Below are positions 1 through 35,639 of a DNA stretch of 35,639 nucleotides, in pieces. The translations under genes and the position numbers were made by a program. Under the pieces are notes generated by a model, which did not search any database, was not told where the DNA came from, and saw nothing but the letters and a program-made list of their open reading frames with translations. Each line of letters starts with the position of its first letter. The first letter of the stretch is position 1. Origin of the DNA: Pseudomonadota bacterium (GTDB taxonomy: Bacteria > Desulfobacterota > Desulfarculia > Desulfarculales > Desulfarculaceae); NCBI GenBank assembly GCA_018819925.1, contig JAHJPG010000068.1, positions 1-35,639 of the forward strand, written 5' to 3'.

Positions 1-5
1 CTTAC

Positions 6-26
6 TATAAAATATAATATTTTATA
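6..26. promoter_or_regulatory. 21-bp AT-only palindrome upstream of lhgO
   Basis: Bases 6-15 and 17-26 are perfect reverse complements around one central base (TATAAAATAT-A-ATATTTTATA). The dyad lies about 94 bp before the start codon of the first gene, in the only strongly AT-rich stretch of this part of the window. It could be an operator, an AT-rich promoter (several TATAAT-like hexamers occur) or part of a terminator of a gene left of the window. No partner regulator is visible. Confidence 0.45.
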
Positions 27-119
27 ATATAGTGCTTCCGCGAGAGTCAAGAGTTGTTATCGGCGTGGGAACTTTTTCTTGGCCAAGCATTGTTTGACGA
101 CTCCATCCTGGAAGATGCC

Positions 120-1289
120 ATGTCTGAACAAATAGGCCTCGCTGTGATTGGGGCCGGTGTGGTGGGTTGCGCGGTGGCCTGGGAGGCCGCCAGCGCCGGC
201 CAGGAAGTACTGGTACTGGAAACAAACCCCGGGGTGTCCCAAGGGGAAAACCAGTCCTCACGCAATTCGGGCGTAATCCACTCCGGCATTTATTATGACC
301 AGGAGACCAGGCCCCTCAAGGCCGCGTTTTGCGTTCAGGGCAACGCCCTGCTCTATGAATTTTGCCGTAAATACGAGGTGCCCGCCCTGGCCTGCGGCAA
401 GCTGGTGGTGGCGGTGGATGAGGACCAAAGTGCCGTGTTGGAGAAATACCAACAGCGTGCCCGTCTGAACGGAGTTCCGGTAAGCCTGGTAAGCGGAGCC
501 CAAGCCCGAGAGATGGAGCCGCGGGTGCGGTGTCTGGCCGCCCTGCACCTGCCCAGCGCGGGGGTGGTGGACGCCGCCGCCCTGGTCTACAAGCTCTATT
601 CCCTGGCCTCCAACCAGGGGGCCCAGTTCATGACCCGCACCCAGTTGGTGGGCGCGCGGCCCCGGCCCGAAGGCCTTGAGTTGACCATCCGCTACCGGGA
701 TGGAGCCACGGACAGCTTTCTTTGCCAACGCATGGTCAACTGCGCCGGGCTCTACTCCGACGAGGTGGCCCGCCTGGTGGACCCCGCCTCGCCCCATCAG
801 GTGGAGCCCCTGCGTAGCGAAGCGGTGAAGTTCTACCGGAATAAGCGGCCGGAATTGGGCCTCAAGGGTATGAACGTCTATCCCACGCCCACCGTGGTCC
901 ACTCGGCCCGGGGCTCTCACTTTTCGGTGGGGGTGCATCTCACCCCAACCCTGGAGCCCGGCCCCGGTGGCGAGACCGTCTTCGGCCCCGTGGTCACCAT
1001 AGGCCCCCTGGGCCACGCCGCCGGTCACAAGGAGGACTACGGAGGAGACTATCCGCCCATGGAACAGTTTCACCAGAAGGTGGCGCCCTTCTTCCCCGGC
1101 CTCAAGGTGGAGGACCTGGAACCTTACCAGGTCGGCATTCAGGCTCGGCTGCTGGATGAACCGGACTGGGTAATGGAGTTCAGCCCCGCCGATTCCCGCT
1201 GCCTGAACCTGGTAGGCATCGACAGCCCCGGCCTCACCGGCAGCTTGGCTCTGGCCAAGCGGGCCAAAAAGATGTTGCTGGGCGATTAG
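120..1289 (+). CDS. lhgO: L-2-hydroxyglutarate oxidase/dehydrogenase (FAD-dependent, DAO superfamily)
   Basis: This 389-residue flavoprotein is predicted to oxidise L-2-hydroxyglutarate to 2-oxoglutarate, passing electrons to oxygen or, in an anaerobe, to a quinone or other carrier. An N-terminal dinucleotide-binding motif GAGVVGCAVA (residues about 11-20) follows a short beta strand and is followed by VLVLE. The signature RNSGVIHSGIYY (residues about 57-68) is typical of LhgO/L2HGDH and separates it from glycerol-3-phosphate dehydrogenases. The C-terminus has the FAD-contacting GIDSPGLTGSLALA segment. The ATG at 120 is preceded by GGAAG and directly starts the flavin fold; an in-frame TTG at 54 would add 22 unrelated residues. 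The BKACE gene follows after 54 bp on the same strand, so co-transcription is likely. No signal peptide is seen; it is probably cytoplasmic or peripheral to the membrane. Confidence 0.85.
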   Translation: MSEQIGLAVIGAGVVGCAVAWEAASAGQEVLVLETNPGVSQGENQSSRNSGVIHSGIYYDQETRPLKAAFCVQGNALLYEFCRKYEVPALACGKLVVAVDEDQSAVLEKYQQRARLNGVPVSLVSGAQAREMEPRVRCLAALHLPSAGVVDAAALVYKLYSLASNQGAQFMTRTQLVGARPRPEGLELTIRYRDGATDSFLCQRMVNCAGLYSDEVARLVDPASPHQVEPLRSEAVKFYRNKRPELGLKGMNVYPTPTVVHSARGSHFSVGVHLTPTLEPGPGGETVFGPVVTIGPLGHAAGHKEDYGGDYPPMEQFHQKVAPFFPGLKVEDLEPYQVGIQARLLDEPDWVMEFSPADSRCLNLVGIDSPGLTGSLALAKRAKKMLLGD

Positions 1290-1343
1290 GCACGCGGCGG
1301 CTCCCACGAACCGCCCAGAAAACCATCCCGGGAGGATGACCCA

Positions 1344-2177
1344 GTGGAAAAATTGATCATCAACGTCGCCGTCTGCGGTTCGGCGCCCACCCGTCAGCAA
1401 AACCCCGCCATACCCCACAGCCCCCAGGAGATCGCCCAGGAAGCCCTGCGCTGTTGGCGGGCCGGGGCCAGCGTGGTCCATGTTCACGTACGCGATCCCC
1501 AGACCGGGGCCCCTGACTTCAAGCGCGAATTGTTCGCCGAGGTGCTGGAGCGCATCCGGGCCGAGAGCGACATGCTGGTGAACCTGACCACCAGCGGCTT
1601 CAACCTACAATCGGACGACCCCGGCGAGGAGCGTCTCATCCCGGTGGCGCTGAAGCCGGACCTCTGCTCCCTGGACGTAGGCAGCCTGAACTTCCGGGGG
1701 CGGGTGTTCATAAACCCGGCGGATTGGGTTGAAAAGGCGGCGGGGCGCATGCAGGAGACCGGTGTGAAGCCGGAGATAGAGGCCTTCGAGCTGGGGCACT
1801 TGCGCCAGGCCAAGGACTTGGTGGAAAAGGGCCTGGTGGACCCACCGCCCTATTTCCAGTTGTGCCTGGGCGTCCCCTGGGGCGCGCCGGCCGACCTGCC
1901 CACCCTCATGGCCTTCAGGCAGCACCTCATCCCGGGGTGCCCCTGGTCGGTGCTGGGAGTGGGTCCTCACCAACTGCCCATAACCACCCACGCCATGCTT
2001 TTGGGCGGGCACGTGCGGGTTGGCTTCGAGGACAACCTCTACATGAGCAGGGGAGTGTTGGCCGACAGCAACGCCCGATTCGTGGAGCGCACCGTGGAAC
2101 TGGCCCGCATCCTCCAGCGGGAGGTGGCCACCTGCGACGACGCCCGGCGCATCCTGAACATCAAGCCCAAGGTTTGA
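1344..2177 (+). CDS. BKACE family beta-keto acid cleavage enzyme (DUF849)
   Basis: The 277-residue protein belongs to the BKACE family, whose founder Kce cleaves 3-keto-5-aminohexanoate. Members condense a beta-keto acid with acetyl-CoA and release acetoacetate plus a new CoA ester, using a divalent metal. The metal-binding HVH is at residues 46-48 within VVHVHVRDP, and the later ligand Glu is at 229 in VRVGFEDN; both positions match Kce almost exactly. Other family landmarks are the N-terminal NVAVCGSAPT and the GVPWGAP loop (about 176-182). The start is a GTG at 1344 preceded by GGGAGG at 8-nt spacing. The true substrate cannot be read from sequence. Its position behind lhgO suggests a role in dicarboxylic or amino-acid-derived keto acid breakdown, which is inference. 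Confidence 0.85.
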   Translation: MEKLIINVAVCGSAPTRQQNPAIPHSPQEIAQEALRCWRAGASVVHVHVRDPQTGAPDFKRELFAEVLERIRAESDMLVNLTTSGFNLQSDDPGEERLIPVALKPDLCSLDVGSLNFRGRVFINPADWVEKAAGRMQETGVKPEIEAFELGHLRQAKDLVEKGLVDPPPYFQLCLGVPWGAPADLPTLMAFRQHLIPGCPWSVLGVGPHQLPITTHAMLLGGHVRVGFEDNLYMSRGVLADSNARFVERTVELARILQREVATCDDARRILNIKPKV

Positions 2178-2339
2178 TGGACAGGCCTAGGTTTTGGGCT
2201 GTTTCGGGCCGAGAAAAAGCACAAAACCAACACACTCCATCTCACTCCGGTCGTCTCCACCCGGGGTTGGGGTGCATGCGGACAGGGTCACGCGGCCCTC
2301 GGGCAGGCGACGCCATCTAGCCGCCACACCACCCGGCAG

Positions 2340-2669
2340 GGCAGGTTCCACCTGGCGGCCATCCTGGGCCTATATTCCAAACTCATCGTGGGTTGGTCCA
2401 TGGCCAGCCGCATGAGCAAAAGGCTGTTGTCTGAGGCACTCAAGATGGCGGTGGGCCGCCGCCATCGGGTACCGGGACTTGTTCATCGCTCGGACCGGGG
2501 CGGCCAGTATGCCCGCGGGGACCATCAGCGTGCCCTACGCTCCCACGGCATGATATGCGGCATGAACCGTAAGGGCCACTGCTGGGACAACGCCTCCCCA
2601 TGGAGAGCTGGTTCCATTTTGGGTTATCTGGCCCCGGCACATGATGAGGTGATCAAAATGGCAGTTTAA
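2340..2669 (+). pseudogene. IS3-family transposase OrfB remnant
   Basis: The frame from about 2340 reads like the catalytic core of an IS3-type OrfB. It contains HLAAILGLYSKLIVGWSMA (the usual YLAVVLDLFSRKIVGW block), then HRSDRGGQYA and GMNRKGHCWDNA, which are hallmark rve-domain motifs. After WDNA it jumps straight to LGYLAPAHDE, the C-terminal block, so roughly 40-50 residues carrying the catalytic Glu are deleted. Upstream the frame lacks the usual GDITYI segment; a GDAI-stop trace is in another frame near 2305-2320. It cannot encode an active enzyme. The adjoining inverted-repeat tip at 2674-2699 marks the right end of the element. Confidence 0.8.
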
Positions 2670-2673
2670 TTTC

Positions 2674-2699
2674 GTGTCCACAAAAACGGGGGAAAATCA
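2674..2699 (+). repeat. IS3-type right terminal inverted repeat
   Basis: Read on the minus strand this is TGATTTTCCCCCGTTTTTG followed by TGGACAC. It pairs in design with the left tip at 31290 (TGA..TTCCCCC..TTT..TGGACAC), so both belong to related IS3 elements. It follows the transposase remnant stop by 4 bp. Its outermost TGA is also the stop codon of the minus-strand gene 2697-3383. Confidence 0.7.
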
Positions 2700-3383
2700 C
2701 TTTTCCTTGCTCCAACAAGTTTCGCGTTTGGAGCACATGTGGCAGACCCGTCCAACACGGCGGGAAATGAACCCTTGTCCCATCCCAATGAGGCTGGTCG
2801 CCGACTTGAAGGGCCAAAGCACACCCACATCGTTGAAAATGATCGCGCCCTGGCCAGCCAAGACCAATCCCGCTAAAACCTTCTGGTCCGTCATGTCCCA
2901 GCCGGGCAGTGAGCCGGGGGCCAGGCGGTGGCCCACCCCCCAGCCTCGCCGGGCGGCCACTTCCTCGGCCAAACGGTCAAGGGCCTTTCCCGCCTCTCCC
3001 AGAAGAGACACTCCCACGCAGTCCAGCACGTATGCGGCATAGGGGTCCCCTTGCTGATTCAGGCGCTTCACCGCATCGTCCAGTTCATGCCCGATGGTGG
3101 TGGCCCCCACCAGCACCCTCTCCGCGGGACCCAGCAGGTCGGTTTTGGGGCCCACCGTCAGTCTGGTCGAGCCACCCGCCTTCCCTTGCACCTCGATCCA
3201 GTCCGGCCCCTGCCCCACCACCGCCAAGAGTTCATAAACCGCCCGCGGCGCGATCAACTCCCGGGCTTGGACCAGGCAATCTCTCACGGACTGCTCCAAC
3301 TGTTCGTTGGGGCGGTCATGATTGATGGCCAAGGCCAACTGAACGGGGTCGAGGTCCGGCTTTGGGATTCCCAGCAACGCCAT
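2697..3383 (-). CDS. vitamin B12-dependent methionine synthase activation-domain protein
   Basis: The 228-residue protein resembles the stand-alone S-adenosylmethionine-binding reactivation domain of cobalamin-dependent methionine synthase. Such proteins accompany corrinoid methyltransferases and help restore inactive Co(II). The family pattern is visible in the central SLPGWDMTDQK (about 158-168) and the later GVLWPFKSATSLIG (about 187-200). The C-terminus has CHMCSKRETC, a Cys cluster common in this anaerobic subfamily. The ATG at 3383 overlaps the stop of the upstream gene in a TAATG junction, implying coupled translation. No methyltransferase or corrinoid protein is present nearby. The stop codon is supplied by the IS3 inverted-repeat tip, so the original C-terminus may have been longer; the Cys cluster is nevertheless intact. 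The family call is good, the partner is unknown. Confidence 0.75.
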   Translation of the reverse strand: MALLGIPKPDLDPVQLALAINHDRPNEQLEQSVRDCLVQARELIAPRAVYELLAVVGQGPDWIEVQGKAGGSTRLTVGPKTDLLGPAERVLVGATTIGHELDDAVKRLNQQGDPYAAYVLDCVGVSLLGEAGKALDRLAEEVAARRGWGVGHRLAPGSLPGWDMTDQKVLAGLVLAGQGAIIFNDVGVLWPFKSATSLIGMGQGFISRRVGRVCHMCSKRETCWSKEK

Positions 3384-3778
3384 TATTTCTTCCTGGGCTG
3401 GTGAGGAAGACTCAACGCCTGGATGAAGCGTTCGTTGACGTCGGCCTGCAACTTAAGCTCGATGACCCGCATGCCGCATCCCAACCCCCTGGTCCGCCGG
3501 CGTTTGCCCGTATCCAAAAGAACCATCACCGCTCCGGCTCCCGCCGCGTTGGGCAATACCTCGATGGCGCCCAGCCGGTTTTCGGCGGGCAGCATGCCCA
3601 GAGAGGAGACGGCCGCGATCGGGCGCAACTCGACCTGACACCGCCCGCACGGTCCCATGCCGCCGCAATCGGTTGGCAGTTTAAACTCTGCCCGAAGCAA
3701 GGCGTCATTCAACGACTCGCCTGCGGCGGCCGGGACCTCTCGGCCGCCGACCCTTACCATAATCCCGCAATCATTCAC
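3383..3778 (-). CDS. internally deleted RACo-type corrinoid activator (2Fe-2S head joined to ASKHA tail)
   Basis: The 131-residue product starts with a 2Fe-2S ferredoxin fold (PTDCGGMGPCGRCQVEL, Cys38, Cys44, Cys47). Normal RACo/DUF4445 proteins run past 600 residues, with linker and ATP-dependent ASKHA domains after this point. Here the frame passes almost at once to SSLGMLP, NAAGAGAVMVLLD and MRVIELKLQADVNERFIQALSLPH, which match the extreme C-terminus of such activators (GNAAGxGA ... YVELA ... F ... RF..AL..P). Several hundred middle residues are therefore missing, yet the reading frame is preserved. The fourth cluster Cys is also probably gone; Cys101 belongs to the tail. The start is GTG at 3778, with an alternative ATG at 3760 that begins MVRVGG. 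It is most likely a decayed gene, possibly a functional mini-protein. Confidence 0.65.
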   Translation of the reverse strand: MNDCGIMVRVGGREVPAAAGESLNDALLRAEFKLPTDCGGMGPCGRCQVELRPIAAVSSLGMLPAENRLGAIEVLPNAAGAGAVMVLLDTGKRRRTRGLGCGMRVIELKLQADVNERFIQALSLPHQPRKK

Positions 3779-4174
3779 GCTTGGCTGCTCGCAAGGAAAA
3801 GGCTAAGGTTCAAAAATCCGTATTCATTCACCGACAACCGTTTGTTCGGTTCAAGGCCCGCCCCGGCCGAATTCATCAAAGTTACAGGCACGGCGCGGCG
3901 TTACTAACTTGGTCCAGTATTAAATTTTTGTCCATCCGCCGCCCCTTGGTTGGGGGCTGTTTTTTAAGATACCCGTAGGCGCATGGCCCCGCCACCGCCC
4001 TGGGGGAGGGGTCAAGCGCTCCATCTCTGACCAGGGGAAGATTCCCCCGACCCGCCTGGCTTCCGCCACCCGGCCGATGGCGAGCATAAAAGCGGCGGTG
4101 CTCATGATCTCTGCTTTCCCCTTTGGGCGACGGCGTGCGCCCCCTTTAAGGAACGCACCAAAATTTCCCTGCGC
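3779..4174. other. intergenic stretch without a recognised gene
   Basis: About 400 bp upstream of the truncated RACo gene. Open frames here lack family features. One on the minus strand (3920-4240) begins within the IS3 left-end repeat and then becomes low-complexity, so it was not accepted. A plus-strand hairpin at 3941-3966 is listed separately. Confidence 0.5.
3941..3966 (+). terminator. possible rho-independent terminator
   Basis: GCCCC (3941-3945) pairs with GGGGC (3953-3957) around a 7-nt loop and is followed by TGTTTTTT. No intact plus-strand gene precedes it, so it may be left over from a lost gene. Confidence 0.35.
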
Positions 4175-4319
4175 TGGATCTTGCCCAGTTTTTACGGCCG
4201 CCTTATAAAGCGAGTAGATTTCGCGAGAGAGATGATCCATGACAAGGCAGTGAAGTCAGCAGAAGTCATCCCGTAGGCGCTACTCGCCAGAATTCAAGAT
4301 CGAGGCACTAGTGGCCTGA
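4175..4319 (+). mobile_element. IS3-type left-end relic with OrfA N-terminal fragment
   Basis: Bases 4201-4234 match 31315-31348 with about three differences in 34. The preceding bases resemble a worn IS3 left inverted repeat (compare TTCCCCCTATTTACTGGACA at 31295). From the ATG at 4239 the frame carries an early stop, then RRRYSPEFKIEALVA and another stop at 4317, the start of an IS3-type OrfA. The remainder of the element is absent. It lies on the same strand as the right-end remnant at 2340-2699, on the other side of the corrinoid genes. Confidence 0.6.
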
Positions 4320-4350
4320 CACTTGGCATCGCCCATGCGCGGGCGCGGAC

Positions 4351-5178
4351 TCAGACGATGAGGTTGCAAATCTCCTCCACGGGCTTGTCGGTGACATCGA
4401 TTACCAGGATGTCCTTGATGCGATCGTAGACATCCTCGGCAAAGGCCAACTCCTCCATGATCTTCGTGTTGTCCGCGTAGCCGGCCGGTTTCTCCTGGGC
4501 AAATCGGGAGCGTCTGACCGAGGCCAACTTGCCGGGGTTGATCATAAGCCCCACCACGCGGGGCCGCTTGAGGCGAAATATTTTCTCCGGCGGGTCCATG
4601 CCCAGAATCAGGGGGACGTTGGCAACCTTCAGGCTGTAGTGGCAGGACAAGTAAAAGCTAATGGGGGTCTTGGAACTGCGCGACACCCCCAATAGGATGA
4701 CGTCCGCCTGGCCGATGGTGTCCATACGCTGGCCGTCGTCGTGGAGCATGGTGAAGTTGATGGCCTTGGCCAGTTGCAGGGATTTGTCGCCCAGGGCCTG
4801 GGGCAACAGCCGGCTGCTCAACTCCGGCTTGCAGTGGAAGTAGTCGCCCACCCGCTGCAGGATGCACTCCAGCATGTCGATTATCAAAATATCGCGGTTT
4901 TCTCTTTCACGGGCCAGCCAGCGCCGATTTTCGCCGTCGGTGATGTTGTAGATCACAATAGCGCGTTGTTCCTGGGCCCTGTCCAGGATGCCCGCCAGTT
5001 CCCGGGTGGTCTTGACAAAGGGATGCCTTAGATAGACCGGGGAGAAAATCTTGCGGAACTGCACCAGGCCGGTGCGGGCCACCCGCTCCGAGCCAGTGCC
5101 GGTGGCATCCGAGACGATGTAGACATATACCGTGGCCGGGTGCCCGGCTGGCTTGGCGCTGGTCGAATCCGGCGGCAT
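4351..5178 (-). CDS. pyruvate, phosphate dikinase regulatory protein (kinase/pyrophosphorylase, DUF299)
   Basis: The 275-residue protein is of the bifunctional PDRP/PpsR family. These switch PPDK or PEP synthase off by ADP-dependent phosphorylation and on again by phosphate-dependent dephosphorylation, tuning gluconeogenic flux. Visible landmarks are the N-terminal VYIVSDATGTGSERVARTGL, the P-loop-like GVSRSSKTPIS near residue 150, and the downstream KVANVPLILGMDPP and RLKRPRVVGL segments. The ATG at 5178 is chosen because AAGGAGGAGCAT stands directly upstream; an earlier in-frame start at 5208 lacks this. The length is normal for the family. The target enzyme gene is not in the window. It appears to be a single-gene unit. 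Confidence 0.88.
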   Translation of the reverse strand: MPPDSTSAKPAGHPATVYVYIVSDATGTGSERVARTGLVQFRKIFSPVYLRHPFVKTTRELAGILDRAQEQRAIVIYNITDGENRRWLARERENRDILIIDMLECILQRVGDYFHCKPELSSRLLPQALGDKSLQLAKAINFTMLHDDGQRMDTIGQADVILLGVSRSSKTPISFYLSCHYSLKVANVPLILGMDPPEKIFRLKRPRVVGLMINPGKLASVRRSRFAQEKPAGYADNTKIMEELAFAEDVYDRIKDILVIDVTDKPVEEICNLIV

Positions 5179-5907
5179 ATGCTCCTCCTTGGCCCAGGCC
5201 GGCGTCAATGTTGCAGGCGCTAATCAAGCATCATGTTAATCCCCGTCATTTTGCTAGGTCAATGGGTGAGGGGAAAACCAGACAACAACGTAGGCTGGTC
5301 ATTGAGGTGGCTAGGCCCCAATGGTTGTGTTGCACGAGGGCAAACAAGGTTCACGGCGGTCAACGCGGTCGGCACTGGCTGGGAGCGGATGCACGGTTGA
5401 CCGCCGGAATACAGTAAGGCTACCATGCTCAAAGTCGAGGAAAACGAGTTTCTTGCTGGATTTTCGGCGAGAAACCGCTTCGATGGGGAGGTCACCCAGC
5501 TTTGGGGTGCCGCCCAAAATGAGAGCGTGCCCCGGGAGCATCACAACACTCAAAACCAGGTGAGGCGCGACTTGCCATGCCCCAGGCCGCCTGCTTCCCG
5601 GAAGGGGGCGCTGGCTGCCGGCTAGGCGCCCCAGGATTTGTTGAAAAGCTTTCCGGCCTGGCTGATCGTGGTGATCACGCGATCTTTTAGGCGGCTTCGT
5701 ATGAGCCACCACGCGCAGTTCATCAAAAAGAAGTTGGCCGATAGAAACCTGTTGAGTCCCGCGCTTATCTCGGGATTGCCTGTGGAGTACACTCCTGCCG
5801 GCCAGGCCCCAAGGGAAGCCGCCAAATAGGGGCCGTGTTTTCACCGGCGGCCGGAACAAGTTGGTTCATTCGCTTTAAGCTCAAAAATCCATTCGGGGAA
5901 AGCCTCC
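5179..5907. other. about 700-bp region with no recognised gene
   Basis: Between the divergent PDRP and ATPase genes. Several open frames exist, mainly on the minus strand (5311-5859 and 5622-5825), but none shows a family motif or a good ribosome-binding site. The small frame ending at 5622 has a hydrophobic patch (FLSANFFLMNCAWWLI). It could be a decayed insertion or unrecognised short gene. GGGGAAAG at about 5897 serves the ATPase. Confidence 0.4.
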
Positions 5908-8664
5908 ATGCCCAACGCCAAGACGCCCTACCAGATGGAAGCCCAGGAAGCCATAGAGGCCATGAACTCCGGCGAGAAAGGCCTGTCGTCGGCCGAGGCC
6001 GCCAAGCGCCTGCAAAAATACGGCAACAACCAGCTTCAGGCCAAGATTCGGGTGCCCCTGTGGCTGGTGTTTCTTTCCCAATTCAAGGAACTGCTCATCT
6101 TTATCCTGATCCTGGGCGGGCTCATATCCTTTTTCATCGGCAACTATAGAGACGGCTCGATCATCTTCATCATAGTCCTGGTCAACGCGGTCATCGGGTT
6201 TCTGCACGAGCGCAAGGCCGGCAAGATCATCGATAAGCTGAAGACCCTCATCAAGTCTCCGGCCAAGGTGATGCGGGACGGAAAGCTGATGGAGATATCC
6301 CAGGAGAACTTGGTTCCCGGCGACATCGTGCAGATCGAGGCGGGTGACAAGCTCCCCGCCGACCTCCGCCTCATCAACATCAACGGCTTGAAGACCAACG
6401 ATTTCGCCTTGACCGGGGAATCGGTGCCCCAGGAAAAGAAACTGGACGCCATCGAGGGGGAGGTTGCCCTGGGCGACCGGGTCAACATGGCCTACGCCGG
6501 CACCACGGTGGCTAACGGCAGCGCCACCGGGGTGGTGGTGGCCACCGGAATGCGGACCGAGACCGGCAAGATCGCGGGCATGACCGAAGAAGCGGGCGAG
6601 AGCGAAACCCCCTTGCAAAAGGAGCTGGGCCGCCTGGCCAACCAGTTGACCGTCACCGTGGTCGTCATCAGCGTGGGGCTCTTCGGGCTGGGCTTGGCCC
6701 AGGATTTCTCCCTGTACATGAGCCTGGTCTACGCCCTGGGCGTGGCCATGGCCATGGTGCCCCAGGCCCTGCCGGCCCAGGTCACGGTGGCCCTCACCAC
6801 CGGGAGCAACATGCTGGCCGACAGGAACGCGGTGGTCAAGGATCTGCCCTCGGTGGAAACCCTGGGCTCCACCACCGTCATCTGCACCGACAAGACCGGG
6901 ACCTTGACCAAAAACGAGATGACGGTTCAGTCGCTGTGGTTCGACGGCAAAAAATACAGCGTCACCGGAACCGGCTACGAACCCAAGGGGGAGGTGTTGA
7001 ACGAGGCGGGTGATCCGCTCGTCCAGGAGCACATAGACCGGATCGAGGTAATCATGGACGCGGCCACCATGTCCTCCAACGCCGAGACACACGAGCCCGA
7101 CCAGGAGCACGCCTTCTGGTATCCGGTGGGCGACCCCACCGAGGCCGCGCTCATCACCCTGTCCACCAAGCTCGGCACCCGCTCTTCCAAAGAGGACGAG
7201 GAGAACCCCGAGTTGCAGGAGTTTTCTTTCAACTCGGAGCTTATGAGGATGAGCTCGGTGCGGCGCTTCGGGGACGAACTCCGGCTGGCGGCCAAGGGCT
7301 CCACCGCCAGCATCCTCTCCATAAGCACCCACATATACAAGGATGGCGAAGAGGTCCCCTTCAGCGATCAGCAGAAGCAGGAAATCAACGCCCTGAACGA
7401 GGAATATTCCCGCAACGGCATGCGGGTCCTGGCCATCGGCTGCCGGCGGCTGGCATCGCAAGAGGAGGAGTTCGCGCGGGAGGACGTGGAGCGGGACCTG
7501 GTGTTCTTGGGCCTGATGGCCATGATCGACCCGCCCAAGGAGGGGGTCAAAGAGGCCATCGCCGACGCCCAGGCGGCGCACATCAGGATCTACATCCTAA
7601 CCGGGGACCACCCCGACACCGCCATGGCGGTGGGCCGGGAGATCGGGCTGCACGAGCCCGGCGAAGGCTCCCCGGTAATCATCGGCACCGAACTCAAGCA
7701 GATGGACGACGACAGCCTGAAGAAGCTTTTCAAGGAAAAGCAGTCGGCCATCTTCGCCCGGGTGGACCCGGAGGACAAACTTCGCATCGTGAAGGTGTTG
7801 GAGGAGCAGGGAGAGATCGTGGCGGTCACCGGCGACGGCGTGAATGATGCGCCCGCCCTAAAGAGGGCCCACATTGGAGTTGCCATGGGCCAGCGGGGCA
7901 ATGACGTGGCCAAGGAGGCCGCGCGGCTGGTGCTTTTGGACGACAACTTCTCCACCCTGTTCCACGCCATCCAGGAAGGAAGGACCATCTATAGCAACCT
8001 GAAAAAGACCATATTCGCCTCCCTGACCACCAACGTGGGGGAGCTGATCGTGGTTTTGCTGGGGCTGTTGGCGGCCGCCCTGTGGGGTTACCCCATACCC
8101 ATACTGGCCGGCCAGATTCTGGCCGTGGACCTGCTGGCCGAGATAGGCCCTCTCACCTTTTTGACCTTCGACCCCCCGGACAAGGACGTGATGACCAAGC
8201 GGCCCAGAAAACCTGGCGAATACATGCTGAACCTTTGGGGCGCAGTGGAGATATCCTTTTTGGGCATCCTGATCGGCGGCTTGGCTTTTTTAAATTTTTT
8301 CCTATTTATGCAAAGAGAAGGCATAACCCTGACCATGGACAGCGTGAACAGCATGATTTATTTCAAGGCCACCACCTTGAGCTACGCCACCATTGTCTTT
8401 TGCCAATTCTTCAACATCCTGCAGAGAAGATCGGAACGCGGCTCCCTGTTCAGCCGCAATTTTTTCACCAACAAGATATTGCTGTATTCGATCTTGGTCT
8501 CTATCGGATTGGTTTCCTTGGCGGTCTACGGCCCTTACTTGAGCGATTTTCTGAGCTTCGGCCCCATCCAATTCGTGGATTGGATGTACGTTATGGGCGC
8601 TGCGGTTTTTTATCTGCTGGTTTACGAAGCGCTCAAGCTTTTCAAGCGTAGCAGGCGTGCTTGA
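5908..8664 (+). CDS. P-type cation-transporting ATPase (P2-like, HAD-IC family)
   Basis: The 918-residue inner-membrane pump has the complete P-type machinery: actuator TGES at 169-172, phosphorylation site DKTGTLTKNEMTV with Asp328, nucleotide-binding KG at 463-464, ILTGDHP at about 563-569 and hinge TGDGVNDAP at 641-649. There are helices near 50-100, 245-295, 705-760 and the C-terminal quarter, as in Ca2+ (P2A) pumps. The ion-binding residues differ from SERCA-type pumps. M4 has VPQALPA (Gln286) where PEGL is usual. M5 keeps Asn709 and Glu712. M6 reads DLLAE (Asp741, Ala744, Glu745) instead of NLVTD. The transported ion is therefore uncertain; Ca2+, Na+ or H+ are possible. GGGGAAAG precedes the ATG. 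It stands alone. Confidence 0.85.
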   Translation: MPNAKTPYQMEAQEAIEAMNSGEKGLSSAEAAKRLQKYGNNQLQAKIRVPLWLVFLSQFKELLIFILILGGLISFFIGNYRDGSIIFIIVLVNAVIGFLHERKAGKIIDKLKTLIKSPAKVMRDGKLMEISQENLVPGDIVQIEAGDKLPADLRLININGLKTNDFALTGESVPQEKKLDAIEGEVALGDRVNMAYAGTTVANGSATGVVVATGMRTETGKIAGMTEEAGESETPLQKELGRLANQLTVTVVVISVGLFGLGLAQDFSLYMSLVYALGVAMAMVPQALPAQVTVALTTGSNMLADRNAVVKDLPSVETLGSTTVICTDKTGTLTKNEMTVQSLWFDGKKYSVTGTGYEPKGEVLNEAGDPLVQEHIDRIEVIMDAATMSSNAETHEPDQEHAFWYPVGDPTEAALITLSTKLGTRSSKEDEENPELQEFSFNSELMRMSSVRRFGDELRLAAKGSTASILSISTHIYKDGEEVPFSDQQKQEINALNEEYSRNGMRVLAIGCRRLASQEEEFAREDVERDLVFLGLMAMIDPPKEGVKEAIADAQAAHIRIYILTGDHPDTAMAVGREIGLHEPGEGSPVIIGTELKQMDDDSLKKLFKEKQSAIFARVDPEDKLRIVKVLEEQGEIVAVTGDGVNDAPALKRAHIGVAMGQRGNDVAKEAARLVLLDDNFSTLFHAIQEGRTIYSNLKKTIFASLTTNVGELIVVLLGLLAAALWGYPIPILAGQILAVDLLAEIGPLTFLTFDPPDKDVMTKRPRKPGEYMLNLWGAVEISFLGILIGGLAFLNFFLFMQREGITLTMDSVNSMIYFKATTLSYATIVFCQFFNILQRRSERGSLFSRNFFTNKILLYSILVSIGLVSLAVYGPYLSDFLSFGPIQFVDWMYVMGAAVFYLLVYEALKLFKRSRRA

Positions 8665-8678
8665 CGAGGTAGGTTTTT

Positions 8679-8705
8679 AGCCTTCGCGGGCGCCAAAGGG
8701 CTTTT
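8679..8705 (+). terminator. terminator downstream of the P-type ATPase
   Basis: AGCCTT (8679-8684) pairs imperfectly with AAGGGCT (8696-8702) across a GC-rich loop, followed by TTTT, 15 bp after the ATPase stop codon. Confidence 0.4.
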
Positions 8706-8837
8706 AACGGAGACTCGTTTCCCACTCGGCGGCAACCGGGTAACTGCCTGAGGTCTGTTGAAGAGTTCGCGCCCGGGTATTGGCGGCCTACGGCTTAAAA
8801 CTTCTTTCACCATCCGATGGTTGGCAAAGGCAAACTA

Positions 8838-8869
8838 GCGCCACCCCCACGCCGGCATGGGTGCGGCGC
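8838..8869 (-). terminator. terminator hairpin after the hydrogenase operon
   Basis: On the minus strand GCGCCGCACCC pairs with GGGGGTGGCGC (11 positions, one G-T wobble and one mismatch) around an 11-nt loop, then TAGTTTGCCTTT. It starts 12 bp after the alpha-subunit stop codon. Confidence 0.55.
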
Positions 8870-8880
8870 GGGTAATGGCT

Positions 8881-10140
8881 TTAATGCGTGGAACAGGATA
8901 TGCAGGGATCGTAGTTCCTGATGGACTGCTCGCAGAGCCTGGTGAGTTGTTTCTTGCCCAGCTTCCGGTTTGCCCTGGCAATGCCCCCCACGTCGGCTTC
9001 GATGGTGGCTTGGTTCTGGCTGGTGGGTGGGATGATGGTGGCCTTCTCAATGCATCCTTGGCCGTCCAGGGTGTAGCCGTGGTACAGCAAGCCCCGGGGC
9101 GCCTCGCTGACCCCGTATCCCCGGCCCGCGCGATTGGGCGCCTCCAGGAATGGCCGCCGGGGTTTTTCATAGGCCCGGATCAGGCGAAGCGCTTCCTGGC
9201 AGGCGTAGAGCAGCTCTACTCCCCGAACCAAAATGCTTTGGAAGGGATTGTTCACCGGCGGGCGCAGGCCCGCCCCCAATGCCGCCTCCCGAGCCAGGGG
9301 AGATAGTTCATCGAAATTCAGGTTGAAGCGGGCCAAGGGCCCCACCAAATAATCGCCGAGGGAGCGGTGACGGGCATGCAGGGCGGTGGAGTAAGGCACC
9401 TGGTATTCCTCGAAGCTGTCCAAAAACCGCCCCGGCTCCAGATTTTGCCCGGCTGAGGTGACTACCTTGCCCCGATCAATGGGGTATTCGCCCGGTTGAT
9501 TCAGGCTCACAAATAGATACCGGCGTTCATACTGGGGTATGGGAAGCCTGGCCAGCCAGCGCAGGGCATCTTGGCAGGCTTGGACCGCCCATTCCAACTC
9601 GACTTCCAAAGGCCGAAGCCGCTCCGGCTCGGGAGCCTGGTAAAAGCCACCCACCCGGAAGCTCATGGGATGTATTTCGCGGCCTCCGACAAGGCGCACC
9701 AGGGAGTTGCCCGCCTTTTTGATGCGCAGGCCCATTTCCACCACCTGGCGATGCTCCTGGGCCATGGTCAAGGCGTCGGGGTAGCCCAGAAAATCCGGAG
9801 CGTGCAGCATGAACACGTGCAGGGCGTGGCTTTCTATCCACTCCCCGCAGTAGATAAGGCGCCGCAGGTTTCGCAGGGGGCCGTCCAACTCCAAGCCCAG
9901 GGCGTCTTCCATGGCCTGGGAGCAGGAAGTTTGGTGGGCCACCGGACAGATGCCGCAGATGCGCGCCACGAAGTCAACGGCCTCGCCGTAATGGCGGCCG
10001 GCCAGAAACCCCTCGAACAGCCGCGGCGGTTCGTAAAGGCCGAAGCGCACCACCTCGACGTCCCGGCCGCTGATCTCCAGTTTCAGGTAACCCTCGCCCT
10101 CCACCCGGCTGAGGGCGTCGACGCTAATGTTGATCTTCAT
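8881..10140 (-). CDS. group-3 [NiFe] hydrogenase large (alpha) subunit, no C-terminal extension
   Basis: The 419-residue catalytic subunit splits or forms H2 at a NiFe(CN)2CO site. The proximal motif RICGICPVAH (Cys62, Cys65, His69) and distal motif DPCISCSTH (Cys413, Cys416, His419) are intact. The protein stops exactly at that His. Most large subunits carry a further short peptide that a maturation endopeptidase removes; here none is encoded, and the next in-frame bases run into the terminator. The ATG at 10140 overlaps the delta gene by 17 bp and begins MKINISVDALSRVEGEG, the standard N-terminus; longer frames upstream are a shadow of delta. The neighbours (NAD-type flavoprotein gamma, ferredoxin-like beta) indicate a cytoplasmic NAD(P)-linked enzyme of the 3b/sulfhydrogenase type. 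Maturation (hyp) genes are not in the window. Confidence 0.9.
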   Translation of the reverse strand: MKINISVDALSRVEGEGYLKLEISGRDVEVVRFGLYEPPRLFEGFLAGRHYGEAVDFVARICGICPVAHQTSCSQAMEDALGLELDGPLRNLRRLIYCGEWIESHALHVFMLHAPDFLGYPDALTMAQEHRQVVEMGLRIKKAGNSLVRLVGGREIHPMSFRVGGFYQAPEPERLRPLEVELEWAVQACQDALRWLARLPIPQYERRYLFVSLNQPGEYPIDRGKVVTSAGQNLEPGRFLDSFEEYQVPYSTALHARHRSLGDYLVGPLARFNLNFDELSPLAREAALGAGLRPPVNNPFQSILVRGVELLYACQEALRLIRAYEKPRRPFLEAPNRAGRGYGVSEAPRGLLYHGYTLDGQGCIEKATIIPPTSQNQATIEADVGGIARANRKLGKKQLTRLCEQSIRNYDPCISCSTH

Positions 10141-10906
10141 GCTGCCTGCTCTCTTGGGCAAAGGCATCGGCGTTGCAGCTGATGCCCTGGAAGACTCGGG
10201 CCAAGTCTCTGCCGCCAAGGCCCAGGCGGCGCTGGAAGACCCCCGCCAACGAGGCGGTGTTTGCCTGTTGCCTGGGACCGAAACAGCCGAAGCAACCCCG
10301 GCCGTAGCCCGGGCACAAGGCCCCGCATCCCGCCTGGGTGACCGGCCCCAAACAAGCCGCCCGGCGCGAGACCAAAACACAGGCGTGGCCTGCCCGCTTG
10401 CACTCCAGGCAAACGCTGCCGCCGGCCAAATCCGGCTTGCGGCCCTGGGCAAGGGCCACCACCACCTCCAACAACTGGTCCTTGCTAACTGGGCAGCCCC
10501 GCAACTCCATGTCCACTTCCACGTGATCGCTGATGGGGCTGGAAGTGGCTAGAGTCTCCACCCGGCCTGGATTTTGGTACACCGCCTTCACGTAGGTGTT
10601 CACGTCGGCGAAGTTGCGCAAAGCCTGCAGGCCGCCGGAGACGGCGCAGGCCCCCATGGCAACCAGGAACTTCGAGTCGGCGCGCACCTGGCGTACACGC
10701 TCCTGGTCGTGGGCGGTGAGGATGGAGCCCTCCACCAATGAGATGTCGTAGGGGCCGGGCTTGGCCGCGCTGCTGGCCTCCAGGAAATAGGCCAGATCCA
10801 CCGCGCCGGTGAGGGCCAAAAGCTCATCCTCGCAGTCCAGCAGGCTCAACTGGCAGCCGTCGCAAGATGAAAACTTCCACACCGCCAACTTCAGCTTCGA
10901 GGCCAA
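10124..10906 (-). CDS. [NiFe] hydrogenase small (delta) subunit
   Basis: The 260-residue electron-transfer subunit carries the iron-sulfur relay beside the NiFe subunit. The proximal cluster motif CDGC is at residues 15-18, with later ligands in GACAVSGG (about 84-91) and RGCP (about 137). A C-terminal Cys-rich part (VCLECKRAGHACVLV and CGALCPGYGRGCFGCFG) fits two further [4Fe-4S] clusters. No Tat signal is present, so it is cytoplasmic. The most plausible start is TTG at 10906, with AAAGGGAG about 10 nt upstream inside the end of the gamma gene; no ATG lies in the conserved N-terminus. The gamma stop is only 4 bp upstream and the alpha gene overlaps the 3' end, so translation of all three is probably coupled. 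Confidence 0.87.
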   Translation of the reverse strand: MASKLKLAVWKFSSCDGCQLSLLDCEDELLALTGAVDLAYFLEASSAAKPGPYDISLVEGSILTAHDQERVRQVRADSKFLVAMGACAVSGGLQALRNFADVNTYVKAVYQNPGRVETLATSSPISDHVEVDMELRGCPVSKDQLLEVVVALAQGRKPDLAGGSVCLECKRAGHACVLVSRRAACLGPVTQAGCGALCPGYGRGCFGCFGPRQQANTASLAGVFQRRLGLGGRDLARVFQGISCNADAFAQESRQHEDQH

Positions 10907-10910
10907 CTCC

Positions 10911-11771
10911 TCACAGCTCCCTTTGGGCCAGCAGGCCCTTTACCTGGTCGTAGCGGTAGACCGGCCCGTCCTTGCAAATGAAAGTGGGGCCCAACTGGCA
11001 ATGGCCGCACAGCCCCAAACCGCATTTAATACTGCGCTCCAGGGATAAATATATGTCCCCATCGTTAAGCCCGGCCTGGTTGAGTTGCTCCACCATGGCC
11101 CTCATCATCCGCTCGCTGCTGCAGATCAAGGCCACGGTATTGCCTGGCTCCACAAAGGTTTTGGAGACAAGGCTGGTGACCACCCCGATATTGCCGTCCC
11201 AGGTGGGGTCGGCACTGCCCACCGCCAGTTCCACCCTCAAGTCGAAGCGGCCCCGCCATTTGCGCAGTTCGTCCACATAGAGCAGACGCCGGGGGTTGCG
11301 GGCGCCGTAGATCAGGGTGGCCTTGCCGTAGCGTTGGCGGTGGTTCAGCAGCCAATACACCGCAGGCCGCAGGGGGGCCAGACCCAGGCCGCTGGTGACG
11401 AAGACTATATTCTTGCCCTCGAGCTGGGCCATGGGCCATGCGCTGCCAAATGGACCGCGCACCCCGAGGCTCTCCCCGGTCTTAAGGGCGCAGAGCCGTT
11501 GGGTGGCCTTGCCCACCGCCCGCACCGTGTGAACCAGGCGGCCCGGCTTGCCCGGGTCGCCGCTGATGGAGATGGGCACCTCGCCGGCGCCGAAGACGTA
11601 GAGCATGTTGAATTGGCCGGGATCGAAGTGAAACTCTCCCCCGTCTCGAGGCTCGAGCCAAAAGGTATGAATGCCCTCTATCTCCCGCCGTTTTTTGGTG
11701 ATGACCAAGGGCCGGGGCTCCATGGCCTCGCCCGGCGGGGGCGCTTGGGGCTTAACGGGTGCCGTGCTCAT
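10911..11771 (-). CDS. hydrogenase gamma subunit, FAD/NAD(P)-binding reductase with 2Fe-2S tail
   Basis: The 286-residue flavoprotein would exchange electrons between the hydrogenase clusters and NAD(P)H. It has the ferredoxin-reductase layout: an FAD-binding beta barrel with the EVPISIS segment (residues about 72-78), an NAD(P)-binding fold opening with VTSGLGLAPLRPA (about 123-135), and a C-terminal dihydroorotate-dehydrogenase-type [2Fe-2S] motif using Cys250, Cys255, Cys258 and Cys266. The ATG at 11771 lies within the last 20 bp of the CNBD gene, and the delta gene follows after 4 bp. Cofactor preference (NAD or NADP) cannot be judged by eye. The family assignment is secure; assignment to the hydrogenase rests on operon position. 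Confidence 0.87.
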   Translation of the reverse strand: MSTAPVKPQAPPPGEAMEPRPLVITKKRREIEGIHTFWLEPRDGGEFHFDPGQFNMLYVFGAGEVPISISGDPGKPGRLVHTVRAVGKATQRLCALKTGESLGVRGPFGSAWPMAQLEGKNIVFVTSGLGLAPLRPAVYWLLNHRQRYGKATLIYGARNPRRLLYVDELRKWRGRFDLRVELAVGSADPTWDGNIGVVTSLVSKTFVEPGNTVALICSSERMMRAMVEQLNQAGLNDGDIYLSLERSIKCGLGLCGHCQLGPTFICKDGPVYRYDQVKGLLAQREL

Positions 11772-12219
11772 GGATCAATTCTAGTATCTGCAAATGGGTG
11801 GCGTCCAAATTCCGGCCCAGAACGGCGGAAAACCGGGTCATGAGTTGGTAGCCCAACTCATGGTCCTGGGCGAACTCGCCGCGAAGGCAGCGGCCGTCCA
11901 TCTGGAAGGCCCGGGTGTCAACCGTGGCGCGGTAGTCGAAGGACCATTTGTAGGGCGGGTAGATCCAGTTGAACCCCAAAACCTCGCCGGCCCCAGCCGA
12001 AAGGATGCCGAGCACCCCCAAGGGCGGCGCGCTGGTCTCCATCCTCACCCCGCCGGACAGGAGCAGGAAAAAATGATCCGCCGGATGGCCCTCCCGGGCC
12101 AAGTAATCCCCGGCGGAAAAGCTCACTTCGTGGGCGCAGCCGGCCACCAGGGCCAGGTGGCGCGGCTCCAGATCATGAAAAAAGGGATGCCCGTGGAGGG
12201 TGCGTTGCTCTTGGCTCAT
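11752..12219 (-). CDS. cyclic-nucleotide-binding-domain (Crp-like fold) protein without DNA-binding domain
   Basis: The 155-residue protein is a single CNBD-type beta-roll: FHDLEPRHLALVAGCA, then GDYLAREGHPADHFFLLLSGGVRME, then GEVLGFNWIYPPYKWSFDYRA. It ends after the helical C-segment with no winged-helix domain, so it is not a transcription factor. The GEVLGxxWxxPPYxWxFDxRA form differs from the classic cAMP phosphate-binding cassette, so a different ligand or no ligand is possible. The ATG at 12219 overlaps the beta stop codon (ATGA) and its own end overlaps gamma by 20 bp, placing it inside the hydrogenase complex operon. It may act as a regulatory or structural subunit, which is inference. 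Confidence 0.8.
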   Translation of the reverse strand: MSQEQRTLHGHPFFHDLEPRHLALVAGCAHEVSFSAGDYLAREGHPADHFFLLLSGGVRMETSAPPLGVLGILSAGAGEVLGFNWIYPPYKWSFDYRATVDTRAFQMDGRCLRGEFAQDHELGYQLMTRFSAVLGRNLDATHLQILELIHEHGTR

Positions 12220-13370
12220 TTCGTGCCTCCGACGTTGGAGCCGGGCAGATTGGGGTTGTTTGCAATGGCGTTGGCTTCTTCGGCGATGTCGATGCCCACC
12301 GGGCAAAAGCTGACGCAGCGTCCGCAGCCCACACAGCCCAGGACGCCGAACTGCTTCACCCAATGGGCCAGCTTGTGGCTGCACCACTGGCGGTAGCGGG
12401 CCGCTACGCTGGAGCGGATGCAGCCGCCGTGGATATAGCTGAACTCTTCCATGAAGCAACTGGACCAGCGCCGGCGGCGGCTGGCGTGCAGGCCGTCAAG
12501 CGTTTCGCTATCGGCCAGATCGTGGCAAAAGCAGGTGGGGCACACCATGGTGCAGTTGCCGCAGGCCAGGCAGCGCAAAGCCACCTCCTGCCAGTGGGGG
12601 TGGTCGTGAGCGGCGGACAGAACAGGGGCCAGTCCGGCAATCCCGGGCTTCGCGGCCATGGCGATCCGGGCCGATTCCACCGCCTCGCGGGCAAGGCCGG
12701 CTTGCTCCACGGAGGCGGCCCCGAGGTCAAGGCCGGCGATGATTTCCCGTCCCCGCGAGCTTCCGGGCCGCACCGTGAAAAAATGCCTCCCCTCCCCCTC
12801 CACCTCGTTGAGGGCCAAATCGTAGCCATCGTCAAGCCCCGGTCCGGCGCCGGCCGCCGCGCAAAAACAGGTTCCGCCCGGGGCGGAGCATTCCACGGCC
12901 ACCACCAAAAGCCCGGGCCGCCGCCTGGCGTAGGAAGCATCTGGATACGGCCCGCCCAGGAGCACTTGGTCCAGCCGGGCCAGGGCGGCCACGTCGCAGG
13001 GCCGCATACCCACAAAGGCCCAGGGGGCGCCGGGCTGGCCGGACCGGGGCTCCACCGCAAAGCCCTTGCCTTGGCGCGAGAAAGCCAGCAACTCTTCATC
13101 CGGCGGCAACAGCACCCTCTTCCACGAGTCTTGGCCCAGAGTGATTCCGAACCAAGCACCGCCCCCGGCGTGGCGCACCTCATACGTACCAGGGCCTCTG
13201 GCATCGACAAGGCCCCGGGGCATGTCGCCGGCGTCTGCGATGCGGCTTAGGACCGGATTGCCATCCACGAGCTTGTGCGCGGCTATGCGATATCCATGGG
13301 CCGCCACAGCCTCGACCAGCCGAGGCAGTTCCTCGCCGGCTAGAAAAAAGTGCTGGTGTTCTCTAATCAC
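12216..13370 (-). CDS. hydrogenase beta subunit, 4Fe-4S dicluster protein
   Basis: The 384-residue protein resembles the beta subunit of sulfhydrogenase and the AsrA subunit of anaerobic sulfite reductase. It links the NiFe module to ferredoxin-like or polysulfide acceptors. Two cluster motifs lie in the C-terminal third: CLACGNCTMVCPTCFCHD (about 265-282) and CVGCGRCVSFCPVGIDI (about 343-359). The N-terminal two thirds contain the family block with FVGMRPCDVAALARLDQVL near residue 118. The start is GTG at 13370, with a GGCGGGG stretch upstream; no better codon precedes the conserved HQHFF. It is the first gene of the five-gene minus-strand operon, and its stop overlaps the CNBD start. Confidence 0.87.
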   Translation of the reverse strand: MIREHQHFFLAGEELPRLVEAVAAHGYRIAAHKLVDGNPVLSRIADAGDMPRGLVDARGPGTYEVRHAGGGAWFGITLGQDSWKRVLLPPDEELLAFSRQGKGFAVEPRSGQPGAPWAFVGMRPCDVAALARLDQVLLGGPYPDASYARRRPGLLVVAVECSAPGGTCFCAAAGAGPGLDDGYDLALNEVEGEGRHFFTVRPGSSRGREIIAGLDLGAASVEQAGLAREAVESARIAMAAKPGIAGLAPVLSAAHDHPHWQEVALRCLACGNCTMVCPTCFCHDLADSETLDGLHASRRRRWSSCFMEEFSYIHGGCIRSSVAARYRQWCSHKLAHWVKQFGVLGCVGCGRCVSFCPVGIDIAEEANAIANNPNLPGSNVGGTK

Positions 13371-13806
13371 GAGCCCCGCCTAGGCTTTGCCAAGATAAAT
13401 GGCCCCCGCGATTGGTTAAATTGTCGTGGGCCGCTGGTTTCGGACCCTAAAATATTTGAATCATATATTGGCACAATTCACCGAGGCCAGGCCAGCCGCC
13501 ATTTAAACAACAGGCAAGCATCCGCACCATGCCGGGGTTTTATTCCTCTCTCCCCTGGCTTTAAGCTGCCCCTAGCGCCGGCACCTCCCGGGATCATGTT
13601 GGTCCCGCGGAGGTGCGGAATGAAGGTAGCAGACCAGTTTCCAACCCAAGCCTGGGAGCCATTGCCCAAAAGAGCCAAGTAGTTACCCCCCAGGCTCGTC
13701 GGCTTGACAAACGGCCAAGGCATAAACATCATAAATGGTATAATTTTAATATGGTTTCTGTGCGCACGGTCCTTGGCATCAAGGAATCCCGCATGTGGAG
13801 GGCAAT
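13371..13806. other. divergent intergenic region between hydrogenase operon and histidine kinase
   Basis: About 435 bp without a gene. It must hold the promoters of both units. A TATAAT at 13738-13743 precedes the kinase start by about 65 bp but has no good -35 at normal spacing; TTGACA at 13705-13710 is too far upstream. No convincing operator was found. Confidence 0.4.
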
Positions 13807-16800
13807 ATGCGCCTTTTGCGCCTGGCTTTGACGGCCTTCATTTTTGGGGCGTTATTGCTTACAGGACCATCCCTTTTTGCACAAAGCCGTTCCGATACCA
13901 AACAGGTTCTGATCCTCTATTCCTATAAAGACGGCGTCCCTTGGGAATCCTTGGTGGCCAAAGGGATCGATTCGGTTTTCGGCTCCACCCCCAGCGGTGC
14001 GATCCAAATAAATACCGAGTACCTGGACCTGGTTCGCTTTCATGGAGAAGTGTACGAAGGCCTGCTTTTTCAAATCATCCGACAAAAATACACCAATATC
14101 AAAATAGACCTTGTGATCGCAAACGAGGACGAGGCCTGCGATTTCTTACTAAAATTCGGGCCGAAACTGTTCCCGAACGTTCCCATGGTGTTGGCGTCGG
14201 TGGAAAGAGCCGCCCTCAAACGCCCCCTGTTGCCGCCCAATATGACCAGCCTTTACAGGGGAGAGGATTTCGTGGGCACCATGGAACTGGCCCTGAAGAT
14301 GCTGCCGAAAACCAAACATGTTTTTTTCTTGGGTGGTGCATCCCTCACCGACCGCATGGTTGAAAAAAAGGCGCGCAAAGACTTGTTGCGTTATCAAGAC
14401 CGCCTTGACTTGAATTTCTGGACCGACTTGACAGCCGATGAAATTTTAAAACGAGTAGGTAAACTGCCCAAAGATTCCATCATCTATTTCCTAATCATGC
14501 TTAGAGATGCCGCTGGCAAACCTATTATCTCCCGCGACATGGTGGCAAAGGTTTCTAGTGCGGCCAATGCCCCGGTGTTCAGCCTTTGGGACAGTTACTT
14601 CGGGTCTGGGATCGTTGGCGGGAAAATGTGCAGCGCGGAATTGCAAGGCAAGACAGCCGCCCAACTCGGGCTGCGCATTCTTGCCGGAGAGAATCCCGCC
14701 GACATTCAGCCATCCCACTTGCCCAATGTGGACATGTTTGATTGGCGTCAATTGAAACGCTGGAATCTTCTGGACGTTTCCTTGCCCGCCGGCAGCATCG
14801 TTCGCTACGTACACCTGTCCACGTTCGAGCGTTACCAAAAATATATTATTGGCGCCATTGCCTTGTTGCTTTTGGAGGCGCTGCTCGTCGTGGGTTTGTT
14901 TATAAACCTGGTGCACAAACGGCGAGCCATGAAGGCGCTGAAGGAAAGCGAAGCAAAGTATCGCAGCATATTCCAAAACGTGCAGGATATTTACTATGAG
15001 GCCAGTCTCGACGGCAAGATTATGGAAATAAGCCCGTCGGTGTCGAGCTTTTCCCAATATTCCAGGGAGGATTTGCTTGGTAAATCCCTAGAGGATATCT
15101 ATGAGGACCCGAACGATAGAATCAGGTTTCTCGAACAAATACAAAAAACCGGCGGAATCAGAGACAACGAGCTCAGGCTTCTGGATAAAGACGGCTCCAT
15201 CCGTATCTGCTCCCAGAACGCCGTCCTGGTCAGGGACGAGCAAGGCAACCCCATGAAATTCGTCGGCTCCCTGCGGGATATAACCGACCGCAAATTGGTT
15301 GAGAGCGACCTGCAAGAATCCGAGGCCAAGTGGCGCTCTTTGGCCGAGAGCTCCCCCGACCACATCTTGACCCTGGACACCCACTTTAACGTTGAATACG
15401 CCAACTTCGCCTCGCCGGGTCTGACCGTGGCGGAATTAATAGGAACGCCGCTGTATCAATATGTGGACCAGGGCAGACAAGCCGAAATAAAGGCCGTGCT
15501 TGAAGGCGTATTGGCCACAAGAAAACCTGCCCGCTACGAAACCGAATATGTCAATACAGACGGGAGCATTACCTATTACGAATCCCACGCCGCACCAAGA
15601 ATAATCTCCGACAAAGTTAGCGGCGTTACAGTAATCGCCCGCGACATCACCGACCGCAAGAATGTTGAAAATGAACTGAAGGCCAGCCGGGAAAGAATCG
15701 CGGCCATCCTGGAGGCCAATCCAGACCCGGTGGTGGTTTACGATAAACAAGGCATTGCTCAATTTATCAACCCGGCCTTCACCAAAGTGTTTGGCTGGAC
15801 TCCGAAGGATGTGCTGGGCCGGCGCACGCCCTTTGTGCCTGACGAGGAATTTGACAAGACCATGTTAAATATAAAGGAGTTGTATAGTTCAAGCGATCCA
15901 GTTTCCTTCGTGTCCAAGCGTTTCACTAAATCCGGCGAGGTTCTGGATGTTTTTATAAATGGAGCGCCCATTCGCAGGGATGACGGAACGCCCATAGGAA
16001 TGGTCGGCAATATACGCGACATCACCGACTCCATAAAAATGGAGGCCCAACTTCGCCAATCCCAAAAGATGGAGGCGGTGGGCACGCTGGCCGGCGGAAT
16101 CGCTCACGACTTCAACAACATCCTGGCCGCGGTGATGGGCTACGCTGAGATCGCCTTGGCCGAGGCGGAGGAAGGCAGGCCCAACCAAGAAGAAATCCAG
16201 GGCATATTGCAGGCGGCCATCCGCGCCAAGGGTCTGGTGCAGCAAATATTGACCTTCAGCCGGAGGGCCGATTCCAAACTTGGCCTGGTTGACGTCAACA
16301 AAGAAATATTGATCGCCGCCAACCTTCTGAAACAAACCCTGCCCAAGATGATCGACCTCCGCCTGGAGTTGTCCGAGGAGATCAGCTCGGTCATGGGCGA
16401 CCCACAACAGATCGAGCAGATCCTCATGAACATGGCGACCAACTCCCGGGACGCCATGCCCGGCGGCGGGACCATCACCATCGCAACCGGCCAACAAACC
16501 GTGGAGGGCGTTACTTGCCTAGCCTGCACCCAGCCTTTTGCCGGGGACTATGTGATCATCACAGTCAACGACACCGGGCTGGGCATCAAAGAAGAAGATT
16601 TGGAAAAAATCTTCGATCCCTTCTTTACCACCAAGGATGTGGGCAAGGGAACCGGCCTCGGGCTATCGACTGTTTTCGGGATCGTCAATTCTCACGATGG
16701 GCACATCACCTGTGCCAGCACACCAGGAGAGGGCACCACCGTCACCATTTACCTGCCCCCGACTCAGAACAAAACAATTGAAACGTTGGCAGATCAACTC

Positions 16801-17187
16801 CCTGAAGCCGTGCAAGGCGGCCGGGAGACCATCCTGTTGGTCGATGACGAAATGCACATCTTGGACATAGGAACCCAACACTTATCCCGCGCCGGGTATA
16901 AAGTGTTCACCGCTCCCGACGGCGAGGAGGCCTTGGCGGTGTTCCGTGCCAGGGGCGAGGAGATCGACCTGGTGATACTCGATCTAAGCATGCCCGGCAT
17001 GGGAGGGCACAAATGTCTACAGGAGTTGCTTGCCCTGGAACCGAACCTCAGGGTCATCGTATCCACCGGCTATTCCAGGGACGGAGACCTCAGGAAGACA
17101 TTGTCTTCCGGCGCGGCCGCCTTGCTTTCCAAGCCCTTCGGTAAAAACGAAATGCTCAAAATCATCCGCATGGTCCTCAATACTTAG
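13807..17187 (+). CDS. hybrid sensor histidine kinase: ABC-substrate-binding-like sensor, three PAS, kinase, receiver
   Basis: This is a 1126-residue membrane sensor. A signal peptide ([20 protein letters not shown]) leads to an exported region of about 310 residues resembling ABC substrate-binding proteins ([27 protein letters not shown]). One transmembrane helix follows near residues 343-366. PAS domains begin near 380, 504 and 627. The phosphoacceptor His767 is in [10 protein letters not shown], the ATP-binding N box is [14 protein letters not shown] (about 876), and GTGLGLSTV closes the lid. The C-terminal receiver has VDDE and phosphoacceptor Asp1059 in [10 protein letters not shown]. 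The ATG at 13807 has GGAGG five bases upstream; the GTG at 13795 overlaps that site. The final target is unknown: the neighbouring sigma-54 activator lacks a receiver domain. A soluble ligand or partner transporter is expected to be sensed. Confidence 0.88.
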
Positions 17188-17311
17188 TAGGTGGCCGTCC
17201 GGAGTCTGCGAATCGCCGGCAGCCAATCCTCTCGCGCCCTAATCATCCCGCTGAAAAAAAACATAATTCGGGCAGAAAAAGCTTCGCCAGGTCCTCCACC
17301 TAATTTTCATG

Positions 17312-17346
17312 GTCCTTTTGTGCGGAGGGCGCGCAAGGACTTTGTA
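17312..17346 (+). terminator. possible terminator between convergent genes
   Basis: GTCCTT (17312-17317) pairs with AAGGAC (17335-17340), with further G-C and G-T pairs inside, followed by TTTGTAT. It sits between the kinase end and the convergent regulator end. Confidence 0.4.
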
Positions 17347-17355
17347 TCGAAATTG

Positions 17356-18828
17356 CTACAAACTAGATCGCATTGGGATGTCCAAGGACATTTTTTCGTA
17401 TTTCCATAGTTTTTTGTAAAGCAGCGTCCGGTGAATGCCCAGCAGGTGGGCGGCGTCCGACTTGTTGCCGCCGGTCAGGCCAAGGGCGTAGTTTATGGCG
17501 TCCCGCTCGGCCCGGGCCACCACCTCCTTGAGGGAACTGCGGTTTGGTTGGGCTTCCTTGCGGCAGTTACGGCTAAGATACAGGGGCAGGTCGCGGGGGG
17601 TGATGACCTCCCCTTCCAGGGAGTGCAGTATGCGTTCGGTGACGTTGAACAACTCGCGCACGTTCCCGGGCCAATTGTAGTTGAGCAGGATGTGCTCGGC
17701 CCCCTGGTCCATTCGGATACTCTCGGCCTGGCTTTTGTCGCTGGCCAGGGGCAGGTAGTGGCGGATCAGCGCCAGGATATCCTCCGGGCGCTCGCGCAGG
17801 GGGGGTATTTGTATTGGGATCACGTTCAGGCGGTAGTAAAGGTCCTTGCGGAAGGCGCCCTGGGCCATCATCTGCTCCAGGTTCTGGTTGCTGGCCGCCA
17901 CCAGGCGAAAATCGGCCTTGATCACCGTGGTGCCCCCCACCCGCTCGAACTCCTTCTCCTCCAGCACCCTGAGCAGTTTGGGCTGCATCTCCATGGGCAG
18001 GTCGCCGATTTCGTCCAGGAATACGCTGCCGCCCTGGGCCAGTTCGAATTTGCCGGGCTTGCCCTCCGAGCGGGCCCCGGTGAAGGCCCCGGTTTCGTAG
18101 CCGAACAGCTCCGACTCCAACAGGTCCTTGGGGATGGCCGCGCAGTTGATGCGCACAAAGGGCCGCGTGCGGCGGGGGCCGGCGCTGTGGATGGCCTGGG
18201 CGAACAATTCCTTGCCGGTGCCGGACTCACCGGTGATGAGCACCGGCAGGGCCCCTGCCGCGGCCCGGGCCGCCTCCCGCTTCAGGGCCAGGATGCCTTG
18301 GCTGACCCCCACGATGCTCTCCAGGGTGTAGCGGGTGGAGCGCAGGGAAATAAGCTCCTGCTCATAGAGCTTCACCTTGGACTCCAGGACCGACAGCTTG
18401 CGGGCCAGCTTGCGGACATCGCGCACGTCCTTGAACATCACCTGGCCGAAGACCGCGATCACCTTGCCGTCCTTCTTGATGGGAATGCGCTGCACCACCA
18501 TGCTCTGACCCTTGATGCGCTGGGACTGGTTGATCTCGGCCCGGCCGGTCTGGGCCACGATATGCATGCGCGTGTTCTCCAACACCTCTGAACAGTGCCG
18601 GCCGATCTGCTCCTGCGGGTTCACGCCCAGGAACTGGCCGTAGGGCTTATTGAAGTGGGTAATGTAGCCCTGGGGGTCAGTAACCATCATTCCATTGAAG
18701 ATGCTGTCCAGTATGAGCCGGTACATCTCCAGTTCGCCGATCTGGCCACCCTCGGGCCGGGCGGGCGCCACCACCTCGCCGGCCTGGGGCCGGCAGGTTG
18801 TCCGTCCGGTGAATTCATCGCCATTCAT
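17356..18828 (-). CDS. PAS-containing sigma-54-dependent transcriptional activator
   Basis: The 490-residue enhancer-binding protein has an N-terminal PAS domain (about 35-135; ILDSIFNGMMVTDPQGYITHF) as a cytoplasmic sensor. The AAA+ domain has Walker A GESGTGKE near residue 200, the sigma-54 contact loop ETGAFTGA near 243-249, Walker B VFLDEIGDLP near 268, and the WPGNVREL block. A Fis-type helix-turn-helix follows at the end (GGNKSDAAHLLGIHRTLLYKKL). The ATG at 18828 has GGAG at 7-nt spacing; a GTG at 18900 would add 24 residues and cover the dyad repeats. It is divergent from the transport locus, which has a -24/-12 promoter, so it most likely activates that operon in response to its substrate. 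Confidence 0.88.
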   Translation of the reverse strand: MNGDEFTGRTTCRPQAGEVVAPARPEGGQIGELEMYRLILDSIFNGMMVTDPQGYITHFNKPYGQFLGVNPQEQIGRHCSEVLENTRMHIVAQTGRAEINQSQRIKGQSMVVQRIPIKKDGKVIAVFGQVMFKDVRDVRKLARKLSVLESKVKLYEQELISLRSTRYTLESIVGVSQGILALKREAARAAAGALPVLITGESGTGKELFAQAIHSAGPRRTRPFVRINCAAIPKDLLESELFGYETGAFTGARSEGKPGKFELAQGGSVFLDEIGDLPMEMQPKLLRVLEEKEFERVGGTTVIKADFRLVAASNQNLEQMMAQGAFRKDLYYRLNVIPIQIPPLRERPEDILALIRHYLPLASDKSQAESIRMDQGAEHILLNYNWPGNVRELFNVTERILHSLEGEVITPRDLPLYLSRNCRKEAQPNRSSLKEVVARAERDAINYALGLTGGNKSDAAHLLGIHRTLLYKKLWKYEKMSLDIPMRSSL

Positions 18829-18850
18829 GCCCTGACTCCGTATCAGTTCA

Positions 18851-18873
18851 GCTACGCGTAGCAGCTTTGCTAC
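18851..18873. promoter_or_regulatory. candidate enhancer (UAS) of overlapping GCTAC/GTAGC dyads
   Basis: GCTACGCGTAGC at 18851-18862 is a perfect 12-bp palindrome. A third half site GCTAC at 18869-18873 makes a second dyad GTAGC-N6-GCTAC. It lies about 150-170 bp upstream of the -24/-12 promoter at 19020 and in the leader of the divergent activator gene, the usual place for the activator's own binding site. Confidence 0.55.
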
Positions 18874-19019
18874 GGCGGCGGGGAGTAAAAACCCCTCCAC
18901 CCTTGAGGCTTCTCCTGGATGCTTTGTGCAGGCTGATTTTTCTTATGAATTCGATATAACTAGCGTTTTTGCCGGGAGCCGTAAGTGGAGGCGGGTCCGG
19001 CGCTCAAGAAATCCCGGCT

Positions 19020-19035
19020 TGGCCCGGTAGTTGCT
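19020..19035 (+). promoter_or_regulatory. sigma-54 (-24/-12) promoter of the transport operon
   Basis: TGGCCCG-GTAG-TTGCT differs from the consensus TGGCACG-N4-TTGCW at one conserved position, and the GG (19021-19022) to GC (19033-19034) distance is exactly right. Transcription would begin near 19046, about 58 bp before the first gene of the operon. Confidence 0.75.
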
Positions 19036-19103
19036 TCTACAGTAAACCACATATCACATCGTGATGCGCGACAAAAATCCAGCCCCTTTGACCGAGGGAT
19101 GCC

Positions 19104-19958
19104 GTGGATATAAATGAACCCGCCATCACCAGCGACGAGATCCTCCTTCTATCCGACCCGGAATTCCACCACGGACACGTATGCATCGTCACCGGCGCGG
19201 CCGGCGGCATAGGCCGGGCCACTGCCGTGGCCGCGGCGGCCAACAATATCATGACCGTGGGCCTGGACATAAACCAGGAGGGCGGCGAGGAAACCCAGCG
19301 CCTGGCCCGCGAAGTGGGCGGCCAGATGATCTTCATCAAAACCGACCTCACCAAGGACGCGGACATGGACTACGCCGTGGCCGAGGCGGCCAAGCTGGGC
19401 CAGATCCGCTACCTGGTCAACATCGCCGGCATGCAGCACATCGACTTCATCGAAGACTTCCCCATGGACAAGTACGACTACATGCAGAGGCTCAACCTGC
19501 GCTCGGCGGTCTACCTGTCCAGGCTGTGCATCCCCCACTTCAAAAATAGCCCGGACGGCCGGGGAGTGGTGGGCAATATGGCCTCGGCCCACGCCCACAT
19601 CTCCACCCTGGCCAAGGTTTCCTACAACATCAGCAAGTTCGGCCTGCGGGCCCTCGCCCAATCCATATCCGCCGAGGGGGCCGGCCTGATACGGGCCTTC
19701 TCGGTGAGCACCGCCTTTGTCAAGACCGCCCTGACCCTGAACCAAATACCGGCCCAGGCCCAGAAGCGGGGAATCAGCCCCGAGGAGGTGGTCACCGGGG
19801 TGATGTGCGGCGAAACCCGCATCAAGGAACTGATGAACCCCATCGAGGTTGGCAACCTGTTCATCTTCGGCATGTCCCGCTTCTCGAGGTTCCTGGTGGG
19901 TGGCGACCTGCTGTTCGACGGGGGCATGGTGCTCACCTACGCGGAAAAGAAAAATTGA
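19104..19958 (+). CDS. short-chain dehydrogenase, 3-hydroxybutyrate dehydrogenase-like
   Basis: The 284-residue NAD(P)-dependent oxidoreductase has the SDR cofactor motif TGAAGGIGRA (residues about 31-40), the DLT cofactor-proximal segment, NIAG, an active-site Ser in NMASAHA and the catalytic pair YNISK. The late segment AFVKTALTLNQIPAQAQKRGIS is the hallmark arrangement of D-3-hydroxybutyrate dehydrogenases. Oxidation of a small 3-hydroxy acid is therefore likely, but not certain. The start is GTG at 19104 behind GAGGGATGCC. It is the first gene after the sigma-54 promoter, and the binding-protein gene follows after a 165-bp gap, so it is likely part of the same regulon. About 30 residues precede the Rossmann motif, somewhat longer than usual. 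Confidence 0.82.
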   Translation: MDINEPAITSDEILLLSDPEFHHGHVCIVTGAAGGIGRATAVAAAANNIMTVGLDINQEGGEETQRLAREVGGQMIFIKTDLTKDADMDYAVAEAAKLGQIRYLVNIAGMQHIDFIEDFPMDKYDYMQRLNLRSAVYLSRLCIPHFKNSPDGRGVVGNMASAHAHISTLAKVSYNISKFGLRALAQSISAEGAGLIRAFSVSTAFVKTALTLNQIPAQAQKRGISPEEVVTGVMCGETRIKELMNPIEVGNLFIFGMSRFSRFLVGGDLLFDGGMVLTYAEKKN

Positions 19959-20123
19959 TTCAGCGTTTCCATATCCCGCGCCCCCCGGCTGGCGGGAGAG
20001 GAAGGGCCGAAGCGTTGCATTCAGATGGGACAGGCCTGCTCCGCCGTCCGCTGGAATTAGCGCGCACCGGTCCCGGCGCCATTTTAGGCAAGTAATCGGG
20101 AGATCATTCAAGGGAGGGTGATG

Positions 20124-21377
20124 ATGAGAAGAAAGAGCCTTTTGTGCATAGTCGCGGCCCTGGCCGTGTGCCTGCTGTTGGCGTCCGGCGGCGCTGGGCA
20201 GGCCCGGGCGGCCGAGCCTTACAAACTGGGGGTGGCCCTGGCCATCACCGGCACCGGGGCGCTCTATTGCAAAGACGGCGTGGACGCCATCAAGCTGGCC
20301 GTGGATGAGATCAACGCCAAGGGCGGTTTCCTGGGCAAGCATCCCATCGAAGTCTTCATCCGCGACACGCACACCAAGCCCGACGCGGCCGTGCGCGCCA
20401 CCCGGGACCTGATCCTGCGCGACAAGGCGCGCACCGTGCTGGGAACCTATTCCAGCGCCTGCGCCGTGGCCATCAAGCCGGTCTGCCAGGAATACAAGGT
20501 CCTGCACATCCCGGCCATCAGCAACTCCGAGGGCATAACCCTTACCAACTTCAGCCCCTACACCTATCAGGTGGTGCCCAACAGCTACATGCAGGCCAAG
20601 GCCGTGGTGCTGGGCGTGGCCGCCCTGGCCAAGAAAAAGGGTTGGAAGACCTACGCCACCATCGCCTCGGACTATGAGTGGGGCCGCTCCACTCAGCAGA
20701 ACACCGTGGCCCTGCTCAAAGAGTTGGCCCCGGAGCTGAAGTTGGTCAAGGAGTTCTGGCCGCCCCTGGGCGAGACCCAGTTCACCTCCTACATCACCGC
20801 CATCATGGCCCAGAAGCCCGACTTCGTCATCGGCTCCATCGCCTCCAAGGACAACGTTGCCTGGATGAAGCAGGCCAAGGCCTACGGCTTCTTCAAGAAA
20901 ATCCCCTACCCCGGCTCGCTGATAAGCGTCACCGAGCTCATCCTGCAGGCCAAGTCCCTGGACCGGGGCCTGGTGGGGCTGTGCCGGGCGCCCTTCTTCG
21001 CTCATCTGGATCAGCCCATGATGGCCAACTTCGTAAAGGCCTTCAAGAAGAAGTACAACCGCTACCCAAGCGACTGGGCAGTCATGGAATACGACGCGGT
21101 TTACGCCCTGAAGCAAGGCATCGACAAGGCCAACAGCATAGATACCGAGAAGGTCAAGGCCGCCCTCAAGGGCGCCACCATAGACACCACCCGCGGCAAG
21201 CTCTCTTTCCGCAATATCGACAACCAACTCGGTTGCTCGTCCTATCTGGGCGTGGTGGCCGACGACCCCAAGTACCCCTTCCCCATCTACCACGACCTGG
21301 TTGAGGTGAAGGGGCCCGACTCCTGGCGTCCGGAGAAGGAAATCATCGCGGCGCGGGCTGCGGAGAAGAAGAAGTAG
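20124..21377 (+). CDS. Liv-type ABC transporter periplasmic substrate-binding protein
   Basis: The 417-residue type-1 periplasmic binding protein captures the substrate for the adjacent permeases. A signal peptide (MRRKSLLCIVAALAVCLLLA, cleavage near ARAAEP) leads to YKLGVALAITGTGALYCKDG, typical of the LivJ/LivK-like fold, then DAIKLAVDEINAKGG. No lipobox Cys is present. The ATG at 20124 has AGGGAGG at 6-nt spacing; GTG at 20118 and ATG at 20121 sit too close to it. The protein family covers amino acids, amides, urea and aromatic or aliphatic acids, so the name branched-chain amino acid does not define the ligand. The surrounding acyl-CoA genes argue for a carboxylic acid. Confidence 0.88.
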   Translation: MRRKSLLCIVAALAVCLLLASGGAGQARAAEPYKLGVALAITGTGALYCKDGVDAIKLAVDEINAKGGFLGKHPIEVFIRDTHTKPDAAVRATRDLILRDKARTVLGTYSSACAVAIKPVCQEYKVLHIPAISNSEGITLTNFSPYTYQVVPNSYMQAKAVVLGVAALAKKKGWKTYATIASDYEWGRSTQQNTVALLKELAPELKLVKEFWPPLGETQFTSYITAIMAQKPDFVIGSIASKDNVAWMKQAKAYGFFKKIPYPGSLISVTELILQAKSLDRGLVGLCRAPFFAHLDQPMMANFVKAFKKKYNRYPSDWAVMEYDAVYALKQGIDKANSIDTEKVKAALKGATIDTTRGKLSFRNIDNQLGCSSYLGVVADDPKYPFPIYHDLVEVKGPDSWRPEKEIIAARAAEKKK

Positions 21378-21387
21378 GCCGACAGTC

Positions 21388-22272
21388 ATGGACCTTTCCC
21401 TACTGTTCGCGCAGGCCTTGAGTGGACTGTCCCGGGGCATGATGCTGTTCCTGATTGCCTCGGGACTGTCCCTCATCTTTGGGGTGATGAACATACTCAA
21501 CTTCGCCCACGCCACCCTTTGGCTGGTGGGCGCCTATGCCTGCTATACGTTCTGGTTCCTGCTGCAGAACCACGATTTCGCCGTATGGCTTGCCATCCCC
21601 CTGGCCGCCCTGAGCGTGGCCCTGGTGGGTTGGGTAATCGAGGTGGTGCTGATCCGGCGGGTCTACGAACGTGAGCTCCCCGAGCAGCTACTGCTCACCT
21701 ACGCCCTGGTCCTGATCCTGGGCGACCTGATCAAGATCACCTGGGGCGTGGACGACAAGCTCATCACCCGGCCGGCCATGCTGTCCGAACCCGTGTACCT
21801 GGCCGGGGTGCCCATCGACTCCTATTTCATCTTCGTGATCGCGGTGGGTTTCGCGGTGTATTTGGCCCTGTGGTGGTTCTTGCAGAAAACCCGTTACGGC
21901 CACATTGTGCGGGCGGCGGTGTTCAGCCGGGAGATGGTAAGCGCTCTGGGCATACCCATCCCCATTATCTACACCGGGGTTTTCGTGTTGGGGATATTCA
22001 TCGCCGGACTTGCCGGGGCCATCCAGGGCCCGGTGGGCTCGGTGACCCTGGGCATGGACATGGCGGTGGTGATCCAGGCCTTTTGCGTTGTGATCATCGG
22101 TGGTTTCGGCAGCCTCCCCGGCACCATGGTTAGTTCCATAATCGTGGGCGAGGTGTACGCCTTCGCCATACTGTTCTGGCCCGGCGGCGCTCTGGCGCTC
22201 ATATTCATTCTGACCGCCATCGTGTTGATCGTGCGGCCCTGGGGTCTGTTCGGCACCCCGCTACGGGCTTAG
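21388..22272 (+). CDS. Liv-type ABC transporter permease (LivH family)
   Basis: The 294-residue inner-membrane permease forms half of the translocation channel. The pattern is typical of LivH: LFAQALSGLSRGMMLFLIASGLSLIFG at the start (residues about 5-31), VMNILNFAHATLWLVGAY, and the conserved cytoplasmic loop FSREMVSALGIPI, with about eight hydrophobic helices. The ATG at 21388 follows the binding-protein stop by 10 bp; the next permease begins 11 bp after its end. It cannot act without the ATPases encoded downstream. Confidence 0.9.
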   Translation: MDLSLLFAQALSGLSRGMMLFLIASGLSLIFGVMNILNFAHATLWLVGAYACYTFWFLLQNHDFAVWLAIPLAALSVALVGWVIEVVLIRRVYERELPEQLLLTYALVLILGDLIKITWGVDDKLITRPAMLSEPVYLAGVPIDSYFIFVIAVGFAVYLALWWFLQKTRYGHIVRAAVFSREMVSALGIPIPIIYTGVFVLGIFIAGLAGAIQGPVGSVTLGMDMAVVIQAFCVVIIGGFGSLPGTMVSSIIVGEVYAFAILFWPGGALALIFILTAIVLIVRPWGLFGTPLRA

Positions 22273-22283
22273 GGGGGACGAGG

Positions 22284-23246
22284 ATGGGCAAGAAAAAGTG
22301 GGCCTGGGCGGGGGCGGTATTCGCGGCCTTGCTGTTGTTGCCGGCGGTGTTGGGCGAGTTTTGGGTGCTGGTGCTCACCGAGATTGTGATAATGGGCCTG
22401 TTCGCGGTGAGCTTCAACATGATCTTCGGCTACATGGGGCAGTTATCCTTCGGCCATGCCGCCTACTACGGAGTGGGCGCCTACACCACTGGCCTGTTGA
22501 TGGTCAAGGCGGGGCTGCCCCTGGCCCTGTGTCTGCCCTTCTCCATGATCATGGCCGGCGCGGTGGCCTTGGTGCTGGGCTATTTCTGCATACGCCTGAC
22601 CGGCATCTACTTCGCCATCCTGACCATGGCCTTCGGCCAGCTCATCTTCTACATCATCTTTCAGTGGTACAGCTTCACCGGCGGCGACAACGGCCTGCAG
22701 GGCATAAGGCCCCCGGCCATGCTGGACGGAGCTTGGTCCTACTATTACTTTGCCCTGCTGGTGGTCACCGCCGCGGTAGTCGTGATGTGGATCATCAGCG
22801 AGTCGCCCTTTGGCTACACCATGCGGGCGATCCGCGACAACCCCCAACGCACCCGCTTCGTGGGCGTGAACACCAAGAAGTACATGCTTATCAACTTCGT
22901 GGTGGCGGCCATGTTCGCCGGTCTGGCCGGCGGGCTCTGGGGACCCTTCAACCGCAGCATCTCCCCGGACTTGTGCAACTGGCACCAGTCCGGGGTGCCG
23001 GTGTTCATGACCATCATCGGCGGGCCCACCGGCTTCCTGGGGCCCTTGATCGGCTCGGTGATCTACACTTTCCTGATGGCCTTCGTCACCGGCTTCACCG
23101 AGTATTGGCCCCTGACCATCGGCATTATCATCACCATGGTGGTGCTGTTCATGCCCGGCGGGGTCTGGGGGTTGGTGGAGCGCTACGGCGCGGCCTTGCC
23201 GGCCCGGAAGGAGCCACCGGCCGACTCGGAGAGAGAGGCATCCTGA
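22284..23246 (+). CDS. Liv-type ABC transporter permease (LivM family)
   Basis: The 320-residue second permease has LivM landmarks: EIVIMGLFAVSFNMIFGYMGQLSFGHAA (about 33-60), a central TGIYFAILTMAFGQL block and the cytoplasmic coupling loop SPFGYTMRAIRDNPQRTRFVG near residue 175-195. It has roughly ten helices and ends in a charged tail. The ATG at 22284 has GGGGGGACGAGG directly upstream. One base separates its stop from the LivG-type start, indicating coupled translation. Confidence 0.9.
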   Translation: MGKKKWAWAGAVFAALLLLPAVLGEFWVLVLTEIVIMGLFAVSFNMIFGYMGQLSFGHAAYYGVGAYTTGLLMVKAGLPLALCLPFSMIMAGAVALVLGYFCIRLTGIYFAILTMAFGQLIFYIIFQWYSFTGGDNGLQGIRPPAMLDGAWSYYYFALLVVTAAVVVMWIISESPFGYTMRAIRDNPQRTRFVGVNTKKYMLINFVVAAMFAGLAGGLWGPFNRSISPDLCNWHQSGVPVFMTIIGGPTGFLGPLIGSVIYTFLMAFVTGFTEYWPLTIGIIITMVVLFMPGGVWGLVERYGAALPARKEPPADSEREAS

Positions 23247-23247
23247 G

Positions 23248-23997
23248 ATGAACGAATACATCCTCGATGTCCAGGGCCTGTGCAAGGCCTTCGGCGGCCT
23301 GCAGGCCACAACCGAGGTCAGCTACAGGATGGGCCAGGGCGAGTTGTCGGCCATCATCGGCCCCAACGGCGCGGGCAAAAGCACCTTCTTCAACCTCATC
23401 AGCGGCTTCCACCGCCCGGACAAGGGCCAGGTTCTCTTCAAGGGGGCGGACATCACCTCCTGGCCTCCATACCGCATCGCCCGCTTCGGCATGAGCCGCG
23501 CTTTCCAGGTGAGCAACATCTATCCCATGCTCACCACCTACCAGAACGTTCGCCAGGCCATCCTGGTGCAGCAGCGGCGCACCATGGACCTTTTCCGGCG
23601 GGCCGAGCACCTGGCCCGCAAGGAAACCGTGCAGCTGCTAGAGGTCACCGGCCTGAACGAACACCACAACGAGATCGCCGGCACCATGTCCCAGGGCGAC
23701 AAGAAGCGCCTGGAACTGGCCCTGGCCCTGGCCATAAAACCGGACCTGCTGCTGTTGGACGAGCCCACCGCGGGCATGTCCATGGAGGAGACCCACGCCA
23801 CCATGGAGTTGGTGGCCGACCTGAACCGGGAGATGGGGGTGACCATTCTTTTCACGGAGCACGACATGCCCGTGGTCTTCGGCTACGCGCGGCGCCTTAC
23901 CGTCCTGCACCAGGGCGCCCTCATCGCCGACGGTTCGCCGCAGGAGGTCAGGGACAATGAGGAAGTTCAACGCGTATACCTGGGAGAAGAGGTGTGA
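23248..23997 (+). CDS. Liv-type ABC transporter ATPase (LivG family)
   Basis: The 249-residue nucleotide-binding subunit energises uptake. Walker A is GPNGAGKST (about 37-45). The ABC signature is MSQGDKKRLELALALA, where the usual LSGG is replaced by MSQG, a variant common in LivG proteins. Walker B is LLLLDEPTAG and the switch His is in FTEHDM. The RAFQVSNIYPMLTTYQNV Q-loop segment is also typical. The gene starts one base after the LivM stop, and its stop overlaps the start of the second ATPase (GTGA). Confidence 0.9.
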   Translation: MNEYILDVQGLCKAFGGLQATTEVSYRMGQGELSAIIGPNGAGKSTFFNLISGFHRPDKGQVLFKGADITSWPPYRIARFGMSRAFQVSNIYPMLTTYQNVRQAILVQQRRTMDLFRRAEHLARKETVQLLEVTGLNEHHNEIAGTMSQGDKKRLELALALAIKPDLLLLDEPTAGMSMEETHATMELVADLNREMGVTILFTEHDMPVVFGYARRLTVLHQGALIADGSPQEVRDNEEVQRVYLGEEV

Positions 23998-24701
23998 TAC
24001 TGGAAGTTGACAAGGTTCACACCTACTACGGCACCAGCCACATCCTGTTCGATGTGAGCCTGTCCGTGGACCGGGGCGAGATCGTCTGCCTGCTGGGCCG
24101 CAACGGGGCCGGCAAGACCACTACCCTGCGCACCCTAATGGGGCTCACCCCCTGCAAATCCGGGAGCATCAAGTTCCACGGCCAGGAGATCAAGAGCCGC
24201 CCGCCCTACTACATCGCCCGCCTGGGCATGGGCTATGTGCCCGACAACCGCCTGGTGTTCCCGGACCTCACCGTGCGCGAGAACTTGGAGCTGGCCATAA
24301 AGGTGCCCAAGAAGTTCAGCGGCGAGCCCTGGAGCGTGGAGCGGGTCTACGAGCTGTTTCCCTCGCTCAAGAAGCTGGACCGCAACCTGGGCGGCTATCT
24401 GAGCGGCGGCGAGCAGCAGATGCTCACCGTGGGCCGCACCCTGATGGGCAACCCGGAGCTGATACTCCTGGACGAGCCGGTGGAGGGGCTCGCCCCGCTG
24501 GTGGTGAGGGAGTTCGCCTCCCGCATACGCTCGCTCAGGACCCTGGGCCAGACAATCCTGTTCTCCGAACAGAACCTGGCCTTCGCCCTGGCCGTGGCCC
24601 AGCGTGCCTACGTCATAGACCGGGGACGCATCCGCTTCCAAGGCAGCATGGAGGAGCTGGGGGCCAACGAGGAGGTAAAGCGCAAGTACCTGATGGTCTA
24701 G
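23994..24701 (+). CDS. Liv-type ABC transporter ATPase (LivF family)
   Basis: The 235-residue partner ATPase has Walker A GRNGAGKTT (about 34-42), the LivF-typical GMGYVPDNRLVFPDLTVRENL, signature LSGGEQQML and Walker B LILLDEPVEGLAP. Its start is GTG at 23994, overlapping the preceding stop, so it is translationally coupled. It is the last gene of the transporter. An acyl-CoA synthetase gene converges on it with only 18 bp between stops, leaving little room for an independent terminator. Confidence 0.9.
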   Translation: MILEVDKVHTYYGTSHILFDVSLSVDRGEIVCLLGRNGAGKTTTLRTLMGLTPCKSGSIKFHGQEIKSRPPYYIARLGMGYVPDNRLVFPDLTVRENLELAIKVPKKFSGEPWSVERVYELFPSLKKLDRNLGGYLSGGEQQMLTVGRTLMGNPELILLDEPVEGLAPLVVREFASRIRSLRTLGQTILFSEQNLAFALAVAQRAYVIDRGRIRFQGSMEELGANEEVKRKYLMV

Positions 24702-24719
24702 CGGCCGGCCCGTGGGCCC

Positions 24720-26354
24720 TCATTTGCCTTGCCGGGCCAACTCCCTCTGGCGCAGTTCGTTGCGCTTTATTTTGCCGGTGGCGGTCATGGGCAGCTGGCT
24801 GACGAACTCCATTTGGCGCGGATACTCGTGGGCGGCCAGGCGGGTCTTGACGAACTGCTGGATGTCCCGCTCCAGGGCCTGGTCCTGGGCCACCCCGGGC
24901 TTGGTCACGATGAAGGCCTTGACCACCTCGCCGCGCACCGGGTCCGGCGCGCCGATGACCGCCGCCAGGGCCACGCCGGGATGCTTGATGAGGCAGTCCT
25001 CGATCTCCGAGGGGCCGATGCGGTATCCGGAGCTGGTGATCAAGTCGTCCTTGCGGCCCACGAACCAGAAGTATCCCTGCGCGTCCTTTTTGGCCAGATC
25101 GCCGAACAGGCACCAGTCCTCAATGAACTTATCCGCGGTGGCTTGAGGGTTTTGCCAGTACTGCAGAAACATCACCGGGTCCGGCCGGAGGCAGGCCACC
25201 TCTCCCACCTCGCCCGGAGGCAGCGGCCGGCCTTCGGGGTCCACCACCTCCACCCGGTGGCCGGGCACCGGCCGGCCCATGGAGCCCGGCCGCACCTCCA
25301 TCAACTCGGCGCAGTTGCTGAGAACCAGGTTGCACTCAGTCATGCCGTAGAACTCGTTGATGGTCAGCTTCATCGCCTCGCGGCCCCAGTCCAGAAGTCC
25401 CGCGCCCAGGGTTTCGCCGCCGCTGCCGATGGAGCGCATCGCGTAGTCGTAGCGCTCCCAGGGCCGTGGCACCTGGCGCATCATCTTAAGGGCGGTGGGG
25501 GGCATGAAGGCGTTGCGCACCCCGTACTTGGCCAACAAGTGGAAGGCCTTTTCCGGATCGAACTTGCGCGCCCGGTGGGCCAGCACCGGGATGCCGAAGT
25601 GCCAGGAGGGCAAGAGAGCGTCCAACAGGCCACCGGCCCAGGCCCAGTCCGCCGGGGTCCAGAAGAGGTCGTCGTCCTGAGGGAAGAAGTTTTGGGGAAA
25701 CTGCACCCCGGGCAGGTGGCCCAGCAGGGTGCGGTGGGCATGCAGGGCTCCCTTGGGCGGCCCGGTGGTGCCCGAGGTGTAGATGAGCAGGGCCGGGTCC
25801 TCGGCCGAAGTCTCCACCGGGGTGAAGCTGGCCGAGGCCTGGTCCAGGGCCGCCCAAAAGTCCACCACCCCGGCCGGGACCTTGCCCCGGGCCTGCACCA
25901 CGGTGGTCAACTCGGGCAGGGCGTCCTTGATCTCCATGACCTTGGGCAGGTTGGCCTCGTCAGTGATGATGGCCCGGGCCCCGCTGTTGCCCAGGCGGTA
26001 CTCCAGGGCCTCGGGCCCAAAGAGGGTGAACAGGGGCACGGCTATGGCCCCCAGCTTGTAGATGGCCACATGGGCCAGGCCGGCTTCCACGCACTGGGGC
26101 AGCAGGATGCCCACCCGGTCGCCACGTTTGACGCCCTGGGCGGCCAGAAGGTTGGCCAGACGGTTGGAGAGCCGCATGAGGTCCCAAAAGGTGTATTTCT
26201 CCACCTGCCCGGACTCGTCCTCGAAGATCAAGGCCAGGCGGTAGCGCTGGCCGGCCCACTTGTCGCAGACGTCCACCCCCATGTTGAAAAAGGCGGGAAT
26301 CCGCCACTGGAACGCGCCGTAAATCTCCTCGTAGGTCTGTTCTCTGGAAAGCAT
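24720..26354 (-). CDS. AMP-forming acyl-CoA synthetase (acetyl/medium-chain acyl-CoA synthetase-like)
   Basis: The 544-residue adenylate-forming ligase activates a carboxylic acid with ATP and CoA. Motif A3 is LIYTSGTTGPPKGALHAH (about 191-208), A5 is INEFYGMTECN (about 337-347), the hinge region is GRKDDLITSSGYRIGPSEIE, and the C-terminal catalytic Lys is in MTATGKIKRNEL. The overall form, with SWHFGIPVLAHRARKFD and MPPTALKMMRQV, resembles acetate or medium-chain acyl ligases more than long-chain or benzoate ligases, though substrate choice is not certain. The ATG at 26354 has GGAGGAACC directly upstream. It converges on the transporter and is divergent from a hydroxyacyl-CoA dehydrogenase, suggesting it activates the imported acid. 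Confidence 0.88.
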   Translation of the reverse strand: MLSREQTYEEIYGAFQWRIPAFFNMGVDVCDKWAGQRYRLALIFEDESGQVEKYTFWDLMRLSNRLANLLAAQGVKRGDRVGILLPQCVEAGLAHVAIYKLGAIAVPLFTLFGPEALEYRLGNSGARAIITDEANLPKVMEIKDALPELTTVVQARGKVPAGVVDFWAALDQASASFTPVETSAEDPALLIYTSGTTGPPKGALHAHRTLLGHLPGVQFPQNFFPQDDDLFWTPADWAWAGGLLDALLPSWHFGIPVLAHRARKFDPEKAFHLLAKYGVRNAFMPPTALKMMRQVPRPWERYDYAMRSIGSGGETLGAGLLDWGREAMKLTINEFYGMTECNLVLSNCAELMEVRPGSMGRPVPGHRVEVVDPEGRPLPPGEVGEVACLRPDPVMFLQYWQNPQATADKFIEDWCLFGDLAKKDAQGYFWFVGRKDDLITSSGYRIGPSEIEDCLIKHPGVALAAVIGAPDPVRGEVVKAFIVTKPGVAQDQALERDIQQFVKTRLAAHEYPRQMEFVSQLPMTATGKIKRNELRQRELARQGK

Positions 26355-26389
26355 GGTTCCTCCTGGCGGCGAGAGGCGTGGGATCCGGG

Positions 26390-26417
26390 CGGGCAGGGTA
26401 TTGCAAGATTATGCCCC
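26390..26417. promoter_or_regulatory. candidate bidirectional sigma-54 promoter around TTGCAA
   Basis: The palindromic TTGCAA at 26401-26406 is a perfect -12 element on both strands. A GG lies at exactly the -24 distance on each side (26391-26392 for plus, 26415-26416 for minus). The rest of each -24 box is poor. It would serve the divergent ligase and dehydrogenase genes. Confidence 0.35.
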
Positions 26418-26494
26418 AAGACCCGGCGCCAGGGGAAGGGGCAGGCGCGTCCGGCGGCATCGATCGCCGCCGCGCGGAAAGGAAGGGCCTGAGC

Positions 26495-27412
26495 ATGGAA
26501 CCGATTCGCTTCGACGGCCAAGCGGCCATCGTCACCGGGGCCGGGGCCGGCCTGGGCAAGAGCTACGCCACCTTCCTGGCCGCCCGGGGGGCCCGGGTGC
26601 TGGTCAACGACCTGGGCAGCGGCTACGCGGACCAGGAGCGTTCGGCCGGCCCGGCCCAGCAGGTGGCCCGGGAGATCGTGGCCTCCGGCGGACAAGCCGT
26701 GGCCAACGCCGACAGCGTGGCCGATTGGGAGGGGGCCCAACGCATGGTGGAGCAGTGCCTGGCCGCCTTCGGCCGGGTGGACATAGTTATCAACAACGCC
26801 GGCATCCTGCGAGACCGCTCCTTCCTCAAGATGCCGGTGGAGGACTTCCAAATGGTTTTGGGAGTGCACCTGCTGGGCGCCATTTACGTGACCCGGGCCG
26901 CCTTCCCGGCAATGAAGGAGCAGGCCTACGGGCGCATCGTGCTCACCACCTCCACCAGCGGCCTGTTCGGGGTCTTCGGCCAGACCAACTACTCGGCGGC
27001 CAAGCTGGGACTGGTGGGCTTCATGAACGCCCTGAAACAGGAGGGGGACCGCTACAACATCCTGGTCAACGCGGTGGCGCCACTGGCCGCCACCCGCCTG
27101 AGCCGTCCCACCGGCTTCTTCCCGCCGGAGATGGAGCCGCTGCTGCGGCCCGAGTTGGTCACGCCCTTGGTGGCCTGGTTTTGCAGCCAGCGGTGCGGCG
27201 TCAGCGGGGATATCGTGGAGGCCGGCGGAGGATACTTTGCCAAGGTGCAGATCATGGAAGGTCAGGGGGTGCGCTTCGAGCCTCGGCGCGAGCTGACCCC
27301 GGAGATGGTCGCCGAGCGCTACGGCCAAATAAGCGACATGAGCGGAGCCCGGCCCTTTGACTCGGCCAACCAGCAGATGCAAACGGCCCTGGCACCGCTG
27401 TGGGGAAAATAA
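26495..27412 (+). CDS. 3-hydroxyacyl-CoA dehydrogenase, SDR of the MFE-2/HSD17B4 type
   Basis: The 305-residue oxidoreductase matches the dehydrogenase domain of multifunctional enzyme type 2, which oxidises (3R)-hydroxyacyl-CoA to 3-oxoacyl-CoA with NAD. Visible are TGAGAGLGKSYA (residues about 14-25), VNDLGSG (an Asp favouring NAD), NNAGILRDRSF, the active-site Ser in TSTSG and QTNYSAAKLGL with the Tyr-Lys pair. Its C-terminal segment beyond the SDR core (SGDIVEAGGGYFAKVQIM) is typical for this group. The ATG at 26495 is preceded by GGAAGG; an upstream in-frame start at 26378 would add 39 residues not found in the family. It is divergent from the ligase by 140 bp. Confidence 0.87.
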   Translation: MEPIRFDGQAAIVTGAGAGLGKSYATFLAARGARVLVNDLGSGYADQERSAGPAQQVAREIVASGGQAVANADSVADWEGAQRMVEQCLAAFGRVDIVINNAGILRDRSFLKMPVEDFQMVLGVHLLGAIYVTRAAFPAMKEQAYGRIVLTTSTSGLFGVFGQTNYSAAKLGLVGFMNALKQEGDRYNILVNAVAPLAATRLSRPTGFFPPEMEPLLRPELVTPLVAWFCSQRCGVSGDIVEAGGGYFAKVQIMEGQGVRFEPRRELTPEMVAERYGQISDMSGARPFDSANQQMQTALAPLWGK

Positions 27413-28255
27413 GAGACATCCCACCCAGCGGTTCCAGATGACCGGCCTAATCGGAGGCGTGGGGAATATCTGCAAGGCATCGGCGTTGTTTGAAACAACT
27501 GTGCCTCTTTTGTGCTTCCCAGGTGTCCCCAAACGCCCCTACGTGTTCAAATCCATGTTTATGCCCCCATCCCAGCCGATACCAATCAGCTTCCTGTAGC
27601 CTACGGAATAGAGGTGACTGGTTTTTTGCGGGTCGCCGCGCACGGCGGCCACTCTCTTTGCGTTCAATTCAAAAACCTGACCAGCGCCATAAACTCATCA
27701 AGGGCCAGTCTACGGAGTAAAGGCTGGCATCCATGATGATCAACTCCCGCAACAGGCTCAAATGGATCGGCCAATCATCGCATCGCAACTACACCAATTC
27801 CACTCGTAACGACGAAGAGGCAGTAAAGATTGGGTTGAATAAAGGAATCGCAGCCATGTAAACCGCATTTTGAAACATTTCCATTGCTGGCAGCAGGGGG
27901 CTGGGAAGCACAATACCATACCGGCTCCTTCAAAAGCTTCAGCCATCCGGCCACCAGTTGCCGTTATTCCATATATTGCTTACATTTTAGCTTACGCCCT
28001 GCACACCTCCCACAACCACCATTTTATTTTTGTCATTTAATTCAGTTGGTTTTGTCATGTTTATCAACCATTACAGATAATAGTTGACAAATGCGTATCC
28101 TTATTATAATAATTTATATTGTATATGATATTGTGCGCAATTTAAGTTACGGATGGCTCGCCGCAGATTGATCACATAGATGCCTTTCGGTGGCGACGCC
28201 CCTTTTGCATGAGAAATTTTCCAACCATCTCCAACCGTCTGATGAGGTAGCATTC
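27413..28255. other. long intergenic region at the composition change, with a promoter near its end
   Basis: More than 800 bp without a recognised gene. Short open frames (for example 27733-27861 plus and 27758-27946 minus) have no family features. The sequence shifts from GC-rich on the left to AT-rich by about 27800. The left part may be decayed coding or mobile DNA; nothing could be named. Confidence 0.5.
28084..28112 (+). promoter_or_regulatory. sigma-70-like promoter for the synthase/thiolase unit
   Basis: TTGACA at 28084-28089 is followed after 17 bp by TAATAA (28107-28112), or after 15 bp by TATAAT (28105-28110). It lies about 145 bp before the start codon in AT-rich DNA. ATTG-TGCG-CAAT just downstream (about 28131-28142) could be an operator for the GntR regulator, which is speculative. 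Confidence 0.5.
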
Positions 28256-29722
28256 ATGATCGGCATACAAGCTTTCGGTGGCTACGTGCCGCGATACCGT
28301 CTGGACCGGCAACTAATTTACCAGTCCATGGGCTGGATGGCTCCGGGGAACAAAGCCCACTGCAGAGGAGAAAAAGCGGTGGCGGGGTTTGATGAGGACA
28401 GCATTACCATGGCCGTTGCCGCCAGTCTGGATGCGATGTGCAATTGCGACCGATCAAGGATCGATTCGCTTTGTTTCGCATCTACATGCTTGCCGTTTAA
28501 AGAAAGGCTGAACGCAGGGATTATAAAAACGGCGCTGGGGCTAAAGAACGAAATTTCCGCAGCCGATTTCAGTAGCGGCCTGAGATCCGGCACCACCGCT
28601 CTGCTCCATGCGTTGGACAGCATCAAGGCCAAGCGTTCCAGATCTACATTGCTATGCGCTGCGGACAACCGGCTGGGCAAGCCGGCTTCTCCACAGGAGA
28701 TCATATTCGGGGATGCTGGCGCTGCATTTCTCGTTGGCGATGAGAACGTCGTTGCCGAGTTCAAAGGATCTTACTCAACCACCCACGATTTTGTGGATCA
28801 TTACCGCGGCGAATTCGCCAAATACGACCGTCAGTGGGAGGATCGGTGGATTCGCGACGTGGGATTGACACATTTGATTCCCGAAGCGTTCAATGGGTTT
28901 CTTCAAAAGTACGGCAAGCAGATAAGTGAATACAATAAAATAGTCTATCCTTGTCACGACAGGACCGCTCGAAAAACAATCAACAATCTGATGGGCATCG
29001 CTCCCGAAATGGAGCAGGATAATTTGCAGGAAAGAATCGGTGACAGTGGCAGCGCACATGCACTGGTAATGCTGGTAAAGGCCTTAGAAAATGCTGTTGC
29101 CGGAGAGAGAATCCTGGTTTTAAGCTTTGGCAACGGGTGTGACGTTTTGGACTTCGAGGTGACCTTTGCCATCGAACACCCATCGGCAAGCAAGCATATC
29201 TCCGGCTGGTTAAATGATCGGATCGAACTGAACAACTACACCAAATACCTTGTGTGGCGCAATATTTTGCCAGTTGAAGAAGGGTTGCGCTCGGAAGAGG
29301 ATCTGTGGACGCGCTGGTCGTTGCTGTGGCGAAAACGGAATGAAATATTGGCATTGCGCGGAACTCGCTGTAAGCAATGCGGTACAGTTCAATATCCGCC
29401 TCAAAGAGTGTGCGTCAATGACGAATGTGGTGCTATCGATGAGATGGAAGAGTATGGATTTTCCGACAAAACCGGAATTATTGCAAGCTACACGGGAGAC
29501 AATCTCGCGTCATCTTTCAATCCGCCGGCCATTTATGGACAGATTGAGTTTGAGGGCGGTGGAAAGTACATGTTCGATTTCGCTGATTGTGAATTGGATG
29601 CGCTCTCGACCGGCATGCCGGTGAAGATGAGTTTTCGAAAAAAATACCACGATCCCAGAAGGGATATTTCCGGCTATTTTTGGAAAGCCGTCCCATCAAA
29701 GGAGACTACAACAGATGGCTAA
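28256..29722 (+). CDS. HMG-CoA-synthase-like protein fused to a C-terminal DUF35 (zinc ribbon/OB) domain
   Basis: The 488-residue fusion has a thiolase-fold HMG-CoA-synthase-like part (MIGIQAFGGYVPRYRLDR up to about residue 340) followed by a DUF35 acyl-CoA-binding domain whose zinc ribbon uses Cys372, Cys375, Cys386 and Cys391. In archaea, HMG-CoA synthase, DUF35 and thiolase are separate proteins of one complex; here two are joined and a thiolase follows. By motif comparison the catalytic Cys position is Leu109 (FSSGLRSGTTAL) and the Glu of the SES motif is replaced (ASTCLPF), while the His in PCHDRTARK remains. It is therefore unlikely to be a normal condensing enzyme and may be a scaffold or altered-activity partner. 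The ATG at 28256 has GAGG upstream; the GTG at 28190 adds an unrelated 22 residues. Confidence 0.8.
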   Translation: MIGIQAFGGYVPRYRLDRQLIYQSMGWMAPGNKAHCRGEKAVAGFDEDSITMAVAASLDAMCNCDRSRIDSLCFASTCLPFKERLNAGIIKTALGLKNEISAADFSSGLRSGTTALLHALDSIKAKRSRSTLLCAADNRLGKPASPQEIIFGDAGAAFLVGDENVVAEFKGSYSTTHDFVDHYRGEFAKYDRQWEDRWIRDVGLTHLIPEAFNGFLQKYGKQISEYNKIVYPCHDRTARKTINNLMGIAPEMEQDNLQERIGDSGSAHALVMLVKALENAVAGERILVLSFGNGCDVLDFEVTFAIEHPSASKHISGWLNDRIELNNYTKYLVWRNILPVEEGLRSEEDLWTRWSLLWRKRNEILALRGTRCKQCGTVQYPPQRVCVNDECGAIDEMEEYGFSDKTGIIASYTGDNLASSFNPPAIYGQIEFEGGGKYMFDFADCELDALSTGMPVKMSFRKKYHDPRRDISGYFWKAVPSKETTTDG

Positions 29723-30920
29723 AGGAATCAGAGATAAAATAGCCATAATAGGTATGGGATGCACACGGTTCGGCGAACGTTGGGAATCGGGTGCAGAGGA
29801 CTTGATGGTGGAGTCTTTCACTGAGTGCCTGGCAGATGCGGGCATCGAACGAAAGGAAATCCAGGCGGCATATCTAGGCTGCTACAACGACGAGGTCAAC
29901 ATCGGGAAGTCTGCGGTTCCATTGGCAAAGACGCTGAAATTGCCCTTTATTCCCGTAACACGTCTTGAGAACTACTGCGCCACGGCGACGGAAGCCTTTC
30001 GTGCAGCCTGCTATGCTGTGGCATCCGGTGCCTATGACATTGCTTTGGCGCTTGGCGTCGAAAAGCTGAAGGATGCCGGATATGGCGGCCTGCCCGGAGG
30101 AGCCGGCGCTGGTGTAGATGCGTTCATGGCGGGAGCCAACGCCACAGCCCCCGGGGCTTTTGCCCAGTTGGCAACAGCGTATGCAGCCAAGCATGGCATC
30201 ACCATGGAACAGATCAAGCATGCGTTAGCCCATGTTTCCGTCAAGAGCCATGCCAACGGCGCTCTGAATAAAAAGGCCCATTTACGCAAGGTGATTACCG
30301 AGGAGCAGGTCCTGGCAGCACCGATGATTGCCTATCCTCTCGGACTTTTTGATTGCTGCGGAGTCAGTGACGGTTCGGCTGCCGCCATCGTCACGACCAC
30401 CGACATTGCACGTGCGATTAAACCCAAAGAGGAAATCATATCGGTCAAGTCCATTCAGATCGCGGCGACATCCGGCGAAGAGTCTATTTCGACCAATTGG
30501 GATGGTTCATACTTTGCTACCACCCGGAGAGCAGCCATGCAGGCCTACGAAGAGGCTGCCATCAAAAATCCTCGGCAGGAGATTAGCATGATGGAAGTGC
30601 ATGACTGCTTTTCCATCACAGAATTCGTCACAATGGAGGATCTTTTCATCTCTCCTGAGGGTAGCGCATGCGATGATGTGCTCAATGGTCTATTCGACCT
30701 CAACGGGGGTATACCCTGCCAAGTGGACGGGGGGCTGAAATGTTTCGGCCACCCTGTCGGCGCCTCCGGCTTGAGGATGCTATATGCCATGTACGAGCAG
30801 TTACTGGAAAGAGTTCCTGAAGAAAGGAAAGTGCATAATGCCCGGTTGGGATTGACCCACAATTTAGGAGGAAGACCACATCAGAATGTCGCAGCTATTT
30901 GCATCATTGGCAGGGGTTGA
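29715..30920 (+). CDS. thiolase family protein (SCP-x/acetyl-CoA acetyltransferase-like), DUF35 partner
   Basis: The 401-residue enzyme is predicted to cleave or form 3-oxoacyl-CoA. The nucleophile Cys88 sits in LENYCATATEAF, an active-site His is in MEVHDCFS and the GHP motif is in CFGHPVGASGLRM. The C-terminal active-site region has THNLGG in place of the classical second Cys motif, as in SCP-x-type and DUF35-dependent thiolases such as BbsB of anaerobic toluene breakdown. Its ATG at 29715 overlaps the preceding fusion gene by 8 bp, so the two are co-translated and probably form one complex. It closes the operon; IS remnants follow about 150 bp later. Confidence 0.85.
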   Translation: MAKGIRDKIAIIGMGCTRFGERWESGAEDLMVESFTECLADAGIERKEIQAAYLGCYNDEVNIGKSAVPLAKTLKLPFIPVTRLENYCATATEAFRAACYAVASGAYDIALALGVEKLKDAGYGGLPGGAGAGVDAFMAGANATAPGAFAQLATAYAAKHGITMEQIKHALAHVSVKSHANGALNKKAHLRKVITEEQVLAAPMIAYPLGLFDCCGVSDGSAAAIVTTTDIARAIKPKEEIISVKSIQIAATSGEESISTNWDGSYFATTRRAAMQAYEEAAIKNPRQEISMMEVHDCFSITEFVTMEDLFISPEGSACDDVLNGLFDLNGGIPCQVDGGLKCFGHPVGASGLRMLYAMYEQLLERVPEERKVHNARLGLTHNLGGRPHQNVAAICIIGRG

Positions 30921-31073
30921 ACATTATAAGTATGCTTCGCTGTCTTTCGCCTGCCGTAAATCATAGTTTCATTTTATCAGGAGAAAATAGTTCCAGAGCT
31001 AGCAGTGCTATAGTGTTATACGTGGAACGTTTTCATTGGCAATAAAAATAAGTATGCATACCATTATATTTTT

Positions 31074-31289
31074 CAGGAAGCCAGGTTAAGGGACATAGTG
31101 AGGTTCTTTGAACTGGACTTGGAGGCCAATAAAATCGCCCTATCAATCAGATTAAGCCGGAAGACAATTAATCGCTACTTAGTCTTGATCAGGCAACGCA
31201 TTGCTGAACATTGTGAGCAAAAAACTGTGTTGCATGGGGATATATTGTCTGATAATATTTATTTTGGGGAAAGGCAAGTAATCACTGTC
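31074..31289 (+). pseudogene. IS1595-family transposase N-terminal fragment
   Basis: The frame reads RDIVRFFELDLEANKIALSI, then RLSRKTINRYLVLIRQRIAEHCEQ and IYFGERQV. This matches the helix-turn-helix and the start of the catalytic domain of IS1595-type transposases (compare DESYFGARRV), with the usual Asp-Glu disturbed. It breaks off at 31290, where an IS3 tip begins, so only about 70 residues remain. Confidence 0.7.
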
Positions 31290-31348
31290 TGAAGTTCCCC
31301 CTATTTACTGGACACCTTATTAAGCGAGTATATTTCGCGAGAGAGGTG
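31290..31348 (+). repeat. IS3-type left end (inverted repeat plus 34-bp leader repeat)
   Basis: The tip TGAAGTTCCCCCTATTTACT followed by GGACACC is a typical IS3 terminal repeat and mirrors the right tip at 2674-2699. Bases 31315-31348 repeat 4201-4234 with about three mismatches. The element is cut off at 31349 where IS6110-like DNA begins on the other strand. Confidence 0.65.
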
Positions 31349-31880
31349 CTACCGCTCGGGGTTAGCCTGGCGGGCCTTGTGCTCATAGTAGCTCGACGGG
31401 GTGATCGGCAATACCGCGCAGATCGGCTCGACCCCGTGACTAAGACGATGGGTGTCAATGAAAGACGCCATCACCTCCGTAGGCGGTCGAGCTCCGCCTG
31501 TGCAAAAAAAGCCGACGTCTTACGAAATGTCTCATTGGCCCGCCGAAGCTGCCGGTTTTCCCGCTCAAGCTGTTTGAGACGCTCACGCTCCGATGTGGTC
31601 AGGCCAGCCCGGATACCCTGGTCACGCTCGGCTTGATGCAGCCAACTGCGAAGGGTCTCGCCAGTGCAGCCGATCTTGGCCGCAATGGAGCAGATGGCTT
31701 GCCACCAGGATTGGTACTCATCCTGGTGCTCCAAGAGAATCCGCACCGCCCGTTCCTTAATAGGAGAGCCTTGCATTTGTGCTCCCGATTAGACAACAAC
31801 CTCTGGAGAGTATCTGATTTGCTTAGGCATGACTCCCTCCTCTCAAGTAATGGAGTCCCCGGCAGTCCCGGGGAGGTTCA
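31349..31880 (-). mobile_element. truncated IS6110/IS51-subgroup IS3 element with intact left inverted repeat
   Basis: On the minus strand the element starts at 31880 with TGAACCTCCCCGGGACTGCC and then GGGGACTCC, close to the IS6110 end. It contains orfA (31471-31830) and the first 40 codons of orfB (31349-31471), which start in the overlapping TGATG and read MASFIDTHRLSHGVEPIC and PSSYYEHKARQANPER. The rest of orfB and the right end are missing; the sequence passes directly into another IS3 end. Confidence 0.8.
31471..31830 (-). pseudogene. IS3-family OrfA with an in-frame stop-containing insertion
   Basis: The ATG at 31830, with GGAGGG upstream, begins MPKQIRYSPEV as in IS6110-like OrfA. 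About 14 extra codons including a TAA follow, and then the normal frame resumes with [31 protein letters not shown] and the leucine-zipper [18 protein letters not shown]. An internal ATG at 31776 could still give a 101-residue product. It binds IS ends when functional; here no complete transposase can be made. Confidence 0.75.
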
Positions 31881-31907
31881 TAAATAGCGGAGAGATGTAA
31901 GAAGATT

Positions 31908-31936
31908 TTTACATTTAACCTAATTTACCGTATACT
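31908..31936 (+). promoter_or_regulatory. sigma-70-like promoter of the GntR regulator gene
   Basis: TTTACA (31908-31913), a 17-bp spacer and TATACT (31931-31936) stand about 80 bp before the regulator start codon, just outside the IS left end. Confidence 0.6.
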
Positions 31937-32016
31937 AATAGATTAATGTATTATCCTTGAAAAAAGATAAATGAGCGGACAGCCGCCTAGAACCATCAAA
32001 TCAGAGTAGGTAACCG

Positions 32017-32703
32017 ATGCCCAAGAACACAACTAAGAGGACGCCCTTCCAGGTCGAAGTAGACCGAGTGCTCAAGCAGCTTAGAAAAGAGATATATGCG
32101 GGCAAGAGGATGCCCAATGAGCATCTTGTTGAAAAAAAATTGGCGGACACATATAACGTCACGCGCATGACTATTCGACAAGCATTGAGCATACTTGCCA
32201 ATGATGGCTTGGTAGAAATCGAACCTTACAAGGGCGCTAGTGTGGCGGCACTTACCATCGACCGGATCGTGGAAGGCTATCAGGTCGTGTCTATGTTGGA
32301 GGGACACGCTGCTTACTTGGCCGTTGAGCATATCACAAAAGAAGATATTAAAAAGCTCAAAGACATCGTGAATATGCAGGGCAATGTCGAGGAAGGAGAC
32401 GCTAAGACTTGGCAGCTGCTTAACCAGAAGTTTCACAAAATAATCAACCAAAGATGTGGGAATGAAAGTATCATCCAAATGATTCGACAGCACGCTCAGT
32501 TTACCAACCATTGGTTTCTTGTATATGCAAACCCTAGTTTTGACAGGGATGTCCGGGCCCATGAAATAATTCTTCAGGCCCTGGTCGAGCGTAATGGTGA
32601 AAAGGCAAGGATTAATATGGAAAAACATATCACCGCTGTAGTCGAGCGGATGGTTGAGCATATCCAGAAAAATGTACCCATAGGCATGTTCCGTTCAGTG
32701 TAG
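32017..32703 (+). CDS. GntR-family transcriptional regulator, FCD subfamily
   Basis: The 228-residue regulator has an N-terminal winged helix (residues about 10-75; LVEKKLADTYNVTRMTIRQALSILANDGLVEIEPYKGASV) and an all-helical FCD effector domain from about 85 to 220. The FCD part contains FHKIINQRCGNESIIQMI and a late HEIILQAL and MEKHI; the spaced His residues are probable metal ligands. Such proteins usually repress acid- or acyl-CoA-use genes and release DNA on binding a carboxylate. It is surrounded by acyl-CoA genes, so it may control the synthase/thiolase unit upstream and the hydratase/dehydrogenase genes downstream. The ATG at 32017 has AGTAGG upstream. Confidence 0.87.
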   Translation: MPKNTTKRTPFQVEVDRVLKQLRKEIYAGKRMPNEHLVEKKLADTYNVTRMTIRQALSILANDGLVEIEPYKGASVAALTIDRIVEGYQVVSMLEGHAAYLAVEHITKEDIKKLKDIVNMQGNVEEGDAKTWQLLNQKFHKIINQRCGNESIIQMIRQHAQFTNHWFLVYANPSFDRDVRAHEIILQALVERNGEKARINMEKHITAVVERMVEHIQKNVPIGMFRSV

Positions 32704-32736
32704 ATGTATATGGAACATACCTACAGGTATTTAATG

Positions 32737-32765
32737 TGTCTTAGTCACTAATTTGTCTTAGTCAC
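32737..32765. repeat. two direct 12-bp repeats TGTCTTAGTCAC
   Basis: Copies at 32737-32748 and 32754-32765 have a 17-bp period and partly shared flanks (TAATT/GTAAT). They lie between the convergent regulator and hydratase genes. Two copies only; function unknown. Confidence 0.5.
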
Positions 32766-32854
32766 GTAATGGCCGGATATATATGAGCCAGCCGCCGGCG
32801 TAACAGGGTGGTTCACTTCGACGCCTACCACGATCTTGCTCTTATAGAGTGAAA

Positions 32855-33631
32855 CTACCTTCCACTAAAATTTGGTTTTCTTTTCTCATTGAAGGAGGCG
32901 ATTCCTTCCTGATAGTCCGCACTCCGCTTGCAAACCATCTGTAGCACTGTTTCCATCGAGATCGCCTCGTTATAACTTAAATTCATAGATTGCCTTAAGG
33001 CTCTTTTTGTTGCGCCGAGAGCGATTGGCGACTTGTCAATTAGCCGTCTTGCCCAAGCATAGGCTTCCTCCATGAGTTTTGCGTCCGGGACCACTTTGTT
33101 GGCGATCCCCAATTGCCTACAGCGCTCCGCAGAGATACGCTCAGCTTCAATGGCGAGCTGATAGGCTCTATGGTAGCCGATCGCCCGGCTAAGCCACCAA
33201 GTCATCCCCCCATCGGGAATCAGGCCGATGGTACTAAACGCTTCAAGGAAAAACGCGCTCTCTGCCATTACAATAAGATCGCAGTTCATGACAAATGCGC
33301 TGCCGACACCCACCGCCGCTCCGTTCACTGCGCAAATGATAGGCTTTTCCATCTCCGCCATCGCGACCAATACTGGCTTATAGGTATTGTCTATGTGCTC
33401 GCCTATGATTTCCGTATTGAAAGGACTCGGCTTTTTGATATCGGCTCCGGCGGAAAAACTCTTGCCTGCACCGGTTAATATTATGACGCTGACTGTGCTG
33501 TCGACAGCAATCCGGAAAACCGTTTCAGATAATTCTGCAATGAGTTGGCGGTTGAATGCATTACGCCTATCCGGTATATTCAGGGTAATCGTAGCGATAC
33601 GATCTTTATTTTCTACTAATAGACATTCCAC
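32855..33631 (-). CDS. enoyl-CoA hydratase/isomerase family protein, PaaG-like
   Basis: The 258-residue crotonase-fold protein ends KRSADYQEGIASFNEKRKPNF, very like PaaG, the ring-1,2-epoxyphenylacetyl-CoA isomerase. The oxyanion-hole segments GKSFSAGADI (about 56-65) and NGAAVGVGSA (about 103-112) are present. The two Glu residues of true hydratases are absent: GSA replaces the first, and the second aligns to Phe in EAFSTIGLIPDGG. The following Asp in IPDGG corresponds to the PaaG catalytic Asp, so isomerase or double-bond shift chemistry is more likely than hydration. The start is GTG at 33631, with GGAGG 12 nt upstream, rather far. Confidence 0.82.
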   Translation of the reverse strand: MECLLVENKDRIATITLNIPDRRNAFNRQLIAELSETVFRIAVDSTVSVIILTGAGKSFSAGADIKKPSPFNTEIIGEHIDNTYKPVLVAMAEMEKPIICAVNGAAVGVGSAFVMNCDLIVMAESAFFLEAFSTIGLIPDGGMTWWLSRAIGYHRAYQLAIEAERISAERCRQLGIANKVVPDAKLMEEAYAWARRLIDKSPIALGATKRALRQSMNLSYNEAISMETVLQMVCKRSADYQEGIASFNEKRKPNFSGR

Positions 33632-33976
33632 AATGAATTCTTACCTCCAGCATTTGCCATGAGGCCATTTATGGAGCAGTTTCCAGAATATCATAGATAA
33701 ACCATGATGAAGAAGCGGGACGAATAATGGCCAGGTGTCACCACGTAATCAATAAAATAACTAGAGGTGCTTGCCATTTACAATGCCATGTTTACCACAC
33801 ATATTGGATCTGCGTACATTACCTCATAGTTTTAAATTCTGCCGTGTCCGGCTAGTTTTCGATAGGTTTAGTACCCATAAATAGGCTAAAGTTTGTCAAG
33901 TATGAAATACCCAGAATGGAAGATAACTTTTATCAAACGATGGTACATTTAGGAATACGAATATTTCCGGGAGTAC
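33632..33976. other. AT-rich intergenic region
   Basis: About 345 bp between two minus-strand genes. A TTGACA (minus, 33899-33894) lacks a good -10 at 16-18 bp. No gene or clear terminator was recognised. Confidence 0.45.
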
Positions 33977-34846
33977 CTATTTGCGATTGCCGTCCGGATC
34001 GTATTGATACCATCCTTTGCCAGCTTTTCGCCCAAGATGCCCTGCACGCACCTTACGCCGCAGTATCGCGGGTGCATAAAAACGGAGATCATTTTCTTCC
34101 CGGTAGACATTGTCGTAGGCCATCAATGAAACCTCCAGCCCCACGAGGTCGCCAGTTTCAAAAATTCCCATTTTTCGCCCAAATGCTAGCCTCACCCCCC
34201 TGTCGATATCCTCAGGCGTGGCGACTCCTTGTTCCACCAAGCGCATTGCTTCTATGTTGGACACCATGTTTATCCGGTTCAAAATAAAGCCGGCAAGATC
34301 CCTATTAACCATTATCGGCTCTTTCCCGATTCGCCGGACGAAATCCGCGCCATATTGAAAGGCGCGGTCGCTGGTACTGATTCCGCGGATGACCTCCACT
34401 GCCTTAAGCATTGGAACCGGGTTAAAAAAATGAAGGCCAATAACATTTTCTGGATACCGGGTAACGGCTGCGATCTCGGTGATCGGTATCGCGGAGGTGT
34501 TGGATGCCACAATGGTGTCTTCACGGATGATTCCTTCCAGGGATTGAAGCACCTGGTGCTTTACTTCAATCGCTTCAAAGACGGCCTCGATTATCAATTC
34601 GGCATTTGTTACCGCATTGTAGTCGACGGAAAAAACAATTCTGTTCATGATGGTGTCGATATTTTCTGTAAGTTTTCCCTTATTAAACAATTTGGAAACA
34701 GACCAATGAATTTGTTCCATAGCATGATCTAGGATTTCCTGGGATAGATCACACAGTGCTACAGAGATGCCATTGGTGGCGCAAACTTGTGCAATACCGC
34801 TTCCCATGGCGCCGGCACCGACTATGCCTATCTTATTTATATCCAT
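33977..34846 (-). CDS. 3-hydroxyacyl-CoA (3-hydroxybutyryl-CoA) dehydrogenase
   Basis: The 289-residue NAD-dependent enzyme oxidises L-3-hydroxyacyl-CoA to 3-oxoacyl-CoA. It has the Rossmann motif GIVGAGAMGSGIAQ (residues about 6-19), the substrate region NTSAIPITEIA and the catalytic His in GLHFFNPVPMLKAVEVI. The C-terminal helical domain has the usual DLVGLEV segment. The length matches Hbd. The ATG at 34846 is preferred, with AAAGGAA upstream; a GTG at 34867 adds seven residues before the fold. It lies 35 bp downstream of the enoyl-CoA hydratase stop, so the two form a hydration-oxidation pair in one transcript. Confidence 0.87.
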   Translation of the reverse strand: MDINKIGIVGAGAMGSGIAQVCATNGISVALCDLSQEILDHAMEQIHWSVSKLFNKGKLTENIDTIMNRIVFSVDYNAVTNAELIIEAVFEAIEVKHQVLQSLEGIIREDTIVASNTSAIPITEIAAVTRYPENVIGLHFFNPVPMLKAVEVIRGISTSDRAFQYGADFVRRIGKEPIMVNRDLAGFILNRINMVSNIEAMRLVEQGVATPEDIDRGVRLAFGRKMGIFETGDLVGLEVSLMAYDNVYREENDLRFYAPAILRRKVRAGHLGRKAGKGWYQYDPDGNRK

Positions 34847-34881
34847 TTCAAGTATTCCTTTCTCCACATTCCTGGATGACG

Positions 34882-35639
34882 TTATCTGCCTTGAAATTGT
34901 GGTTTTCGTTTCTGTAGAAAGGCGTTGACGCCTTCATTCTTGTCTGCGGTGCCGCAGACTTCCGCGAATAGGCGGCTTTCAAACTCAAGGCCTTCCTGAA
35001 GAGTGTGCTGCATATTTGTTGCTGATGCCTTTTTAACTGCTCGAACTGCTACGGGGCCGTTGTCTGCAATTTTTTTAGCAATCGTAAAAGCAGTTTCATG
35101 AAGATTTTTCAAGGGCGAAACCGCCTGCACTAGCCCGATCCGTAACGCATCTTGGGCGTTGATATGTTGGCCTGTCATCAAAAGGCAATTCGCCCATCCG
35201 GGCCCGACAATTCGGGGCAGCCTTTGGGTCCCTCCGGCTCCGGGAATAATTCCCAGCCCTACCTCGGGCAGGCCCAGGCGGGCATGGTCGGCAGCAACCC
35301 TGATGTCGCAGCACAGCGCCAGTTCCAGGCCACCTCCCATGCAGATACCATTGATTGATCCGATTACGGGTTTTTCAAAGGCAGCCACGCCTTCATAGAA
35401 ATCCCGGATTTTCAAAATGCGTTGCAGGCCGCTATCATGGTCGAGTTCCAAAAGGCTCGGGACGTCCGCGCCCGCGGCAAAGAATTTATCCCCAGCTCCT
35501 GTAATAATCAGCGCCCGAACGGCTTCGTTTGATGATATTTCTGCTAATCGCATCAGGAACTCGTCTTTCAGTTCTTGGCTCAAGGCGTTAGCAGGTGGGT
35601 TACAGAGAGTGAAGACGCCAACATGATCGATGATTTCAA
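34882..35639 (-). CDS. enoyl-CoA hydratase (partial, runs off the right edge)
   Basis: At least 252 residues are visible; the start codon lies beyond the window. The frame continues to the edge as EIIDHVGVFTLCNPPANALS, so the internal TTG at 35583 is not the start. Both catalytic Glu residues of true crotonases are present, in CMGGGLELALCCD and LPEVGLGIIPGAGGTQRLPR, and the oxyanion-hole GDKFFAAGADV precedes them. The C-terminus KNEGVNAFLQKRKPQF is standard. It should hydrate 2-enoyl-CoA to 3-hydroxyacyl-CoA, the substrate of the following dehydrogenase. Confidence 0.88.
   Translation of the reverse strand, partial: EIIDHVGVFTLCNPPANALSQELKDEFLMRLAEISSNEAVRALIITGAGDKFFAAGADVPSLLELDHDSGLQRILKIRDFYEGVAAFEKPVIGSINGICMGGGLELALCCDIRVAADHARLGLPEVGLGIIPGAGGTQRLPRIVGPGWANCLLMTGQHINAQDALRIGLVQAVSPLKNLHETAFTIAKKIADNGPVAVRAVKKASATNMQHTLQEGLEFESRLFAEVCGTADKNEGVNAFLQKRKPQFQGR

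Follow-up and report, generated by a model that had tools for sequence, protein, structure and literature searches.

A synthase-like/DUF35 fusion protein lacking synthase catalytic residues is paired with a thiolase in Desulfobacterota and on degradative plasmids

Introduction

Contig JAHJPG010000068.1 of a bacterium of the Desulfarculaceae (phylum Desulfobacterota) carries an open reading frame that resembles an HMG-CoA synthase (HMGS) joined to a DUF35 protein, and a thiolase gene follows it. The synthase part appears to be devoid of its catalytic residues. This raises the question of what such a protein does beside an intact thiolase, and whether the two form one functional unit. The window (the whole stretch of DNA that was analyzed) has a length of 35,639 nt.

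The fusion open reading frame and its thiolase partner

The features of the gene pair are as follows.

28256–29269, + strand: HMG-CoA-synthase-like domain of the fusion, residues 1–338; catalytic Cys, Glu and His replaced (HMGS models, alignments)
28484–28486, + strand: codon of Thr77, at the general-acid/base Glu position (Glu82 of the archaeal enzyme)
28580–28582, + strand: codon of Leu109, at the catalytic Cys position by alignment (Cys114 of the archaeal enzyme)
28949–28954, + strand: codons of Pro232 (catalytic His position) and Cys233
29354–29428, + strand: rubredoxin-like zinc ribbon of the DUF35 part, Cys372/375/386/391 (zf-ChsH2 match)
29468–29638, + strand: OB fold of the DUF35 part (OB_ChsH2_C match; match to the 6esq_E profile, 3.5e-17)
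29715–30920, + strand: thiolase (NF004810/PRK06157), 401 aa; Cys88, His296, Cys298 and His346 intact

The fusion open reading frame starts at ATG 28256, which is preceded by GAGGT, or at GTG 28190, and ends at 29722 (+ strand). Its length is 488 aa from the ATG. An earlier note on this DNA had described an HMGS-like/DUF35 fusion overlapping a thiolase gene by 8 bp, and the two reading frames (28256–29722 and 29715–30920, same strand) are as described.

Residues 1–338 display a similarity to HMG-CoA synthases that falls short of both curated cut-offs (NF003274, 190 bits against a cut-off of 244; TIGR00748, 135 against 353). For the fusion, AlphaFold gave a model of moderate quality (pLDDT 62). 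In this model the synthase part (residues 1–325) aligns to 6ESQ chain I and to PhlA with Z of about 30, and it is predicted to have the synthase fold of the thiolase superfamily.

The DUF35 part shows a Cys4 zinc ribbon followed by an OB fold, as in DUF35 proteins (zf-ChsH2 and OB_ChsH2_C, matched at P0001 residues 389–483). The OB_ChsH2_C score of the window copy, 24.7 bits, is just below the Pfam cut-off of 27.1; the related locus L063 is above it. All four zinc ligands (C372/C375/C386/C391) are present, and the zinc cysteines are kept in 71–73 of 74 aligned fusions.

The thiolase scores 637.5 bits with NF004810 (NCBIfam PRK06157; cut-off 403). A residue check found its Cys88 intact, as it did the zinc ribbon, in agreement with the earlier note. 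The nucleophile Cys88, His346 of the GHP motif, and His296 and Cys298 of the HDC motif are invariant in all 65 partners compared. The motif in the window thiolase is HDCF, as in the archaeal thiolase. The BbsB model (NF053628) gives 117 bits against a cut-off of 750, which places the protein outside the BbsB family. The AlphaFold model of the thiolase (pLDDT 37, from a shallow alignment) is unusable.

The synthase site

The Methanothermococcus thermolithotrophicus synthase (M. thermolithotrophicus, 6ESQ chain I) served as reference for the catalytic positions, and 74 non-redundant fusions from Desulfobacterota, Proteobacteria, Actinomycetota and one haloarchaeon were aligned. Motif comparison had earlier put Leu109 at the Cys and Thr at the Glu; both assignments hold against this reference, and Pro232 at the His position is added. 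The Cys position is occupied by Leu in 41 members, Gln in 12, Ile in 8, Val in 4 and others (Thr among them), and in none by Cys. At the Glu position there is Thr in 69 members and Ser in 4; at the His position, 46 have Pro and 2 have His. Cys233, one residue beyond the old His position, is found in 52 of the 74 and is absent from the proteobacterial and actinobacterial members. Residues D46-E47-D48, R197, G262 and G294 of the synthase part are invariant. Because Thr77 is conserved and Cys233 is common, the pocket may have taken on a new role.

A reactive Cys at the nucleophile position, which the earlier note had named as evidence against its reading, was found in none of the relatives examined, fused or unfused. 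This includes the unfused or more synthase-like relatives at loci L121–L125, L086 and L087. Unfused three-gene versions (DUF35, thiolase, HMGS-like) are seen at L121:314–2961, L125:2569–5182 and L087:5046–7635, and their HMGS-like proteins are Cys-less. A search of the phylum with TIGR00748 for a Cys-bearing ancestor gave no protein above the cut-off in 99 genomes; the best copies examined, whether standalone or fused (L121–L125), are again without the Cys. No HMGS above the model cut-off was found in the window genome. Judged from the aligned sequences the loss is not specific to the window locus, all homologues examined being Cys-less. As the catalytic residues are intact in the thiolase and missing from the synthase part, catalysis appears to be retained in one partner only, throughout the family.

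Pairing and distribution

Of 395 genomes of the phylum Desulfobacterota that were surveyed, 107 have the fusion and 132 a member of the thiolase family, the match in 110 of the latter being roughly as strong as the curated cut-off requires. Both are present in 104 genomes, the fusion only in 3, the thiolase only in 6, and neither in 282 (Fisher p = 1e-83, a value that ignores relatedness and is descriptive only). Adjacency was checked in the 85 listed Desulfobacterota fusions with at least 40% identity. The thiolase lies downstream on the same strand in 84 of these, with a gap of 60 bp or less in 52, and the single unpaired fusion is at a contig end. In the four thiolase-only genomes that were opened (of six), the thiolase is at, or a few hundred bases from, a contig edge. 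The pairing in relatives, on which the earlier note had made its reading depend, is thus well documented, and the co-occurrence together with the adjacency in 84 of 85 rules out a chance association.

Both genes are also found together on plasmids of Sphingomonas, Variovorax, Azoarcus, Niveispirillum, Sphingobium, Sphingopyxis, Rhodococcus, Mycobacterium and Streptomyces. In Haloterrigena the thiolase gene is ahead of the fusion, and Halomarina has separate genes for the synthase-like, DUF35 and thiolase proteins. The window genome has three fusion–thiolase pairs (contigs C64, C107 and C129). A methylmalonyl-CoA-mutase-type large subunit (L053:11151–12806) directly adjoins the third pair, on contig C129.

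Relationship to complexes of known structure

A profile of the fusion family was compared with solved structures and gave PhlA (7e-50), archaeal HMGS (3e-45), MucA (2e-28) and archaeal DUF35 (3.5e-17). PhlA is thus the best solved sequence match to the synthase part.

PhlABC (PDB 5M3K, 5MG5; related form 9SKH) shares with the window pair an HMGS-like subunit without Cys and Glu, a DUF35 protein and a Cys88 thiolase. It differs in being encoded by three genes and in carrying out a biosynthetic Friedel-Crafts acylation. The absence of Cys and Glu from PhlA has been reported, as has the finding that Cys88 of PhlC is acetylated and required and that activity requires all three subunits (PMC6392133). 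PhlA had been termed inactive already in a 2010 paper on DUF35 (PMC2954200). MucABC of Streptococcus macacae (PDB 9VBO, 9VBT) likewise has a Cys-less HMGS-like subunit in complex with a thiolase-like subunit, but it belongs to secondary metabolism and is distant in sequence from the fusion. The layout of these two systems, in which a Cys-less HMGS-like chain accompanies a DUF35 protein and a thiolase that has its Cys, is present at the window locus with the DUF35 on the same chain.

The archaeal thiolase/HMGS/DUF35 complex (6ESQ) has the same three folds as the window pair. Among solved structures, the one closest to the window thiolase is the thiolase of this complex, and the complex also supplies the best DUF35 match. 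Unlike the window pair, it has an active synthase (Cys114/Glu82/His), consists of three separate subunits and functions in mevalonate biosynthesis. The benzoylsuccinyl-CoA thiolase BbsA-BbsB (PDB 7PXP) combines DUF35 with a catabolic thiolase but is without a synthase-like part. An acetone cluster described in another paper also includes a DUF35 protein and a thiolase, with no synthase part. The archaeal complex and BbsAB were the precedents cited in the earlier note; the closest, PhlABC and MucABC, were missed, and so were the relatives extended by SDR and SCP2 domains that are described below. Open-licence papers on benzene and Desulfococcus catabolism do not mention the fusion family; it may have been described elsewhere.

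Genomic contexts

In Desulfobacterota, Proteobacteria and Actinomycetota the neighbors of the pair are acyl-CoA dehydrogenase, hydratase, short-chain dehydrogenase (SDR), CoA ligase and CoA transferase genes. In one subfamily the chain is longer, about 910 aa, and consists of HMGS-like, DUF35, SDR and SCP2 parts (Pfam-checked in L063). Such extended chains (L063:4080–6812, L062, L064–L071) are found beside a thiolase and an MFE-2-like gene, the latter composed of hydratase, MaoC, SDR and SCP2 domains. Fusions of DUF35 to thiolase-superfamily, SDR, SCP2 and hot-dog domains were noted in 2010 (PMC2954200).

The window has the following features around the pair.

26495–27412, + strand: SDR, upstream, a separate gene; about 50% identical to the SDR domain that is fused in relatives
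31471–31776, − strand: IS3-type transposase orfA-like remnant, between thiolase and regulator (from reading of the sequence)
32017–32703, + strand: GntR/FCD regulator (domain match)
32855–33631, − strand: enoyl-CoA hydratase/isomerase (domain match)
33977–34867, − strand: 3-hydroxyacyl-CoA dehydrogenase (domain match)
34882–35583, − strand: enoyl-CoA hydratase (domain match)

The closest paralogue of the 3-hydroxyacyl-CoA dehydrogenase at 33977–34867 (62%) adjoins a second fusion–thiolase pair, on contig C129. The beta-oxidation island proposed in the earlier note is borne out in part, with two enoyl-CoA hydratases, this dehydrogenase and the regulator downstream of the pair; the enzymes are however on the opposite strand, and the insertion sequence remnant lies between. 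Since the upstream SDR is a separate gene in host-like, high-GC DNA, its link to the pair is conjectural. The extended chains of relatives, the MFE-2-like neighbor and the SDR identity suggest that the unit is tied to 3-hydroxyacyl-CoA oxidation and thiolysis in a peroxisomal-type beta-oxidation. The likeness to the peroxisomal-type proteins (MFE-2, SCPx) lies in the SDR and SCP2 that are fused to the synthase–DUF35 chain of relatives; the window chain differs in having neither SDR nor SCP2.

The GC content is 0.47–0.54 from position 27453 to 35639 compared with 0.61 upstream, and GC3 is 0.51–0.58 compared with 0.87–0.90. The nearest relative, genome G358, has 90% identity over positions 21953–27452 and diverges beyond. 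This suggests that segment 27453–35639 is a recently acquired island, with a chimeric contig as a possible alternative. A search for a tRNA integration site found none.

The window fusion (28190–29722) has an unusually long branch in the tree. It shows 12 private changes at columns that are invariant in its 25 closest relatives, twice the count of the next member, and these include G107S and K110R, which flank Leu109. The window copy may thus be specialized or drifting, and with drift a possibility the paralogue on C107 is better suited to experiments.

A possible further example comes from the estrogen edc cluster of Novosphingobium tardaugens, where an “HMG-CoA synthase” (EGO55_13555) adjoins a thiolase (EGO55_13550). 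No function was assigned to EGO55_13555 by the authors, who judged a condensation or HMGS reaction to be senseless there (PMC7793797). Novosphingobium sp. ES2-1 has the edc gene order of that paper at its locus L078, and the counterpart gene there is a fusion with Leu at the Cys site and Thr at the Glu site. From gene order and annotation, EGO55_13555 and EGO55_13550 may correspond to the fusion–thiolase pair.

Proposed role and alternatives

The two genes probably encode a degradative thiolase with the thiolase/DUF35/HMGS-like architecture, in which the fusion is the non-catalytic half and the thiolase cleaves bulky 3-oxoacyl-CoA. The fusion would be translated just ahead of the thiolase and coupled to it. 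Its synthase-like part would be a pseudo-synthase and its DUF35 part a bridge; scaffold and bridge, separate subunits in PhlABC and in the archaeal complex, would here be one chain. The chemistry would be carried out by the thiolase (Cys88/His346/HDCF), which would cleave a branched, alicyclic, aryl or steroid-derived 3-oxoacyl-CoA by thiolysis and release acetyl-CoA or propionyl-CoA together with a shortened acyl-CoA. The quaternary structure would be set by the pseudo-synthase and DUF35 parts, which probably also contribute to the CoA/acyl chamber. Fusion and thiolase probably work as one enzyme. A physical complex, the direction of the reaction, the class of substrate and the role of the pocket are what we infer here. 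The earlier note had offered a scaffold, a CoA shuttle or a new enzyme as roles for the synthase fold. By homology to PhlA a scaffold role is well supported; the pocket may be purely structural, shuttle CoA or have a new chemistry. Against a pure scaffold is the conservation near the old site of Thr77 and, in most members, Cys233, which a scaffold would not need.

A wider role is conceivable, though on balance doubtful: a bacterial beta-oxidation machine of the peroxisome type may be built around the fusion as its hub, with the emptied pocket acting as a channel through which the thiolase receives 3-oxoacyl-CoA from an SDR/SCP2 3-hydroxyacyl-CoA dehydrogenase, either tethered or associated.

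It is unlikely that the remodeled pocket is a second active site with a new chemistry (e.g. acyl-CoA hydrolysis, isomerization or acyl transfer) based on Thr77 and often Cys233. The frequency of these two residues and the six invariant residues of the synthase part are in keeping with such a site, but Cys233 is gone in two of the bacterial groups, as noted above, and the Cys position is variable with no fixed residue. In addition, the Cys-less PhlA takes no catalytic part itself in acyl transfer, and substrate contacts in PhlABC come from PhlC residues only (PMC6392133).

The pair might also run in the synthetic direction, as an acyltransferase of the PhlABC/MucABC kind that yields a C-acylated product. 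Apart from the archaeal synthase, no solved structures are closer relatives than PhlA and MucA, and PhlC has the same active Cys yet performs acyl transfer, so that an intact Cys is no proof of thiolysis. This direction is nevertheless quite improbable. PhlA and MucA form their own clade apart from the fusions (support 0.995, in a tree with one Cys-bearing sequence), the HDCF of the archaeal thiolase is kept whereas the PhlC active site has Tyr298, and the neighbors are acyl-CoA dehydrogenases, hydratases, 3-hydroxyacyl-CoA dehydrogenases and CoA ligases.

There is only a slight chance that the thiolase-like partner is an Ltp2/Sal-type retro-aldolase, with the fusion acting as a ChsH2/Shy DUF35 hydratase. 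Pairing with DUF35 and steroid contexts such as the Novosphingobium ES2-1 plasmid would fit, but that plasmid has a separate pair of lipid-transfer protein and DUF35 for this role. Moreover, Sal uses Tyr302/Cys304 of a YDCY motif (PMC12329534), whereas the window thiolase has HDCF and falls outside the Ltp2/Sal type, and Cys88, His346 and HDC are invariant in the 65 partners.

Finally, an active HMG-CoA synthase, or an unpaired remnant of the mevalonate pathway, with misaligned catalytic residues is hardly credible in spite of the fold and the distant similarity to HMGS: separate alignments all put Leu at the Cys position, the Cys is missing in all relatives, and an active synthase is ruled out by Leu109/Thr77/Pro232 and by scores below every HMGS cut-off.

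Significance

The fusions are found in databases under the names “OB-fold domain-containing protein”, “3-oxoacyl-ACP synthase III C-terminal domain protein” and “hydroxymethylglutaryl-CoA synthase”, and the thiolase partners as “acetyl-CoA acetyltransferase”. Such annotations are no basis for inferring a mevalonate pathway. For the edc “HMG-CoA synthase”, the pair offers a testable answer to a published puzzle. If the hub proposal is true, a former catalytic site would serve as a transfer chamber for bulky substrates in several phyla. On the reading favored here, that of a degradative thiolase with a non-catalytic half, the two genes would form a single conserved unit of catabolism; 104 of the 395 sampled genomes of the phylum have both, as do degradative plasmids of Proteobacteria and Actinomycetota. 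The synthase partner without the Cys, which is known from a pair of biosynthetic complexes, would thus be widespread in catabolism.
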